Below are positions 1 through 64,000 of a stretch of DNA of 64,000 bases, piece by piece (position 1 is the stretch's first letter; the number at the start of each line of letters is the position of its first letter). Made by a program: the position numbers and the translations under genes. This stretch comes from Thiomicrospira cyclica ALM1 (GTDB lineage Bacteria; Pseudomonadota; Gammaproteobacteria; Thiomicrospirales; Thiomicrospiraceae): positions 372,001-436,000 of the forward strand of contig NC_015581.1 of the NCBI RefSeq assembly GCF_000214825.1. The letters run 5' to 3'. The notes below the pieces were generated by a model. That model was not told the DNA's origin, made no database searches, and was given only the letters and a program-made list of their open reading frames with translations.

Positions 1-1
1 T

Positions 2-3000
2 GATGTGACGGCTGTCTTTGATGCTCTAGCCGTGGCTTGGGCAGGTCAAACAACGCTGGTCGATGCTGGCGAACATCGTGATGCAACCTTAACCGGCGCC
101 ACAGTGAATAACCAGACCTTGACCTTGAATGGTGACAGCTTGTTGGCGACGGATTCTGGTGTCGTTTATAACCTGATTAATAATGGTATTACCTACACCT
201 TCATTTCCGGTGATGCCGGTCGCGTTAATGTGGTGCCAAAAGTGATTTCGGCCAGCGCGACAGTGGCGGATCGAGTTTATGACGGTACTGCGAATTTAGC
301 TATCAGCGATATCAGTGTTCAGACTGGTGTGGATAACCAAACATTGGTAGTTAATGTTGGCGCCAGCGGTTTTGTAGACACGGTGGTGGGTACTGAGACT
401 GTCCTGGCTAAGGATGTTGCGTTGCTTGCGGGTGATGTGGTCGCTAAGGACTGGACAATCTCCGGCTTGACGCTGGGTAATGGCGATAACGGTGGCAAAG
501 CCAGCAACTACGTGCTTGCTACCGATGCCTTGAGTGATCAAGCGAAGATCACCCAACGTGAGTTGACAGCTGAAATTATCAACACACCAACGCGTGTATA
601 CGACGCGACCACGGGTGCGACACTGACCAGCGCCAACTTTGCTATCGGTAATTTGGTGGCCGGCGAGTCATTCACTATCAACCAGAGTGTTGGTGCGTTT
701 GATGAGCGTCATGTCGGTCAGCGTACCGTAACCGCAGATTTGACTGCGGCAGACTTTACAGCGAGCGGCTCGACACTGGCTGGCAACTATATTCTGCCAG
801 TTGTGGCCGAAGGTGCGGGCTTGATCACGCCAAAAGCAATTACGATCACCGGCCTGGGTGCTGACGACAAAGTTTATGATGGCAACACCAATGCAACGAT
901 TACCGGTACAGCGGTCTTTAGTGGCACAAACCAAGCGGGTGCCGGCACATCGGCAGATGGCTTTATCTATGCGATTGATCAGGGTGACTTGACGATTGCG
1001 GGTGATGCTGTGGGTACCTTCAATAGCCAGAATGTGGTCGATGCCGCGACGGTATCGATCACCGGTTTGAGTTTAGCAGGTAGTGCCGCTGGTAACTATA
1101 CTTTGGTGGATCATGCGGATGTAACGGCACAGATTACACCACTGGCGTTGACGGTTACCGGTACAGTGGCTGATGATCGCGTCTATGATGCGACCAATGT
1201 TGCTTCTATTCAGGTTGGTACCTTGTCAGGCTTTGTGGGCAACGAAACAGTCACCGCCGACGCGGTGGGTATCTTCGATGCCAAGGATGCGGGCGCTCGC
1301 ACAGCGACAGCGACCTATACCTTGCTTGATGGTGACAATGGTGGATTAGCATCAAACTACCGCCTGGCGAATACCACGGGCTTGACGGCTACCATTACAC
1401 CGAAAGACATTATGGTGTCTGGCCTATCCAGTGCTAACAGGGTCTATGACGGCACAACTAATGCGGTTGTTACGGGTGTAGCGCTATTGGCTGAAGATAT
1501 GGTGTTTGCCGGTGATGATCTGACATTAGATGCGAGCAATGTGAGCGGCTCTTTCAACTCGAAAGATGTTGCAACAGCGAGTTTTGTAAGTTTTGCAGGT
1601 CTGGTGCTGGATGGCGCTGATGCCAACAACTATAACTTGTTGGCTCACGATAACGTTAGTGCCAGCATCACGCCAAAAACGATTTCGATTAGCTTCGAGG
1701 CCGCTGATAAGCAATATGATGGCAATACGGATGCTCTGGCTTCAAATATCATCTCAGCTGATTTAGTCGCTGATGATGTTGTGACCTTTGACGTGGCGGG
1801 CGCCTTCTTTGATGATGCGAATGTCGGTAACAATATCCGCGTAACCTTAGATAACCAAGGTGTCACTTTGGATGGTGATGATGCCGCTAACTATGTGATC
1901 ACCACAGAGACCTTGTTTGCCCTGGCAGCAATTACACCCCGCGATCTAAGGGTTGCGCCGGTGGTTGGTCAGTCCATTACATATGGTGACACAGTACTGC
2001 CTGAGTTGAGTTATACATTGCAAAACCTAGTCGATGGTGATGAAGAGGTTGTTTCGGGTGCCTTGTCTAGTGTGGTGCGTCTGTTTGATGGCACAGCGGG
2101 CTCGGCCGATGGCGTGGGTAGCTATGCGATTACGCAAGGTACGCTTGATGCCGGTCGCAACTACCGCATCCAGCTTGATCCGGTAACGCTAGAAGTGATT
2201 GCGCGGGACTTGGTGGTGACTGCGGCACCAGTAACAACCACCTATGGTACGCCGTTAAATCTGCGTGCTGTTGCAGCCACGGCGGATGACTTAATTAATG
2301 GGGATTCCATTTCTTCGATTACGGCACAGTTCACCTATGAGGGCAATACCTATGGCAGTGTGATTGGCACAGCCAATGCGGGGGTCTATACCAATAGCAT
2401 CATCGGCACCTCTGCGGTAGGTAATGGCTTAGAAAACTACAATATTACCTTTGCGACCAGTGATGTGACTATCGAGCGGGCCGACTTAACCCTATTGGTG
2501 GTGAATGACGCACGCTTTGAGATTGAATCCGATCAGGCTGGTTTCCAAGGTGTCGTTGGCTCGGGCTGGCGCAATGGTGATACGCTCGATGACTTGACCG
2601 GTGACTTGGCGATTAATCGTACCAATGCCAACGTTTCAACCCCAGGCGTGTACCAAAATGTATTGGTTGGTTCAGGGCTTGATTCTACCAACTACAATGT
2701 GAACTTTGTACAAGGCGATTACACCATTGTTGAATCTGGTGTGATTGTGAGTGCGCCGACGCAAACCGTCACTTATGGGGTTCAGCCAAACTACGCTGGC
2801 TTAAGTGCGCGCTATAGCGATGGTAGCAATGTCTTTGGTGACTTGTCCGTTGTTCGTTCGGGTAACGAAATTGTGGTAACGGGCATTCCAAATAACGGCC
2901 AGATTAGCTTTAATCTACTGCAAGATGAAGCGCAGCTCAGCGGCGCAGGCTTCTTGAAAGCGGGTGGCTATCAGCTCGCTATTGACCTAGAGTCTGTTGC

Positions 3001-5431
3001 GTATTCTGGTGGCGTCAATCGCGTTGAGTTGGTCGGTGGTCTGAATGTGCTTGCGAAAGCCATTGATGCCACGCAGGCGATTACCATTAACGATATCACG
3101 AAGGTCTACGATGGTAATAACACTATGGAAGGTGTTGCGCTGAATGTGACCTATGCAGACGATACTATTTTGGCTGACGATAATGTTGTGGTAACGCCAG
3201 ATGGTACGTTTGAATCGCGCCATGTGGGTGAAAATATTGGCTACACCATTGATATCACATTAGCGGGTGACGATGCCTTGAATTACTTCATCAGCAATAT
3301 TGAGCCGTTAATTGGTACCGATGGGGTTATTACCCAGCGTGAGAGTGTTGCCTGGGTCTTAGAAGGTAATGGCAGCTGGTCGAATCCAAATAATTGGGCA
3401 GATGGCGCAATACCTGATATGTATAACGTCGCGAATGTGTATATTCCTGAGGGTATCGTGGTCACCTTTGACAATGCCGTTGAAGTTGCCGGCCCAGAGT
3501 ACACCCTCATGGATGGTCAAGTGATTACAAGCGTTGAAAACGACGGTATCGTCCGCTTCAATCGTTCGGATGAGATTACCTACTCATCGAACATTGTTGG
3601 TGAAGGTATCTTGATTAATGCCGGTAGCGGCGTGCTAACGCTGGCCGGTGATAATAGCTATACCGGTGGCACCACGCTGATGAATGCCAGCACGACCATT
3701 GCGGGTAGTAATACGGCCTTCGGCAACATGGATCTTGGAGAGATTACCACGCTGGGCACCCAGGCTCGTTTGGGTATGGCTTACGATGTTGAGTTAGAGC
3801 GTCTGGTGGTCTTCGGTCCGGTGACCTTGATTACGGATGTTGTGACGGCTGGCGATCAGATCTATCGCGGTAATGTGACCCTGGCACCAAATCAGGAGGG
3901 TACGAACTTAGCCGATGCGGATACCATTACGCTGAAAGCAATTGAAGGTCATATTTCCTTCTTGGGTCGTCTCGATGGCGCGGTGGATGGTGCCTATTCA
4001 CTGCTTGCTATTACCGATGATGATTCCAAGATTATTACTATTGGGGACAGCAGTGGTGAGTTCGCTCGCTTGAAGAACTTAACCCTCAATGCTGCTGATG
4101 GCGATGGTCGCATTTATCTGCTAGCTGATATTCTGACGGCCAATGCACAGACCTATAACGGGGCTGTTTGGATTGGCAATAACGGTAGTGAAGGTTTCTT
4201 ATATGACTACTACGTCAGCAATGTAGCAGACGTTATGGAAGGTAAAGATTACCTAGGCCAACCTGAAGAAGATGAAGAGGGTGTGCAGATGGAGCCTTCG
4301 TTATATAACGACGATCCGCTATATGCACGGACGTTGATTTCTGAGAACCCAAGTATCACCTTCAATGGTACGGTGAATGACCTAAGTCTCAACACCCATA
4401 CCCTATTGGTGGCTGCGATTGGGTCACCATCAGTGAGCAGTGACCCTGTGATTAACTTCGAGGGTCTTGTGGGCAATGAGAGTCAGTTATACAGCTTGGG
4501 TGCAGCCACCATTAGCTTGACGGTTGATGCCGATGGCGTGGATGCCGATTTCGCGGGCGGTGTGGGTGTTAAAGAAAACATCACCACCTTCCATGAAATT
4601 ATTCTGCTAGGTGGTGATCAGACAGATGTGTCGACTGGCGTTGAATTTAAGATTGCGGATGAAGGTGGACGCAAGAATGTCTACTTAGCACCACAGCCTG
4701 AATCAACGGATGCCGAGCTGCCTGAAGTCATTATTGAGGCCTTAAATGCGCCATTGGATATTGATAATATTGAGGCAGGTCCTGGTGCGGGTCTAGATCC
4801 GGAGCTAAATCCTGATCCTGTTGATATTCCTGGCGATATTGGTGAAATCGGTGATGGCACGGGTATCGAGCCAGGAACGGAGCAGCTAGAGCAGCCAGGA
4901 ACGGAACAACCAGAGCAGCCAGGAACGGAACAACCGGAGCAGCCAGGAACGGAGCAACCAGAGCAGCCAGGAACGGAGCAGCCAGGTCAGCCAGTAACGG
5001 AGCAGCCAGGTCAGCCAGATCCAACCGATCGATCTACGGCTGAAGTGGTTGAGCGTGCAACACAGCAAGCAACGCGGGTTGTCAGTGAGGCCACCACCGT
5101 GGTAGCAAGCGCAACAGCGACACCGAGTGCGATTCCAGCTGGCTTTGTCAGCGTTATGGCATCAACCGTACAGCAGTTTAGTGCGGGTGCGATCTTTGTT
5201 TACCAGTTGCCACGAGCGGCCTTTGTACATAGTGATGCGGATAGTATACTATCGGTTACAGCAAGACTGGCATCTGGTGAAGCGTTACCAAATTGGTTAA
5301 GCTTCTCACCCGAAGATTGGAGCTTTACAGGACAAGCGCCAGAAGGTATTCGTTTCTTGGATGTTGTCATTATTGTGACTGATCAAGAGGGTAATCAAGC
5401 AATAACCGAGCTACGCTTCGAGTTTGACTAG
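2..5431 (+). CDS. Giant YDG/MBG-repeat surface adhesin, 5'-truncated by window edge
   Basis: The frame is open to the left edge, so the real start lies upstream and about 1810 C-terminal residues are seen. The protein is modular. YDG-type beta units, recognised by a V-Y-D-G/A motif, begin near nt 270, 590, 870, 1180, 1440, 1705 and 3105. MBG-like units with a T-Y-G motif lie near 1975, 2245 and 2770. A G-x-W-x-x-x-x-N-W segment (about 3370-3410) and an N-S-Y-T-G-G-T passenger repeat (about 3655) are typical of filamentous haemagglutinin and autotransporter passengers. Near the end come a PGTEQPEQ repeat tract and a C-terminal dystroglycan/cadherin-like Ig (He_PIG) domain. I see no beta-barrel or LPxTG anchor. 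An extracellular adhesive role is inferred from family membership. Secretion genes are not in the window. Confidence 0.9.
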   Translation, partial: DVTAVFDALAVAWAGQTTLVDAGEHRDATLTGATVNNQTLTLNGDSLLATDSGVVYNLINNGITYTFISGDAGRVNVVPKVISASATVADRVYDGTANLAISDISVQTGVDNQTLVVNVGASGFVDTVVGTETVLAKDVALLAGDVVAKDWTISGLTLGNGDNGGKASNYVLATDALSDQAKITQRELTAEIINTPTRVYDATTGATLTSANFAIGNLVAGESFTINQSVGAFDERHVGQRTVTADLTAADFTASGSTLAGNYILPVVAEGAGLITPKAITITGLGADDKVYDGNTNATITGTAVFSGTNQAGAGTSADGFIYAIDQGDLTIAGDAVGTFNSQNVVDAATVSITGLSLAGSAAGNYTLVDHADVTAQITPLALTVTGTVADDRVYDATNVASIQVGTLSGFVGNETVTADAVGIFDAKDAGARTATATYTLLDGDNGGLASNYRLANTTGLTATITPKDIMVSGLSSANRVYDGTTNAVVTGVALLAEDMVFAGDDLTLDASNVSGSFNSKDVATASFVSFAGLVLDGADANNYNLLAHDNVSASITPKTISISFEAADKQYDGNTDALASNIISADLVADDVVTFDVAGAFFDDANVGNNIRVTLDNQGVTLDGDDAANYVITTETLFALAAITPRDLRVAPVVGQSITYGDTVLPELSYTLQNLVDGDEEVVSGALSSVVRLFDGTAGSADGVGSYAITQGTLDAGRNYRIQLDPVTLEVIARDLVVTAAPVTTTYGTPLNLRAVAATADDLINGDSISSITAQFTYEGNTYGSVIGTANAGVYTNSIIGTSAVGNGLENYNITFATSDVTIERADLTLLVVNDARFEIESDQAGFQGVVGSGWRNGDTLDDLTGDLAINRTNANVSTPGVYQNVLVGSGLDSTNYNVNFVQGDYTIVESGVIVSAPTQTVTYGVQPNYAGLSARYSDGSNVFGDLSVVRSGNEIVVTGIPNNGQISFNLLQDEAQLSGAGFLKAGGYQLAIDLESVAYSGGVNRVELVGGLNVLAKAIDATQAITINDITKVYDGNNTMEGVALNVTYADDTILADDNVVVTPDGTFESRHVGENIGYTIDITLAGDDALNYFISNIEPLIGTDGVITQRESVAWVLEGNGSWSNPNNWADGAIPDMYNVANVYIPEGIVVTFDNAVEVAGPEYTLMDGQVITSVENDGIVRFNRSDEITYSSNIVGEGILINAGSGVLTLAGDNSYTGGTTLMNASTTIAGSNTAFGNMDLGEITTLGTQARLGMAYDVELERLVVFGPVTLITDVVTAGDQIYRGNVTLAPNQEGTNLADADTITLKAIEGHISFLGRLDGAVDGAYSLLAITDDDSKIITIGDSSGEFARLKNLTLNAADGDGRIYLLADILTANAQTYNGAVWIGNNGSEGFLYDYYVSNVADVMEGKDYLGQPEEDEEGVQMEPSLYNDDPLYARTLISENPSITFNGTVNDLSLNTHTLLVAAIGSPSVSSDPVINFEGLVGNESQLYSLGAATISLTVDADGVDADFAGGVGVKENITTFHEIILLGGDQTDVSTGVEFKIADEGGRKNVYLAPQPESTDAELPEVIIEALNAPLDIDNIEAGPGAGLDPELNPDPVDIPGDIGEIGDGTGIEPGTEQLEQPGTEQPEQPGTEQPEQPGTEQPEQPGTEQPGQPVTEQPGQPDPTDRSTAEVVERATQQATRVVSEATTVVASATATPSAIPAGFVSVMASTVQQFSAGAIFVYQLPRAAFVHSDADSILSVTARLASGEALPNWLSFSPEDWSFTGQAPEGIRFLDVVIIVTDQEGNQAITELRFEFD
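4871..5018 (+). repeat. 24-nt tandem repeat encoding PGTEQPEQ units in the adhesin
   Basis: About six imperfect 24-nt units encode an 8-residue Pro/Glu/Gln repeat, drifting to PGQP at the 3' end. The unit length is a multiple of three, so gain or loss of copies would change linker length without a frameshift. It probably forms an extended stalk between the beta-rich body and the C-terminal Ig-like domain (inference). Confidence 0.85.
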
Positions 5432-5493
5432 CGTGACAGGCAACTTAAAAGTTTATGAGTTTTAAGGTGTTTTAACAACAAGGGATATTCGCT

Positions 5494-6156
5494 ATGAACC
5501 TATGGCACCAAGGGGTTGAACACGCACTGACCTTTGTCACTCTGGGTGGCCCCGTTGTTGCGATATTGATTGCATTGTCGATTGTAACCATGACGGTTAT
5601 TTTTTTGACAATGTTTCGATTTAGGCAATGGGGTGTTGGTCAACAACAAATGATTGCTGACATCATCATGCTGATAGATCGTGGCGCTGATCAGCAAGCG
5701 GCTGAAAAGTTATCCGCGACCCAGCATTATATGAAGCCGTTGATAACCAATGTACTAAAAGCTAAACAACAACATGCGGTTGAATCTTGGCGGGGTCGAT
5801 TAACGGGTGAGGCCGAAATGCTATTGGCCAGGCTACAATCCGGCTTTCGTTTTCTGGATACGGTAGTTCAACTGGCGCCATTAGTGGGTTTATTTGGTAC
5901 CGTGCTTGGTATGATAGTGGCCTTTCAAGCCCTGCAGTCAGGGGGTTCAAATGTTGATGCCGCTGAATTAGCTGGTGGGATATGGGTGGCGCTATTAACA
6001 ACGGCGATGGGTCTTGCGGTAGCGATGCCTACTTCGATGGTGTTAACCTGGTTTGAGTCGCGCGTTGCAAGAGAGTCCCAACTGGCCATGCAGTTGATTG
6101 ATATCGGTTTATGTTCGCCCTTGGAAACGCAGGCCCATGATGACAAATCGGCTTAG
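5494..6156 (+). CDS. exbB: ExbB/TolQ/MotA-family proton channel subunit
   Basis: This 220-residue inner-membrane protein has the three-helix layout of ExbB/TolQ: one helix near residues 15-40, then a cytoplasmic loop, then two helices near 125-150 (APLVGLFGTVLGM, the family signature) and 165-190. With ExbD it uses the proton motive force to drive TonB. It starts 62 nt after the adhesin stop and overlaps the next gene, so exbB-exbD-exbD-tonB looks like one transcription unit. The position directly behind a giant adhesin gene suggests the motor may serve surface export or another outer-membrane process as well as nutrient uptake, but that is inference. Confidence 0.92.
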   Translation: MNLWHQGVEHALTFVTLGGPVVAILIALSIVTMTVIFLTMFRFRQWGVGQQQMIADIIMLIDRGADQQAAEKLSATQHYMKPLITNVLKAKQQHAVESWRGRLTGEAEMLLARLQSGFRFLDTVVQLAPLVGLFGTVLGMIVAFQALQSGGSNVDAAELAGGIWVALLTTAMGLAVAMPTSMVLTWFESRVARESQLAMQLIDIGLCSPLETQAHDDKSA

Positions 6157-6529
6157 TTTTCGTAGAAGGCGGATGTCGCTGACATCATTAATTGATGTCA
6201 TTTTTCTATTACTGTTATTTTTTATGTTAACCACTAGCTTTAACCGTGAGGCGGCGATTGCATTTAATATGGCAGGCATCGCTGACACGCACTCCCTTGA
6301 AACCGTATCATTGCAAACAACGCTGTTGGTGCAGGTGTCTGGCGATATTCTGAGGCTTGAACAAGACATTATAACGATAGAAGCGCTATTAGCTATGTTG
6401 CAGCAAACGGAGCAAGGTATCGTTTTATTATCGTTTGATGATAGTGTAAACGCCCAAACTCTGGTTGAGTTAATGGCGAGAATTGGCCAGGTTAAAGGTT
6501 GGCAGCCACGTTTAGTTGAGGCCTTTTAA
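6137..6529 (+). CDS. exbD: ExbD/TolR-family protein 1 (with conserved Asp)
   Basis: A short Arg-rich cytoplasmic N-terminus is followed by a single transmembrane helix, SLIDVIFLLLLFFML, and a periplasmic domain. D20 in the LIDVIF motif corresponds to the proton-carrying Asp of ExbD/TolR. I chose the ATG at 6137, which overlaps exbB by 20 nt. The frame is open further upstream to 6098, but that would add an unlikely extension inside exbB. It acts with the upstream ExbB and downstream TonB. A second exbD follows immediately, so the stator may be a heteromer. Confidence 0.88.
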   Translation: MMTNRLSFRRRRMSLTSLIDVIFLLLLFFMLTTSFNREAAIAFNMAGIADTHSLETVSLQTTLLVQVSGDILRLEQDIITIEALLAMLQQTEQGIVLLSFDDSVNAQTLVELMARIGQVKGWQPRLVEAF

Positions 6530-6913
6530 ATGAACCTTCGTCGACTAAATACCTTGCAGAGAAAACCGCTTGAATCGACAGTGGCATTGATTAATATCAT
6601 TTTTTTGTTGCTCATCTTTTTTATTGTAAGCGGCACTATTGCGTCTCCGAGGGCCGTTGCAATTAACCCCATTACCCTGGCAGAACTTGAATCAGAGTCG
6701 CCTATTCCGTCTTTAATTTTAACCCAGGATGGGCGAATTTATTATCATCAAAACGAAGTGGCTTTAGACGAATTACCTGACCTCGTTGCTGAGCAAGCGT
6801 ATGTGCGCTTACTACCTGATCGCGATGTTTTAGCACCAGACCTGATGCGTTTTGCGACACTGTTACGTGACTATGGCGTTCAGAAGTTGGTGATTGTTGT
6901 TGAGACTTCTTAA
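6530..6913 (+). CDS. ExbD/TolR-family protein 2 (Asp replaced by Asn)
   Basis: The ATG directly follows the previous stop codon. The 127-residue protein has the ExbD layout: a short basic N-terminus, one membrane helix and a periplasmic domain. The motif that normally reads L-I-D here reads A-L-I-N-I-I-F, with codon AAT at residue 22. In the family this Asp is needed for proton translocation, so this copy may be a non-conducting partner of the first ExbD (inference). Its stop codon directly precedes the tonB start. Confidence 0.85.
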   Translation: MNLRRLNTLQRKPLESTVALINIIFLLLIFFIVSGTIASPRAVAINPITLAELESESPIPSLILTQDGRIYYHQNEVALDELPDLVAEQAYVRLLPDRDVLAPDLMRFATLLRDYGVQKLVIVVETS

Positions 6914-7519
<606 letters not shown>

Positions 7520-7530
7520 ATACTGGGCAA

Positions 7531-8007
7531 TTAACGATTGCGCGTTTCCAGTAGGTAGGGGATTTGGGTAACCAGACCGGCATGGTCATGAACGAGCACG
7601 GTGACTTGCCACTGCATCACCTCGTTGGTGCAAAATGCGAGCATCGTTTGCCCTGTGTAAAGGTCAGCAGTATCCGCACTTAAGTTAACCCGGTTATAGC
7701 CCATATACATATTAATGCCGGCGATATCCAGCTCGATTTTGCTCACATCCTCAAAACCTGCTAGTTCGACTTGAACGTTAATAGGTCGTGCAATCGGTAC
7801 CGGTTGCGGGCTTAGGCTTAGGTTAACTTGTTGACTATTCTGTTGGTGGCGGCAGGCCTGCTGATGCAGGTCACAGTCGGTTAATAACGGCCAGCTGGGG
7901 CCTTGATTGGAATCACTGCACGCCGTCAGCAAGCCTAAACCGAACGCAAGGCCTAGCATTACAGCGAGTGGTTGAAGTCGTGTTAGGTGAACGGATAAAG
8001 CAGGCAT
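7531..8007 (-). CDS. Hypothetical lipoprotein
   Basis: The 158-residue product has a basic N-terminus, a hydrophobic stretch (about residues 12-28) and a lipobox L-L-T-A-C, so it should be a lipid-anchored periplasmic or outer-membrane protein. The mature part contains two Cys in a C-D-L-H-Q-Q-A-C context and a later F-C-T-N-E segment. I do not recognise a functional family. It lies upstream of nothing in its own direction and converges with tonB. One CAGGCCTG palindrome falls at 7853. Confidence 0.75.
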   Translation of the reverse strand: MPALSVHLTRLQPLAVMLGLAFGLGLLTACSDSNQGPSWPLLTDCDLHQQACRHQQNSQQVNLSLSPQPVPIARPINVQVELAGFEDVSKIELDIAGINMYMGYNRVNLSADTADLYTGQTMLAFCTNEVMQWQVTVLVHDHAGLVTQIPYLLETRNR

Positions 8008-8034
8008 GGTTAAGTATCCTTGGTTAAGTATTCT

Positions 8035-8865
8035 TTAGCGTTTGGTAATGAGGGGTTGGCATTGTGGGCAGAACACACTGGCGCGTTGTTGAATAATCAT
8101 TTTTTCTAGCCGCGTGCCACAAACTTGGCAGGCCAGACCAGTGCGACCATAAACATAGAGATGCTGTTTAAAATACCCGGCTTGTCCATCGGCATTGTAA
8201 AAGTCGCGCAGGGTGGTGCCGCCTTGTTCAATGGCCTTCGCCAATACCTGTTTAATAATCATCACCCAGCGTTCGGCTTGCGTCGAGTTTAAATCTTTGG
8301 CGGCCATATTCGGGTGCAGGCCTGCTAAAAATAACGATTCATTGGCATAAATATTACCCACGCCAACCACCACCTTATTATCCATAATCAGTGTTTTTAG
8401 CGGTATTTTGCGGTTTTTGGCCTGTTGCAATAGCCAGTTCGCATCAAAAGCATCGTCTAAGGGTTCGGGGCCGAGGTGGTTAAGCAGTGGGTGGTTTTCC
8501 GCCGTGTCTTCGGTCCATAACCAAGCGCCAAACCGCCGAGGGTCGTGGTAGCGCAGGGTTTGTCCCTGGGTGGTGATTAAATCAATATGGTCATGCTTTT
8601 TGCGCGGCGTATCGACCGGCAAAATCCGCAGCGAGCCCGACATGCCCAGATGAATAATTAGCGTGCCGGTCGGAAAATCCAACAGCAGGTATTTGGCACG
8701 GCGACGTAAATGCAACAATGGTTGCAGGGCTAATTTTTCGGTCAATTCAGTGGGTACTGGCCAACGCAAGCGCCCTTGGTGAACCTGAAGGGCGGCAACG
8801 GTTTGACCGGTCAAGCTGGGTGCAATACCCCGTAGGGTGGTTTCAACCTCGGGTAATTCAGGCAC
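8035..8865 (-). CDS. mutM: Formamidopyrimidine-DNA glycosylase
   Basis: The enzyme removes oxidised purines such as 8-oxoguanine and nicks the abasic site. The N-terminus MPELPEVET carries the catalytic Pro and Glu. Lys58 (57 after Met removal) sits in R-R-R-A-K-Y-L-L as in the family. The C-terminus has the four-Cys zinc finger (CQVC ... CPQC) with the R-A-S-V-F motif. Length (276 aa) is standard. The start overlaps the stop of the upstream epimerase gene by 8 nt, so the two are co-transcribed. Confidence 0.96.
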   Translation of the reverse strand: MPELPEVETTLRGIAPSLTGQTVAALQVHQGRLRWPVPTELTEKLALQPLLHLRRRAKYLLLDFPTGTLIIHLGMSGSLRILPVDTPRKKHDHIDLITTQGQTLRYHDPRRFGAWLWTEDTAENHPLLNHLGPEPLDDAFDANWLLQQAKNRKIPLKTLIMDNKVVVGVGNIYANESLFLAGLHPNMAAKDLNSTQAERWVMIIKQVLAKAIEQGGTTLRDFYNADGQAGYFKQHLYVYGRTGLACQVCGTRLEKMIIQQRASVFCPQCQPLITKR

Positions 8866-9718
8866 GACGAACCAACTGGCTTAATGCCGATTTGGCATCG
8901 GCGTATTTGAATTGAAAGCCCAGTTCGGTCAGCCGCGAGGGCACAACACAACTGCTATGCGTTAGCACTTGCGCACCTTCCCCAAACAACATCTTAAGCG
9001 CAAATTCGGGCATAGGTAGCCAAAATGGGCGACCTAACGCATGCGCCAAGGCGCGGCCAAATTCGGCTTGAGTCAGTGGCTGTGGTGCGCACATATTGAT
9101 CGGCCCTTGCAGTTCGGGGTGGTTAATCGCCCAGCTAATGGCCGCCACCAGGTCGTCGATATGAATCCAACTAAAACACTGCTGACCACCGGCGACCGGT
9201 CCGCCACCGCCTAAACGGAACGCGGGTAGCATTTTCGCTAAAGCACCGCCATCAAGCCCTAGCACGACACCAAAACGCATAATCAGCGGCGTGGGACTCA
9301 GTTGCGCATTGGCCATTTCCCAGGCCTGGCCAAGATGACCTAAAAACCCGGGGTCTATATCCGTGCATTGTTCGTCGAGCGGTTGGCCGCAGGGGCGTTG
9401 TGGATAAATGCCAATCGCTGATGCCGCTAAAATACGTTGTGGGGGTTGGTTGGCTTTTTCTAAGGCTTTTTTGAGTAGGCCGCTGGTTGTGATACGGCTG
9501 TCATAGAGTTCTTTTTTATAGGCTTCATTCCAGCGCTCGCCAATATTCGCGCCCGCCAGTTGTATCACCACGTCTTGTTCATCAATCAGCTGGGTTAGGT
9601 GATCGAGGTCTTTGAACGCCGAGCGCCCTTGCGCAGTTACCTGGTGCCCTTGCTGGGATAAATGTTTTGCTAGGTGTTTCCCTACAAATCCGGTGCCGCC
9701 GAGAATAACAATCTTCAT
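8858..9718 (-). CDS. TIGR01777-family NAD-dependent epimerase/dehydratase (YfcH-like)
   Basis: This 286-residue protein starts with a Rossmann nucleotide-binding motif, G-G-T-G-F-V-G-K-H-L. Its C-terminal DUF1731-like segment includes P-S-R-L-T-E-L-G-F. It belongs to the sugar-nucleotide epimerase-like family of E. coli YfcH and cyanobacterial/plant SulA-like proteins, whose substrate is unknown. It is the promoter-proximal gene of a two-gene unit with mutM. The intergenic region to the divergent folM is about 98 nt and would hold both promoters. Confidence 0.88.
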   Translation of the reverse strand: MKIVILGGTGFVGKHLAKHLSQQGHQVTAQGRSAFKDLDHLTQLIDEQDVVIQLAGANIGERWNEAYKKELYDSRITTSGLLKKALEKANQPPQRILAASAIGIYPQRPCGQPLDEQCTDIDPGFLGHLGQAWEMANAQLSPTPLIMRFGVVLGLDGGALAKMLPAFRLGGGGPVAGGQQCFSWIHIDDLVAAISWAINHPELQGPINMCAPQPLTQAEFGRALAHALGRPFWLPMPEFALKMLFGEGAQVLTHSSCVVPSRLTELGFQFKYADAKSALSQLVRRA

Positions 9719-9816
9719 GATCTGTTCCTTTTTTGCGCTTTTATGCGATAGGCCAACACAGTAGAATTCTGTTTCATTTATTATAGTTTAAATTGTGAAG
9801 GGAATCAGGAGGCAGT

Positions 9817-10548
9817 GTGAAACTCGAACAGGCAATTGTGATTACGGGCGCAGGTCAACGGATTGGGCTGGCTCTGGCGCAGCATCTGTTAGCACAAGGC
9901 GATTACCCTCTGGTCTTTACCTATCGTACCCGTAAACCCGGCGTAGAGGCTTTGCTGGATGCGGGTGCGGTCGGTTTTCAGGTCGATTTTAACCAAGCCG
10001 ATGCGGTAGCGAGCTTAATGTCGCGTTTAACGGAGCAGGTGGGCAGTATGCGTGCGCTGATTCATAATGCGTCGCTCTGGTGGCCGGATTCCGAGCCGAA
10101 TGCGCTGCAAAAACAGTTTGATGTGCACGTGCGGGCGCCCTATGAGTTGAACCAGGCCTGCTTGCCGTTGTTACAAGCCTGTGACGGGCCGAACAAAGAC
10201 ATTATCAGTATTTCAGATGCGCGCGTTGTGCAAGGGCATCCGGCGAAAATTGCCTATATGGCCACCAAAGCAGCACTAGAAAACATGACCCTGTCGTTTG
10301 CGCAGGCCTTTGCGCCAGCGGTCAAAGTCAATGCGATTGCCCCAGCATTGTTAACCTTTCATCCGCAAGATAGTGCCGAGTATCGTCAAGCCCGTTTTGA
10401 TCGCTTATTGTTGCCTATGGAGCCGGGCGCCGAGGTATTGTGCCAAGCAGTGGATTATTTGTTGGACAGCCCCTACACCACCGGCACGATTATGTCCTTA
10501 GATGGCGGTAGCCGCTTGGTTGGCCAGCGCCTAGATAGTAATAAGTAG
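9817..10548 (+). CDS. folM: Dihydromonapterin reductase-like SDR (FolM family)
   Basis: This 243-residue short-chain dehydrogenase has an N-terminal T-G-A-G-Q-R-I-G cofactor loop, an N-A-S segment, and Y-M-A-T-K with the catalytic Tyr and Lys. The family reduces dihydromonapterin to tetrahydromonapterin and has some dihydrofolate reductase activity. The start is a GTG preceded by a strong AGGAGG at 9807-9812. thyA, folA and folE2 elsewhere in the window show a full pterin/folate repertoire. It ends 9 nt from the convergent ggt stop. Confidence 0.85.
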   Translation: MKLEQAIVITGAGQRIGLALAQHLLAQGDYPLVFTYRTRKPGVEALLDAGAVGFQVDFNQADAVASLMSRLTEQVGSMRALIHNASLWWPDSEPNALQKQFDVHVRAPYELNQACLPLLQACDGPNKDIISISDARVVQGHPAKIAYMATKAALENMTLSFAQAFAPAVKVNAIAPALLTFHPQDSAEYRQARFDRLLLPMEPGAEVLCQAVDYLLDSPYTTGTIMSLDGGSRLVGQRLDSNK

Positions 10549-10557
10549 CCGCAACAA

Positions 10558-12243
10558 CTATTGCGGTTGCGGCCACACACGACTTTCACCGCGACCCCGT
10601 TGATCCGATGCGGCTTCTAAGGTGCCATCGGCTTGACGCTTAATCACCTGCATATCGCCAAAAAAGCGTCGTGCCTCGACTTGATAGCCCATGTCACGCA
10701 ATTGTTGCTGGGTATCTTCATCAAGACTCGGGTGAAAGCCAATTTGTTGAGAAGGCCAAAGTTGATGGTGCACTCGGGTGGCATCAATCGCCTGTTGCGA
10801 GGGCATATCAAACCAGTACCAATTTAACAGTGTTTGAAACACGCTGGTGATAATCGTCGAGCCGCCAGGCGTGCCAAGTACGGCATCAATTTTTTGATCC
10901 GCGATCACCAGTGTTGGACTCATCGAAGACAGCATCCGCTTGTTGGGCGCAATGGCATTGGCATCATTACCGATCACACCGTACAAATTCGGCACGCCCG
11001 GTTTAGCAGAAAAATCATCCATTTCATTATTCATCAAAAACCCCGCACCTGGCACCACCCAACCATTACCAAACGGCATATTCAGGGTAAAGGTGCTGGC
11101 AACGGCATTGCCCCAGCGATCGACGATAGAAAAATGGCTGGTTTGTTCGGATTCCTGCCAAGGCCCCAGGCCTGGTGCAACCGCTTCGGTATCGCTCGGT
11201 TGGTTGAGATTAATTTCGTCAGCACGCTGTTGGCTATAAGCCGGATCAAGCAATTTTTCGATCGGCACCGTCACAAAATCACTGTCGCCCAAGTATTCGG
11301 CGCGGTCGGCATAGGCGCGTTTTTTCAGCTCGGCCAAAATGTGAATGTACTGCGCGGAGTTGTGAGATTCGGTCTGCAGTGGGTTTTGATGCTGTTCGGC
11401 CATCTGCAGCAGTTGAATTAGCGCAACACCACCGGAGCTGGGGGGCGGTGCCGAGACGACGCGTTTGCCTTGCCAGTCAACACTCAAAGGTTCTCGCCAA
11501 ATCGCGTGATAATTTGCTAGGTCCTGATGGGTAATCAAGCCGCCAATCTGCTGTTGATGCGCGACAATTAAATCGGCGGTTTCACCGTGGTAAAACTCAC
11601 GCACGCCATCGCGAGCCAAACGCTTAAGAGTTGCCGCCAGTTCGGGTTGAACTAAGCGTTCGCCAACCACCAAATTGCCAAAATAGGTATTAAAATTATT
11701 GGTATAACCCTTGTCACTGGACCAACCGCTGTACCAGCTGGCGACCTCGACCAGATCTGGCGAAATCACAAAGCCTTGTTCGGCTAATGCAATCGCCGGC
11801 GCTAACACTTCTTGCCAACGCAAATGACCAAAACGTTGATGCGCCTGCCACAAGCCCATCACTTGCCCTGGAACGCCGCTGGACTTTGGCCCTAACAGCG
11901 AAGCAAAGGGGATGACATTACCCTCGTCATTTAAAAACACATCGCGGTGTGCGGCGGCTGGCGCGCTTTCCCGGTAATCTAAAAACCAGTCGTGATGGTG
12001 CACGCGCATCAGCATAAAGCCACCACCACCGAGGTTGCCTGCTTCCGGATAGGTTACCGCTAAGCTAAAAGACGCGGCCACCGCGGCATCGACCGCGTTG
12101 CCACCTCGGTCGAGTATCTGTTGTGCCACCTTGGCCGAGTAGCTGTCGGGCATCGCGACCGCGTGCTGATAGGCGTGCGCGGATGACATGGCTAATAAAA
12201 AAAGGATGCCGATATGAAAGAGCGAGGCTTTATAAAAGCGCAT
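10558..12243 (-). CDS. ggt: Gamma-glutamyltransferase (secreted)
   Basis: An N-terminal signal peptide (hydrophobic core about residues 7-20, ending A-H-A) exports this Ntn-hydrolase to the periplasm. There it cleaves or transfers the gamma-glutamyl group of glutathione. The autoprocessing Thr lies in Q-T-S-H-F-S-I-V-D, separating large and small subunits. G-S-T-I-I-T-S-V-F and the G-G-G-G-F-M segment are also typical. The frame extends to 12288, but the ATG at 12243 places the signal peptide at the N-terminus and has an AAGG upstream. Confidence 0.93.
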   Translation of the reverse strand: MRFYKASLFHIGILFLLAMSSAHAYQHAVAMPDSYSAKVAQQILDRGGNAVDAAVAASFSLAVTYPEAGNLGGGGFMLMRVHHHDWFLDYRESAPAAAHRDVFLNDEGNVIPFASLLGPKSSGVPGQVMGLWQAHQRFGHLRWQEVLAPAIALAEQGFVISPDLVEVASWYSGWSSDKGYTNNFNTYFGNLVVGERLVQPELAATLKRLARDGVREFYHGETADLIVAHQQQIGGLITHQDLANYHAIWREPLSVDWQGKRVVSAPPPSSGGVALIQLLQMAEQHQNPLQTESHNSAQYIHILAELKKRAYADRAEYLGDSDFVTVPIEKLLDPAYSQQRADEINLNQPSDTEAVAPGLGPWQESEQTSHFSIVDRWGNAVASTFTLNMPFGNGWVVPGAGFLMNNEMDDFSAKPGVPNLYGVIGNDANAIAPNKRMLSSMSPTLVIADQKIDAVLGTPGGSTIITSVFQTLLNWYWFDMPSQQAIDATRVHHQLWPSQQIGFHPSLDEDTQQQLRDMGYQVEARRFFGDMQVIKRQADGTLEAASDQRGRGESRVWPQPQ

Positions 12244-12366
12244 AATTAAAACCTTTTGACCAGATGTGTGACAGAAGCCGGCTTGCAATACTGATTTAAG
12301 CGGCGAGCTCCGTTATAATAGCTAAAATTTTTTTTACATAGCAACTTTAAATAGTGGAATGCTAAT

Positions 12367-12753
12367 ATGAGCCGACTACCTGAACACCTAAAATACTGCG
12401 TTACCCATGAATGGGTTTATATTGATGAAACGGGCTTAGCCGTGGTCGGGATTACTGACTTTGCGCAAGAGTCGTTGGGCGATTTGGTGAACGCTGATTT
12501 ACCAGAAGTGGGTGAGAGTGTCAGCGCCGGTGATGATATTATGGTGCTTGAATCGGTTAAAACGGCTTCAGACATTCATGCGCCGATTAGTGGTGAAATT
12601 GTTGCGGTTAATGAAGCATTAGAGGATGAGCCGGAGTTGGTGAATGATGAACCCTATGATGCCGGCTGGTTATTTAAGATCAAGCCTGATGATGCGAGCG
12701 AATTAGAGGATTTATATACCGCAGACGACTATCAGGCAGAAATTGATGGCTGA
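12367..12753 (+). CDS. gcvH: Glycine cleavage system H protein
   Basis: This is a 128-residue lipoyl carrier. Lys65 in L-E-S-V-K-T-A is the lipoylation site, and the Y-C-V-T-H-E-W start is typical. It shuttles the aminomethyl group between the P and T proteins of glycine decarboxylase, which are not in this window. It overlaps rlmI by 8 nt. The stand-alone position suggests the rest of the gcv system lies elsewhere, or that H also serves lipoate transfer (inference). Confidence 0.95.
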
Positions 12754-13945
12754 TTTAAAGGCCCTGCGCCTAAAGAAAAACGAAGAGCGTCGCATCAAAC
12801 AAGGCCATATGTGGGTATTTAGTAATGAAGTGGATACCCAACTTACGCCCCTAAAAGCCTTTGCCCCCGGTGAGCAGGTAATTGTGGAAGCCAGTAATGG
12901 CAAAGCGCTGGGACTTGCGTATGTCAATCCCAATAGCTTGATTTGTGCGCGGGTGTTTAGTCGTGATACCAAGCATCAGCTAGGCATGACCTTTTTCAAA
13001 AAGCGCTTTCAGCAAGCGCAAGCTTTACGCGAACTCAATTATGACCAACCTTATTATCGTTTGGTATTTGGCGAAAGTGATGGTGTACCAGGCCTGGTGA
13101 TTGATCGTTTTAACGATGTGTTTGTCGTCCAAATTACCACCGCCGGTATGGAAGCTTGTAAAGACGATATCTTACAAGTGTTGATTAATCTCTATCATCC
13201 ACAAGCCGTGGTGTGGCGTAATGATACCGCCAGCCGTGAGTTGGAAGGATTAGAGCGCTATCAAGCCCTAGCCTATGGCGAGCTGCCCGAGCAGGTCACG
13301 TTGATTGAAAACGGCGTGAATTTTGTGGTGCCCGGTTTAGGTGGTCAAAAAACCGGCTGGTTTTATGATCATCGTTCGGGGCGTGCGCGTTGTGCCGAAT
13401 TGGTGGCGGGTAAGCGCGTGCTGGATGTGTTCAGTTATTTGGGCGGATGGGGCGTGTTAGCGGCGGTAGCCGGTGCGAGCGAAGTGGCTTGTGTCGATGC
13501 CTCCGAAGCGGCCTTAGACGGTGTGCATCTGAATGCCGAACGCAATGGTGTGGCCGATAAAGTGACCAGTTACCAAGGTAATGCGTTTGAAGTACTGACG
13601 GCACTGGCCACCGAGGGCGAAAAGTTTGATGTGGTCATCGTTGACCCGCCGGCTTTTGTTAAGCGTAAAAAAGATTTTAAAGCGGGCTCAGAGGGCTACC
13701 GGCGGGTTAATGAATTGGCGATGCGGTTATTAGTGCCCAATGGCGTATTGGTATCGGCGTCCTGCTCGCATCATATGCCGCGTGCGACCTTGATTAGCCA
13801 GGTGCAAGCCGCGGCCAGTCACCTGGATCGCACCGTCACCTTATTTGATCAAGCCGGACAAGCGCCCGATCATCCGATTCACCCAGCGATTCCGGAAACC
13901 GAGTATTTAAAAACTCTGTTTTTCCGCGTTGCGCCCAAGTGGTAA
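12746..13945 (+). CDS. rlmI: 23S rRNA m5C1962 methyltransferase RlmI family
   Basis: The protein has an N-terminal PUA RNA-binding domain (about 1-75), a middle EEHEE-like region and a C-terminal Rossmann SAM methyltransferase. Motifs are [12 protein letters not shown] for SAM binding, D-P-P-A-F, and the catalytic Cys in S-C-S-H-H-M. I chose the ATG at 12746 rather than the TTG three bases earlier. Coupling to gcvH by overlap is probably only translational convenience. It ends 9 nt before the convergent aldehyde dehydrogenase stop. Confidence 0.92.
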
Positions 13946-13954
13946 AACTCCAAG

Positions 13955-15325
13955 CTATTTAATCCAAATCGATTTGATATTGGTAAATTCGCGAATGCCG
14001 TGATAAGACAGTTCGCGACCATAGCCGGAGTTTTTGACGCCGCCAAAGGGTAGGCGAGGATCAGACTTGGTCATGCCATTCACAAAGCACGCCCCTGACT
14101 CCATTCGTAGCGCCATGGTTTCAGCGGTCGCACCATCGCTAGACCAAACCGACCCCCCCAAACCAAACTGAGTCGCATTAGCCAGACCGACCGCGTGCGC
14201 CGGTTCGCTGGCTTTAAAAATTAACGCAACGGGACCAAAAAATTCTTCATGATAAGCCGGCATGGCACTGGAAATATCGGCCAAAATCGTTGGCGCATAA
14301 TAGCAACCAGGGCGATCCAGTTGATAGCCGCCGGTCACTAAACGTGCGCCATAATCGACACAGGTTTGCACCTGTTGATGCAACTCATCCAATAAGTCTT
14401 GGCGCGCCATTGGGCATAGAGTCGTTGCTGGATCCAGTGGATCGCCTTCAACAAACCGGGATTCGACCGCGGTTTTAAGCCGGGTAATAAAGTCTTCGTA
14501 AATGAAGGTATCAACAATAAACCGTTTCGCGGCAATACAGCTTTGGCCCATGTTCAGATAACGGCTGGTAACCGCGGCTTCTACTGCCGCCGGAATATCG
14601 GCATCACTCATCACAATAAAGGCATCGGAACCGCCGAGTTCTAGCACGGTTTTTTTCAATTCTTCACCAGCAATCGCCGCTACTTTCCGCCCAGCCGGCT
14701 CGCTACCGGTTAAGGTGACCGCGCGCACATAGCGACTGCGAATTACGCTTTCAACCTTATCCGAACCAATCATTAAATTGGTGAAAACGCTGGCGGGCAG
14801 GCCTGCTTCAATAAAGATACGTTCAATGGCTTGGGCGCATTGCGGCACATTGGACGCGTGCTTGAGCAAGCCGATGTTGCCGGCAATTAAAGCCGGCGCG
14901 GCAAAACGAAACACCTGCCAGAATGGAAAATTCCACGGCATCACTGCCAAAACAAGGCCCAGCGGCTGGTAACAGATATAGCTTTTGCTGGCATCGGTTG
15001 CAATCGGCTCGTCGGCCAAAAATTTTGGTCCGTGTTCGGCATAAAAATCACACACCCAGGCCGATTTTTCAATTTCTGCTTTGGCTTCATTAATGGATTT
15101 GCCCATTTCCAGGGTAATGAGTTTGGCCAGTTCATCTTGTTGTGCGCGCAAAATTTTGCCGGCATTTTTGATCAGTTCGCAACGGGTGGCCAGTGATGTG
15201 CGTTGCGACCATTCCAAAAATTCGGCGTTAGCACGACGAATCGCTAAGTCCAAGCGCTCTTGGTCCCAAGCTTCAAATTCGGCCAGTTTTTCACCGGTTG
15301 CTGGGTTAATGGATTGCAATGCCAT
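13955..15325 (-). CDS. NAD(P)-dependent aldehyde dehydrogenase, succinate-semialdehyde type
   Basis: This 456-residue ALDH has P-W-N-F-P-F-W, the catalytic Glu in V-L-E-L-G-G-S-D and the nucleophile Cys in G-Q-S-C-I-A-A-K-R. The C-terminal [13 protein letters not shown] is characteristic of Sad/GabD-like succinate-semialdehyde dehydrogenases. The ATG at 15325 is preceded by a clear GGAGG and avoids a 28-residue tail overlapping the upstream gene. It follows the dihydroorotase gene by 10 nt. A role in a branched TCA cycle is possible but inferred. Confidence 0.88.
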
Positions 15326-15335
15326 AGGCGCCTCC

Positions 15336-16667
15336 TTAGCGATTAAATAATAAGCGTTGGCCCGGCACAAACTCGGCAAACTGCCCTTGGTCATACATGA
15401 CACGACCATTCACCAGGGTTTTGACCACGCTGGATTTAAAGGTGTGACCTTCCCAGGGCGACCACTGACATTTGTATAAATTGTTTGCTTTGGTGTCGGT
15501 ATGTGGCTTGTTGAGATCAACCAGCACCAAATCCGCCCAATAGCCTTCACGAATAAAGCCGCGATCTTGAATCTCAAACAGGCGCGCAACATTGTGTGAG
15601 GTGCGGTCCACAATCTGTTCCAGTGTAAACACGCCTTGATGATACAGGTCGAGCAGCGCGCTCAAGGACTGTTGCACTTGCGGCAGGCCTGCGGGTGCTT
15701 TGAAATAGCTGTTTTGTTTTTCGTCCCAAGTATGCGGCGCGTGGTCGGTGGCAATCACTTCAATGCGGCCATCAATCACCGCTTGGCGAATCGCATCACG
15801 ATCGGCTTGGGTTTTTACCGCCGGGTTACATTTCACCAACGAGCCTTTGGTGTCGTAATCGCCATCGGTAAACCATAAATGGTGCACACAGGCTTCCGCG
15901 GTAATTTTTTTATCCGCTAGCGGACCGGGCGTGAATAGGTCGAGTTCTTCTTTGGTGGTGATATGCAAAATATGCAGGCGCGCACCAGTTTCTTGTGCCA
16001 GTTTGACGGCCATAGCGGACGATTTATAGCAGGCTTCGCGGTTACGAATAATCGGATGCGCGCTCATCGGTACATCGTCACCATATTTTTCGCGGAACGC
16101 CTCTTCGTTGGCTTTAATCATCGGCGTGTCTTCGCAGTGGGTGGTGATAATAATCGGGCTGTTACTAAAAATCGCGCGCAGGGCAGTTTCTTGATCCACC
16201 AACATATTACCGGTGGACGAGCCCATAAAAACTTTTACGCCACAGACGTTTTTGGGGTTTACCTTGGCGACTTCGTCGGCATTGTCATTGGTGCCGCCCA
16301 GATAAAACGAATAGTTGGCCCAGGATTTTTGCGCGCCAATCGCATACTTGGCTTCCAGTGCTTCAACGGATACTGACGGCGGGTTTACATTGGGCATTTC
16401 CATATAACTGGTGGTGCCGCCAGCAATCGCGGCGCGTGATTCGGTGCCGATATCGCCTTTGTGGGTAATACCCGGTTCCCGAAAGTGCACTTGATCATCA
16501 ATCATGCCGGGTAACAGATGCAAGCCTTCGGCATTGATTTCAAGTTCGGCTTTAATATGAAGCTGCGGCGCTATTTGGGCAATGCGACCATTTTCGATCA
16601 GTACATCAGCAACTTGCTGGGTGTTTTCGTTAACTATCCTGGCGTTTTTTATTAGAGTGCGTGACAT
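15336..16667 (-). CDS. pyrC: Dihydroorotase-family amidohydrolase (type I, PRK09236-like)
   Basis: The 443-residue amidohydrolase aligns by eye with a dihydroorotase group, through D-D-Q-V-H-F-R-E-P-G, C-G-V-K-V-F-M-G-S-S-T-G-N, T-H-C-E-D and A-T-D-H-A-P-H-T. It would close carbamoyl-aspartate to dihydroorotate in pyrimidine synthesis. The first His of the usual HxH metal motif is Gln, which I recall as typical of this subgroup. The distant pyrB partner (33760-35055) lacks both His. Transcribed upstream of the aldehyde dehydrogenase. Confidence 0.85.
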   Translation of the reverse strand: MSRTLIKNARIVNENTQQVADVLIENGRIAQIAPQLHIKAELEINAEGLHLLPGMIDDQVHFREPGITHKGDIGTESRAAIAGGTTSYMEMPNVNPPSVSVEALEAKYAIGAQKSWANYSFYLGGTNDNADEVAKVNPKNVCGVKVFMGSSTGNMLVDQETALRAIFSNSPIIITTHCEDTPMIKANEEAFREKYGDDVPMSAHPIIRNREACYKSSAMAVKLAQETGARLHILHITTKEELDLFTPGPLADKKITAEACVHHLWFTDGDYDTKGSLVKCNPAVKTQADRDAIRQAVIDGRIEVIATDHAPHTWDEKQNSYFKAPAGLPQVQQSLSALLDLYHQGVFTLEQIVDRTSHNVARLFEIQDRGFIREGYWADLVLVDLNKPHTDTKANNLYKCQWSPWEGHTFKSSVVKTLVNGRVMYDQGQFAEFVPGQRLLFNR

Positions 16668-16910
16668 GGGAACCTCGTCAGTTATCAGCTATTAAGCAAT
16701 GGATGACTAGTTTAACAAGAACTCGTCATCCGTGCCTATGGTTTGAATAGAGGTCGTCGTAAACCTACCTTTGAACGACACAAGTAAAATTGTTACGATC
16801 CTAAAACAAGCCGAAAGTATGGAGTCAATAGCGCTACCAACTATCATTGAACATTTCCATGCCTTATTAAAAAATAGACACCATAGCATCTAATTTTAGT
16901 TTTATTAGGC

Positions 16911-16934
16911 TATAATGGATATAACTGTGTCCAT
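16911..16934 (+). promoter_or_regulatory. hipBA promoter -10 and candidate HipB operator
   Basis: A perfect TATAAT (16911-16916) lies 33 nt before the hipB start. Overlapping it is the inverted repeat ATGGA-N10-TCCAT (16915-16934). Known HipB operators are short palindromes around the promoter, so autorepression is likely. The -35 element is weak. The rest of 16668-16910 shows no convincing gene. Confidence 0.55.
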
Positions 16935-16948
16935 TTAGTTGTTGCCGG

Positions 16949-17239
16949 ATGAATTTTATTTTACTTGATGATACCGATGTAAGCCAAGCCTATGCGACTT
17001 ATTTGCGTGAGTTACGTCAACGCGCAAAGCTTTCACGCGCGGCACTGGCAGAGAGAAGCTGCGTACCTGCGGCCACCATTAAGAAATTTGAGCTGACTGG
17101 GCAAATTTCATTTCGTCAATTGCTGTTGCTTTGGCAGACCCTCGACTCATTGGATAGGCTTTATCAGCTCACACAATCTAACAACGCGCGCATCACTACA
17201 CCCTCTAGCATTGATGAGGTGCTAAAAGATGAGTTTTAA
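16949..17239 (+). CDS. hipB: HipB-like XRE-family antitoxin
   Basis: This 96-residue helix-turn-helix protein has the HTH at about residues 18-65 (L-R-Q-R-A-K-L-S-R-A-A-L-A-E-R). It overlaps hipA by 11 nt in the usual antitoxin-toxin order. The family binds operator DNA and neutralises HipA. It lies downstream of a TATAAT promoter with an overlapping palindrome. Confidence 0.85.
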   Translation: MNFILLDDTDVSQAYATYLRELRQRAKLSRAALAERSCVPAATIKKFELTGQISFRQLLLLWQTLDSLDRLYQLTQSNNARITTPSSIDEVLKDEF

Positions 17240-18569
17240 ACCCATTCAAAAACTCAGGGTAACTCGTAGGTTAAGCTCAGGTGAGCAGGTCACTGTAGGG
17301 GTCTTGGCGCAGAATCGGCAAGGCGTTTTTTTTCAGTATGCAGACAGCTATTTGCAGCAATTTGGCAATTTGTCCCCTTTTACCTTGCAAGCGCATACGC
17401 AAGTACAAGCCGCACCTAAAGAGCCGCATCAAGGCCTGCATGGCGTATTTGCGGATTGTCTGCCCGACGGCTGGGGCATGCTGTTACAAGATCGTATTTT
17501 CCGGCAAAAAGGCATCCTGCCGAATCAATTAACGGCGATGGACCGGCTGGCTTTTGTCGGTGATAAAGGCATGGGAGCATTGTCTTTTGCTCCGGTGTCT
17601 GAGTTTTCAGCCACGACACTTGTGGATATTGATTTAGCAACTTTGGGCTTAGAAGCGCAAACGTTGTTCGATGCTTCAATGTCAGATTATATAGACGACA
17701 ACCACGATGAGTTAGATGGGCATACTCAACAGGTGTTGGTCGCATTAGTCGCCGGCGGTAGTTCGGGTGGGGCAAGGCCCAAGGCGCAGATTTATATGCC
17801 TGCTGGGGAAGTCCAGCATTGTCGAACCTATGCACAGCCAGGTGATGAGGCCTGGCTAATTAAGTTTACCTCGAAAAATCTCGCGCTCGGGCATGAAGAA
17901 GGTTTGTGTGAGGCGGTTTATTTGCAAATGGCCGAGCAGGCTAAGTGTCAACCACCGCACTGGCAACTCATTGAAGCGCCGCATACAAGCGGTGCGGCTG
18001 CGTGGCTGGCGCTTAAGCGTTTTGATTATGTCGTTGAGAACACTGATTCAGGCAGTAAACCCAGTTCGGGTCGCTTGCATATGCACAGCGCCTGCGGGCT
18101 GCTGGGTGCCGACTTTCGAACGCCAAGTTTAGATTACATTGACTTAATCAAAGCCAGCCGTCAGCTGTGTAAATCCCCAGCTGCTGGACAACTGCAATTT
18201 CGCCGCGCCATTTTTAACCTGCTGTCGTCTAACCAAGACGACCACAGTAAAAACTGGGCGTTTTTGCAAGCGGACGATGGTCAATGGAATCCGGCACCCT
18301 TTTACGATGTAACCTACAGCCCACATCCATTTAACGAACACGCCACCGCATTTGGGGGATATGGTAAAGCGCCGCCGATTAAAGCGATGCAAAAACTGGC
18401 TATAGGTGCCGGTTTTGCGAATTGGCATGAGGCAAAGCAAGTCATTGAAGACGTGGCAGAAGCCATCAGCCAGTTTAGTTGGCTTGCACAGCAACAAGGT
18501 GTTAGTAAAACGACAATATCTGCCATTGCTAAGACATTGAATCAGCGTAGAAATATGGTCACATTCTAG
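17229..18569 (+). CDS. hipA: HipA-family serine/threonine kinase toxin
   Basis: This 446-residue protein has the N-terminal HipA domain with L-P-D-G-W-G and a C-terminal kinase domain. V-A-G-G-S-S-G-G-A-R-P-K-A forms the nucleotide loop, S-S-N-Q-D-D-H-S-K-N the catalytic loop with Asp, and F-Y-D-V-T-Y-S the metal-binding Asp. HipA kinases phosphorylate aminoacyl-tRNA synthetases and induce dormancy; the target here is unknown. All catalytic motifs look intact. No CAGGCCTG palindrome occurs in hipBA. It overlaps the convergent yggS end by 4 nt. Confidence 0.92.
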   Translation: MSFKPIQKLRVTRRLSSGEQVTVGVLAQNRQGVFFQYADSYLQQFGNLSPFTLQAHTQVQAAPKEPHQGLHGVFADCLPDGWGMLLQDRIFRQKGILPNQLTAMDRLAFVGDKGMGALSFAPVSEFSATTLVDIDLATLGLEAQTLFDASMSDYIDDNHDELDGHTQQVLVALVAGGSSGGARPKAQIYMPAGEVQHCRTYAQPGDEAWLIKFTSKNLALGHEEGLCEAVYLQMAEQAKCQPPHWQLIEAPHTSGAAAWLALKRFDYVVENTDSGSKPSSGRLHMHSACGLLGADFRTPSLDYIDLIKASRQLCKSPAAGQLQFRRAIFNLLSSNQDDHSKNWAFLQADDGQWNPAPFYDVTYSPHPFNEHATAFGGYGKAPPIKAMQKLAIGAGFANWHEAKQVIEDVAEAISQFSWLAQQQGVSKTTISAIAKTLNQRRNMVTF

Positions 18570-19258
18570 ATTCGGCGCGCGCCAAACAAATCGGTGCCGA
18601 TTCGAACTTGGGTACTGCCTTCTAAAATAGCGGCTTCTAGGTCGCCAGACATGCCCATCGATAGCGTGTCGATCGGTTGGTTGGGCAGGGTTTGTTGCAG
18701 TTGTTCAAACAGCCTGCGCATGTGTGCAAAGGGTTGGCGCTGGGCAACAGGGTCATCGGTTGCGGCGGGAATCGCCATTAAGCCTCGAATCACCAGGCCT
18801 GGTAATTGCGCAATCTCTTGTGCAACAGCCATGAGTTCATTCGGTAAAAATCCCGATTTACTGGCTTCTTCACTGATATTAATTTGCAACAAAATATTCA
18901 ATGCGGGTTTGTCACTCGGGCGTTGATCACTTAAGCGTTGGGCAATTTTTAAGCGGTCGACACTTTCTACCCAGTCAAAATGTTCGGCAATCGGTTTGGT
19001 TTTATTGGATTGAATGGGGCCAATAAAATGCCACTGCGCATCGGGATGTGCGGTTATTTTGGGTAGTGCGTCTTGCAGGTAGTTTTCACCAAACGCGGTT
19101 TGCCCTAATGCGAGAAACGCGGCAACGGCGCTTTCGGGCTGGGTTTTACTGACGGCGAGCAGGCTAACGCTTGTCGCTGGGCGACCCGCCGCTAAGCAGG
19201 CCTGCTGAATGCGCTGATTAACTTGGGCAAGGTTGTGGGCATAATCTTGTGGCGACAT
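18566..19258 (-). CDS. yggS: PLP homeostasis protein YggS/PLPBP family
   Basis: This 230-residue TIM-barrel protein binds pyridoxal phosphate through a Lys in L-A-V-S-K-T-Q (K38). F-G-E-N-Y-L-Q-D, W-H-F-I-G-P-I-Q-S-N-K and S-M-G-M-S-G-D are family signatures. It buffers PLP and affects amino-acid metabolism. In many proteobacteria it neighbours proC and yggT; here those two are about 30 kb away. Two CAGGCCTG palindromes fall within it (18794, 19197). Confidence 0.95.
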   Translation of the reverse strand: MSPQDYAHNLAQVNQRIQQACLAAGRPATSVSLLAVSKTQPESAVAAFLALGQTAFGENYLQDALPKITAHPDAQWHFIGPIQSNKTKPIAEHFDWVESVDRLKIAQRLSDQRPSDKPALNILLQINISEEASKSGFLPNELMAVAQEIAQLPGLVIRGLMAIPAATDDPVAQRQPFAHMRRLFEQLQQTLPNQPIDTLSMGMSGDLEAAILEGSTQVRIGTDLFGARRI

Positions 19259-19385
19259 GGTATTTCCTTTTCATTCACTGGGTTAATTCTAGCCGATTAA
19301 TTATTTTGTTTGGCGCAATCGGCGCTGAGTTGTTAAGCTTAAATTATGCAATAAATAAGTTTAAACAAGATGGTAAGGAGTGTGT

Positions 19386-20180
19386 GTGAAGCAAGTTAAA
19401 TCCAGTGAAAGTAATTATCCTTATGATGATAAATTGGGCCGTGACGACTATGAGGCCATGAAGCGTGATTTGCAAATCGAGTTACTCAAAATGCAAAAGT
19501 GGGTTAAGGAAACCGACCAGCGAATTGTGATGTTGTTTGAAGGGCGCGATGCGGCGGGTAAGGGTGGCACCATTAAGCGGGTGATGGAGCATTTGAATCC
19601 GCGTGGCGCACGAGTGGTGGCCTTGGACAAACCCAATGAGCGTGAAAAAGGTCAGTGGTATTTTCAGCGTTATTTAGAACATATGCCAACGCAAGGCGAA
19701 ATCGTGCTGTTTGACCGGTCTTGGTATAACCGAGCCGGCGTTGAACGGGTGATGGGTTTCGCAACACCGCAACAATATACCCAGTTTATGCACCAGGTGC
19801 CGGAAGTTGAGCGGATGCTGGTTGCCGATGGTGTGATTTTGATGAAGTTTTGGTTTTCGGTTGGGCGCAAAGAGCAGTTACGCCGTTTTACCGGACGTAA
19901 AAATGATCCGTTAAAGCAGTGGAAGTTATCGCCGATGGATTTGGCTTCTTTAGATCGCTGGGACGATTACACCAAGGCCAAAGAGGATATGTTCTTTTAC
20001 ACCAATACCAATCAATGTCCGTGGACGGTGATTAAATCCAATGATAAAAAACGGGCGCGTTTGGCCTGTATGCGTTTTATTTTAAATAGCCTACCCTATG
20101 ATGGCAAAGATGAAGCGGTGGTTGGTGCGCCAGACCCTTTGATATTATCGAGTGGTGATGATATTTTTCAAGACGATTAA
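19386..20180 (+). CDS. ppk2: Polyphosphate kinase 2
   Basis: A P-loop kinase of the PPK2 family that transfers phosphate between polyphosphate and nucleotides. Motifs: Walker A G-R-D-A-A-G-K-G-G-T near residue 55, R-G-A-R-V-V-A-L, and Walker B/lid F-D-R-S-W-Y-N-R-A-G. The length of about 264 residues fits the single-domain class. The GTG at 19386 follows AAGGAG (19375-19380) at good spacing; an in-frame GTG at 19380 overlaps that site and is less likely. A small conserved-looking gene follows by 30 nt. Confidence 0.93.
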   Translation: MKQVKSSESNYPYDDKLGRDDYEAMKRDLQIELLKMQKWVKETDQRIVMLFEGRDAAGKGGTIKRVMEHLNPRGARVVALDKPNEREKGQWYFQRYLEHMPTQGEIVLFDRSWYNRAGVERVMGFATPQQYTQFMHQVPEVERMLVADGVILMKFWFSVGRKEQLRRFTGRKNDPLKQWKLSPMDLASLDRWDDYTKAKEDMFFYTNTNQCPWTVIKSNDKKRARLACMRFILNSLPYDGKDEAVVGAPDPLILSSGDDIFQDD

Positions 20181-20210
20181 TGATGGTGAATGTCCATAAA
20201 GGAATAAATA

Positions 20211-20438
20211 ATGACACTCAAAATGAAAGGTCACGCCAAAGAAGTGGTAGAGCGATTTAAAATTATGCTGGATGCCCCTCAGCTTGAAACGATTACTGAT
20301 GAGCATTTTGCAGAGCTCGAGTTGCTGATTGATGCCGCGATGGAAGTGGTGCATTCCGATGCCTATCATGAGTTTTCAAAAGAGCTAGAAGGTGTTGCGA
20401 AAAAAATGCGCAAGCGCGCCAGCCGCACCGAAGATTAG
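20211..20438 (+). CDS. Small hypothetical protein
   Basis: This is a 75-residue, highly charged, mostly helical protein ending in a Lys/Arg-rich tail (K-K-M-R-K-R-A-S-R). I do not recognise a family. An AAAGGAATAAATA ribosome-binding region precedes the ATG. Its position 30 nt behind ppk2 suggests co-transcription, and its basic tail could bind polyanions such as polyphosphate or nucleic acid (speculative). Confidence 0.65.
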   Translation: MTLKMKGHAKEVVERFKIMLDAPQLETITDEHFAELELLIDAAMEVVHSDAYHEFSKELEGVAKKMRKRASRTED

Positions 20439-20496
20439 TGGGGATTCGGCAGGTCATCGGGTATGATGTTGGGATAATAATAAACAGGAATACATC

Positions 20497-21654
20497 ATGC
20501 TTCGAAAAATCTATCGAAAAGCCAACTCAGGCGTCATTTTCGCCCTAGCAGCAGGCCTGCTAACGACCCCAATAGCGCAAGCGCAATCGCCCTATGAGGA
20601 TGAGTGGTCGCGTGGCTTTAAACACTATGCCTCCCAGTTGGGTGATTCGGCTTTAGCACAATCCATCTTAAACTATGCTTCTCAGCATGAGCGTTTATTA
20701 CAACAGCACGGCTATATTGGTCGAGTGTTGCCGATTCCAGCGATTGAGCAGGTCGCTCCAGGGGTGTTCTTTGTCAAAGGTGCGTTGATGTGGGGCACGC
20801 TGGAAAATTTTGGTTTAAATAACAATATTACCGCGGTTGAGTTGGAGTCCGGTATTTTTGTGTATAACACCGGATCGAATCCTGCGGTTGCCTATAGCTT
20901 TCATCAAAAGTTACAACGCCACACGAGTATGCCGATCAAATGGTTGGCGATTGAAAATTACCAGTCTCATGCCAATTTGGGCGCCAGCTATTGGATGGAT
21001 GTTGGGGTGCGTAATCTTTACAGCGAGCAGGCGGCGGCGGATTTCTGGCAAACGCGTGGCTTTGATCGTGCCGTGCAACGGGTCAGTGAATATGGCCCGT
21101 TGCTGATTCAGCCGGTGCGCAATGTGGCCGATCGCTACACGCGATTTGAAGATCGGTTAATTATTAATGAAGGTAGTGGTGATGAAGTGCATTTGGTCAA
21201 TTTTGGCGGTGGTCATACGCCAACCATGACCGGGGCGTTTATTCCCAGTAAGAATATTTTATTTACCGGCGATTTGGGCTTTGTTGAGCGCTTACCAGGC
21301 CTGCTACATGGTTCGTCATATAGCGAATGGTTAGCGTCGTTTGAGCGCATGGTGGATTATGTGACTACGCATTCGAGTGATCTCGACAATCTACTGGTGA
21401 TTCCTGGTCATGGTGGCGCGACGAATTTGACCGAGTTGACCCGCCAAACCTATGATTATTTTAAAGATTTGGAAGCGGTGGTTAAGCAAGCGATTGCCAA
21501 CGGGGTCGCGCGGCAAGATTTGGCTCAGCACGTGGCTATGCCAGACTATCAGGATCGCCCGATGTATAGCCAGTTGTTTTTACGCAATGCCCTAAGTGTG
21601 TTTGATGAAATCACCACCGGGCAGGTCAGCGATCCTACTCTAGCTGATGAATAG
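20497..21654 (+). CDS. Exported metallo-beta-lactamase-fold protein lacking the HxHxDH motif
   Basis: This 385-residue protein has a signal peptide (about residues 1-29, ending A-Q-A). The fold is indicated by G-G-G-H-T-P-T-M-T, F-T-G-D-L-G-F and V-I-P-G-H-G-G, which are the second-half metal ligands. The place of the first-half H-x-H-x-D-H reads N-Y-Q-S-H-A-N-L-G, so the usual Zn1 ligands are missing. It resembles SoxH/quinoprotein-relay MBL proteins seen in sulfur oxidisers, but activity cannot be assumed. Its stop abuts the convergent dsrE stop with no gap. Confidence 0.8.
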   Translation: MLRKIYRKANSGVIFALAAGLLTTPIAQAQSPYEDEWSRGFKHYASQLGDSALAQSILNYASQHERLLQQHGYIGRVLPIPAIEQVAPGVFFVKGALMWGTLENFGLNNNITAVELESGIFVYNTGSNPAVAYSFHQKLQRHTSMPIKWLAIENYQSHANLGASYWMDVGVRNLYSEQAAADFWQTRGFDRAVQRVSEYGPLLIQPVRNVADRYTRFEDRLIINEGSGDEVHLVNFGGGHTPTMTGAFIPSKNILFTGDLGFVERLPGLLHGSSYSEWLASFERMVDYVTTHSSDLDNLLVIPGHGGATNLTELTRQTYDYFKDLEAVVKQAIANGVARQDLAQHVAMPDYQDRPMYSQLFLRNALSVFDEITTGQVSDPTLADE

Positions 21655-22179
21655 CTAGATAAACAAGCTTTGTTGTCGGGCTGAGTCAGCGAGATAGCTG
21701 GCCGCTCCGGCAAATTCAATGCCGCTAATTAAATCCTCGGCTTTAAATCCTAATAGCTCCATGCTCATTTGGCAGGCGGTCATTTTAACGCCCAGGTCTA
21801 AACACAATTCGCGCATTTCTTCAAAGGGCAGTTGGCCGTGGCTGGCCAATTGTTGTTTAAACGCCCAGGTGGCTAGGCGGGTCATGCCGGGTAGCGCCCA
21901 AAGCAAGTCCGGGGTGTAGCCGCGCCAATCTATGGCTTTAAAACCTGCCGAGCCAATCGGTGAGCGAATCGGCATGGCGGGATTGCCAACTGGCGAAACG
22001 AGTAAACTGCGCGTGTCTTTGAGCAGGCAACGGATGCCGTAGTAGCTAAAGAAAATATGCGCTTCTTGGTCCAGTGTGCGAGCCGTGCTGGTAAGAATCA
22101 GACTCGGGTAAGCCCAATCCAGCGAGCCTTTGGTTTGAATAATTGTCAGTTGTTCACGTTGGTCTTGTTGCTCGGTCAT
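21655..22179 (-). CDS. DsrE2-like sulfur-carrier family protein
   Basis: This 174-residue DsrE/DsrF/DrsH-like protein has the family Cys in M-T-A-C-Q-M-S-M-E-L-L-G and the following G-A-A-S-Y-L-A-D. DsrE2 proteins bind thiosulfate or persulfide sulfur and pass it on in sulfur oxidation. The ATG at 22179 has AAGGA upstream and leaves 10 nt to yeeE. The longer open frame to 22233 would overlap yeeE. The pairing with a YeeE transporter suggests it accepts imported sulfur. Confidence 0.85.
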   Translation of the reverse strand: MTEQQDQREQLTIIQTKGSLDWAYPSLILTSTARTLDQEAHIFFSYYGIRCLLKDTRSLLVSPVGNPAMPIRSPIGSAGFKAIDWRGYTPDLLWALPGMTRLATWAFKQQLASHGQLPFEEMRELCLDLGVKMTACQMSMELLGFKAEDLISGIEFAGAASYLADSARQQSLFI

Positions 22180-22189
22180 CTGAGTATCC

Positions 22190-23413
22190 TTATGATGGTT
22201 GGCGGGCGTGTCGATTAAGCCAAAGTAAAGCAAGCCAATTGCCTAACAGGGCGGCGAATAACCAGAGCCAGCCATGCAAGCTCCCCGAGGCAATGCCGCT
22301 AAACAGTGCGCCAATATTGCAGCCATAAGAGAGCATCGCGCCTAGGCCCATTAAAAAGCCACCGAGGGCATAATAACCAATGGGTTGTTGTCCTGCGGGT
22401 AAACTGTTAACCGGTTTGGGTTGAAATAACGTAACGACCAGCGCACCGAGTATCACCCCAAGCGTGGTCATGCTGACGGAATCTAACCATACTGGCCGAG
22501 CCACGCGGTCTTGATAATGCCCAGCAATTTCCCAAAATGACCAATCGAATAATGTCCAGCCGGTATGCAGTTCCCACCATTCGGCCAACTTAAATGGCCA
22601 AAGTGCAAAGACCGACGCCACTGACCAGGGCTGGCCAGCCAAAATAAAAATGAGCATACTCAGTCCAGCCAGCAGCAGACCTGCTAAGACTAGTTGTCCG
22701 GCACGTTTGGGGTTGTCATAGCCTTGAGCGCCCAATTTGCGTTCCCAGCTGAGCAGTTGGGTGAGTTGTTGGGTGCGGTGGCGTTCGTAGCGGATTAGCA
22801 AGGCATAAAGTCCAGCGAGTATCAGCAGGCTGATAACCAGGCCTGCTAAGCCCGCATCGCGAGTAAAGGACCAGGGTGTTATTACTGGCCACGCATCCCA
22901 ATAACCGAAGGTATAGGCTGCAAATACGCCACCAATAAACATCATTACTAAAGCTACCAAGGGTAAGGCTTGTAATTGGCCCACCCGATTCAGCGTGCCG
23001 GAGGAACAATTACTGGCCAGTTGCATACCGATACCAAACAAAAATGCCCCCAAAATGACCGACCAACCGGCGGGGCGAATCAGACCCTGAAAGGGGGTAT
23101 CGCCCATCTGTCCTAGCCAAATCAGCGGGCTGAACAACAACAGCGCGGCCGCCAGCATAATCACCTGTGCTCGTGCGCCGAGTGTGTTGCCTTCTAAAAT
23201 CGATTTGCGCCAACTGCTACTAAAACCAAATACAAAGTAATTTAAGGTCGCGCCTAAGCCCATGCCTATCATCAGCAGGCCGGCTGACACCCAAGCACCC
23301 TGCAAAGTTAGCCAGATTAATACGAGTGATATCAAGCTTACAAAGCCGACTAAACTGATTTGGCGTCCTAGGCTATAGTGCAAGCGCCATTTCGAAATTA
23401 CGTTAGCTAACAT
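22190..23413 (-). CDS. YeeE/YedE-family sulfur (thiosulfate) transporter
   Basis: This 407-residue integral membrane protein has about ten hydrophobic helices and two YeeE repeats. Each repeat carries a conserved Cys: A-S-N-C-S-S-G-T-L in the first and S-Y-G-C-N-I-G-A-L in the second. In the family (TsuA type), such Cys residues pass thiosulfate through the membrane. It overlaps arsR by 7 nt and is followed by dsrE2, so arsR-yeeE-dsrE2 is one operon. Confidence 0.88.
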   Translation of the reverse strand: MLANVISKWRLHYSLGRQISLVGFVSLISLVLIWLTLQGAWVSAGLLMIGMGLGATLNYFVFGFSSSWRKSILEGNTLGARAQVIMLAAALLLFSPLIWLGQMGDTPFQGLIRPAGWSVILGAFLFGIGMQLASNCSSGTLNRVGQLQALPLVALVMMFIGGVFAAYTFGYWDAWPVITPWSFTRDAGLAGLVISLLILAGLYALLIRYERHRTQQLTQLLSWERKLGAQGYDNPKRAGQLVLAGLLLAGLSMLIFILAGQPWSVASVFALWPFKLAEWWELHTGWTLFDWSFWEIAGHYQDRVARPVWLDSVSMTTLGVILGALVVTLFQPKPVNSLPAGQQPIGYYALGGFLMGLGAMLSYGCNIGALFSGIASGSLHGWLWLFAALLGNWLALLWLNRHARQPS

Positions 23414-23742
23414 ACCGGTTGGCTCAGACGGGAAAAATCGGCGGCGAAGTCAGGATGTGTTTGCCAAGCATCTAGCCAGGTTTCAATGGGCAGTGGTAAG
23501 GGCAAAACCAGCTGATAGTGCATCCATGCTCCATGGCGATTAGCCGTGACCCAACCGTGACGTTTTAGATAGGCCAAATGGCGTGATACGAGACTTTGCC
23601 CCAATTTGGTCGCGCTAACTAATTCACAGACGCACAAGCTTGGTTGACTGGCTAAAAGCGTTAGCAAGCGCAGGCGCACCGGGTCACTGAGTACTTTGCC
23701 GTGCGCCGCCAATTGCTGTAAAGCTAGCTTAGATGTTGTCAT
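23407..23742 (-). CDS. arsR: ArsR-family transcriptional repressor
   Basis: This is a 111-residue winged-helix protein with the L-S-D-P-V-R-L-R-L-L start and a helix-turn-helix around S-L-V-S-R-H-L-A-Y-L. The L-C-V-C-E-L motif has the two Cys of the classic As(III)-sensing site of ArsR. It is divergent from the GAPDH-arsJ pair across 152 nt, and probably controls both that pair and its own operon with yeeE and dsrE2. A sulfane-sulfur-sensing role cannot be excluded. Confidence 0.9.
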   Translation of the reverse strand: MTTSKLALQQLAAHGKVLSDPVRLRLLTLLASQPSLCVCELVSATKLGQSLVSRHLAYLKRHGWVTANRHGAWMHYQLVLPLPLPIETWLDAWQTHPDFAADFSRLSQPVC

Positions 23743-23894
23743 AAAAATGCAACCCGTAGATTGGTTAAATCGGTTAATATTTGTTTAGGCATATATGGAT
23801 TGCTTGCTCGCTTGAGTTGTCTTTTTATTAATTATAGCGAAGCCCAGGCAGTCAAACCAACTTATCACAAATTAAAACTTCGGAAAGGACACAT
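23743..23894. promoter_or_regulatory. Divergent arsR / GAPDH-arsJ control region
   Basis: This 152-nt AT-rich region separates the two divergent operons. It contains a direct repeat GGTTAA-N3-GGTTAA on the + strand at about 23761-23775 and an AATTATAG element near 23830 that may belong to the rightward promoter. The GAPDH gene has an AAAGGA ribosome binding site. I cannot define the ArsR operator with certainty. Confidence 0.4.
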
Positions 23895-24917
23895 ATGACA
23901 ATTCGTGTTGCAATTAATGGCTTTGGACGTATGGGGCGTTTAGCCTTGCGGGATTTAATCGAAATCAACGATGTTGAAGTGGTGCACATTAATGAAACCG
24001 CTTGTGACGCGGCCAGTTCGGCGCACTTGATGAATTTTGATTCCGCGCACGGGCGCTGGTGGCATGAAGCCAAGCCGAGTGCCGATGGCCAGTCGATTGA
24101 AGTGGCGGGGCAGGTGATTGGCTATTCGATGAACAAGGCGATTGAAGATACCGCTTGGGGTGAAATGGCATTGGATGTGGTGCTGGAAGCGACCGGTAAA
24201 TTTAGAACCCTGGCCAGCTTGCAAGCCTATTTAGATCAGGGCGTTAAGCAGGTGGTTGTTGCGGCACCGATGAAGGAAGGCATTAAAAACATTGTGATGG
24301 GCATTAACGATGATATTTTTGTGCCCGGACAAGATCCGATTATTACCGGTGCATCCTGTACCACCAATTGCATTGCGCCAGTCATTAAGGTGCTGCATGA
24401 ACAGATTGGTATTAAACACGGCACCATTACCACCATGCATAATCTCACCAATACCCAAAAGGTGGTAGACCATGGTCATGCCGATTTACGTCGCGCTCGC
24501 GCCAGTTTTCAATCGCTAATTCCCACCACCACCGGCTCGGCAACCGCAATTGGCACAATTTTTCCGGAGCTTAACGGCAAATTAAATGGCCTGGCGGTGC
24601 GGGTGCCATTTATGAACGCCTCGCTAACCGATTTGGTGATGGAGATGGATCGTGACACCAGTGTGGCGGAGGTCAATGGCCTGTTTGAGCAAGCCTCACA
24701 AAGTTATTTACAAGGGATTTTAGGTCTTGAAATGCGCCCTTTAGTATCGGCAGATTATGAGGGTGAGCGTTGCTCGTCGGTGATCGATGGCTTATCTACC
24801 CTGGTAGTCAATGGCACTCAAGTAAAGGTGTTGGCTTGGTATGACAACGAAGTCGGCTATGTCGCGCGTTGGGTGGAATTGGCGATTAAAGCCGCCAAAT
24901 TGAACCAGGCCTGCTAA
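23895..24917 (+). CDS. ArsJ-associated glyceraldehyde-3-phosphate dehydrogenase
   Basis: This 340-residue type I GAPDH starts with I-N-G-F-G-R-M-G-R. The catalytic Cys lies in G-A-S-C-T-T-N-C-I-A-P and the C-terminus has W-Y-D-N-E-V-G-Y. Next to arsJ, this paralogue uses arsenate instead of phosphate to form 1-arseno-3-phosphoglycerate, the ArsJ substrate. The S-S-A-H-L-M-N-F-D-S-A-H-G-R-W segment is typical of the ArsJ-linked group. Its stop overlaps the arsJ start (TAATG). Confidence 0.92.
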   Translation: MTIRVAINGFGRMGRLALRDLIEINDVEVVHINETACDAASSAHLMNFDSAHGRWWHEAKPSADGQSIEVAGQVIGYSMNKAIEDTAWGEMALDVVLEATGKFRTLASLQAYLDQGVKQVVVAAPMKEGIKNIVMGINDDIFVPGQDPIITGASCTTNCIAPVIKVLHEQIGIKHGTITTMHNLTNTQKVVDHGHADLRRARASFQSLIPTTTGSATAIGTIFPELNGKLNGLAVRVPFMNASLTDLVMEMDRDTSVAEVNGLFEQASQSYLQGILGLEMRPLVSADYEGERCSSVIDGLSTLVVNGTQVKVLAWYDNEVGYVARWVELAIKAAKLNQAC

Positions 24918-26119
24918 TGAGTCCCTTGCAACAATATGGCCTAGTAACCGGTAATTACTGGGCCTTCACCATTACCGATGGCGCGCTGCGGATGTTGGTG
25001 GTGCTGTATTTTTGGCAGTTGGGTTACAGCCCGCTAGAAATCGCGTTGCTGTTTTTGTTTTATGAGTTTTTTGGCATCGTCACCAATCTCGTCGGCGGCT
25101 GGTTAGGCGCACGCTGGGGTTTGAATGTCACCATGAACATTGGCTTGGCGTTGCAGGTGGGCGCTTTGCTGATGTTGACCGTACCTGCTGAATGGCTCGG
25201 TGTGGTTTATGTGATGATTGCGCAGGCCTTGTCGGGCATTGCGAAAGACTTAAATAAAATGAGTGCCAAAAGCGCGATTAAGAATCTCGCTTCCGATCAA
25301 TCCGGCCAGCTTTATCGCTGGGTGACGCTGTTAACCGGCTCTAAAAATGCTTTGAAAGGGGTGGGTTTTTTTGTGGGCGCGCTGTTGTTAGCTTGGGTCG
25401 GTTTTGCGGTCGCTATGTGGATTATGGCGAGTGTACTGACAGTGTTTTTAGTGATTTCCATGTTGCTGTTGGATGGGCGGCTGGGCAAAGCCAAAAACAA
25501 GCCAAAGTTTGATGAAATGTTTGCTAAGAATCCCCAGCTTAATTGGCTGTCAGGCGCGCGGTTTTTCTTGTTCGGTGCCCGCGATGTTTGGTTTGTAGTT
25601 GCTTTACCGGTGTTTTTGGTGTCGGTATTAGAATGGAGTCACACCTATGTGGGTGCCTATTTGGCGCTCTGGGTGATCGGCTATGGGATCGTGCAAGCCT
25701 TATCACCGAAACTGACCGGCTGGAAATCGGGTAAAAATCCCAGTGCCGGTACCGCACGATTGTTAGCGCTGAGTTTGGCTGGCGTACCGCTGGTGATGGC
25801 TTTGCTGCTAGATTGGGCGCCACAAACGGTCATCGTCGTTGGGCTATTGATATTTGGGGTGTTGTTTGCGCTCAATTCAGCGGTGCATTCCTATTTAATC
25901 GTGTCGATTGCGAGTCACGATGGCACGTCTAAAGATGTCGGTTTTTATTACATGGCCAATGCGGCTGGCCGTTTGGTTGGAACCCTGTTATCCGGTTATG
26001 TGTATCAGGTAGCGGGAATGGAAGCCTGTTTAGCGATTTCGGCGCTGTTTGTGTTAATAGCAGGCCTGGTGGTAATTAAGATGGATGTTAAAAAGCCTGA
26101 TGTAAATAAGCCTGCTTGA
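24917..26119 (+). CDS. arsJ: Organoarsenical efflux MFS transporter ArsJ
   Basis: This 400-residue major facilitator protein with about twelve helices has the ArsJ-typical N-terminus G-N-Y-W-A-F-T-I-T-D-G-A-L-R-M-L. It exports 1-arseno-3-phosphoglycerate, which then breaks down to arsenate outside, giving arsenate resistance with the upstream GAPDH. It is translationally coupled to that gene. It ends 13 nt before the convergent HprK-related kinase gene. Confidence 0.93.
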   Translation: MSPLQQYGLVTGNYWAFTITDGALRMLVVLYFWQLGYSPLEIALLFLFYEFFGIVTNLVGGWLGARWGLNVTMNIGLALQVGALLMLTVPAEWLGVVYVMIAQALSGIAKDLNKMSAKSAIKNLASDQSGQLYRWVTLLTGSKNALKGVGFFVGALLLAWVGFAVAMWIMASVLTVFLVISMLLLDGRLGKAKNKPKFDEMFAKNPQLNWLSGARFFLFGARDVWFVVALPVFLVSVLEWSHTYVGAYLALWVIGYGIVQALSPKLTGWKSGKNPSAGTARLLALSLAGVPLVMALLLDWAPQTVIVVGLLIFGVLFALNSAVHSYLIVSIASHDGTSKDVGFYYMANAAGRLVGTLLSGYVYQVAGMEACLAISALFVLIAGLVVIKMDVKKPDVNKPA

Positions 26120-26132
26120 TTATGTGGGTTGG

Positions 26133-27254
26133 CTAATGTTGGTTGGCTATGAAGGTATCAATCGCGACTTTGGCGGCATCAAAATCAACCTTGCCGGTTA
26201 AGCGCAGGATGGTGCCGTTTTGCAATAGCTGTAAATAATCTTGTGGATTAGGACTTTGCGCTTGTGTGGGCGTTCTACCTTGTGCGTCTTGGTAAAACGG
26301 GCCGGCGGGTTTCATAATCGCCGATAGATATTTCGGTTCGGCGTGGATATTGAGCGGTACCAATTGCGTCGGTTCGCTGGAGTTCGTCTGCCAATCCAAA
26401 ATAATCAGTAGATCAAGCGCGGTGCTAGTCTGATAGGGTTGCTTTGGAAAGTGTCTAGCCACCATGACGTCGTATTTTTCTTCCAGCGCACGCAATGCCG
26501 ACTCGCTTAGTGCCGCATAAGGCTCTGGATCGGGCAAAATGCCGCTTAACGCGGGGTTGTTGAGTAGCGTGCCTGGGTTAACCCGGGGTTGTTTCGGAAT
26601 GCCGTAACAAGTGATTGGGTTTTCACTCGAATTTTGTTGATGACAACGTTGCAACACAACGCGGTCGTTGCTAATAAAGGCATCGCCTTCGCGCAGCAGA
26701 TGCAACATGAGTGTAGATTTACCCCCACCTGAAAATCCAGCAATAGCAATGCCGTAATTGCGGTAGTGCAAGGCGGCACAATGCCCGAGTAAGGCGCTGT
26801 TATCACAGCTACTTTGATTCAACCGCCAGCTCAGATACTGGCTGAGAATAAAATTAATCACTTGATTAGGATGGGCCAACAAGTCACCCAGTGCGCGTAG
26901 CTGGGTGGGATGTTGCCAAAAGATTAATCCTGTGCGCACCTTGTAGATTAAACGATCATTGGGACTGAGATCATAAATGGCTTCTTTTCGCCCTTGTTTG
27001 CCAGGCTCGCGTTGCCAATCCTGCCAGGGTAAGGCATAAAGCTGAGCCAGCTGATGGGCAGGGCGGCAATGCAGGGTTAGAATGGCTGCATAATCTTGTT
27101 GCAGGTAGGCAAGTATCGCCTGTTGGTCATCGCTGACTAATCCGCCAAAATATTCGGCGAGTAGCGCCGGTAATTCAGGGTCATAGCTGTGAATTAACAA
27201 CTGCCAGTCATTAAGGCTAATCAGTTGGGTTTTAGGGGTGTTCGTTATCGTCAT
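26133..27254 (-). CDS. HprK-related kinase (GAK-system HprK-B type)
   Basis: This 373-residue protein has a P-loop A-G-F-S-G-G-G-K-S-T near residue 175, followed by F-I-S-N-D-R-V-V-L, as in HPr-kinase-like proteins. There is no HPr or PTS gene nearby. It resembles the HprK-related kinase B family described for GAK (grasp and kinase) gene sets. It is the last of four same-strand genes, with 8 nt to the ATP-grasp gene. Substrate unknown; a protein or peptide kinase is inferred. Confidence 0.8.
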   Translation of the reverse strand: MTITNTPKTQLISLNDWQLLIHSYDPELPALLAEYFGGLVSDDQQAILAYLQQDYAAILTLHCRPAHQLAQLYALPWQDWQREPGKQGRKEAIYDLSPNDRLIYKVRTGLIFWQHPTQLRALGDLLAHPNQVINFILSQYLSWRLNQSSCDNSALLGHCAALHYRNYGIAIAGFSGGGKSTLMLHLLREGDAFISNDRVVLQRCHQQNSSENPITCYGIPKQPRVNPGTLLNNPALSGILPDPEPYAALSESALRALEEKYDVMVARHFPKQPYQTSTALDLLIILDWQTNSSEPTQLVPLNIHAEPKYLSAIMKPAGPFYQDAQGRTPTQAQSPNPQDYLQLLQNGTILRLTGKVDFDAAKVAIDTFIANQH

Positions 27255-27262
27255 GCGGTCAG

Positions 27263-28186
27263 CTATTTTGTTGCTTGCAGTTGTTGAATAACATAGTCGG
27301 CATATCGCTCGGCGATATTGATACCTAGCGCATCGTAAGCGCCTTTAAAGCCGCCAAATGCAGAGACTTCAAAGCACATAGGTCCATCGGCTGTTTCGGC
27401 CATATCCACGGTGGTGAAATCTAATTTGAACACGGCTTGCGCGCGCTCTGCTATGGCTAGCGTTTCAGCTTGGGGTTCAGCTGGGGCATATTTGCCGCCG
27501 GTTTCTGTGCTGGTTGTCCAAGCGTGTTTTTGATTCACTCGCGCATAGGTGCCCTGGTATTGGCCGCCTAAAAACATCAAGCCTAAGTCTTGATTGGGCA
27601 AATGGATTTTTTGTTGGATATAAAAAAAACCCTGTTCTTTTTGAAAATCGAACAATTGTTCGCGTAATTTTTTAAGAGGCGTTTGTGCTGATAATAAAAC
27701 CATGCCCTTCGCTTTAGTTGAAAATAACGGCTTTAGAATGACCTCTCCAAGGCTGTGTACCGCCTCTAAAGCCGCATCAAGATTTTCAGTGACCAGGGTT
27801 TGTGGCATGGGTATATCCGCTTGGCGTAATGCCACTGTACAACTGAGACGATCAACCAGACGGATAATTTTTTCGGCAGACGAGAAAACCTTAACCCCTT
27901 GTGCTTCAGCAATCCGTAGCATTTCTAAACGATCAATCATGCCAGGGTGATAACGGGTAGCGGCTTTTTTAATCACTAGGGCATCCAGCTCAGTTAGATC
28001 TTGTCCGCGATAGATTAAGCGGTTGTTTGTTAGATCGGCCGATACCTCGCCTAAATCAATAATAAGCTTAAACCCGGTATGTGCCGCCAGCGCGTCAGCA
28101 AGTAGCTCACTAGACCATTTGCCCGGAATGCCTACGACGGCAATTTTTAAATCACGGTGTCGTGGTGAGAGCTTAGTAGGGACCAT
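27263..28186 (-). CDS. RimK-like ATP-grasp ligase (GAK-system type)
   Basis: This 307-residue ATP-grasp protein has D-R-L-S-C-T-V-A-L-R, V-I-L-K-P-L-F-S-T-K-A-K-G-M (nucleotide lysine and glycine-rich loop), the Y-I-Q-Q-K hinge and a C-terminal C-F-E-V-S-A-F-G-G-F Mg-binding segment. Such enzymes join a carboxylate to an amine using ATP, often adding residues to peptides or cofactors. It overlaps the upstream kinase gene by 14 nt. The product is unknown. Confidence 0.83.
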   Translation of the reverse strand: MVPTKLSPRHRDLKIAVVGIPGKWSSELLADALAAHTGFKLIIDLGEVSADLTNNRLIYRGQDLTELDALVIKKAATRYHPGMIDRLEMLRIAEAQGVKVFSSAEKIIRLVDRLSCTVALRQADIPMPQTLVTENLDAALEAVHSLGEVILKPLFSTKAKGMVLLSAQTPLKKLREQLFDFQKEQGFFYIQQKIHLPNQDLGLMFLGGQYQGTYARVNQKHAWTTSTETGGKYAPAEPQAETLAIAERAQAVFKLDFTTVDMAETADGPMCFEVSAFGGFKGAYDALGINIAERYADYVIQQLQATK

Positions 28187-29771
28187 AAAAAATCTCCGTA
28201 TCTATCCGAAAGTCGGCAGGGTCTTTGATGCTGGCGTAGTCTAGCAATAATGTTAATAGTAAGCGCCCCCGGTCAAAGAGTGCTCGAGCATGGGTTTCAT
28301 CTAATACAAAGCGTGTAGAGGTGATAAACGAGCGTGCTAAACCAAGGGCTAAGCGTGGATGTATAAAGGGGTCACCTTGCGAGTCCGCAAAATTTTGCGC
28401 AAATTGATAAAGTTGGCGCATACTTTGACCTATCAGTTGGCGATGTTCGGTGTCATAGACTTGTAATCGAAAGTGCGACACCATAAGCACCGCGATGTCT
28501 TGTAAGTAGTCATGGTATCCGGAGCGATGCAAATCAACCAGGAAGATTTGCTGGTCGTCAGGGCGAAATAACACATTGTCCAAGTTGAGATCACCGTGAC
28601 AAAAGTAATGTTTTTGTGGCATTAACTCTTGTTCAAGTTTATGTGCTTGCTTGATTAATTGACGTAATTTAATGCCTTTTAGGGCGCCGAGTTGGTGCCA
28701 TTCTTTTTTGAAATTGGCGTGAACATGCCAAACATCGTTTAAGCGGGCATCGAGTTGTGGCATAAAGCCGGATGCACCCTCTTTGGGTAGAGGTTTAGAT
28801 TGATTTAGCCATAGGCTCTCAAGTCGTTCGCAGACGAGTGCTAAGCTGGCTAAATAGCCTTTGGGTTTTGCTTGGGTGAGCCAGTGGTCGAGTCGAATGC
28901 CATCTAAAAACTCTACGAATAATGCCGCTTGGTCGCCGTCACGGTGGTAGCCATAAAGGTCAGGCACTAGGTCTGGTGCATAATCTTGCCAGCGCGCAAA
29001 TTGGTTTTTTTCTTGTTTGATTTTGATCCGCTGTCCTTGTTTGACGACCCCTAGCGGCGCACCGGGTTCGTGCTGAGCAGCGACCTTGCTGATAACGCAG
29101 CCGGACTTGGTATGTGCGAGGGTTTCCAATTGGAACTCATTTGTGTCGGTCGACAGGGTATCGGATTCTATTTGAGCTAGGGTAGCTTGCACGGCACGCA
29201 GCTGTTCTGGCTGTGAATGGATTCCTACCTGTAAGTGGGTGATACGTTCAGCAAGCTGACTCAGTTGCGCTGTTAACTGGGCTAAACAGAGGGTTAACTT
29301 ATATTCGTTTATAGTGTCAGGTTGTTTGACAGAAAATAGCTCGAGTTGATGTAACTGGCTTTTAACTCGATTAACGGAGGTAACCGGCGTTCCAGGTTGT
29401 TTTAATGTTTCAATCAATGATTGTAATAGGCTGTCGGTTAAGCTTAATGTATTTTTTAGTGATTTAAGGCGCGCTTTTGATGCCTCGATTTTTACCGATT
29501 TACTTTGAGCCAGTCTTGCGAGAGTTGAAATCTGTTGACTGGCTTGCTGGCCATGGAAACCGAGTTGAGCCCACGAAATGGGCTGGGACAATGTCGCAAG
29601 TTCGGCACCTAATTGGTTGAGATAATTATTGATATAAGCCGTTCGTGTTTGGCTTTTGTTAATGCTCTCTGGGGCATTGTTTTGTAAGCCTTTCAGCAGC
29701 CACTGGACTTGTTTTTGCAACTCAAGAAATAAAAAAATGAGCGCATCCGGCGTAACAGTTTGTTGTCTCAT
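28173..29771 (-). CDS. Coiled-coil/APH-like phosphotransferase fusion
   Basis: This is a 532-residue protein. The first about 220 residues are Leu/Gln-rich and predicted helical, resembling a coiled coil. The rest is an aminoglycoside-phosphotransferase-type kinase fold: V-I-S-K-V-A-A-Q-H-E-P-G-A, F-V-E-F-L-D-G, the catalytic loop Y-F-C-H-G-D-L-N-L-D-N-V-L and the metal site F-L-V-D-L-H-R. The metal motif is D-L-H rather than D-x-D. It overlaps the amphi-Trp gene by 4 nt. Antibiotic resistance is unlikely given the context; a kinase for the product of this operon is inferred. Confidence 0.78.
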   Translation of the reverse strand: MRQQTVTPDALIFLFLELQKQVQWLLKGLQNNAPESINKSQTRTAYINNYLNQLGAELATLSQPISWAQLGFHGQQASQQISTLARLAQSKSVKIEASKARLKSLKNTLSLTDSLLQSLIETLKQPGTPVTSVNRVKSQLHQLELFSVKQPDTINEYKLTLCLAQLTAQLSQLAERITHLQVGIHSQPEQLRAVQATLAQIESDTLSTDTNEFQLETLAHTKSGCVISKVAAQHEPGAPLGVVKQGQRIKIKQEKNQFARWQDYAPDLVPDLYGYHRDGDQAALFVEFLDGIRLDHWLTQAKPKGYLASLALVCERLESLWLNQSKPLPKEGASGFMPQLDARLNDVWHVHANFKKEWHQLGALKGIKLRQLIKQAHKLEQELMPQKHYFCHGDLNLDNVLFRPDDQQIFLVDLHRSGYHDYLQDIAVLMVSHFRLQVYDTEHRQLIGQSMRQLYQFAQNFADSQGDPFIHPRLALGLARSFITSTRFVLDETHARALFDRGRLLLTLLLDYASIKDPADFRIDTEIFYGPY

Positions 29772-30133
29772 GCCTTATCTCGGTCAGTGTGTTTTTTCTT
29801 GGTCTTTTTTGACGTCTTTGATTTGCGACTTACTTTGCTGCTTAACAATAAAGCATCGGCTTGATCATGCTCGCCTGCTATTTCATCAGGAATCCAGGCG
29901 AGGGTAATCCGAATTTCTTGATGCTGTTTGGCTTGTTTGGCCTTGATTTTGACCCGTGTTAAGCCTTTTGGCGTTAAGGTGACCTTATCGTCTTCTTGGC
30001 TGAGTTGAAGATGACCTTGTTTAAAGCCATCGCGAATGGTGTCTAGATAATCGAGTACGGCGTCTAAGCTTTGCAATGACTGGTGCTCAAACACATTAGG
30101 ACTGGATTTTGTGGATTTATCGTTTTTACTCAT
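29768..30133 (-). CDS. Amphi-Trp domain protein
   Basis: This 121-residue protein has a central domain (about residues 12-82) ending in an amphipathic strand with L-A-W-I-P, typical of small amphi-Trp proteins, which in other genomes occur beside GAK genes. The C-terminal 35 residues are Lys/Ser/Arg-rich and low complexity. It is the first gene of the four-gene operon. It could be the substrate or carrier on which the kinases and ATP-grasp enzyme act (inference). Confidence 0.7.
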   Translation of the reverse strand: MSKNDKSTKSSPNVFEHQSLQSLDAVLDYLDTIRDGFKQGHLQLSQEDDKVTLTPKGLTRVKIKAKQAKQHQEIRITLAWIPDEIAGEHDQADALLLSSKVSRKSKTSKKTKKKHTDRDKA

Positions 30134-30302
30134 GGGTGACTTACCTTATTACCTAGTGCTTAATTTAAAGCCTGAATATGACAGTGCGATTAAACTATGT
30201 TTTATAGTATGCCCTTTGGGTTTGCCTTATATCTGATTGTCGCTGCAAGGTCATTGGTTTAAACTAGTATACTTTAATTATTTTTTATCCAAGAGGCTGC
30301 AA

Positions 30303-31118
30303 ATGTGGAGCTACCCAGAAATTGATCCGGTTGCCTTGGCATTAGGGCCTATTGCCATTCACTGGTACGGACTGATGTATGTACTGGGGTTTGGTGCCGC
30401 TTGGTTGCTCGGACTGTATCGCGCGAAATCTTCGCCGATCTGGGATAAAGACAAGGTTGGCGACCTACTGTTTTATTCGGCCTTGGGCGTGGTGCTTGGT
30501 GGTCGGATCGGCTATGCGTTGTTTTACGACTTTGCAGGCCTGGTGGCCAATCCGCTGTCGTTGTTTATGGTCTGGCAGGGCGGTATGTCGTTTCATGGCG
30601 GCTTATTAGGCGTTACCCTAGCGATGTGGTTGTTTGCCCGCAAACAAGGGCTGTCGATTCTCTCAGTGGCTGATTTTGTCGCACCTTTAGTGACGATTGG
30701 TTTAGGTTTGGGCCGAATTGGTAACTATATTAATGGTGAACTCTGGGGCAAAATCACCGAGTCGCCACTTGGGATGTGGGTCTATGACCCGATGTTGAAT
30801 ACCATGGTGCAGAAATATCCAAGCCAACTGTTGCAGGCGCTTTTAGAGGGCTTGGTATTATTTGCGTTGCTCTGGTGGTACTCGTCTAAGCCGCGTCCAG
30901 CCGGTTCGGTGGCGGGTTTGTTCTTAGCACTTTACGGAGTGTTCCGCATTATCGCCGAATTCTTCCGTGCCCCGGATGCCCACATCGGCTATCTCGCCGG
31001 TGACTGGCTCACCATGGGTATGATTTTGTCCTTGCCGATGATTGTGATTGGCGTGGTGTTAATGGTTTGGGCGTACCGTCAACAACCAGGCTTGGTTAAT
31101 GGAGTAAAAAACAGATGA
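30303..31118 (+). CDS. lgt: Prolipoprotein diacylglyceryl transferase
   Basis: Lgt attaches diacylglycerol to lipobox Cys residues of prelipoproteins at the inner membrane; such lipoproteins include the product at 7531 and ApbE here. The sequence has seven or so helices, the H-G-G-L-L-G motif and the [10 protein letters not shown] signature. The ATG at 30303 gives the typical M-W-S-Y-P-E-I-D-P start; the open frame to 30237 is not needed. lgt-thyA-folA overlap by 4 nt at each junction and form one operon. Confidence 0.95.
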
Positions 31119-31948
31119 AACAATATTTAGATTTATTGCAGCACATTATTGATCACGGGGTGCATAAGGGGGATCGAACCGGTACCGGCACCCTGTCGGT
31201 GTTTGGTTATCAAATGCGCTTTGATTTACAGCAGGGCTTCCCATTGGTGACCACCAAAAAATTGCATATCCGTTCGATTATTCATGAATTGTTGTGGTTT
31301 TTATCAGGCGATACCAATATTCAATACCTTAAAGACAACCAAGTTCGCATTTGGGATGAATGGGCGACCGAGTCGGGCGATTTAGGCCCGCTGTATGGCA
31401 AGCAATGGGTTGCCTGGCAAAGCCCGAATGGCGAAGTGATTAATCAGATTCAGCAAGTGATTGACACCTTGAAAACCAATCCGAATAGTCGTCGGATGAT
31501 TGTCACCGCGTGGAACCCGGCCGACTTGCCGGACGAGTCCATTAGCCCGCAAGCAAATGTTGAAAACAGCAAAATGGCGTTGGCAACCTGCCATGCGTTT
31601 TTCCAATTTTATGTTGCCAATGGCCGTTTATCTTGTCAGCTTTATCAACGCAGTGCCGATACCTTTTTAGGGGTGCCGTTTAATATTGCCAGTTATGCGT
31701 TATTAGTGCACATGATTGCGCAGCAAACCGGTTACGAGGTCGGCGAGTTTGTTTGGACTGGCGGCGATGTGCATTTATATAACAACACGATTGAGCAGGC
31801 TAAATTGCAATTAACCCGTGAGCCTTTACCATTACCAGGCCTGGTTATTAAGCGCAAACCTGATTCCATTTTTGATTATCAGTTTGATGATTTTGAAATC
31901 GTCAACTATCAATCACATCCGCATATTAAAGCGCAGGTTTCGGTATGA
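31115..31948 (+). CDS. thyA: Thymidylate synthase
   Basis: This 277-residue ThyA methylates dUMP to dTMP with methylenetetrahydrofolate. [10 protein letters not shown] and the catalytic Cys in [13 protein letters not shown] are present, followed by [13 protein letters not shown]. It is slightly longer than E. coli ThyA because of an insert near residues 95-125. It overlaps lgt and folA by 4 nt. Dihydrofolate made here is recycled by the folA product. Confidence 0.97.
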
Positions 31949-32475
31949 GTATCAAACAACCCAAATTAATGATGATTGTTGCGATGGCAAAAAATCGCAT
32001 GATTGGTAAAGATAATCAAATGCCGTGGCATTTACCGGACGATTTAAAATACTTTAAAGCACAAACTTTAAATAAGCCGGTGATTATGGGGCGTAAAACA
32101 TTTGAATCACTGGGTGCTCGTCCGTTGCCGAATCGGCCAAATTTGGTGGTGAGTCGTAATAAGGATTTTAGTGCTGAAGGGATTCAAGTGTTTGATTCGG
32201 TTGAATCTGCAATTTCGGCGGTGAGTGATGCCGACGAGGTGGTGATTATGGGCGGCGCACAAATCTACACGCAATGGGTGAATAAGGTCGATCGCTTATT
32301 AATTACCGAAGTGGATGCTACGCCGCAGGGCGATGCATTTTTCCCAGTTATAGATCCGCAGGCCTGGCGCGAAGTATCACGCCAGCATCATCCTGCGGAT
32401 GCACAGCATAAGTTTACGTTTGATTTCGTTGAATATCAAAATCTTAATAAAAACGTGAATAAACGTGCGCTTTAA
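31945..32475 (+). CDS. folA: Dihydrofolate reductase
   Basis: A 176-residue DHFR reducing dihydrofolate to tetrahydrofolate with NADPH. Family motifs: [20 protein letters not shown] with the active-site Asp, then V-I-M-G-R-K-T-F and V-I-M-G-G-A-Q-I-Y. It is the last gene of the lgt-thyA-folA operon and overlaps the convergent H-NS-like gene by 4 nt, leaving no room for a terminator between them. Confidence 0.97.
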
Positions 32476-32786
32476 ATCTCAAGTGACGCTAAACTGCGGC
32501 CGGCACTGATTTGTTCTTCAATCCATTTTGGTGTCCGACCACGACCGGTCCAAGTTAAACTCGGATTGGAAGGGTGTCTATATTTAGGTGCGACTTTAGC
32601 CCCGGTTTTTTTGGCGGGTTTTTCGTTATTAACCACTAAATCAATCGATAATCCCAAGCTTGCCGCTCGCGCTTTAAACTCATCAATTAGTTGTTTCTTT
32701 TCGGCTTGTTGTTTCTGTTCGATTGTTTTTTGTATTTGTTTTTCAAGATTAATTAACTCTTCAACACTCATGTTTTCTAAGTTCAT
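32472..32786 (-). CDS. H-NS-family nucleoid protein
   Basis: This 104-residue protein has an N-terminal coiled coil (about 1-50, Glu/Lys/Gln rich) for oligomerisation, a basic linker, and the C-terminal DNA-binding motif T-W-T-G-R-G-R-T-P-K-W-I of H-NS/StpA-like proteins. It would bind and silence AT-rich DNA. Upstream, 32787-33014 is a strongly AT-rich gene-free stretch likely to contain its promoter and a self-binding site. Confidence 0.92.
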   Translation of the reverse strand: MNLENMSVEELINLEKQIQKTIEQKQQAEKKQLIDEFKARAASLGLSIDLVVNNEKPAKKTGAKVAPKYRHPSNPSLTWTGRGRTPKWIEEQISAGRSLASLEI

Positions 32787-33014
32787 TTAGCTGTCCTTTT
32801 TATAATTTAATAAAAAATAATTTAAAATAACCATCAAAATAATACTCTATTTAGGCGTAAATAATCAAATCGCGATTTAGGAAGGATATTTAAATGAATT
32901 GATTTTAAAAATAATGGCATTTAATAGCAGGGTTTTTTAACGTAGGTTGCTGGAAAATTATTAGAATGGTTTTACTGAGATTCGTATTCGGAAGTGTAAA
33001 TAGATGACTTTCGA
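32787..33014. promoter_or_regulatory. AT-rich control region upstream of the H-NS-like gene
   Basis: This 228-nt AT-rich intergenic stretch separates the H-NS-like gene start from the stop of the leftward pyr cluster. It has A/T runs but no clear open frame or strong hairpin. Autoregulation by H-NS through such DNA is usual in the family; here it is inferred. Confidence 0.4.
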
Positions 33015-33737
33015 TTAGGCTGGAGAGAAATGAGTTACAACTTGAAAGGCATCCGCTACCTTTAAGCAGGCCTGCTGATCTATTGAGCTTAATTGTCCCA
33101 TCACATACCAGGCCTGCTGATCAGCGGGCAGCTGATTAAGCAGATCCGCCAACAGGTCGGCTAATTCCCCTTCATAGCAACCGGGCAGCCCAGCTGGGTG
33201 CGCCACGCGATTAACCACACCCCAATCTTCTAACAGTGCCACAGCGCCCAATGCGGAGCCGGTTAAATCGAGTAAAAACCGCGCTGGTTTCAGTTGTACC
33301 GGTAGCAAGGGATCATGTTTGAGCAGTGCGATCATCGGCGCGACCGGCAGGCCTGCTTGTTTTGCCTGTTGGCGCTCTTTGGCGGCGGCCAACACCCAAG
33401 CTAGGCTATGACGATCTGCCAGCCAAATTTGCGGTTGATTGGGCCAATCGGTGACCGTTGCTGGGCGAAGTTGATGTTGATAAAGCGCTACCTGCAAGTA
33501 ATCGCCGGCTTGCCAGTCGGTTGGCCAGGCCTGGTTACTGAGCCATTGCACTTGATGGGCGTTTGTGGAATGGGCTTGGACGTGCCAAGCCTTAGCGGTT
33601 ATGGTCTGGTTATTGAGTCTATCCTCAACACGCAGCTCAGTACCAAATGCGACTGCGCTGGTGTGCTCCGTTTGCCATAACCAGGCCTGGTTTGGCTGTG
33701 GGTTGCAGCTGATGAGTTTGAGCTGACGATCCTTCAT
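33015..33737 (-). CDS. Hypothetical protein at the end of the pyr operon, weakly ferredoxin-reductase-like
   Basis: This 240-residue protein is the last gene of the gshB...pyrB-pyrC' run, 22 nt behind pyrC'. I see no certain family. The layout is an N-terminal beta-rich part, a Q-A-G-D-Y-L-Q-V segment near residue 75, and then P-G-C-Y-E-G-E-L-A-D-L-L-A-D-L-L and W-Y-V-M-G-Q. It recalls flavin/NAD-binding reductases such as PyrK, but the cofactor motifs are weak. It is the densest carrier of the CAGGCCTG palindrome in the window, with five copies in 723 nt. Confidence 0.7.
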   Translation of the reverse strand: MKDRQLKLISCNPQPNQAWLWQTEHTSAVAFGTELRVEDRLNNQTITAKAWHVQAHSTNAHQVQWLSNQAWPTDWQAGDYLQVALYQHQLRPATVTDWPNQPQIWLADRHSLAWVLAAAKERQQAKQAGLPVAPMIALLKHDPLLPVQLKPARFLLDLTGSALGAVALLEDWGVVNRVAHPAGLPGCYEGELADLLADLLNQLPADQQAWYVMGQLSSIDQQACLKVADAFQVVTHFSPA

Positions 33738-33759
33738 GACGTGCTAATCGATTAGCTGT

Positions 33760-35055
33760 TTACACGGCACGGTTTTGATAAACCGTACGACCTTGAAACA
33801 GCGTGGTAACCACCTCGGATTCAAAACGCCAGCCCGCAAAGGGTGAATTTTTACCCGCTGAAATCAGTTGTGCCGGATCAAACGCCCAAAAGGCTTCTGG
33901 ATCGACCAGACAAAGATCGGCACTGTAGCCGCTGCTTAAACGCCCCGCCATCACATTAATAATGTTGGCGGGTTGCCAAGTCAGTGCGCTAATGGCGCGT
34001 TCCAGGCTGAGCTGGCCTTGTGATACCAGCTTTAAGGTGAGCGGTAATAGCGTTTCCAGCGCGCTAATCCCGGGTGTGCTTTCACCAAAGGGGAGCAGCT
34101 TATGATCTTTGTTGAGCGGGGTATGGTCACTGACAATGGCATCAATCGTGCCATCGGCCACCCCAGCGATTAAGGCCAATTGGTCGTCTTGACTTCGCAA
34201 CGGCGGACTGACATGAAAGAGGCTATTAAATTCGAGCAGATCCATTTCAGTGAGATGCAGTTGGTGGGCCGCGACATCACAGGTAACCGCTAGGCCTTGC
34301 GTTTTCGCTTGGGCAATCATCTTGACAGATTCGGCGCAGGACACTTGTGAAAAGTGCGCACGGACGCCACTTTCAGCCACCAAAATCAAATCACGCGCCA
34401 GCGCAATGGTTTCCGCCGATCGCGGAATAGGGTTGAGGCCTAGTCGAGTGCTGACCGCACCGGAGTGAGCAACACCATGATTTTTAAGTTGCTGATTCTC
34501 ACAGCGCAGCATCACCAGTAAATCTTGTGACGCGGCATAGTTGAGGGCATTTTTGAGTACTAATGGGTTTTGAATCGGTTGATTGGCTTGGCTAAGAGCG
34601 ACGCATCCACCCGCTTTGAGCGAGTTCATATTGCTGAGTTGTTCACCGGCTAGATCTTTGGTGAGTGCGCCGAGTGGTAGCACAAATGCCGTTGCGGCTT
34701 GACGTGCTCGACGTTGAATGAGTTCAGTGACGGCTTGCGTATCCGTTACCGGCTGCGTGTCGGGTGGGCAGCATAAGGTTGTAATACCGCCAGAGACCGC
34801 CGCTTTGGTTTCACTGGCGATAGTACCGGCTAAATGTTTACCGGGCTCACCAAGTCGGGCTTGCAAATCCACCAGGCCTGGTAGTACCCACAAGCCTTGT
34901 GCATCGAGGATTTCGACTTCGTCACTGGGTTCAAAACCAGTCGGTATTTGGTCGCCAACTGCGACAATGTGCCCGTGGCTAATATAGATGTTAGTCACTT
35001 GATCGAGCTGTTGCGAGGGGTCAATGATACGCCCTTGTTGAATAATTATTTTCAT
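33760..35055 (-). CDS. pyrC': Dihydroorotase-like PyrC' (probably non-catalytic ATCase partner)
   Basis: This 431-residue amidohydrolase-fold protein has an N-terminal composite domain and [15 protein letters not shown], where active dihydroorotases have H-x-H. Both metal His are therefore missing (Q-A-R). In Pseudomonas-type pyrB-pyrC' pairs such a PyrC' is inactive but needed for aspartate carbamoyltransferase assembly. It overlaps pyrB by 4 nt. The later S-D-H-T-P-L motif is retained. Confidence 0.9.
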
Positions 35056-36092
35056 GAGTTGACCTCCGTGCTGGTTGGGTCATCAATCTGTTGCGCTTGT
35101 TCGTGTTTAAGCTGTTGCAGTTGCGCGGCGTTGCTCATAATAATCGCCATCACCGCCATGCGCACGGCAATGCCGTAGGTGACTTGTTGTAATATCACCG
35201 ACTGGGAACCATCGGAGACCGCCGAGTCAATTTCGACGCCACGATTAATCGGACCCGGATGCATCACAATGGCATTTGGTTTGGCATAGCTAAGACGTTC
35301 TTCGGTTAAACCATAAGTTTTAAAATACTCATCGGCACTAGGTAGTAAGGCGCTTTGCATCCGTTCATTTTGCAAGCGCAGCATAATCACCACATCAACA
35401 TCGTCTAAGCCTTGTTTCATATCGTGATAAACCTGAACCCCCAGGCTTTCAGGATAGGGCGGAATCAGTGTTTTAGGGCCGATAACGCGAATTTCACGAG
35501 CTTCCAATAAACTAAGGGCTTGGATTTGTGAACGTGCGACTCGGGAGTGCAAAATATCGCCCACAATCGCCACCTTGAGATCAAAAATATCGCCTTTGAG
35601 TTTGCGAATTGTAAACATATCTAGCATCGCTTGAGTGGGGTGCGCGTGTTGACCATCTCCGGCATTAAGTACGTGTACATGAGGAGCGACATGCTCGGCA
35701 AAAAAGTGAGCGGCCCCGCTCTCAGCATGGCGTACTACGAACATATCGGCTTGCATGGCCTCGAGATTCCACAGGGTATCGAGCAGTGATTCGCCTTTTT
35801 TGGTGGCTGAAGCACTGATATTGAGGTTCATGACATCTGCTGACAGGCGTTTTTCGGCGATTTCAAAGGTAGTGCGCGTCCGTGTGCTCGGTTCAAAGAA
35901 CAGATTCATGATCGTTTTGCCGCGCAATAGCGGGACCTTCTTGATTTCGTTAGTCTGCGGGTTAATAAAGGATTCCGCCAAATCGAGGATTTCATTTAGG
36001 TGCTGCTGTTTTAAACCATCCAGACTCAGAAAGTGTTTGAGCTTTCCCAGTTCATTGAGCTGCAAATTGGGAGCATTAAGACGTGGGCTCAT
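35052..36092 (-). CDS. pyrB: Aspartate carbamoyltransferase catalytic subunit
   Basis: This 346-residue enzyme joins carbamoyl phosphate and aspartate, the committed step of pyrimidine synthesis. [11 protein letters not shown] is the carbamoyl-phosphate site, H-P-T-Q-A-M-L-D is conserved, and the C-terminal domain contains M-H-P-G-P-I-N-R-G. The C-terminus carries about 30 extra hydrophilic residues. It overlaps pyrR and pyrC' by 4 nt each. No pyrI regulatory gene is present; the PyrC' partner replaces it. Confidence 0.96.
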
Positions 36093-36598
36093 TGCGTGTC
36101 CTCCAAAGATTCGATGCTTAGGCTGAGAGGCACGGGGCCATGGAGTTTGAAGCGGTGTGCCGCGGCGGTGGCATAGGCATAAAAATCCGGTTGAATCGGG
36201 AGTTCGCGCGTGCCTTGGCGATCAATTAGACAAACTAAAATAATTCGTGCGGGGCGTCCATAGTCGAAGATTTCATTCATGGCGGCGCGGATTGTACGGC
36301 CGGTATGAATGACATCGTCAACCAGTAGAATCGTTTCATCGGCCACATCCCAGGGAATATTGGACGGTTGTACCTGCGCGCTTATACCGCTGGTGGCGAA
36401 GTCATCGCGATAAAAACTGCTATCTAAAACGCCAATTGTCTCGTTAAGTTGTAAACGTTTTGCTAGGGCTTGGGCAATATATTCGCCGCCGGTACGCAGT
36501 CCAATCATTTTAATCCTAGGATCAAAAAAAGGCGCTTGCTGAATGGCCTGAGCAAGTTGGTCTAATAGGTTATCTAAATCAAGGTGGGGCGTACTCAT
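36089..36598 (-). CDS. pyrR: PyrR bifunctional uracil phosphoribosyltransferase/regulator
   Basis: This 169-residue PRTase-fold protein has the PRPP-binding motif [14 protein letters not shown]. PyrR proteins regulate pyr genes by binding RNA in Gram-positives and have UPRT activity; in Pseudomonas-type operons the regulatory mode is less clear. It is overlapped by ruvX and pyrB. I see no attenuator in the coding overlaps. Confidence 0.93.
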
Positions 36599-37065
36599 GC
36601 AGTCTCCAGCCAGTTGGATAGTAAAATTTGGGCGGCATGTGCATCAAGCAGCATATCACGATTATTGCGGCTTTTCTTTGCCGTTTTATCGGTAACTTGA
36701 AGGCGCTGCTCCGCCGCAATTGAGCTGAGTTGTTCTTCGATTAAAAACACCGGTAAATTATAGCGCCCACCAAGGCGTTGTGCGAACTTGCGGGCATTTT
36801 GAGTAAAGGCTTGTTCGTCGCCATTTAATCGCAGGGGCAGACCAACCACGAGACCGACCGGTTGCCATTCTTGGATAAGCAAAGAGATGTCTTTCCAGTC
36901 GACTTGACCGTCTTGATTACGGAGTACACATAAGGGTGAGGCGGTATCACTAATGGTTTGACCGACCGCAACCCCGATCCGAGCCAAACCGTAGTCAAAG
37001 CCTAGAATACTTCCGCTTAATTCGGCTTTCGTGCGCCCATGGGCTAACGCATGCAGGTTAAGCAT
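36595..37065 (-). CDS. ruvX: Putative pre-16S rRNA nuclease YqgF/RuvX
   Basis: This 156-residue RNase H-fold protein has I-L-G-F-D-Y-G-L-A-R-I-G-V-A, G-L-P-L-R-L-N-G and the C-terminal D-A-H-A-A-Q-I-L-L segment with catalytic Asp residues. It is believed to process the 16S rRNA 5' end. It overlaps algH by 8 nt and pyrR by 4 nt, the order conserved in pseudomonads. Confidence 0.94.
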   Translation of the reverse strand: MLNLHALAHGRTKAELSGSILGFDYGLARIGVAVGQTISDTASPLCVLRNQDGQVDWKDISLLIQEWQPVGLVVGLPLRLNGDEQAFTQNARKFAQRLGGRYNLPVFLIEEQLSSIAAEQRLQVTDKTAKKSRNNRDMLLDAHAAQILLSNWLETA

Positions 37066-37654
37066 GGCCGGCCTCGCTGCTTAAAAAAGCGGGGTCGATT
37101 CCAAGCGAAGCGAGAGCAAGTTGCCAATGATCTTCGAAGGGTACATCAAACACTATTGCGGGGTCATAGGGGCAGGTTAGCCAGGAGTTGCGTTGAATTT
37201 CTTCGGTAAGTTGCCCTGGGTGCCAGCTGGAAACGCCTAAAAACACTAGGTACGGGTGCTCAGCCTCATTCTCTGCAATGGCTTTTAAGAACGCTTCTGA
37301 GGTGCTGAGAATTAAACCGTCATCAAGCGCAATGCTATTGGGCCATTCATTATCATGGCGATGCAATATAAAGCCATGCTCTTTATCCGCAGGTCCGCCT
37401 AGGCGCACGTAATCATTGAGTTCGGGGCGAGCGGCTAGATAGTCGCTCGGCGCACTGGGTTTAAAGTTGAAATAGTCCAGTAAGTTTTTAATCTGAAACT
37501 CATGTGGTTTATTTAGGACTAATCCGGTCGTTTGTTGTTCGTTGTCTTCAGCGATATAGATAACGGCTTTTTCGAACCAGCTGTTATCCAAGCTTGGGTT
37601 GGCAATTAGAATTTGGTGTTGATAGCTTTGTAGCGTGTCAATTTGGGACTGCAA
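37058..37654 (-). CDS. algH: YqgE/AlgH family protein
   Basis: This 198-residue DUF179 protein has I-A-N-P-S-L-D-N-S-W-F, G-L-V-L-N-K-P, R-L-G-G-P and G-V-S-S-W-H-P-G-Q-L, all family hallmarks. The biochemical role is unsettled; the name comes from an alginate-regulation report in Pseudomonas. It sits at the head of ruvX-pyrR-pyrB-pyrC', 63 nt downstream of apbE. Confidence 0.94.
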   Translation of the reverse strand: MQSQIDTLQSYQHQILIANPSLDNSWFEKAVIYIAEDNEQQTTGLVLNKPHEFQIKNLLDYFNFKPSAPSDYLAARPELNDYVRLGGPADKEHGFILHRHDNEWPNSIALDDGLILSTSEAFLKAIAENEAEHPYLVFLGVSSWHPGQLTEEIQRNSWLTCPYDPAIVFDVPFEDHWQLALASLGIDPAFLSSEAGHA

Positions 37655-37717
37655 GTGTTTGGCCTCGTATGCGGCTTATTCGGCGCTAGAAATTTAAATT
37701 TATTTTAACAGGTTTCG

Positions 37718-38761
37718 CTAGTGTTGGCGTAATGCTGATGTTAAAGCTGGACTAATGATTAATTGATTTTGTTGGTCAATTAGTAAGTAGTGGGTCAGTG
37801 CAAATTCGTTAACTAATGCTTGCCAACCGGTGGGTCCTGCAATCACGAGTGCTGTAGCGAGGCTGTCAGCTATAACTGGGTCTGGGTGCCAAACACTCGC
37901 CGATGCGAAGCTGTTTGCAGGCTCAGCCGTGTTAGGGTTAAGCAAGTGGCTAAAGCGTTGGTCATCCCACTCAAAATAGCGTTGATAGGTGCCAGAGGTG
38001 AAAAGCGCTAAATTGGGCGGTAGGGTTAAACTCGCAATAGCTTGATTGGGCTGTTTAGGATTGCGGACCTGAATGGTCCAGAACTGGGTGTCGGTTTCGT
38101 TGAGGCTAAAACTGCCAATATCACCACCGAGATTAATAAGGGCGCTTGGTATTTGGTGTTCTTCTAAAATTGACCAGGCCTGCTGAACGGCGAGTCCTTT
38201 TAAGTTGCCACCAAAGTCAAGGCGAACTTGGTTGTTGTGGCTGTGCAGTTGTTGCTCGTGAAAATAGAGGTCGGCAATCGAGGGGCGCTGGTCTAACCAG
38301 GCCTGGCGCTCGGTCTGACTGGGTGGTGGCCCTTGCCAGTCACGACCATGAAAGCCCCACAGCGCGATTAAACCGCCAATACCAGGGTCAAAAAGATACT
38401 GGGTGCGGGCGCTGAGTTGCTGAGTTTGTTGGATAAAGGTTTGAATGTCGGCGGGTATTGCAATGGCTTGGTCGTGAGCAATTGCTTGGTTAATTTGATA
38501 CACCCAGCCGTGGGGTTCCCAGGCATGCCAGGCCTGATGCATGGTTAAAAAATGTTGTTCAATCGCATGAATCGCCGCTTGGGCTTGTGGTGCTGGCGTG
38601 TCATAAATATGCACCGTCACTTCGGTGCCAAATACATAGAAGGTTTGCTGAATGCTCGGGTTGGGTTGTTGGCAAGCTGATAACATAAGCAGGCCTGCTA
38701 GTAACAAGCCGACCAGTCTGTGCTTAGTTAGATAAGGGGTTAATCGAGTGGTTAGCGGCAT
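37718..38761 (-). CDS. apbE: FAD:protein FMN transferase (ApbE), lipoprotein
   Basis: ApbE attaches FMN to Thr/Ser of exported flavoproteins such as Nqr or Rnf subunits. A signal peptide with lipobox L-M-L-S-A-C marks it as a periplasmic lipoprotein. Motifs: F-G-T-E-V-T-V-H-I-Y, D-P-G-I-G-G-L-I-A-L-W-G and D-F-G-G-N-L-K-G-L-A. I chose the ATG at 38761, 4 nt after the gshB stop; the frame also allows a TTG at 38788. Four CAGGCCTG copies lie in it. It occupies the place where pseudomonads have tonB between gshB and algH. Confidence 0.93.
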   Translation of the reverse strand: MPLTTRLTPYLTKHRLVGLLLAGLLMLSACQQPNPSIQQTFYVFGTEVTVHIYDTPAPQAQAAIHAIEQHFLTMHQAWHAWEPHGWVYQINQAIAHDQAIAIPADIQTFIQQTQQLSARTQYLFDPGIGGLIALWGFHGRDWQGPPPSQTERQAWLDQRPSIADLYFHEQQLHSHNNQVRLDFGGNLKGLAVQQAWSILEEHQIPSALINLGGDIGSFSLNETDTQFWTIQVRNPKQPNQAIASLTLPPNLALFTSGTYQRYFEWDDQRFSHLLNPNTAEPANSFASASVWHPDPVIADSLATALVIAGPTGWQALVNEFALTHYLLIDQQNQLIISPALTSALRQH

Positions 38762-38765
38762 GAGT

Positions 38766-39734
38766 TTAATCGCGTGATTGTTCTTCAACCGCCAGCTCTA
38801 GGCGCCGCATCAGTTGATCGGCTATATTGAGTCCGAAGTGCGCATCCAGTTCTCGAATACAGGTGGGGCTGGTCACATTGATTTCAGTAATATAATCGCC
38901 AATCACATCCAGCCCGACAAACCACAAACCTCTGGCTTTGAGGGTAGGGGCAATACGCGCGCACAGCGCTTTATCACGGACACTGAGCGGTTGACCAACA
39001 CCGCACCCACCGGCGGCTAGGTTGCCACGATTTTCGCCCGCCAAAGGGATGCGTGCTAGGGCATAGGGCACCGGTTCGCCATCAATTAACAAGATGCGTT
39101 TATCGCCTTGGGCAATTGCGGGTAAAAACCTTTGAACCATGATTAAATGCCGCCCATGGTCAGTGAGGTTTTCGATAATCACATTCAGATTAGGATCGCC
39201 CTGTTTAACCCGAAAAATCGAAGCACCACCCATCGCATCCAGTGGTTTAAAAATAGTGTCTTTATGCGCGTCAACAAAGGCTTTCAGTTGTTCGGCTTTG
39301 GCGCTAACCAGGGTGTCGGTCATGCAATCACTAAACCAGGTCGCAAACAGTTTTTCATTGGCATCACGCAGACTTTGCGGTTTGTTGACCACCAGTACGC
39401 CTTGGCGTTCGGCCATTTCCAGAATTTGGGTGCAATAGAGATAGTCTTGGTTAAAAGGTGGATCTTGGCGAATCAAAATAATATCTAAGTCGGCCAGTGG
39501 GCGCTGCTGTTTATTGGCGAGTGCAAAATAATTGGGGTCATCAGGGGTTTCCCAGACCTTAATCAATTGCATCTGCGCTTGTGCGGTGCCTTGCGTTAGG
39601 TAAAGGTCGTTCGGGTTCATATAAAACAGCTCGTAGCCACGCGCTTGTGCGGCCAGTAGCATCGCAAATGAGCTGTCTTTATAGGGTTTGATCTGTTCGA
39701 TCGGATCCATGACGATCCCGAGCTTTAGTGCCAT
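38766..39734 (-). CDS. gshB: Glutathione synthetase
   Basis: This 322-residue ATP-grasp ligase adds Gly to gamma-glutamylcysteine. M-D-P-I-E-Q-I-K-P-Y-K-D-S-S is the signature N-terminus. F-K-P-L-D-A-M-G-G-A-S-I-F, A-G-G-C-G-V-G-Q and I-T-E-I-N-V-T-S-P-T-C-I-R-E are the ATP and Mg sites. It heads the eight-gene leftward cluster. Its glutathione can be broken down by the ggt product in the periplasm. Confidence 0.97.
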   Translation of the reverse strand: MALKLGIVMDPIEQIKPYKDSSFAMLLAAQARGYELFYMNPNDLYLTQGTAQAQMQLIKVWETPDDPNYFALANKQQRPLADLDIILIRQDPPFNQDYLYCTQILEMAERQGVLVVNKPQSLRDANEKLFATWFSDCMTDTLVSAKAEQLKAFVDAHKDTIFKPLDAMGGASIFRVKQGDPNLNVIIENLTDHGRHLIMVQRFLPAIAQGDKRILLIDGEPVPYALARIPLAGENRGNLAAGGCGVGQPLSVRDKALCARIAPTLKARGLWFVGLDVIGDYITEINVTSPTCIRELDAHFGLNIADQLMRRLELAVEEQSRD

Positions 39735-39864
39735 CTGTTATCCTTTTCGCAGAAGTTTATCGCGTTAGTATCAATCAATCTATTATAGGGTAACTACGGA
39801 ATGGAAGGGATGGGCTTTTAATGCTTTAATTTGGTGCGGTTAGGATTATTTTGGTGTTTGTTTT

Positions 39865-39893
39865 TTGATCAAGTCTCGATTTTTTTATCTAAT
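39865..39893 (+). promoter_or_regulatory. Candidate sigma-70 promoter for the ATP-grasp/alpha-E operon
   Basis: TTGATC (39865-39870) and TCTAAT (39888-39893) are separated by 17 nt and lie about 85 nt before the ATG at 39977. The surrounding 39735-39976 region is AT-rich and gene-free, and must also contain the divergent gshB promoter. Confidence 0.45.
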
Positions 39894-39976
39894 TATATGT
39901 TTTTTATATTTATATATAAGTATGGCATTTAATGTGTTTAAATTTTGTTAAATATAACAAACATGAGGATGTAAAG

Positions 39977-41425
39977 ATGCTGTCGGCTTATAACCCCGCC
40001 TTTTATGATGAGTCTATGCTATCAGAAACCGAGCCTCGTGCCGGTTCTGCCGATTTGGTTAAAAATCTCAACGCACTAACCACTCAGCAATTACAAGGCT
40101 TGCAAGCTTTGGCGGATGCCACCATTGCGAAAATGGGTGTGTCCTTTACGGTTTATAGTGATGAAGGCAATATTGATCGTGCTTGGCCCTTTGATATTTG
40201 GCCGCGGGTTATCGGAGCCAGCGAGTGGGCTTCGGTGGCAGCAGGCCTGCAACAACGATTACGCGCGCTTAATTGTTTTATTGATGATGTGTACAACGAG
40301 CAAAAAATTTTTAAAGCGGGTATTGTGCCTGCCGATATTGTGCTCAGTTCACGTAACTTTAGACCAGAGTGCGTTGGTATGCGTCCTAAGCATGGCGCTT
40401 GGTCTAATATTTGTGGCAGTGATTTGGTCCGAGACGCGAAAGGGCAGTTTTATGTGCTAGAAGATAATTTGCGCGTGCCATCCGGCGTATCTTATATGCT
40501 CGAAAATCGAGCGGTCATGAAGCAGGTGCTTCCTGAGTTATTTGAGCACAGCATGATTGCACCGGTCGGCGATTATCCCAATAAATTGTTGTCAATGCTC
40601 AATTCACTAAACCCTAATGATTCGGTGCTGGCCGAGGTAGTCGTGCTGACGCCGGGTATTTTCAATGCGGCCTATTACGAACACGCCTTCCTGGCGCATG
40701 AAATGGGTGCGGAATTAGTGGAAGGCGGCGATTTGGTGGTTGGTGATGACGACTATGTCTACATGCGCAATATTGAAGGATTAAAACGCGTTGATGTGAT
40801 TTATCGTCGTATTGATGATGAGTTTTTAGACCCCGAGGTCTTTCGACCAGATTCAACCCTAGGTGTGCCCGGTTTAATGCGGTCCTGGCGCGCTGGCAAA
40901 GTGGCAATTGCCAATGCACCGGGTTGCGGTGTTGCAGATGATAAGGTGGTTTATGCCTATGTGCCGGCGATGATTGAATTTTATTTAAACGAGCAACCCT
41001 TGGTGCCTAATGTGCCCACCTACTTATGCCGCAACGACGATGATCAATCCTTTGTGTTGGCGAATATTGAACAGTTAGTGGTTAAGCCGGCTAACGAATC
41101 GGGCGGATATGGGATGTTGGTGGGGCCGCATGCCAGTGCCGAGCAATGTGATGCTTTCCGTCAATTAATTAAAAACGATCCACGCAACTATATTGCGCAA
41201 CCCACCTTGCAACTTTCGGTAGTACCAACCTTAACATCGAAAGGCATTGCGCAACGACACGTTGATTTAAGACCCTTTATTTTGCAGGGTGCGGATACCT
41301 ATGTAACACCAGGTGGTTTAACCCGTGTTGCTTTGGTTGAAGGTTCGTTGGTGGTCAATTCGTCACAAGGTGGTGGTAGTAAAGATACCTGGATTGTGGA
41401 TTTGGAGGTGGATGATGTTATCTAG
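39977..41425 (+). CDS. Circularly permuted type 2 ATP-grasp protein
   Basis: This roughly 482-residue protein of the COG2308 family has N-terminal S-A-Y-N-P-A-F-Y-D-E, W-P-F-D-I-W-P-R, L-E-D-N-L-R-V-P-S-G-V-S-Y and C-terminal V-V-K-P-A-N-E-S-G-G-Y-G-M, all family signatures. Such proteins are predicted ATP-dependent carboxylate-amine ligases making an unknown peptide or tag. The ATG at 39977 has GAGG 8 nt upstream; the frame upstream to 39932 lacks one. It overlaps the alpha-E gene by 11 nt. Confidence 0.92.
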   Translation: MLSAYNPAFYDESMLSETEPRAGSADLVKNLNALTTQQLQGLQALADATIAKMGVSFTVYSDEGNIDRAWPFDIWPRVIGASEWASVAAGLQQRLRALNCFIDDVYNEQKIFKAGIVPADIVLSSRNFRPECVGMRPKHGAWSNICGSDLVRDAKGQFYVLEDNLRVPSGVSYMLENRAVMKQVLPELFEHSMIAPVGDYPNKLLSMLNSLNPNDSVLAEVVVLTPGIFNAAYYEHAFLAHEMGAELVEGGDLVVGDDDYVYMRNIEGLKRVDVIYRRIDDEFLDPEVFRPDSTLGVPGLMRSWRAGKVAIANAPGCGVADDKVVYAYVPAMIEFYLNEQPLVPNVPTYLCRNDDDQSFVLANIEQLVVKPANESGGYGMLVGPHASAEQCDAFRQLIKNDPRNYIAQPTLQLSVVPTLTSKGIAQRHVDLRPFILQGADTYVTPGGLTRVALVEGSLVVNSSQGGGSKDTWIVDLEVDDVI

Positions 41426-42359
41426 AGTCGCAGAGCGCGTGTATTGGGTGTCGCGTTATATTGAGCGCGTGGAGAACAGCGCGCGGATGATTTTGGTGCA
41501 TTCAAACTTAATGTACGACTTACCTAAAAAGATTGATATTAGTTGGTATCGTTTGATTGAATTGGTCAGCGCTGAAGATTTGTTTGATGAGCTCTATGGG
41601 ACGAAAACCGAAAAGAATGTGATGGCGATGTTGATTAGTGATGCACGCAATCCAGCATCATTGTTATCATCACTGCGTTCAGCACGGGAAAATATTCGCA
41701 CCACGCGCGATATTTTGCCGAAAGAAACTTGGAATATGATTAATCAACTGCATCTCCTGCTGGCTTCACGGGAAAGTGACCTGAGTTCAAGGGCCAAACG
41801 CAATGATTTAATGGAGGAAGTGATACGCTCCTGCCAAGCGATCACGGGGATGTTTGCAGGCACTTTAAGTCAAAATGAAACTTTTTCATTTTTAATGCTA
41901 GGGCGCAATTTAGAGCGGGCGGATATGACATCACGCCTGTTGGATGAAGGCGGATTTTTCTTAGGCCAGCAAAAACATCTTGAGCAGGTGCAAGCCCATG
42001 AGAATGTATTATGGGCAAATGTGTTACGTTCGGTGAGTGGTTATTTAATGTATCGCCAACATGTGCAAACCCAGATTAATGGTGAAGATGTGGTGCGTTT
42101 TCTGTTGAATGATCGTCAGTTTCCACGCTCAGTGACTCAGTGTTTGCAGACGATTGAGCAGGTGGTTCAGCAATTGCCTGATAATGACGTGGTAAAGCAG
42201 CAAGTTGCGTCTTTACGAGTATATCTACAAGATTGGCGTAACTTTGAGGCCGGATCAGAGGAGCTTCATGGTTATTTAGATCGGTTGCAAAAGCATTTGA
42301 TGTCGCTCAATAATGCGGTCTACCAGGCCTGGTTTTTACATAAACTAGCCGCGGCTTAA
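41415..42359 (+). CDS. Alpha-E domain protein
   Basis: This 314-residue, almost all-helical COG2307 protein starts M-L-S-R-V-A-E-R-V-Y-W-V-S-R-Y-I-E-R, diagnostic of the alpha-E family that accompanies circularly permuted ATP-grasp proteins. The function is unknown; a scaffold or partner of the ligase is inferred. The ATG at 41415 has GGAGG 6 nt upstream (41404-41408). The next gene, a metallopeptidase, starts 35 nt downstream. Confidence 0.92.
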   Translation: MLSRVAERVYWVSRYIERVENSARMILVHSNLMYDLPKKIDISWYRLIELVSAEDLFDELYGTKTEKNVMAMLISDARNPASLLSSLRSARENIRTTRDILPKETWNMINQLHLLLASRESDLSSRAKRNDLMEEVIRSCQAITGMFAGTLSQNETFSFLMLGRNLERADMTSRLLDEGGFFLGQQKHLEQVQAHENVLWANVLRSVSGYLMYRQHVQTQINGEDVVRFLLNDRQFPRSVTQCLQTIEQVVQQLPDNDVVKQQVASLRVYLQDWRNFEAGSEELHGYLDRLQKHLMSLNNAVYQAWFLHKLAAA

Positions 42360-42394
42360 AAAGTTGCCAGGTTTAAAGAATATAAAGGACGAGG

Positions 42395-43438
42395 ATGCAG
42401 CGATTCTATTGTAATTGTGGGCAGGAGGTTTATTTTGCTGATACTCATTGTATCGCCTGTGGCAAGGAGCTGGGTTTTGATCCTGTGCAGCGTCATTTAT
42501 ATTGTGGTCGTCGTGATGGACATGTATTTGTTGCAGAGCTTCCAAATGGCTCAGAAAAACGTTTTAAAGTCTGTGATAATCATCACGAACCTGTGCGTTG
42601 TAATTGGTTGTTGGCAGAAGATGATCCGCACCATCAATGTATTTCATGTCGGACTACAAACATCATTCCAGATCAATATCAACCGAAAAACCCTCAGCGC
42701 TGGCGCCGTTTGGAAGAGGCCAAACGCCGATTATTTGATACTTTAATTAGTTTAGGACTGGATGTCCGAGGTGCGCCAGATAGAGTAAACGGTTTACGGT
42801 TTGATTTTTTAGAGGATCAGCGCAGTAATCCCTATGTTGATATAGAGTTTGTGTTAACAGGACACAGTCATGGTTTGATTACGCTTAATGCCGCAGAAGC
42901 CGATGAGGGCTTTTTGCACACCATGAAAGAGCAAATGAATGAACCCTATCGAAGTTTATTGGGGCATTTCAGGCATGAGGTAGGGCATTATTACTGGGAA
43001 CGTTTGCTTAGGTCCGAAAGTTTAGTTCAGTTTCGTCGGGTGTTTGGTGACGAACGCTTTGATTATGGCCAGGCTTTACGCAGTTATTATCAATACGGCC
43101 CGCAACGTAATTGGGAGGTGAGCTTTATTAGTGCTTATGCTAGCTCTCATCCTTTTGAAGACTGGGCGGAAACTTGGGCCCATTATTTGCATATTACCGA
43201 CACGCTTGAGACCGCTCGGGTCTATGGTTTGAGTAATTATGTGCAAAACCGACATGATTTTGAATTATGGGTCAATGAATGGTTGAAGGTGGTTAAAGTC
43301 ATGAATGCGTTGAATCGTAGTATGGGCTTAGCCGATCCTTATCCGTTTGTGTTAAGCCCAATTGTGATGAGCAAACTGAGGTTTATTGATGAATTGGTGG
43401 ATAGTCAAGCTCGTCACAATGATAAAAGTGGCCGTTAA
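42395..43438 (+). CDS. Zinc-binding metallopeptidase of the COG4307 family
   Basis: This 347-residue protein opens with a zinc ribbon (Y-C-N-C-G ... C-I-A-C-G, about residues 5-25) and two further Cys/His clusters. The metalloprotease motif H-F-R-H-E-V-G-H-Y-Y-W lies near residue 195, with a downstream Glu in E-D-W-A-E-T-W-A-H-Y. The family often accompanies ATP-grasp/alpha-E pairs, suggesting it cleaves the product or its carrier (inference). It ends in a 4-nt overlap with the convergent nnr gene. Confidence 0.88.
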   Translation: MQRFYCNCGQEVYFADTHCIACGKELGFDPVQRHLYCGRRDGHVFVAELPNGSEKRFKVCDNHHEPVRCNWLLAEDDPHHQCISCRTTNIIPDQYQPKNPQRWRRLEEAKRRLFDTLISLGLDVRGAPDRVNGLRFDFLEDQRSNPYVDIEFVLTGHSHGLITLNAAEADEGFLHTMKEQMNEPYRSLLGHFRHEVGHYYWERLLRSESLVQFRRVFGDERFDYGQALRSYYQYGPQRNWEVSFISAYASSHPFEDWAETWAHYLHITDTLETARVYGLSNYVQNRHDFELWVNEWLKVVKVMNALNRSMGLADPYPFVLSPIVMSKLRFIDELVDSQARHNDKSGR

Positions 43439-44868
43439 ATTAGCCAATGTTGCAACAAATCACTTGGTAAGTAGTGGGATTCACTGTCGCGTTTAGCAAG
43501 CTGGTCAGCGGTGTAGGCGTGGAGTGTTACGCCCATTTGTGCCGCAAGTGATAGCGAAATACCTTGAGCAACCAGGCCTGTTATTAGACCAGTTAGTATA
43601 TCGCCCATTCCGCCTTTAGCCATGCCACCATTGCCATAGTGGCAGAGTAATAGGTCTTGGCCATCATAAATTAGACTGCCACTGCCCTTAAGCACAATAA
43701 CCCCGCCATAGCGTTTCTGCAGTGCTTTGACGGCAGCAATGCGGTCTTGCTGAACTTGGGTAACTGACTGTTTAAGGAGTCGCGCCGCTTCTTTGGGGTG
43801 CGGGGTTAAGACCCATTTGTGATAGTGGAAAGGCCGTTGGGCTAAGCAATTTAAGGCGTCAGCGTCAATTATCAGTGATTTTTGGGTTTGGCAGGCCTGT
43901 TCAAATAGCCGCCAAGCCCAGTCGCTTTGACCGAGTCCGGGGCCGATTGCGATTACGCTGGCATCAGCTAATTGTTGAGTCAGTGCCGTGTCATGACTTA
44001 CCATTAATTCTGGTTGCATTTGGGTTAGAGGGATTTGATGTTCTGGGCGGCTAATCACTTTAACTAAGCCAGCGCCAGCACGTAAGCAGGCCTGGCTTGC
44101 TAAGGCAATAGCGCCCATCATGCCATAGTCGCCACCGATTAATAACGCCGTGCCATAGCTGCCTTTATGGCTGTTATGGCGACGTTTGGGTAGGTTAAAG
44201 TCATCAATGTCCGGTGTGATGGCTTCGGGTTGAAAAGTAGAAACGAGTGAAGGATCAAGATTTAAATCACACAGGTGAACTTGCCCGCAAACATCGCGAC
44301 CATCAAGTTGATAGTAACCTATTTTATGGCAAATAAATGCGGCGGTGTGACTGGCAGTAATCGTGTCTGGGTGTGCCTGACCTGTTGAACAATCTAAGCC
44401 TGATGGGCAATCAAGTGCTAGTACTGGTTTTTCGGCTAAATTAACCGCTTGAGTAATGAGGTTCCAGGGTTTACCTAGCGGGCGATTTAAACCAATCCCA
44501 AATAAAGCATCGACCACAAGGTCGGCTTCTAATAAAGCCTGTGCTGAAAAACTTTCTATCTTAATACCCTGTTCAATGACCTGTTTAGCGGCACGCTGAG
44601 AGAGGCGTGCTTTAGGTGGAGTTATTTGACACAAAGTTACCTGCCAACCAGCTTGATGCGCCCATTGGGCAAAAAGATAACCATCACCGCCATTTTTACC
44701 TGGACCAACTAAAATATAGCAGCGTTTGAATTCAGGCCAAAGACGTTCCGCCACTGACCAGGCCTGCTGGGCGGCAAGATTCATTAACTCCCAGCCATCA
44801 TCACCAAGCTGTTTTTGAGCCAGTTGGTCGATCGCATGGGTTTGATGTGGGCTAAACAGCGGTATCAT
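43435..44868 (-). CDS. nnr: Bifunctional NAD(P)H-hydrate epimerase/dehydratase
   Basis: The protein repairs hydrated NAD(P)H. The N-terminal epimerase (YjeF_N, about 1-210) has V-G-P-G-K-N-G-G-D-G-Y. The C-terminal ADP/ATP-dependent dehydratase has G-G-D-Y-G-M-M-G-A, V-L-K-G-S-G and G-N-G-G-M-A-K-G-G-M-G-D-I-L-T-G. The ATG at 44868 is preferred over an in-frame TTG at 44880. Four CAGGCCTG copies lie in it. No tsaE or amiB follows, unlike many gammaproteobacteria. Confidence 0.95.
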   Translation of the reverse strand: MIPLFSPHQTHAIDQLAQKQLGDDGWELMNLAAQQAWSVAERLWPEFKRCYILVGPGKNGGDGYLFAQWAHQAGWQVTLCQITPPKARLSQRAAKQVIEQGIKIESFSAQALLEADLVVDALFGIGLNRPLGKPWNLITQAVNLAEKPVLALDCPSGLDCSTGQAHPDTITASHTAAFICHKIGYYQLDGRDVCGQVHLCDLNLDPSLVSTFQPEAITPDIDDFNLPKRRHNSHKGSYGTALLIGGDYGMMGAIALASQACLRAGAGLVKVISRPEHQIPLTQMQPELMVSHDTALTQQLADASVIAIGPGLGQSDWAWRLFEQACQTQKSLIIDADALNCLAQRPFHYHKWVLTPHPKEAARLLKQSVTQVQQDRIAAVKALQKRYGGVIVLKGSGSLIYDGQDLLLCHYGNGGMAKGGMGDILTGLITGLVAQGISLSLAAQMGVTLHAYTADQLAKRDSESHYLPSDLLQHWLI

Positions 44869-44920
44869 AGTATTTCTCAAGGTGGCTGGTAGATTTGATT
44901 AAAGCATAGTTTTAGATATA

Positions 44921-44947
44921 AAAAAACCGGCGCTAGGCCGGTTTTTT
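44921..44947 (-). terminator. Rho-independent terminator after rpmG
   Basis: AAAAAACCGGC and GCCGGTTTTTT are perfect 11-nt arms around a GCTAG loop. The hairpin ends in a T run on either strand. It lies 23 nt past the rpmG stop and would end the rpmB-rpmG transcript. Confidence 0.92.
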
Positions 44948-44970
44948 AAACGAAAAAATTAAATAAAAGA

Positions 44971-45126
44971 TTATTTAATTTTCGCTTCCTTAAACATGAC
45001 GTGCTTACGAACCACTGGATCGTATTTTTTGATTTCAAACTTACCCGCCATGGTGCGTTTGTTTTTATCAGTGGTGTAGAAGTAACCTGTACCCGCTGAA
45101 GAAACTAGTTTAATTTTATCGCGCAT
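44971..45126 (-). CDS. rpmG: 50S ribosomal protein L33
   Basis: This 51-residue protein reads [14 protein letters not shown] and ends in V-M-F-K-E-A-K-I-K, a typical L33 of the Cys-free (zinc-independent) type. It starts 12 nt after the rpmB stop with a GGAGA-type ribosome binding site, in the standard rpmB-rpmG order. Confidence 0.97.
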
Positions 45127-45138
45127 AACCGTCTCCTA

Positions 45139-45375
45139 TTAAACCTTCTCACCACGTGCGCGCATTTCTGCAAGCACTGACTCGATGCCGTTTTTATCGA
45201 TAGTACGCATAGCGGCAGGCGTTAAGCGTAGTTTTACAAAACGGTTTTCAGACTCAACCCAAAAACGGTGCGCTTGTAAATTTGGTAAAAAACGACGACG
45301 TGTTTTACGGTGAGAGTGGGAAACGTTATTACCGACCGCAGGGCGTTTTCCTGTGACTTGGCAAACTCTAGACAT
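45139..45375 (-). CDS. rpmB: 50S ribosomal protein L28
   Basis: This 78-residue L28 begins [11 protein letters not shown], with [14 protein letters not shown] and K-L-R-L-T-P-A. It binds 23S rRNA in the large subunit. It is transcribed from a clear promoter at about 45486-45514 with a leader of about 105 nt containing a hairpin. Confidence 0.98.
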
Positions 45376-45415
45376 TTCTCAATCCCCTAATCTTTAAAGA
45401 TTTTACACTAAATTA

Positions 45416-45437
45416 GAAGGCGCTAAATTGCGCTTTC
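45416..45437 (-). other. Hairpin in the rpmB 5' leader
   Basis: GAAAGCGC and GCGCCTTC (read on the minus strand) can pair with one mismatch around a six-base AATTTA loop, about 40 nt upstream of the rpmB ATG. It could be a regulatory structure for the ribosomal-protein mRNA. The role is unproven. Confidence 0.4.
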
Positions 45438-45485
45438 AAAAATTCTACATTGTGGTAAAAAAATACCCAAAAACAAGAATGACGC

Positions 45486-45514
45486 ATTATCCATAAATCG
45501 ACCTGGGATTGCAA
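45486..45514 (-). promoter_or_regulatory. rpmB-rpmG sigma-70 promoter
   Basis: On the minus strand, TTGCAA (45509-45514) and GATAAT (45486-45491) are separated by exactly 17 nt. The position between radC and rpmB and the strong consensus match fit a ribosomal-protein promoter. Confidence 0.75.
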
Positions 45515-45525
45515 GTGTTATTTGT

Positions 45526-46203
45526 TTATATCTCACCAGCCTGTGCCATGGAGTGCCAACGACCATGATCGCCGACAATAATATGGTCGAGAAGGCGGAC
45601 TTCTATTAGCGCTAAGGCCTCTTTAATAGTGCGAGTGATTTGGCGGTCAGCTTGGCTAGGTGTTGGTTTTCCAGATGGATGGTTGTGGGTAATAATCGCT
45701 GCTGCGGCATTGTGTTGCAAGGCCAATTTGACCAGTTCACGAGGGTGAACGCTAGCTTGGTTAACAGTCCCCCAAAATACGACATCGAAGGCGATCATTT
45801 GGTGCTGTTGATCGAGTAGCATCATGCCAAATTGTTCGCGTGGGCTGTGACCAATTTGTTGCATAAAGTAGTGCGCGCTCAGTTCGGGGGCGTTCATGGT
45901 GTCGCCCTTTTTTAGTCCGCTTTCAAAGTGACGCCGTGACATTTCGAGTACCGCACGTAATTGCGCATATTTAGCGAGCCCGAGTCCTTTGGCACGACAA
46001 AACAAATCCTGCTCTGCTTTGAGTAGGTTGTGCAGATCACCAAATTCATCGAGCAAATCTTGAGCGAGCGCGACTGCGCTTTTACCCTTTACACCTACAC
46101 GTAGAAAGATAGCCAGTAGTTCGGCATCAGATAAGCTGGCCGCACCAAAGGCAATGAGTTTTTCACGTGGCTGGTCGAAAGGATGCCATTCTCTAATGCC
46201 CAT
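45526..46203 (-). CDS. radC: RadC/JAMM-family DNA repair-associated protein
   Basis: This 225-residue protein has an N-terminal helix-hairpin-helix-like region and a C-terminal JAMM metalloprotease-like domain with [14 protein letters not shown] and the upstream Glu in V-H-P-R-E-L-V. The role in recombination or repair is debated. Its ribosome binding site (AGGAGGT) lies inside a perfect 15-bp hairpin, so translation may be controlled. metW lies upstream on the same strand. Confidence 0.94.
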
Positions 46204-46206
46204 AGC

Positions 46207-46244
46207 ACCTCCTATAATAAGTAATTTTGCTTATTATAGGAGGT
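46207..46244 (-). promoter_or_regulatory. Perfect 15-bp hairpin sequestering the radC ribosome binding site
   Basis: Arms 46207-46221 and 46230-46244 are exact inverted repeats around an 8-nt loop, between the metW stop (46249) and the radC ATG (46203). In the minus-strand RNA the 3' arm contains AGGAGGT, the radC Shine-Dalgarno, 4 nt before the ATG. The stem contains TATAAT-like bases on one arm. No T run follows, so it is not a classical terminator. Confidence 0.8.
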
Positions 46245-46248
46245 TTGA

Positions 46249-46860
46249 TTAAGGATTGCGCGCTTTAATTTTATAAAGAGCGACTTCACCTAAACCGTTT
46301 GGCCAGGCTTTCATCAAAATGTGGGTTTGATGATGGCGGTTCACGACACTTCGAGCCACAATTTCAATGCCCAGCTCGGCACAGAGCTTTTCGAAGTCTT
46401 TGAAGGTGCATAGATGGATGTTAGGCGTGTCGTACCAATGATAGGGTAGGGTGTCGGTTTCTGGCATTCGACCTTTAAAAAGTAATTGCGCGCGCATCCG
46501 CCAGTGACCAAAGTTTGGAAAGGTCACAATACATTCACGCCCCACACGTAACATTTTTTTGAGCAAAATATCCGGACGACTGACTACTTGCAAGGCTTGG
46601 GTCATAATCACATAGTCAAACGAGTTGGGGTCAAAGTAGTCAGTTAAATCGGCACTATTTAAGTTGCTTTGAATGACGTTTAGGCCGTTGTGCATGGCTT
46701 GTACCGTTTTAAGTGGGTCTATTTCCATGCCATACCCGCGCACTTGGCGTTCATCTGTGAGGTATTGAAGTAGTTGGCCATCACCACAGCCTAAATCTAA
46801 AACATGGGTGTTGGGTTCAATCCAATTTGCAATAGACTGAAATTCGGGACTCAAGCTCAT
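46249..46860 (-). CDS. metW: Methionine biosynthesis protein MetW
   Basis: This 203-residue SAM-methyltransferase-fold protein ([23 protein letters not shown]) is paired with metX. MetW is needed with MetX for homoserine acylation in proteobacteria. I chose the ATG at 46860, which overlaps the metX stop by 4 nt (ATGA). A GTG at 46869 is also in frame. Confidence 0.93.
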
Positions 46861-47990
46861 GCATGCCACTCCTGCTTGATACGGTTCATATAGGCTCGAA
46901 AAATGCCTTCATAATGGGTATTGGGCAATAAAAACGCATCGTGACCATGTTCCGATTCGATTTCGGCATAGCTCACGGCGCGATCATTGTCCAGCAAGGC
47001 TCGAACAATTTCACGCGAGCGAGTGGGTGAGAAACGCCAATCTGAGGTAAATGAAACCACTAAAAAAGACGCTTGTGTTTGAGCAAAAGCGGCGCTCAAA
47101 TTATTATCAAACTCGGCCGCCGGGTCAAAATAATCTAATGCCTTTGTCATCAACAGGTAGGTGTTCGCATCAAAGTTTTGCTTGGTGGCAAATTTTTCAC
47201 CCTGATAGCGCAGGTAGCTTTCAACCTGAAACTCGACATCAAAACTGTATTTGAGGCTTTCACTGCGTAGTTCGCGTCCAAACTTAGCGCCCATCATATC
47301 ATCGGATAAATAGGTTAGATGCCCCAACATTCTGGCAAGTGCTAAGCCGCCTTTTGGAGTGGTGCCGGCTTCAATAAAGCGCCCACCATTGAACTCTGGG
47401 TCAGTCATAATGGCACGCCGCGCGACTTCGTTGAAGGCGATATTCTGCGCGCTTAGTTTCGGTGCCGCGGCAATAACTAGCGCATGGCGCAGCTTATCTG
47501 GATGGTCGATGGCCCATTGCATCACCTGCATACCACCCATCGAGCCACCAATTACAGCAGCCCATTGCTCGATACCAAGGTGCTGGCGCAGGGTATTTTG
47601 GCTGTTAACCCAGTCCCGACAGGTTACAATCGGAAAGTCAGGACCATAGACTTTGCCAGTTGCCGGGTTAAGACTTGCCGGACCACTGGAGCCACGGCAA
47701 CCCCCAAGGTTATTGGAGCAGACCACAAAGAATTCATTAGTATCGACCGGTTTGCCAGGCCCGATATAGTCACTCCACCAGCCTGGTTTGGTATCCCCCT
47801 CATAATAACCGGTGACATGATGGTCACCGCTGAGCGCATGACAGATGAGCACCGCATTCGAGGCATCGGCATTGAGTTCGCCATAGGTTTCATAAACTAG
47901 GTCGTAGCTGGGCAGTTCAGCGCCACTGACCAGTTGCAGTGGCATGCTGACCTGTAGGGTTTGTGGCTTTACGTAATCGGTCTCATTCAT
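46857..47990 (-). CDS. metX: Homoserine O-acyltransferase MetX
   Basis: This 377-residue alpha/beta hydrolase has the nucleophile elbow G-G-S-M-G-G-M-Q, plus the C-terminal catalytic Asp (F-T-S-D-W-R-F) and His ([10 protein letters not shown]). It acylates homoserine at the start of methionine synthesis; gammaproteobacterial members can use succinyl-CoA. Gene order proC-yggT-metX-metW is conserved in related bacteria. It follows yggT by 27 nt. Confidence 0.95.
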
Positions 47991-48017
47991 GGCTGGTTGC
48001 TCAAGATTATCAAGATT

Positions 48018-48587
48018 TTAGGCCAGGGTCGTGGCCAATTGACCAATTGTACCGACAATTAAAATTTGACTCAATTTAATCACGACAATCGCCACGATGG
48101 GGGATAAGTCAAAGCCACCTAGGTCTGGCATAAAACGGCGAATGGGCGTGAGCATCGGCTCGGTCATTTGGCGGAAAATATCCAAATTGGGATTGCTGTT
48201 ATTGCGCGCCAGCCAGCTTAGGATCACTTGGATAATAATGATCCAAAATGCTAGATCAAATAAAAAATTCAGCACTTCACTGATCGCAAATAAACTAATA
48301 AAACCGGCACTAAAGCTGCGTCCTGTGATCCAGCCAATCAGCACCGCCAGTGCGGCTTGTAGCAACACCGCAACAATCAGCGCGGCGATATCCCACCGGG
48401 CCCCGAGTTTGTTAGTCCAATTAAATGGTGCACATATAGGTGTGGTTACCTTGCCGATGAATTGCACAATCGGGTTGCGCCAATCAGTGTAGGTAGCGCG
48501 CATTAAAAAGCGTAGGATCAGGGCAAAAACGACAATGCCGAAACTAAATTGTAATAAAAATAAGCCGGCTTGGGTTGTTGGTGTCAT
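48018..48587 (-). CDS. yggT: YggT-family membrane protein
   Basis: This 189-residue protein has two YggT repeats, each with a pair of helices. The conserved W-R-N-P-I-V-Q-F and S-N-P-N-L-D-I-F-R-Q-M-T-E-P-M-L-T-P-I-R-R segments are family signatures. Function is unknown, possibly osmotic or membrane related. It overlaps proC by 4 nt. Confidence 0.93.
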   Translation of the reverse strand: MTPTTQAGLFLLQFSFGIVVFALILRFLMRATYTDWRNPIVQFIGKVTTPICAPFNWTNKLGARWDIAALIVAVLLQAALAVLIGWITGRSFSAGFISLFAISEVLNFLFDLAFWIIIIQVILSWLARNNSNPNLDIFRQMTEPMLTPIRRFMPDLGGFDLSPIVAIVVIKLSQILIVGTIGQLATTLA

Positions 48588-49411
48588 GCCTGACCTCCTA
48601 GTTCTTGCGAAAGTTGTTGGGCGCGTTGGTGGGCGGCTTGCATGGCTTTAGCAACCGTTTGTTCCAGCTGAGCTGTTTGGAAGGATTGAATCGCACGTTC
48701 TGTGGTGCCATTGGGTGAGGTCACGCGTGCGCGCAGTTCGGCTAGATTGACATCACTTTCTAACGCCATTTTAGCCGCACCCAATGCGGTTTGTAGCGTT
48801 AAAAGCTCGGCTGTGTCTTGGTTAAGTCCCAGCTCTTTACCAGCGCTGACCATAGCTTCCATAAATAGGAAGAAATAAGCTGGACCACTGCCTGATAAAG
48901 CGGTTACTGCGTCCAGTTGCGACTCTTTGTTAACCCAGAGGGTGATGCCGGCGGAGCGTAATACCTGCTCCGCTTGCTCATGCTGAGCCGGTGTTACCTG
49001 CGCATTGGCAAAGAGTCCTGTTGCGCCGCTTTGAATTAAAGCTGGTGTGTTGGGCATGGTTCGGACAATAGCGTAATCGGCACCAAGCCAGCGTGCGAGG
49101 GTGTCGGTGGTAATCCCTGCGGCAATAGAGACAAACAAAGGTGGTTTGGTTTGCTGTTGCAGTTTAGGTGCGAGCGCTTCACAGGCCGCTTGCAGTTGTT
49201 GGGGTTTAACGGCCAGCACTATGAGATCGGCCGCTAAAAGGGCGTCATTGGATTCACACCAACATACACCGGCTAGTTGTAGGTCTGCCGCCTGGGTCGC
49301 GAGTTTGTCGCTCACCATAATGGCATCAGCGGGATGGCCGCTAGCAAGCAAGCCACCAATTAGGCTTTTTGCCATATTGCCAGCGCCTAAAAATGCAATC
49401 CGAGTTGTCAT
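48584..49411 (-). CDS. proC: Pyrroline-5-carboxylate reductase
   Basis: This 275-residue enzyme performs the last step of proline synthesis. The Rossmann motif F-L-G-A-G-N-M-A-K-S-L-I-G-G, then V-K-P-Q and the C-terminal S-G-S-G-P-A-Y-F-F and V-T-S-P-N-G-T-T-E are standard. It is the first gene of proC-yggT-metX-metW. yggS, its usual upstream neighbour, is found elsewhere in the window. Confidence 0.96.
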   Translation of the reverse strand: MTTRIAFLGAGNMAKSLIGGLLASGHPADAIMVSDKLATQAADLQLAGVCWCESNDALLAADLIVLAVKPQQLQAACEALAPKLQQQTKPPLFVSIAAGITTDTLARWLGADYAIVRTMPNTPALIQSGATGLFANAQVTPAQHEQAEQVLRSAGITLWVNKESQLDAVTALSGSGPAYFFLFMEAMVSAGKELGLNQDTAELLTLQTALGAAKMALESDVNLAELRARVTSPNGTTERAIQSFQTAQLEQTVAKAMQAAHQRAQQLSQELGGQA

Positions 49412-49491
49412 GTTGGCAGAGTCTCCAAAATATTTGCGCGTTCAAAAAATTAGTGTCATTATGCCAAAAATCACTGTAAAAAGGCATCGCA

Positions 49492-49842
49492 TTGCACAAT
49501 CATCTATTGCAGAGGGTTTGGGCCTCGCTAAAAAAATATAATCCTGTGTTGTGGTTAGCGATTGGTTTGGTCAGGTTTTATCAATGGTTTATTAGTCCAT
49601 TGTTAGGTCCACGCTGTCGTTTTTACCCCAGTTGTTCTCACTATACAATCGAAGCGCTGAGAACACATGGCGTTATCTATGGTAGTTGGTTAGCGTTACG
49701 ACGTATTAGTCGTTGTCATCCAGCCAACCCTGGTGGGATTGACCCCGTGCCTGAGTGTGGTTGTTCGCTCGGACCGGTGCATTTGGGAAAAAAATGTCCG
49801 TCTTTAAATAAGAAGCAAGAAGATTGTAAGGATACGGAATAA
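49492..49842 (+). CDS. yidD: Membrane protein insertion efficiency factor YidD
   Basis: The core (about residues 20-95) has [25 protein letters not shown] and [14 protein letters not shown], typical of YidD. It assists YidC membrane insertion and usually sits beside rnpA; here it stands alone. The start is uncertain: only TTG or GTG codons precede the core, with 49492 the longest. A terminator lies at 49919-49944. Confidence 0.9.
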
Positions 49843-49918
49843 TTAAAGGCTTCGATTTGCCTATTTTCGACACTGAAGCTATTGAAGAAGCGGAAGGGTT
49901 GTGTTGAATGTGTTTGAA

Positions 49919-49944
49919 AAAAACAGGGTTTAAGCCCTGTTTTT
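49919..49944. terminator. Bidirectional Rho-independent terminator between yidD and folE2
   Basis: AAAAACAGGG and CCCTGTTTTT form a perfect 10-bp stem around TTTAAG. The T run on both strands and the location between convergent genes fit a shared terminator. Confidence 0.92.
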
Positions 49945-49980
49945 ACTGGCTGAATTATCAGTTGTTTAACACTCAGGCGT

Positions 49981-50931
49981 TTAGCGGTGAAACAAGCCCA
50001 TTAGGTTTGGCTCAGCGATATAACCGCCATCAACACTCTTGGTGACAATCGCCACGGCATCATGCGGATGTAAACTTTCCAGGTGATTGACTCTGACCCA
50101 AAAATCTGACAAATGTGGTTCCGCATTCAGCGTGGTTTGTAAGCGGCGAGCGGCATCCTCACAGAACATCAAGTTACTGGCATTTAGACGAGCAAACTCT
50201 TGCTCATCTTCGCGTTTAACCGCGGCCTGTACGGGCGTCTGTAAGCTCCTTTCAATTAAGCTAATCCAGCGTGAAAAATCTAAATCATCATGATCCGTAA
50301 TGGCTAATTTGACTTGTGCATAAGAGCGTTGGCTGTGTGGCGTGGCACAGATGCCTTCAGGAGTCCCCAGCCATTCCAATACATCGGCATAGTCGAGCGC
50401 GTCGGTCGATTTAAACTGGGTTTCAAATGCTTGTTGAATCAGCTGACGTGATAAGGCAGCTGAGCAAGGACAGGTCGAAGAATAAGGAACTTCAAGACTA
50501 ATTTCACAATGGAATTGACCTTGATTGAGTTCACCGCGCAAAGTGGCAGGATAGTGTTTCCAACCCGCATTGCTACTTAATAATGAGGAGCGACGCTCAT
50601 AATAATCAAAGCGGAATTCAACAAACGCATGATCACTTAAGGTCTCGTGAGAAGACACAAATTTTTCCAAAATGGTTTTTACGCGAGCAGGGGTTAAGGT
50701 TTGCTCGGTCGCCAGTTGATCTAACAGCAGATACAAACGCGACATATGAATGCCTTTGCTAGTAGGGTCAACTAAGTTGACATAGGCCTGTGTGCTAGAT
50801 GAAAGGCGAATCGGTGAATGTGCGCTGTTGATTAATATAGGCAGTTCAATACCACTCATCCCAACCCAGTTTAATTTAGGTTGTGGAATTGAGTGGGGTT
50901 GGCATGCGATATCGGGCATGTGCTTAGTCAT
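49981..50931 (-). CDS. folE2: GTP cyclohydrolase FolE2
   Basis: This 316-residue type IB GTP cyclohydrolase makes dihydroneopterin triphosphate and can use metals other than zinc. The active-site Cys lies in S-T-C-P-C-S-A-A-L-S-R; I-S-L-I-E-R-S and R-V-N-H-L-E-S-L-H-P-H-D-A are conserved. Family knowledge links FolE2 to zinc limitation, and a COG0523 GTPase gene lies 75 nt upstream. I could not define a Zur box. AAGGA precedes the ATG. Confidence 0.95.
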   Translation of the reverse strand: MTKHMPDIACQPHSIPQPKLNWVGMSGIELPILINSAHSPIRLSSSTQAYVNLVDPTSKGIHMSRLYLLLDQLATEQTLTPARVKTILEKFVSSHETLSDHAFVEFRFDYYERRSSLLSSNAGWKHYPATLRGELNQGQFHCEISLEVPYSSTCPCSAALSRQLIQQAFETQFKSTDALDYADVLEWLGTPEGICATPHSQRSYAQVKLAITDHDDLDFSRWISLIERSLQTPVQAAVKREDEQEFARLNASNLMFCEDAARRLQTTLNAEPHLSDFWVRVNHLESLHPHDAVAIVTKSVDGGYIAEPNLMGLFHR

Positions 50932-51006
50932 GCAATTTCCTTCTGTTGCCAGCGTTACCAGAATAGTAGCGCAAAAGTTAAAAGACTCATAATAGTAGCA
51001 AGCTTT

Positions 51007-52107
51007 CTAGATAAGGTCACGTACTTGCACGCACTTACTCAGTTTTTGTTCAAAAGCCGTGCGCATTAGTTCAAAGTTTTCATAAGGCCAGTCGACCAGA
51101 ATTTCAAGGCGGTTATCTAAATACCAGGCCTGGTCACTGAATTCGACTCCAGAGGGGCTCCATTGTACCGCTTGCCAATCCTTACCAGTGCGTAAGATGC
51201 CTTTAAGACGAAGCAGGCCTGCTGGCGGTTGCGCCATCATGGTTTTTAGAGCCGAGCGTGACCAGAGTTGTTCGGGTTGACCATGCCAGCTTAATAGACT
51301 AATGTCACCAGCTTTAAGCTGGGCTGAAATGATACCGGGAATGATGGAGTTGACCGGCTCGCTGGTCGTGCCCAATTGTGGGCTGTTGGGTTCGTTAAGC
51401 AGGTGAAAACTTGGCGCTTTGCGCGCTGGTTGCCAAGGGTTCCAGGAACGGCCACTCTTGTTATCTGACGAATCAGGCCAACCTAGGTGAACCGGTTTGT
51501 TTGCGCTTAGCTGTTGCTGTAACCAGGCCTGCTGTTGCTTCGCTTGCTCAGTCGCAAGTAGATCGGCTTTGGTGAGAATGATGTGGTCAGCTAGGCTGAG
51601 CATATCGCGCAATAAATCAGACCGCTGGTAATAGGATTCAGAAAACTGCGTGGCATCCACTAGGGTAATAACCTGGATGATTTTAAATGTGGTATGAAGT
51701 TGTTGTTGATTAAAACGACGGATAGCACGAATAATGGCGGTTGGATTAGCCAATCCACTCGGTTCAATAATTAGGCGATCTGGATTTGTCTGTTTTGTTA
51801 ACTGTTGCAGTTGTTGTACAAACAGATGTTCCGCCGTACAGCAAATACAGCCACCAGCCAATGGCGTGATAATGACCCCACTCGTTGCTAAACGAGGCGC
51901 GTCAAGATTTAGTTCACCAAAGTCATTGAGCAGAATGTGCCAGGTTTCAGTGGGTGCCTCTTGTTGTTTAGTTTGAATAAGTTGGCGAAGCAGTGTGGTT
52001 TTACCACTGCCAAGTAATCCCGATAAGATTAATACTGGCAGGGTTATTGGAGCAGCTTGTTGAGCCGGTTTAGTCGGTGAAAAGATCATGGCCTTCGAGC
52101 AATTCAT
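51007..52107 (-). CDS. COG0523 (CobW/ZNG-family) metal-chaperone GTPase
   Basis: This 366-residue G3E GTPase has a P-loop S-G-L-L-G-S-G-K-T-T, the metal motif G-G-C-I-C-C, E-P-S-G-L-A-N-P and T-K-A-D for guanine. A C-terminal CobW domain follows about residue 250. Members deliver zinc (or cobalt) to target enzymes under scarcity; the folE2 neighbour favours a zinc-homeostasis role. Starts at 52107 or 52089 are possible, both within the mqo 3' end. Three CAGGCCTG copies lie in it. Confidence 0.9.
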   Translation of the reverse strand: MNCSKAMIFSPTKPAQQAAPITLPVLILSGLLGSGKTTLLRQLIQTKQQEAPTETWHILLNDFGELNLDAPRLATSGVIITPLAGGCICCTAEHLFVQQLQQLTKQTNPDRLIIEPSGLANPTAIIRAIRRFNQQQLHTTFKIIQVITLVDATQFSESYYQRSDLLRDMLSLADHIILTKADLLATEQAKQQQAWLQQQLSANKPVHLGWPDSSDNKSGRSWNPWQPARKAPSFHLLNEPNSPQLGTTSEPVNSIIPGIISAQLKAGDISLLSWHGQPEQLWSRSALKTMMAQPPAGLLRLKGILRTGKDWQAVQWSPSGVEFSDQAWYLDNRLEILVDWPYENFELMRTAFEQKLSKCVQVRDLI

Positions 52108-53419
52108 TGACCAGCTGTTCGCGCTTGAGTTCGAGACCTAAGCTGGCACAGACACGGCGCGCATCGCGATAGGCATTGTATAAGCAGGTGGTTGCCCCAG
52201 GTGATGGCGTCATATTAAAAATCAGATTTTCACCGTCAGGAGTAATACTGGCTTCGCCTAACTTTAATTGCATGCTGGTTTTATCAATCACCTGCGGGCG
52301 TAAGCCACCCACCCCTTCGGCAAACTGTAAGTCGTCGAGTTGCAGGCCGGGTAAAATTTTGCGCGCATCTTTTAAAAATAACTTCTTACGAACTCCGGGA
52401 ATCTCAAAGGCAAAATTACGGAAAATATAATTGCGAATATCGCTGTCTTTCATCAAATCCCAAAAGACTTTGGTGACTTTGAAATCCAACTTAAGGCTTT
52501 TCCAGAACTCCCAATAGGTGCCGCCGGTGTAACGCTCCAGTTTGGGTAGCATCAGTGCGGTGGGACCAAAGCGGGTTTTATTAGGTTCGATAAGATCTGG
52601 ATCACCGTGTAAAGCGGCAAACGGAAGTTTATCGTTTTGAATGGTATAAACCTTGCCATTGAGCAATTTTGGGGTGTAATAGAAACTGCCCGCCATAGGC
52701 AGAATAGACAGATCTAGACCATGACCCAGTTGGTTGGCGAGTAATAGGCTATGCGCCCCAGCCGAAACCACCACATAACGGGACATAAAAGTGCCCTGTG
52801 GGGTGGTGATTTCATAGTGGTCGTCAAACTTTTGAATTTTTTGTACTTGGGTACTTAGGTGAATGGCAATATCTGCGGCGTGTTTTCTAGCGCTAGCAAT
52901 AAAGGATTTTGCAATCAGTCCATAGTTGACCGCGCTGTATTCATCGGTACAGCCAGAGGCGAGAATTTTTTCAGCACGAGGTTGGCCGTTGACTAAGGCA
53001 ACATGGGGTTCCACCTCTGCAATTTTGGCGGCATCCCAAAGTTCCATGTATGGGAAGGTTTCAGCAAATTCTTCATGGCGTTTAGCGAGCTTTTCACATT
53101 CCTCATCACCGACCGCTAGGATCATTTTGGGAAATTTAAACAAGAAGTCGTTTTTTTCAACCTGCTTGGCGTAGTGCACCAGCATATTGGCTTGGCGTTT
53201 CACTTGCCCCGCTTTCGCTAAACCATAGTTGGTTTCGATGTCGCCACAATGCAGGGTTTGGCTGTTACTACGCGCATTTGAGTTAACCGCCGCTAAATTG
53301 CCATATTTTTCTAATAGAGCAATTGATTTGATGTTGGAATAGCGCGCAAGCGTATAGGTGAGTGCGCAACCCGAAATGCCACCGCCAACGATGACCACGT
53401 CAAAAACACGTTTTTTCAT
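52070..53419 (-). CDS. mqo: FAD-dependent malate:quinone oxidoreductase-like enzyme
   Basis: This 449-residue flavoprotein starts D-V-V-I-V-G-G-G-I-S-G-C-A-L-T-Y and has the substrate-loop and C-terminal G-V-G-G-L-R-P-Q-V-I-D-K of the DAO/LhgO-like group. It resembles the Campylobacterota and Thiomicrospira type Mqo, oxidising malate to oxaloacetate with electrons to quinone. L-2-hydroxyglutarate or another 2-hydroxy acid is an alternative substrate. It overlaps the COG0523 gene by 38 nt or less. Confidence 0.82.
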   Translation of the reverse strand: MKKRVFDVVIVGGGISGCALTYTLARYSNIKSIALLEKYGNLAAVNSNARSNSQTLHCGDIETNYGLAKAGQVKRQANMLVHYAKQVEKNDFLFKFPKMILAVGDEECEKLAKRHEEFAETFPYMELWDAAKIAEVEPHVALVNGQPRAEKILASGCTDEYSAVNYGLIAKSFIASARKHAADIAIHLSTQVQKIQKFDDHYEITTPQGTFMSRYVVVSAGAHSLLLANQLGHGLDLSILPMAGSFYYTPKLLNGKVYTIQNDKLPFAALHGDPDLIEPNKTRFGPTALMLPKLERYTGGTYWEFWKSLKLDFKVTKVFWDLMKDSDIRNYIFRNFAFEIPGVRKKLFLKDARKILPGLQLDDLQFAEGVGGLRPQVIDKTSMQLKLGEASITPDGENLIFNMTPSPGATTCLYNAYRDARRVCASLGLELKREQLVNELLEGHDLFTD

Positions 53420-53502
53420 GGAACTTCACAAGATAAATGAATGATGTTTAATTATAGAATATTTTTGGTTTTCTCAAAAACTATTTACAGTTGAGTCGCG
53501 GG

Positions 53503-53901
53503 TTAACGAGATTGGTTGAACATATCGAGCATTCGAATGAGGGTTCTTTGTTGTTCAAGATTGAACGTTTGCCAAAGTTGGTTGAAGCGATTGAGTAGCT
53601 CATTGGACTCAAACGATTGGTAATAGCTATTATCTTCGGCAATGGCTTGAATCGCTTGAATGGGTTGGCTGTTTTCAGTACCCAATAAAAACCAACTAAT
53701 ATCTGTTTGTGTCGCGTCGGCAACGCGTTTTAGTTGTGCCGCTGTAATTTTGCTTTGTGCCCGCTCGTATCGAGAGAATTGTTGTTGTGACACGCTAATG
53801 CATTCAGAAAGATCGTCGGCACTTAACCCAAGCTCACGTCTTCGTCTTTGAATTTGTTTGCCAATAGTAATATCAATGTCACAGATAGCGGGTTTTGCCA
53901 T
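53503..53901 (-). CDS. XRE-family transcriptional regulator
   Basis: This 132-residue protein has a Cro/C1-type helix-turn-helix (about residues 12-70), with R-R-R-R-E-L-G-L-S-A-D-D-L-S-E and S-Q-Q-Q-F-S-R-Y-E-R-A. The C-terminal helical part ends F-N-L-E-Q-Q-R-T-L-I-R-M-L. The target is unknown. It lies 83 nt upstream of mqo on the same strand and might regulate it, or itself. Confidence 0.88.
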   Translation of the reverse strand: MAKPAICDIDITIGKQIQRRRRELGLSADDLSECISVSQQQFSRYERAQSKITAAQLKRVADATQTDISWFLLGTENSQPIQAIQAIAEDNSYYQSFESNELLNRFNQLWQTFNLEQQRTLIRMLDMFNQSR

Positions 53902-53982
53902 TAGAGTATCGCCTATGCACAGTAAATTTTTATATTGGTATCCTTTTCTTGGAAGTTGAAGATTCTCTTATGAGTAAAAAAT

Positions 53983-54020
53983 AAAAAACCCACCTTTAAG
54001 TGGGTAAGGGTGGGTTTTTT
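53983..54020 (-). terminator. Terminator after the aldo/keto reductase with alternative inner hairpin
   Basis: AAAAAACCCACC (53983-53994) pairs with GGTGGGTTTTTT (54009-54020). An alternative hairpin ACCCAC-CTTTAA-GTGGGT uses the same left arm. It lies 28 nt past the aldo/keto reductase stop, between it and the XRE gene. Confidence 0.85.
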
Positions 54021-54048
54021 ATTGTCTTAAATGAGTAAAGGGTAATTT

Positions 54049-55095
54049 TTACGGGCTTGGATTGGGGTAGCGCTGGTGAATCGTTTCAATTGCGGATAAA
54101 GCTTCATCCGTTAATGTAATCTGATGACTGACCATATTCTCTGCTAGCTGCGTTAAGGTGGTGGCGCCGATAATGTTGCTCGTAACAAAAGACCGACTAT
54201 TCACATAGGCCAAAGCTAAATGGGTCGGGGTGAGTCCTAAGTCACCGGCGAGGTTAACATAGGCCTCGGTAGCGGCATCAGCTTGAGGGCTAAAATAGCG
54301 GTCGAATCGGGGGAATAGAGTAATCCGCGCCTGCTCAGGGCGCTGTCCGTTTAAATATTTACCGGTTAAGACCCCAAATGCCAGCGGTGAGTAGGCTAGG
54401 CAATCGACCTGTTCTCGGTAAGCCAGCTCGGCTAAACCTATTTCATAGGTACGGTTCAGCAGATTATAGGGGTTCTGAATCGATACCGGCTTGGGTAAAC
54501 CCAATTGCTCACAAAGCCCAATCACCTTCATCGCGCCCCAAGGCGTTTCGTTGGATAGGCCATAACTGCGAATTTTGCCTGCCTTGATTAAATCACTGAG
54601 CGTGCGCAGGGTTTCAACCAAAGGCGTTAGGTGTTGCTCGGGTTCGGAGGGCGGTGTAAAGCCAAGCTGACCAAAGTAGTTGGTGTGACGCTCTGGCCAA
54701 TGCAGTTGGTAGAGATCCAGGTAATCGGTATTGAGCCGAGTTAAAGAGGCTTCGAGTGCCTCTGTAATCGTTGTTCGGGTAAAGCGGGTTTGACCTTCGC
54801 GAATATGGTTCACAAATTCACCAGGTCCGGCAATTTTACTAGCTAGAATGACTTGGTCGCGGCATCCGTGTTGTTTGAAGTACTGGCCAATAATTTGTTC
54901 TGTTGCGCCATAAGTATCCGGTTTAGGGGGCACGGCATAGAGTTCGGCGGTGTCCCAAAAATTGACCCCCTGTTCAAGCGCATAACCCATTTGGGCAAAG
55001 GCATCCGCTTGGGTGTTTTGTTCGCCCCAGGTCATGGTTCCTAAACAAATTTTGCTGACTTGAATGTCACTATTACCCAGTGGTCGATACTCCAT
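54049..55095 (-). CDS. NADP(H)-dependent aldo/keto reductase (Tas-like)
   Basis: This 348-residue AKR has M-T-W-G-E-Q-N, the catalytic F-W-D-T-A-E-L-Y, Lys in L-A-S-K-I and His in Y-Q-L-H-W-P-E-R. Together they match the Tas/YghZ group. The physiological substrate is not known. A DUF2237 gene lies 27 nt upstream on the same strand, and a terminator follows. Confidence 0.9.
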   Translation of the reverse strand: MEYRPLGNSDIQVSKICLGTMTWGEQNTQADAFAQMGYALEQGVNFWDTAELYAVPPKPDTYGATEQIIGQYFKQHGCRDQVILASKIAGPGEFVNHIREGQTRFTRTTITEALEASLTRLNTDYLDLYQLHWPERHTNYFGQLGFTPPSEPEQHLTPLVETLRTLSDLIKAGKIRSYGLSNETPWGAMKVIGLCEQLGLPKPVSIQNPYNLLNRTYEIGLAELAYREQVDCLAYSPLAFGVLTGKYLNGQRPEQARITLFPRFDRYFSPQADAATEAYVNLAGDLGLTPTHLALAYVNSRSFVTSNIIGATTLTQLAENMVSHQITLTDEALSAIETIHQRYPNPSP

Positions 55096-55122
55096 GGCTT
55101 ACTCCTTTATTGCGATTGCCGG

Positions 55123-55485
55123 TTAATTAATGTCAAGTGCGTAGGGGCGTAAACTCGCCATATCAATATACTGTAACAGGGCTTGGTCGGTGGCTGCAAA
55201 GCGAATCTTGGGTGCCAGGCCTGCTTGATAGGCTTCAATCCAACGTAGTGCACATAAACACCAAAAATCACCGGGCTTTAAGCCAGGAAAATGGGGTTGA
55301 ATGGGTGTTGATAGGTCGTTGCCCTGAGCTTTGGAAAAATCAAGGAAATGCTCGGTCATTTGTGCGCAAACCACATGGCGGCCTCGGTCATGTTCATCGG
55401 TTCGGCACAAACCGTCGCGATAAAAACCGGTCAAGGGCATGTGTGAGCAGGTTTGGAGTGGTTCGCCTAATAGGTTCTGTTTCAT
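55123..55485 (-). CDS. DUF2237 family protein
   Basis: This 120-residue protein matches the DUF2237 pattern: L-L-G-E-P-L-Q-T-C, P-L-T-G-F-Y-R-D-G-L-C, G-N-D-L-S-T-P, F-P-G-L-K-P-G-D-F-W-C-L-C-A-L-R-W. Several conserved Cys residues suggest metal or redox chemistry, but the function is unknown. It is adjacent to the aldo/keto reductase and downstream of the TlpA fusion. Confidence 0.92.
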   Translation of the reverse strand: MKQNLLGEPLQTCSHMPLTGFYRDGLCRTDEHDRGRHVVCAQMTEHFLDFSKAQGNDLSTPIQPHFPGLKPGDFWCLCALRWIEAYQAGLAPKIRFAATDQALLQYIDMASLRPYALDIN

Positions 55486-55543
55486 TAATGTTTGTCCTAA
55501 GTTGTTTGTCTAAATGTTGATGGTTCTATTGTTGAATAAACAA

Positions 55544-56827
55544 TTATTCGTTTAGCAAGCGTTTAACTGCCGCGACCGGTTCCGGCTCATCCCATTCAAT
55601 CCCTCCAATAAGCGCGTAGCGAATTTGACCTTGGCGATCGATGAGATAAGTGGTGGGGTAGGCTGAGATTCGCCAGGTTTGAATGGCGCTGCCGGTGGGA
55701 TCAAGCAAAATTGGAAAGTTTACTGGGTTATCGGCTAAAAATTGGGCAAAATCTTCGCGTCTTTCGGCCAGGTTTACCGCCAAAATTTCAAAATCTTTAT
55801 CGTTAAACTGCGTTTTTAATCGCGCCATTGATGGCATTTCATATAAACAAGGTGGGCACCAGCTTGCCCAAAAATTGAGCAGGATAACTTGTCCTTGATA
55901 GTCACTGAGTCGATGCGGGATATCCTCCAGGTCGGTCAGTAAAAAATCGCGCCCTTGCTCACCGCCATAAGGCTGTAAACGATCGGTTGTTGCTGGAGGA
56001 GTGGGGAATGTTGCAAGTTCATTATGATGGATTGGCGCGCTTTGCCGATCTGTGTTCATGAGGGGGATTAAAAGCTGGCTAGCACGGGCAATCTGATCAA
56101 CGAAATGAAGGGTTGCTTCGTGTTCCAACTCGATGGCATCGGGTCGAAAGTAAAATCGGTCACGCAGACCTCTAAGCAATTGCGTATAAACAGTACTGCC
56201 TTGTTGCTCCAGTTGGGTGCGAAGTTCTGCTAATTGCCAGCGCCAGGGTGATAGTTCCGCTTGTAGGATATAAATGGGCAGATTGGTGGCCGCAACACTC
56301 GGAACATAGCGCGGTTCATCACCGGGTTGCGGCGTGCTAACAAACAAATCGGGGTTGATGAGAATCAGCCCGATGTGGTTTTGGGGGCTGGATTGCAGGT
56401 CGTGCAATGCATCCAGTGCCGGCACGGCGGCTCGATTGGGTGCGACAATAAAACTAGGGCGTGGCGCAGCGTCCATCAAACTCAGCCAGAGGTCCGCAGG
56501 CAATTCTGCGAGGTTATCGCGACTGACCTCAACCATCAGGCTATTAAAAAAGTCGGGTAGGATGCTGTCAAAACCGCGTTCAGCCAGTGCTTGCGCGAGT
56601 TGGATTTCCTGGTCAAGTCGGCCATATTCGGACGGTAGCCAAATCAGCTGCCCTTGGAAGGCTGTTTGAGCGGTAACTTTGGCTGGAATGAAGGTCGTTT
56701 CTATTTGGTGTTGCGCAGACCAGTCTGCAATCGCTTGCGGCATGGCCAACGCTGGTTTGATAAACAATACCAGACTGCAACTCAGTAAGAGTTGGATGAG
56801 CAGGCCTGTTGTACGCGCTGGTGTCAT
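55544..56827 (-). CDS. Exported fusion of an alpha/beta-hydrolase-like domain and a TlpA thioredoxin
   Basis: A signal peptide (about residues 8-28) precedes a 220-residue domain resembling alpha/beta hydrolases (DUF3530-like). Its expected nucleophile elbow reads V-A-P-N-R-A-A rather than G-x-S-x-G. The C-terminal about 140 residues form a TlpA/ResA thioredoxin with F-W-A-S-W-C-P-P-C and the cis-Pro in S-A-Y-P-T-T-Y. The redox domain looks active; the hydrolase domain is probably a binding module. One CAGGCCTG is at 56801. Confidence 0.82.
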   Translation of the reverse strand: MTPARTTGLLIQLLLSCSLVLFIKPALAMPQAIADWSAQHQIETTFIPAKVTAQTAFQGQLIWLPSEYGRLDQEIQLAQALAERGFDSILPDFFNSLMVEVSRDNLAELPADLWLSLMDAAPRPSFIVAPNRAAVPALDALHDLQSSPQNHIGLILINPDLFVSTPQPGDEPRYVPSVAATNLPIYILQAELSPWRWQLAELRTQLEQQGSTVYTQLLRGLRDRFYFRPDAIELEHEATLHFVDQIARASQLLIPLMNTDRQSAPIHHNELATFPTPPATTDRLQPYGGEQGRDFLLTDLEDIPHRLSDYQGQVILLNFWASWCPPCLYEMPSMARLKTQFNDKDFEILAVNLAERREDFAQFLADNPVNFPILLDPTGSAIQTWRISAYPTTYLIDRQGQIRYALIGGIEWDEPEPVAAVKRLLNE

Positions 56828-56876
56828 GAATTCCCTTTTATTTGCTTACGGGTGTTAATCGTGTAGTCGTTTGATT

Positions 56877-57641
56877 TTAGGGGCAAGTGTTTACTGTGGC
56901 AAGGTCATCTAGTGCGTCTAGTGGCACAAAAATCCACCCTTCTGACCAAGGTGTTGCCGTTGGTGGTTGTGCGAGTCTATCCGGTTGGCTGGCCAAGGTT
57001 GCTGCAACAAGAGCGCAATAGGCGGCATCATAAATATCCCCTGGTTCAGGGCGGGTCTGCTGCCAGCGAATCTGGGCAAAAGCCTGTTGTATTTGCGGCG
57101 ATTTTTTCGCCACACTTGGATAGGCTTCGAATGCGTTGAGCCGCCCGGTTGGGTCTTGCCAAATGCCACAGCTTGCTTGATACGGGGTGATTTTGGCTAA
57201 CAGATGACGCCCTTTGGTTGCTTGGCTACCAATCATATCTTTAATGGCGGAAAGAGGGGTGTGGCCCTGGCGAATAAGCCAGCGTTCGGTGGCGCGATAC
57301 AGGTAAGGATTACTGGCCGAATCTTCGATTTGCCCTGCCGCTTTAAAGTTAGTCAGCAGTTCTTGCCAGGCGACTGAGGCACCCAATGGCGTATCAATCC
57401 CCATAAAAATTGGGAAGGGGTGTTGCTCAAAAAAGTCGTTCGGGAGTACGAGCAATTGTGCAATCTGCTGTAACCAGGCCTGCTGATCATCGGCACGATT
57501 AATAACCTCGCGTAAATTACCGCGCCAGCATTGACCGACTTGATGATGGTTAGCATCAAGTAGGATTAGGGCATCGCGGCTGGTTGGATTTTTATCACAA
57601 TTCCAACCACCGACATCCCAGCCAAGTGCGAAATAGGTCAT
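56877..57641 (-). CDS. Hypothetical protein, DUF429/RNase H-fold-like
   Basis: This 254-residue protein starts A-L-G-W-D-V-G-G-W-N-C-D-K-N, with F-M-G-I-D-T-P-L-G-A in the middle and D-I-Y-D-A-A-Y-C-A-L-V-A near the end. The three acidic-residue blocks are spaced as in DUF429 proteins with an RNase H-like fold. The function is not known. It heads a leftward group with the TlpA fusion, DUF2237 and AKR genes. Confidence 0.7.
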   Translation of the reverse strand: MTYFALGWDVGGWNCDKNPTSRDALILLDANHHQVGQCWRGNLREVINRADDQQAWLQQIAQLLVLPNDFFEQHPFPIFMGIDTPLGASVAWQELLTNFKAAGQIEDSASNPYLYRATERWLIRQGHTPLSAIKDMIGSQATKGRHLLAKITPYQASCGIWQDPTGRLNAFEAYPSVAKKSPQIQQAFAQIRWQQTRPEPGDIYDAAYCALVAATLASQPDRLAQPPTATPWSEGWIFVPLDALDDLATVNTCP

Positions 57642-57811
57642 GGATTTTTATCTCGTAAGAAAATATAGGCACCATTTTACAGGTGCTTGATTAAATTGAG
57701 CTTCTATCTGTCAGAAAATATCAGATTTTCGGTGTTTGCTTTCGCATAAAATTAAAATCGTGAAAATATATTAACTCGTTTTAAATTATTAAATAAGCTG
57801 AGTAACCCATT
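57642..57811. promoter_or_regulatory. AT-rich region upstream of the right-hand giant adhesin
   Basis: The 170 nt between divergent genes contain a small hairpin GCACC-N8-GGTGC (57669-57686) and an inverted repeat GAAAAT-ATCAG-ATTTTC (57714-57730). No strong consensus promoter or Shine-Dalgarno is evident before the ATG at 57812. AT richness would suit H-NS binding (inference). Confidence 0.35.
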
Positions 57812-60800
57812 ATGTTCAAGCGTAAGAAAATAGCCGATCTCGTCAAAAATGCGTTTAAGGTAGAACCTTTGGAGCAACGTATTTTGTTATCCGCTGATCC
57901 GGTTATGGGCGTCGCCCATGTCTCCTTGCGTGATACGGATCAAACTCAAAATCTTGATGATTTTGAACCGGTCATTACGGTTGAACATTATGAGCAAAGT
58001 CAGCAAAAAAGTGAGGGTGTTGAAGAAGGCTATAGTCGTGATCAACAGCCAGACCTTGAGTTTACATTATCCCCATCTACTTTGGATTCTGCTCTTGATA
58101 TTAACGACCTAGTTTTTGCTCATGAATCCGGAATTTTAACCGTTACACAAGACCAAATTCTCGGCGGTAGCGGAACATTTGACTTGCACCTGCACAACAA
58201 CGGTGTTCTCAGCCCTGGTTATTCGCCGGGTGAGCAGACAGTTCAATCTTATGTGCAAGATGGTAATGCATTACTTCAAATTGAAATTGGCGGTTTAGCC
58301 GCAGGAGCAGAATACGACCGATTAAATGTTCTGAACACGGCGGACTTAAACGGTGAACTGGTGATTGAGTTTATTGACAAATTTCAGCCCAGTGCCAACC
58401 AAACCTTTGATTTTTTAACCTATGGCGATCTCGTTGGTGGATTTACCAAAATCTCGGGACTCCACAATCATGGGTTAGAAAACACCTATTTACGTATTGC
58501 CGATACGGGTTCAGCGCTCCAGTTGCAGGCGATTGATGCACACGTCATCACCATGTCAGCCAGTAATGATGAGTTGTTTATGTCGCAGTCGCCAGAAGGG
58601 TCCATAACCCTTACCAGTGCTACTACTGGTGTAGTTCAGCATTCCATTAGCTTAGCTGGGAAGTCCGCATTGGTTATTAACGGCGGTGGTGGCTGGGATA
58701 GCTTTACCATTAATTCCGATCTTGATTTAGGTAGTACGCATCTTCAAATTAATGCCGAGTCTATTACCGTTGCCGAAGGCGTTAAAGTCGAAACACTTGG
58801 CGATATTGTGCTGAATGCACGTGATCTCAATTTTTCAAACAATAGTGACCTATTAGCCGAGGTGGTTGTAAAGGGTAACCTGACGGCTGCTGGGCAGATT
58901 TTTCTGATTGCTGAAGCCGATCGAAGTTACTCAGATGCTGGCGATTGGTTCTCTGATTACATTTTCGACGCTAAAACAATCGCCAAAGTTTCAGTGGCCA
59001 ACGAAACCCAAATTCAAGCAGATCAGTTGCGTGCTTGGGCGCAAACCAGTGGTAGCGTAGTTTTAGGTGATGGCATTATTCCAAATATGTTAATTGGTGA
59101 TTTGTCTGGTATCAAGATCCAAGAAAGTGCCGAACTTAACTTGGGTAGCAGTTGGATAGAAGCTGATGCTATCTACCTCAACGCGATGATGGCATCAGAG
59201 TATAGTGCGACTGGTTTAATCGTTTTTAATGACATTAGTGGTGAAGCAAAAGTTACTATCAACAATGCAGACTTAACAGCCGGTGACGCCGGTTTGAGAA
59301 TTACTGCGCAAGACCGTATTCGTGTGTCAGCTGTGGGTCCCGTTGACAGCAGTGCTGATGGTGTGCCGGAGTTTCCGATGTCAGGCGCTGGGTTTAGTTT
59401 TAACTCAGTAGATACCAAAGCAACAATAACTGTTACTGATAGCTATCTAGAGGCTGGTTCAGCGGGCATCGAGGTTATTGCCGACAGTTTCGCCGAACTT
59501 ACAGCACGTCTTGCGGGTATTGCGACTTCAATAGGCTCAGAAGAAATACAGCCCCAGAGTGTTCCTACTTGGGCAGTTAACGGTTTTATTGCAACGAACC
59601 GCATCAACGGTGAAGTGACGGTAAAAATTGTCGACTCGACACTGGTTACTATTAATCAGGGTGACCTAAGTGTAATAGCTGAAAACCGTGCAGCGGTAAC
59701 AGCAGAACTTGAAGGTGGTGTTCAAAGTCGAGGAACGGCGGTTGGACCTATGCTTGCTTTCAATACGATTGGCTGGTCGGCACAGAACATTTTTAGCCAA
59801 ACGCTTGATTTATTATTGGGCGATACCTTATTGGGCGATGCGCAGCCCCATCTAACCCACGTGACTTTGCATAGAACCGAGTTAGATATTGACGGTGATA
59901 CTGACATCTTAGCTTTGAGTGCGCCCAGCATTAGTGCATTGGTTAAAACAGAAGTTACTACTGAAGCCGCAAGCACAGCTGTAGGCATTATTCTAACGAC
60001 CAATATGGTTAACTCTAGCACAAAAATCACCTATCGCCCTGAGAACACGATACAGCGCGTAGAGGGAGATTTATTGGTAATTGCAACGGATACGGCCAGT
60101 ATTTTTGCCACGGCACGGGTAGGTTCTGCCAGTTCAGGTGGTAGCGCGGTGGGCGGGTTAATTGCCAGAAACGATATACGAAATGCGGTTATCGTTGATA
60201 TAGACCAAGCTCAACTGAGTGTGGGCGGAAATATTACTGTTGCGGCACGAAATGTTGTGATAATTGAGGCGATAGTGGATGGCTCACAGCCTGATTCGTT
60301 CGATATGGAAGACGATGATGAAAGCACGGATTCAGCTTCCTTTGCCCTCACAGGGATTATTGCGACCAATCTGATTTTGTCAGATACCCAGGTTCTTATT
60401 AATCGCAGTGACATAGATGCGTCAGGCAATGTAACTATTGATGCTCGCAATGCATCAAAACTAATTGCCGACAATCAGGCCGAAGCGGGGGCATCCGGAA
60501 AGGCTGTGGGCATTAGTCTGGCGTTTAATAGCCTTGGCTATCAATCGCAGAATATTCTGTTCAATGTTATTGATAATCTTGTTGGCAGTAACATTGGCAA
60601 TGAACAACCCATGAATGTTCTGGTCACTATCCGAGATAGTAGAGTTGATGCGGCTGGTAATCTAACGGTGAGTGCTAATGCAAAGCAGTTGCTAATGGCG
60701 ATGCTGGCGCAGTCAACGGAATCCGAGGGTATCTCTGCCGGAGTTGGTGTTATTTTAGCGAGCAATATGGTGAGCTCCGCCGCACGTGTGATTATAGAAA

Positions 60801-63800
60801 AAACGGAGGGTTACAGCGGTGCGCTTAGTTTAAATGCGGGCGGTGATCTCGCTATTTTGGCTAGAGATGCCGCCAGAATAGATTCCATGATATCTATGGA
60901 AACCGCGAGTGGCGGTGGAGCGGCTGTTGGCCTGCTTTTCGCAAGGAATGATTTGAGCGCTGTAGTGGATGTAAGGTTGAGCGATGCCACAGTGCGGGCT
61001 GAGGGCGATCTGAACATAGAAGCGCTAGAGTTAGCGAGTTTGTCGGCTGAATTAAGCGGCGTAGTTTCGACAGGTGAAGATGATGCGACCCAGGCGAGTG
61101 AGAGCAGTGGCGGTGGTGTCGCTGTTAATGGGTTAATTGCGACTAACGCCCTGTTGAGTCGTGCGGATATTACAATTTCGCAGAGCAGTTTAGTTGCAAC
61201 CGGCAATATGGCGATCTTAGCTGATAATGTGGCGGAAATGACAGCTTTAAACTCAGCGGAGTCCTCATCAAGCGGCGCTGGCCCATCAGTCGGTGTCGTG
61301 CTCGCATTTAACAGTATTGGTTATCAATCACAAAATCTATTGTTCAATATTATTGATACTGTTTTAGGTACCAGCATCATTGATGAAGAGCCTGCGCATA
61401 TTCGCATTAATATTACCGATACAGATATAACAACAGGCGGCGATTTGAGCGTCTTGGCGGGCATTGCCGATGACGAGCTTGGTCTGCCAAGCGGCGCAAG
61501 TATGCAATCTCAAGTGGTAAATGCCGGTGCCGCAGAAGATGGCGCGGCGGCAGGTTTTATTATCGCTAGCAATCGAGTGAGTTCGCGCAGTCTGGTTAAT
61601 ATTACCTCATCAACTCATCACGCTATTCGTGTAGGCGGATCGGCAACATTCGATTCCCGTAACCTAGCCGTTATTGATGCCGAACTGCTGATGATGGCAG
61701 GTACAGAAGGTGGAGCGGCTGCGGGCTTGGCTATCGCGGTCAATGATGTTCGTGGTGGAAGCAAAACAGTTGTTGATGACTATCGTGTCATAGTGGGTGA
61801 AAAATTAACGATCAATGCCAGTGATAATGCTGCGATTAATGCTTTGGTTGCCGGATCGATGGAGGTTGATGACGGCGAAGGTGGCGGTGAAGGGTTTGCT
61901 TTGAGTGGCATTATTGCAACCAACATTGTGATGTCTTCAAGCGAAGCGTTATTACTGAATTCAGACGTACAAGTTGGCGGTGACTTTTTAGTGACCGCCG
62001 ATAATGCGGCCACGATCCAAGCAACCAACGAAGCCGTTATGACTTCTGACGCAAGTGCCGCAGGGTTAACTTTAGCTTTCAATACCTTGGGTTATGAGGC
62101 TGATAATGTACTTTTTAAAGCTGTTGATGCATTAATCGGAACGGATATCGGTAATGAAGCGCCTGTTAGAGTGCTGGCAAAAATAGACAGCTCAAGCCTA
62201 GATGTTACTGGCAATCTTATTATTTCTGCGGATATGGTGTCATTTATTGATGCGAGTGTTTACAGCGCCGCACGATCCGGTGCAAGTACTGCGGCGGCAT
62301 TGGTATTGGCGTCAAATATGATTAGCTCAGATGCACAAGCGCGTCTTATTCAATCCGTTGGGCCTGTCACAGTAGGGAAAGTTTTAACTGTTGAGGCTAC
62401 CGATGCGCCGTCTATATTTGCAGACGGTACAGTCATTGCAAGCTCTACTAATCCAAGCGGTAATGATGAATATATTAAAGTTGATTTTTACAGCGATGAA
62501 GGCGAAGTACAGATTGCTTTTGGTGATCATGTTTATGTGCATGAAGATCACGAAGCAGGCGGCGAAATCGGTTATATCTATCGATATATGGGTTTTCTGG
62601 GTACCGAGAAAGATGCTGATGGTGACGATGTTGAAATTTTGAGTAGTGTTGATCTTTCGTCAACAGACTTTACCGATACGCGTTATTGGATGGCAATTGA
62701 ACCGCCAGAAGGCTTTATGGGGGATGTGCTATCTTTCTTGTATGGTGCGATGCCATTTAAAGAAACCAGTAAAGTACTGGGTAATATGCGTATTGGCGGT
62801 CAAAATCATCAATTAGGTTTGAAGTTTGGTGTTGGCTGGCAGGATGACGGCAAAGACATTGATGTCATCGATTACCTTGGTGGATTAGGTGGTAATGAAC
62901 AAGGCGTTGAGTTTACAGATAATGGCATTGTATTCAATCTTGGCTCAGTGGGTAATTACGCTTTGCCATCATTATTCCTTGACTTGATTATGCCAACGCC
63001 CGACTTGATTTCTTATGAATATAAGCATCAAGTGGGTAGCATTGAACACAATGGAGAGCATGTTGCCTGGGGAATACAGTTAGATTATGGTTGGCAAGAC
63101 ATTCCTCTTACCACCTTTATTGAAGCGTTAATCAATGAAGACTGGGAGGTGTTTCAGCCGAAGGTCAGTTATAAAGTTTATATTGATATTGAAGATAAAT
63201 CGGATTTGACGCCGCAACGTTTTTTACCGCGTGAATTTGTTATCGAGCAACCTGAGCTGAGCGTAACCTTTCTTGGCAAGCCAATTAAATTTGTATTTGG
63301 TGGTGAACGCGATGAAGATGGTCAAGCACCTGAATCCAATGAAATACTGCTTCGAGTACTCGATATAGACGATAAAGACGATGATGTGTCCGCCTTTGTT
63401 GATCGGGGACTCGATCCGATCCGTGTCATCATGCCAAGTGCAGATTTAGACGTACTATCACTTAACAAGCTTTCACCCGGTTTAGCTGATGAGATATTAA
63501 GAGATCGTCCAGTAGACTATTTTGATGATGCCGCTGAGATTGATTTAGATGGAACACCTAGAGAGATCGCCGAAGATTTCATTGCCGCTATTAAGTTTTT
63601 GCCGCGTTATTTAGAGCTCACTGACCCGGATTTAAATTTTGGCATACTCGGTTTTACGACGGACTTACAGCTGCCTGTTAGCGCTGTGGCTGGGTTATTG
63701 GACTGGATCGAACCTGGCGAAAAACAAAATAATTCGTATGCCAGAATTGATATGGCGGTGCTTTACGATTTCTTCCTACCTGACTTCTTTAGTTTCTTTA

Positions 63801-64000
63801 TCGATGATGAAATGACTACTGAAAGTGTTCTTGCCCCGATTAACTTGGGTGATATTACTCCCGAAGCGCTTAAAAAATATCAACCCGTTGTAGAGCTCGC
63901 CGTAGTGCTATTAGATGCCGCAGGTATGGAGATTCCTCTTAAGAGCGTGCCAGTTAACACCAATCCCGAAGAAGATGTAGCAGCCCTGCCAGTAGGTCAA
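57812..64000 (+). CDS. Giant repetitive adhesin with LEPR-XLL-like N-terminus, 3'-truncated by window edge
   Basis: The frame runs from an ATG at 57812 without a stop to the right edge, giving at least 2063 residues. The N-terminus is basic and contains E-P-L-E-Q-R-I-L-L-S-A-D at about residues 18-29, a variant of the LEPR-XLL motif found at the start of very large surface proteins. Residues 100-650 are beta-helix-like. Four repeats of about 258 residues begin at A-F-N-x-x-G-W/Y motifs, residues 649, 904, 1165 and 1422, each with three sub-units of about 85. The part after about 1600 is Asp-rich and non-repetitive. A surface location is inferred. No CAGGCCTG occurs in it. Confidence 0.9.
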   Translation, partial: MFKRKKIADLVKNAFKVEPLEQRILLSADPVMGVAHVSLRDTDQTQNLDDFEPVITVEHYEQSQQKSEGVEEGYSRDQQPDLEFTLSPSTLDSALDINDLVFAHESGILTVTQDQILGGSGTFDLHLHNNGVLSPGYSPGEQTVQSYVQDGNALLQIEIGGLAAGAEYDRLNVLNTADLNGELVIEFIDKFQPSANQTFDFLTYGDLVGGFTKISGLHNHGLENTYLRIADTGSALQLQAIDAHVITMSASNDELFMSQSPEGSITLTSATTGVVQHSISLAGKSALVINGGGGWDSFTINSDLDLGSTHLQINAESITVAEGVKVETLGDIVLNARDLNFSNNSDLLAEVVVKGNLTAAGQIFLIAEADRSYSDAGDWFSDYIFDAKTIAKVSVANETQIQADQLRAWAQTSGSVVLGDGIIPNMLIGDLSGIKIQESAELNLGSSWIEADAIYLNAMMASEYSATGLIVFNDISGEAKVTINNADLTAGDAGLRITAQDRIRVSAVGPVDSSADGVPEFPMSGAGFSFNSVDTKATITVTDSYLEAGSAGIEVIADSFAELTARLAGIATSIGSEEIQPQSVPTWAVNGFIATNRINGEVTVKIVDSTLVTINQGDLSVIAENRAAVTAELEGGVQSRGTAVGPMLAFNTIGWSAQNIFSQTLDLLLGDTLLGDAQPHLTHVTLHRTELDIDGDTDILALSAPSISALVKTEVTTEAASTAVGIILTTNMVNSSTKITYRPENTIQRVEGDLLVIATDTASIFATARVGSASSGGSAVGGLIARNDIRNAVIVDIDQAQLSVGGNITVAARNVVIIEAIVDGSQPDSFDMEDDDESTDSASFALTGIIATNLILSDTQVLINRSDIDASGNVTIDARNASKLIADNQAEAGASGKAVGISLAFNSLGYQSQNILFNVIDNLVGSNIGNEQPMNVLVTIRDSRVDAAGNLTVSANAKQLLMAMLAQSTESEGISAGVGVILASNMVSSAARVIIEKTEGYSGALSLNAGGDLAILARDAARIDSMISMETASGGGAAVGLLFARNDLSAVVDVRLSDATVRAEGDLNIEALELASLSAELSGVVSTGEDDATQASESSGGGVAVNGLIATNALLSRADITISQSSLVATGNMAILADNVAEMTALNSAESSSSGAGPSVGVVLAFNSIGYQSQNLLFNIIDTVLGTSIIDEEPAHIRINITDTDITTGGDLSVLAGIADDELGLPSGASMQSQVVNAGAAEDGAAAGFIIASNRVSSRSLVNITSSTHHAIRVGGSATFDSRNLAVIDAELLMMAGTEGGAAAGLAIAVNDVRGGSKTVVDDYRVIVGEKLTINASDNAAINALVAGSMEVDDGEGGGEGFALSGIIATNIVMSSSEALLLNSDVQVGGDFLVTADNAATIQATNEAVMTSDASAAGLTLAFNTLGYEADNVLFKAVDALIGTDIGNEAPVRVLAKIDSSSLDVTGNLIISADMVSFIDASVYSAARSGASTAAALVLASNMISSDAQARLIQSVGPVTVGKVLTVEATDAPSIFADGTVIASSTNPSGNDEYIKVDFYSDEGEVQIAFGDHVYVHEDHEAGGEIGYIYRYMGFLGTEKDADGDDVEILSSVDLSSTDFTDTRYWMAIEPPEGFMGDVLSFLYGAMPFKETSKVLGNMRIGGQNHQLGLKFGVGWQDDGKDIDVIDYLGGLGGNEQGVEFTDNGIVFNLGSVGNYALPSLFLDLIMPTPDLISYEYKHQVGSIEHNGEHVAWGIQLDYGWQDIPLTTFIEALINEDWEVFQPKVSYKVYIDIEDKSDLTPQRFLPREFVIEQPELSVTFLGKPIKFVFGGERDEDGQAPESNEILLRVLDIDDKDDDVSAFVDRGLDPIRVIMPSADLDVLSLNKLSPGLADEILRDRPVDYFDDAAEIDLDGTPREIAEDFIAAIKFLPRYLELTDPDLNFGILGFTTDLQLPVSAVAGLLDWIEPGEKQNNSYARIDMAVLYDFFLPDFFSFFIDDEMTTESVLAPINLGDITPEALKKYQPVVELAVVLLDAAGMEIPLKSVPVNTNPEEDVAALPVGQ
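59756..62848 (+). repeat. Four tandem ~258-residue repeats in the giant adhesin
   Basis: Units begin at nt 59756, 60521, 61304 and 62075 (spacing 255, 261 and 257 codons). Each begins A-F-N-[TS]-[ILS]-G-[WY], followed by L-F-x-x-[IV]-D-x-[LV], then a G-N-L-x-[IV]-x-A strand and a G-x-[IV]-[IL]-[AT]-[ST]-N-M-[IV]-x-S motif. The last unit is incomplete or degenerate toward about 62850. DNA identity is low, so they are old duplications. Confidence 0.8.

Follow-up and report, generated by a model that had tools for sequence, protein, structure and literature searches.

The GAK system, which is uncharacterised, has so far been named by gene families only. NCBIfam lists under this name an amphi-Trp domain protein (TIGR04354), HprK-related kinase B (HprK-B, TIGR04355), an ATP-grasp protein (TIGR04356) and a CofD-like protein (TIGR04357), and a text search of the open-access literature by GAK family names and accessions returned nothing on GAK. 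Further points of comparison are the RimK/MptN/CofF ATP-grasp ligases, with RimK carrying an EVN motif; the APH / methylthioribose kinase superfamily, in which APH-type kinases share an HGDxxxxN motif, a following Asp and ATP-site Lys and Glu residues; the phosphate-signalling regulator PhoU; and the eukaryotic DIPP1-3/DDP1 hydrolases of inositol pyrophosphates and polyphosphate.

We analysed a window of 64,000 nucleotides from Thiomicrospira cyclica ALM1 (NC_015581.1, positions 372,001 to 436,000), in which four minus-strand open reading frames (ORFs) are tightly packed between positions 26133 and 30133. The coordinates that the original prediction had assigned to the four genes were right; read 5' to 3' along the operon, the first gene shares 4 nt with the second and the second 14 nt with the third, and the last pair lies 8 nt apart. 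The features discussed below are as follows:

19380..20180, plus strand: polyphosphate kinase 2 (PPK2) gene (TIGR03707, 384.9 bits, cut-off 301.8), outside the operon and 6 kb from the GAK locus
26133..27254, minus strand: HprK-related P-loop kinase B, 373 aa (HprK_rel_B, TIGR04355, 252.2 bits, cut-off 200)
27263..28186, minus strand: GAK ATP-grasp protein of the RimK/MptN-like carboxylate-amine ligase family, 307 aa (grasp_GAK, TIGR04356, 468.9 bits, cut-off 300)
28173..29771, minus strand: PhoU-APH fusion kinase, 532 aa (APH domain PF01636, 49.6 bits, gathering threshold 23.2)
29136..29771, minus strand: PhoU-like N-terminal domain of the fusion, residues 1-212 (family profile, predicted model and fold searches)
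29768..30133, minus strand: amphi-Trp domain protein, the operon's first gene, 121 aa with a Lys-rich C-terminal tail (TIGR04354, 67.5 bits, cut-off 31; PF20068, 30.3 bits)
30178..30195, minus strand: candidate PhoB box GTTTAATCGCACTGTCAT, 44 nt upstream of the amphi-Trp start (score 10.2, shuffle p 0.02; weak alone)

The locus belongs to GAK, as originally proposed: the HprK-B, ATP-grasp and amphi-Trp genes are adjacent and their products score above the NCBIfam cut-offs (scoring against the GAK models was a check that the prediction itself had suggested), and the order PhoU-APH, ATP-grasp, HprK-B is that of 12 sampled relatives. HprK-B carries a GGGKST P-loop and an NDR motif, both identical in all 13 aligned rows; a PDB sequence search with this protein found no specific relative. 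The ligase resembles RimK, MptN and CofF in domain and sequence family, with RimK/LysX types as its nearest solved structures by sequence, but scores above the cut-off of its own family and has EVS where RimK has EVN.

Co-occurrence in other genomes, the second check suggested at the outset, bore the assignment out as well. Across 398 Pseudomonadota genomes, the PhoU-APH fusion is present in exactly the 13 that have grasp_GAK above cut-off, and HprK-B is above cut-off in the same 13 and one more. In G033, which has no PhoU-APH, the ATP-grasp is partial and below cut-off and HprK-B lies at the edge of a contig; G184 has an HprK-B fragment only. Judged by this gene content, the PhoU-fused APH-type kinase, the RimK-like ATP-grasp protein and the HprK-like P-loop kinase form a unit. 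The original prediction had also seen no CofD-like member and let the APH-type protein take its slot. We indeed found no GAK CofD-like protein (TIGR04357) in the 1.93-Mb window genome (E<=0.001), which in this respect differs from the NCBIfam system. The idea of a substitute, however, is ruled out: CofD is above cut-off in four of the 13 GAK genomes, all four of which also have PhoU-APH. Since it is not above cut-off in the other nine, CofD does not define GAK and is an optional member. PhoU-APH is a constant GAK partner that coexists with CofD in many loci; it is missing from four of 93 loci, all on contigs shorter than 10 kb.

Of the 93 loci, 30 do have a CofD-like protein no more than 5 kb from the operon, which would suit a cofactor-like small molecule analogous to F420/methanopterin, with a CofD-like transferase and an MptN/CofF-like ligase extending a backbone phosphorylated by the two kinases. 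MptN is the ligase's second-best NCBIfam family (152 bits), and CofF is also among its matches. Yet the next family of the CofD-like protein is YvcK, a UDP-GlcNAc binder, and no backbone-forming or cofactor-using enzymes recur nearby among the neighbour families listed; together with the lack of CofD in the window genome and, above cut-off, in nine of 13 GAK genomes, this makes the cofactor reading very doubtful.

The original prediction described the fusion as a coiled-coil/APH-type phosphotransferase, and of this the APH part stands. The APH catalytic residues (K244, E254, H392-G-D394, N399 and D413) do not vary across the 13 aligned rows, and fold searches return an APH(3')-like fold. The likeness to the APH / methylthioribose kinase superfamily is one of fold and catalytic motif; identity to APH(3')-Ia is about 20%, and the APH(3') cut-off is missed by far (44 vs 205 bits). 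The N-terminus, on the other hand, is PhoU-like and not a coiled coil. Since the kinase domain accounted for the matches in two fold searches with the complete fusion, we modelled the PhoU part alone: with the AF2 model of residues 1-212 (pLDDT 79.9), Foldseek ranks 1-14 are all PhoU or PhoU-like (E 0.0036-0.09), and nine PhoU or PhoU-like entries reach Z 15.2-16.9 with the next row at 13.4, values only slightly above the Z of 13-14 that helical models may reach without kinship. The family profile of the domain matches PhoU 4q25 (E 2.6e-8), and the fusion proteins of two scanned relatives match PhoU PF01895 at 51.9 and 47.6 bits; a Pfam scan of the window protein alone gave no PhoU match at E<=1. 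By model and profile, the N-terminus is a PhoU-type helical domain, which differs from PhoU itself in being fused to a kinase and too diverged in sequence for a Pfam match.

The APH(3')-like fold also raises the possibility of a resistance or anti-phage system based on the kinase, and the kinase has PADLOC matches (PD-T4-6, 22 bits; LmuB, 14 and 12 bits). These are weak, no defence model matches any of the six further proteins scanned at E<=0.01, and the operons are conserved in many marine bacteria and appear to be under phosphate-linked regulation. We therefore reject such a role as extremely improbable.

The hints that we did find point to phosphate: the PhoU domain, PhoB boxes, neighbours involved in polyphosphate or phosphate transport, and a DIPP-like Nudix domain in relatives. 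With moderate confidence we propose that GAK transfers phosphoryl groups as a PhoB-controlled module in phosphate/polyphosphate homeostasis, and that the window genome keeps its synthetic half. The operon would be switched on at low phosphate, with the kinase gated by the PhoU domain according to phosphate status. The product of the two kinases and the ligase would be a phosphorylated compound, perhaps with a pyrophosphoryl group or an amino-acyl linkage, that serves in phosphate/polyphosphate storage or signalling, and hydrolases would turn it over. Given these hints, an orphan system becomes testable by phosphate limitation. If a new phosphorylated metabolite is indeed made, it would extend the known chemistry by which bacteria store phosphate and signal with it.

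The hydrolases are found in fuller operons, and the window locus is, by comparison of gene content, a reduced form of the longer operon seen in relatives: the GAK core minus hydrolases, with the synthetic half and amphi-Trp apparently remaining. Most relatives add a PGM-type His phosphatase and a metallophosphoesterase, and about half also a SixA-Nudix fusion, so that, with PhoU-APH, four constant or frequent members are added to GAK. In three annotated records that we viewed, PhoU-APH, His phosphatase and metallophosphoesterase carry generic names; SixA-Nudix belongs to the operon in other genomes. Six loci (L057, L064, L098, L119, L121 and L123) vary in gene order, with the ATP-grasp gene followed by phosphatases and not by HprK-B. 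GAK was seen in Pseudomonadota and Planctomycetota; the neighbourhood set of 80 loci leans to close relatives because it holds the best 80 of 494 confirmed, and small genes are under-counted because ORFs were called mechanically (the amphi-Trp gene of L036, for example, was found by tblastn and not as an ORF).

The Nudix part of SixA-Nudix is closest to DIPP1-3 (E 3e-12 to 1e-11), with DDP1 also listed; the fusion differs from these eukaryotic enzymes in being bacterial and joined to a SixA-like domain, which lacks the catalytic His in three of five rows, and its gene is not in the window. Passages of PMC9426566 report endopolyphosphatase activity for DIPP1-3 and Ddp1. A PDB sequence search with the metallophosphoesterase found no specific relative. 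One could go further and see in GAK a counterpart, by analogy and not by descent, of the eukaryotic inositol-pyrophosphate pathway: the PhoU-gated APH-fold kinase, the ATP-grasp protein and the P-loop kinase would make, when phosphate is low, a new and densely phosphorylated molecule for signalling or storage, which the DIPP-type Nudix, PGM-type and metallo-phosphoesterases would remove, with Thiomicrospira holding the synthetic half only. We regard this as quite unlikely.

The loss of the hydrolases in the window suggests that they are dispensable, which counts against the phosphate-homeostasis reading. It could also mean that the Thiomicrospira locus is a decaying, functionless remnant: no metallophosphoesterase of the GAK family was found in the window genome, Thiomicrospira sp. 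ALE5 has one only as an orphan, stop-interrupted copy, and pN/pS against ALE5 is 0.27 for the PhoU part of the fusion and 0.15 for the APH part, so that the former evolves faster. But the four genes are intact, with invariant catalytic motifs, and are all under purifying selection in the comparison with ALE5 (pN/pS 0.14-0.22 at pS 0.43-0.74), and decay is very improbable.

The original prediction favoured synthesis of a phosphorylated peptide or a modification of the amphi-Trp protein, and for this we found no specific support, with regulation and neighbourhood pointing to phosphate/polyphosphate. A broader version would have the RimK-like ligase and the kinases modify amphi-Trp or another protein and the phosphatases undo the modification. 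In its favour, HprK is a protein kinase, an S6 modification enzyme is among the ligase's RimK-like nearest kin, and amphi-Trp is kept in loci as reduced as that of Sulfurivirga, among the most reduced, where amphi-Trp, PhoU-APH and ATP-grasp are at the locus. However, amphi-Trp C-termini are unconserved, which led us to reject C-terminal glutamylation of the RimK/S6 type, and the only five invariant columns in 14 rows (F, L, G, L, W) offer no obvious acceptor. Furthermore, most of the named APH-fold matches have small-molecule substrates, and a DIPP-like Nudix better fits a phosphoanhydride than a phosphoprotein. Protein modification is thus unlikely.

Regulation by PhoB is suggested by the leading regions of the operons. 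The candidate box in the window lies in a region shared with a divergent gene at 30237, and its good half-site is kept in two relatives. An early Pho-box scan over all upstream regions was weak; the signal appears at leading genes. With a consensus taken from an excerpt of PMC3465305, PhoB-box-like sites occur in 17 of 47 GAK leading regions vs 13 of 330 other regions (U-test p 3.5e-8), once the initial 52 leading regions had been cleared of five mis-picks, for which the overlap filter had removed an upstream core gene, and the 342 control regions of 12 that share a divergent region; the preceding leading-gene scan covered 76 of 100 loci, excluding those with no ATP-grasp call or more than 85% identical. 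None of 300 permuted motifs reached this p (best 4.5e-7, with up to 14 leading regions), and counts above threshold rise only at period 11. Since the best permuted motif comes close and the real half-site gives low U-test p at different spacings too (0.0002-0.02 for most), part of the signal is due to half-sites or composition, and 30 of the 47 leading regions stay under a score of 10. Taken as a group, GAK operons nevertheless show an enrichment of these putative sites.

By gene position, GAK operons also lie near phosphate/polyphosphate genes more often than expected, which would suit the same phosphate-homeostasis reading. Over 83 loci (excluding eight near-duplicates, the window, and L040, which has a CHAD neighbour), we counted CHAD 6 times vs 0.18 expected, Na/Pi symporters 6 vs 0.3 and PPK1 3 vs 0.18, the expectations assuming a mean genome size of 3.7 Mb and copy numbers of which that of the symporter is an estimate. 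Excerpts of PMC6537752 describe CHAD as binding polyphosphate. Most loci have no polyphosphate gene in their flanks, and a Pfam tally that took in 143 of the 287 cluster representatives lying within 4 kb gave mixed families, CHAD having two members among the 25 families listed out of 215; some parts we take, by eye, to be Lgt, ThyA, PPX and CYTH. Of the 57 GAK genomes searched, 16 yielded no CHAD protein, the window genome among them. PPK1 is present in 49 of the 57, including the window genome (G000:C1:282997); it was not found in the other eight, one of them the 99%-complete G014, so PPK1 is not required. The PPK2 gene 6 kb from the window locus may be there by chance; L046 has a PPK2-like gene at a similar distance. 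On L121/L140, which length and coordinates show to be one contig, GAK and CofD genes lie about 2 kb from a Na/Pi symporter-PPK1-symporter-CHAD-ParA-PPK2-type series.

The GAK operon of the window is a reduced variant of a known, uncharacterised gene system. Its HprK-B, ATP-grasp and amphi-Trp proteins all exceed the curated NCBIfam GAK cut-offs, in line with the resemblance to GAK originally noted. Neighbouring genes are tightly packed: the first pair overlaps by 4 nt, the second by 14 nt, and an 8-nt gap separates the last.

Features of the window
30133-26133, minus strand: four-gene GAK operon, comprising the next four entries
minus strand: amphi-Trp protein, 121 aa; NCBIfam amphi-Trp, 67.5 bits (cut-off 31)
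28173-29771, minus strand: PhoU-APH, APH-type kinase whose N-terminus is long and helical, 532 aa; PF01636, 49.6 bits
minus strand: ATP-grasp enzyme, 307 aa; grasp_GAK, 468.9 bits (cut-off 300)
minus strand: HprK-like kinase, 373 aa; HprK_rel_B, 252.2 bits (cut-off 200)
23895-26119, plus strand: ArsJ-associated glyceraldehyde-3-phosphate dehydrogenase, 515.9 bits (cut-off 450), and ArsJ (organoarsenical efflux), 586.3 bits (cut-off 400)
30178-30195: candidate PhoB box, weak (score 10.2, p 0.02)

The operon is flanked on its 5′ side by divergent genes identified by eye as lgt and thyA, and downstream by the convergent arsJ and dehydrogenase genes; two relatives (L176, L177) have comparable ArsJ-type neighbours. 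The genome is a single 1.93-Mb contig, and the ATP-grasp protein has its closest named relative in Thiomicrospira sp. ALE5 (83% identity).

The N-terminus of the window's APH protein is PhoU-like. When 13 family members are combined into a profile, ~200 residues of it match solved PhoU proteins (4q25, E 2.6e-8) and the remainder matches APH(3′)-Ia. Pfam PhoU scores 51.9 and 47.6 bits in the two relatives scanned and is not matched at E ≤ 1 in the window protein. We modelled window residues 1-212 from an alignment with 55 relatives (pLDDT 79.9). The top 14 Foldseek hits are without exception PhoU or PhoU-like, with modest E-values (0.0036-0.09); one of them, 1sum, is titled hypothetical and appears by name as a PhoU homolog in the profile-search listing. 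Nine PhoU entries align to the model with Z 15.2-16.9 and rmsd 2.7-3.6 across 170-181 residues; the row after them has Z 13.4, on a scale where unrelated helical models can attain ~13-14. For the C-terminal part the similarity is to methylthioribose kinase (Z 21.8) and APH(3′) (Z 18.8), and the APH catalytic residues are unchanged in 13/13 aligned rows.

Its distribution marks the APH protein as a core member of GAK. One sample comprised 398 Pseudomonadota genomes; grasp_GAK exceeds its cut-off in 13 of these, and the APH-protein profile (E ≤ 1e-15) matches exactly those 13 and no other. HprK-B passes in the same 13 plus G140, an 87% complete genome. A further genome, G033, has a partial ATP-grasp under cut-off and HprK-B at a contig edge; the profile search (E ≤ 1e-15) found no APH protein there. 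The expected co-occurrence was borne out, with APH protein, ATP-grasp and HprK-B following one another in this order in 12/12 other sampled loci. The APH kinase had originally been cast as a stand-in for CofD. This does not hold, since the APH protein tracks grasp_GAK in all 13 genomes whereas CofD-GAK passes in only 4 of them, and CofD lies ≤5 kb from the operon in 30/93 loci, the 93 being the window, 12 sample loci and 80 of the 494 confirmed genome loci. CofD-GAK passes in 5/398 genomes overall, the fifth being G006, where no core GAK protein of the three exceeds its cut-off. The G006 protein is GAK-type (556.5 bits); its gene and that of a Na/Pi symporter are divergent, separated by one 84-aa ORF (L126:9425-13195).

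The operon is larger in most relatives. Across the 93 loci, labels that under-count because loci cut by contig ends are included give PhoU-APH in 89, HprK-B in 83, a His phosphatase (PF00300 in example proteins) in 77, amphi-Trp in 70, a metallophosphoesterase (PF00149, likewise) in 69 and a SixA-Nudix fusion in 48. Two fusions were scanned: both pass NUDIX, and PF00300 is passed by one and below threshold in the other. Of five SixA-Nudix sequences (L036-L040), three read RQG in place of RHG and thereby lack this motif's catalytic His, so the SixA-like half may serve for binding and not for catalysis. In three public records of Rhodobacterales from the sea and from saline soil (L180, L181, L182), large plasmids carry the GAK operon; its genes follow the same order and bear generic names next to ‘GAK system’ labels, and CofD is present in 2/3.

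In the ATP-grasp tree, the window and ALE5 fall within a 19-row, mostly Piscirickettsiaceae clade (support 100/100), 10 rows of which keep both phosphatase and metallophosphoesterase; the Sulfurivirga locus has only amphi-Trp, PhoU-APH and ATP-grasp. A contig filed as ‘Halobacteria archaeon’ (L088) sits among gammaproteobacterial rows and is probably a mis-binned MAG. Among 57 genomes of relatives, ATP-grasp is present in 24 and the metallophosphoesterase in 18, all among those 24; the same search found no GAK-type metallophosphoesterase in the window genome. In ALE5 it is an orphan gene with one internal TAG stop (L173:8773-9990), and in G448 an intact, likewise unlinked orphan (L174:8538-9755). 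The pN/pS values against ALE5 (amphi-Trp 0.20, PhoU-APH 0.20, ATP-grasp 0.14, HprK-B 0.22) indicate purifying selection on the four retained genes.

We scanned for the PhoB consensus CTGTCAT-A(AT)A(TA)-CTGT(CA)A(CT), as given in PMC3465305, in the 76/100 loci retained after filtering. The threshold score of 10 is reached in 17/47 leading GAK regions versus 13/330 other intergenic regions. The U-test gives p 3.5e-8, a value that no permuted half-site out of 300 attains (best 4.5e-7). The threshold excess appears only with the 11-nt period, the U-test being mildly low at other periods too (0.0002-0.25). Sites at p ≤ 0.02 occur in 4/43 inner GAK genes versus 17/52 leading and 17/342 other regions. 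The better half of the window's candidate box is preserved in two relatives.

Phosphate-related genes recur nearby. Relative to expectations that use assumed copy numbers and genome size, flanks of 83 loci contain CHAD proteins in 6 (0.18 expected), Na/Pi symporters in 6 (0.3) and the polyphosphate kinase PPK1 in 3 (0.18); CHAD is described as binding polyphosphate in PMC6537752. In L121/L140, which length and coordinates identify as one contig, GAK and CofD genes lie ~2 kb from a run of symporter-PPK1-symporter-CHAD-ParA-polyP:AMP phosphotransferase, and in L137 CHAD and ParA are followed ~3-4 kb on by amphi-Trp, SixA-Nudix and HprK-B. A ParA-like ATPase gene lies immediately 3′ of CHAD in 11/20 fetched CHAD loci of GAK genomes (L131, L134, L136-L138, L140, L143, L145-L147, L149), with PPK1 or PPK2 close by in L136, L138 and L140 and a weaker PPK2 match in L146. 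The Nudix half of SixA-Nudix is nearest to DIPP1-3, for which PMC9426566 describes endopolyphosphatase activity in vitro. The window has PPK2 6 kb from the operon (384.9 bits, cut-off 301.8), and PPK1 is encoded elsewhere in its genome.

Given the PhoU domain, the PhoB-box-like sites, the neighbour genes and the DIPP-like Nudix, we conclude that the GAK genes are a unit linked to phosphate. Several results speak against this: 30/47 leading regions fall under the box threshold, searches of 57 GAK genomes (58 with G006) did not find PPK1 in 8 or CHAD in 16, and the flanks of most loci lack a polyP gene. The connection concerns phosphate metabolism generally, with polyphosphate the likeliest though not the sole target. 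Beyond this, we infer the mechanism: GAK would be a PhoB-controlled phosphoryl-transfer module in which the PhoU domain would gate the APH-type kinase, HprK-B would act as second kinase, the ATP-grasp enzyme, a relative of RimK/MptN, would ligate or else phosphorylate, and the hydrolases would undo the product. Text searches of the open literature for GAK names or combinations of its parts returned no paper; within their reach, neither the enlarged gene set nor the link to phosphate is therefore in print.

Elsewhere in the window, an ORF of at least 2063 aa (57812-64000, plus strand) extends past the window end and, with its degenerate internal direct repeats, probably encodes a very large repetitive protein.
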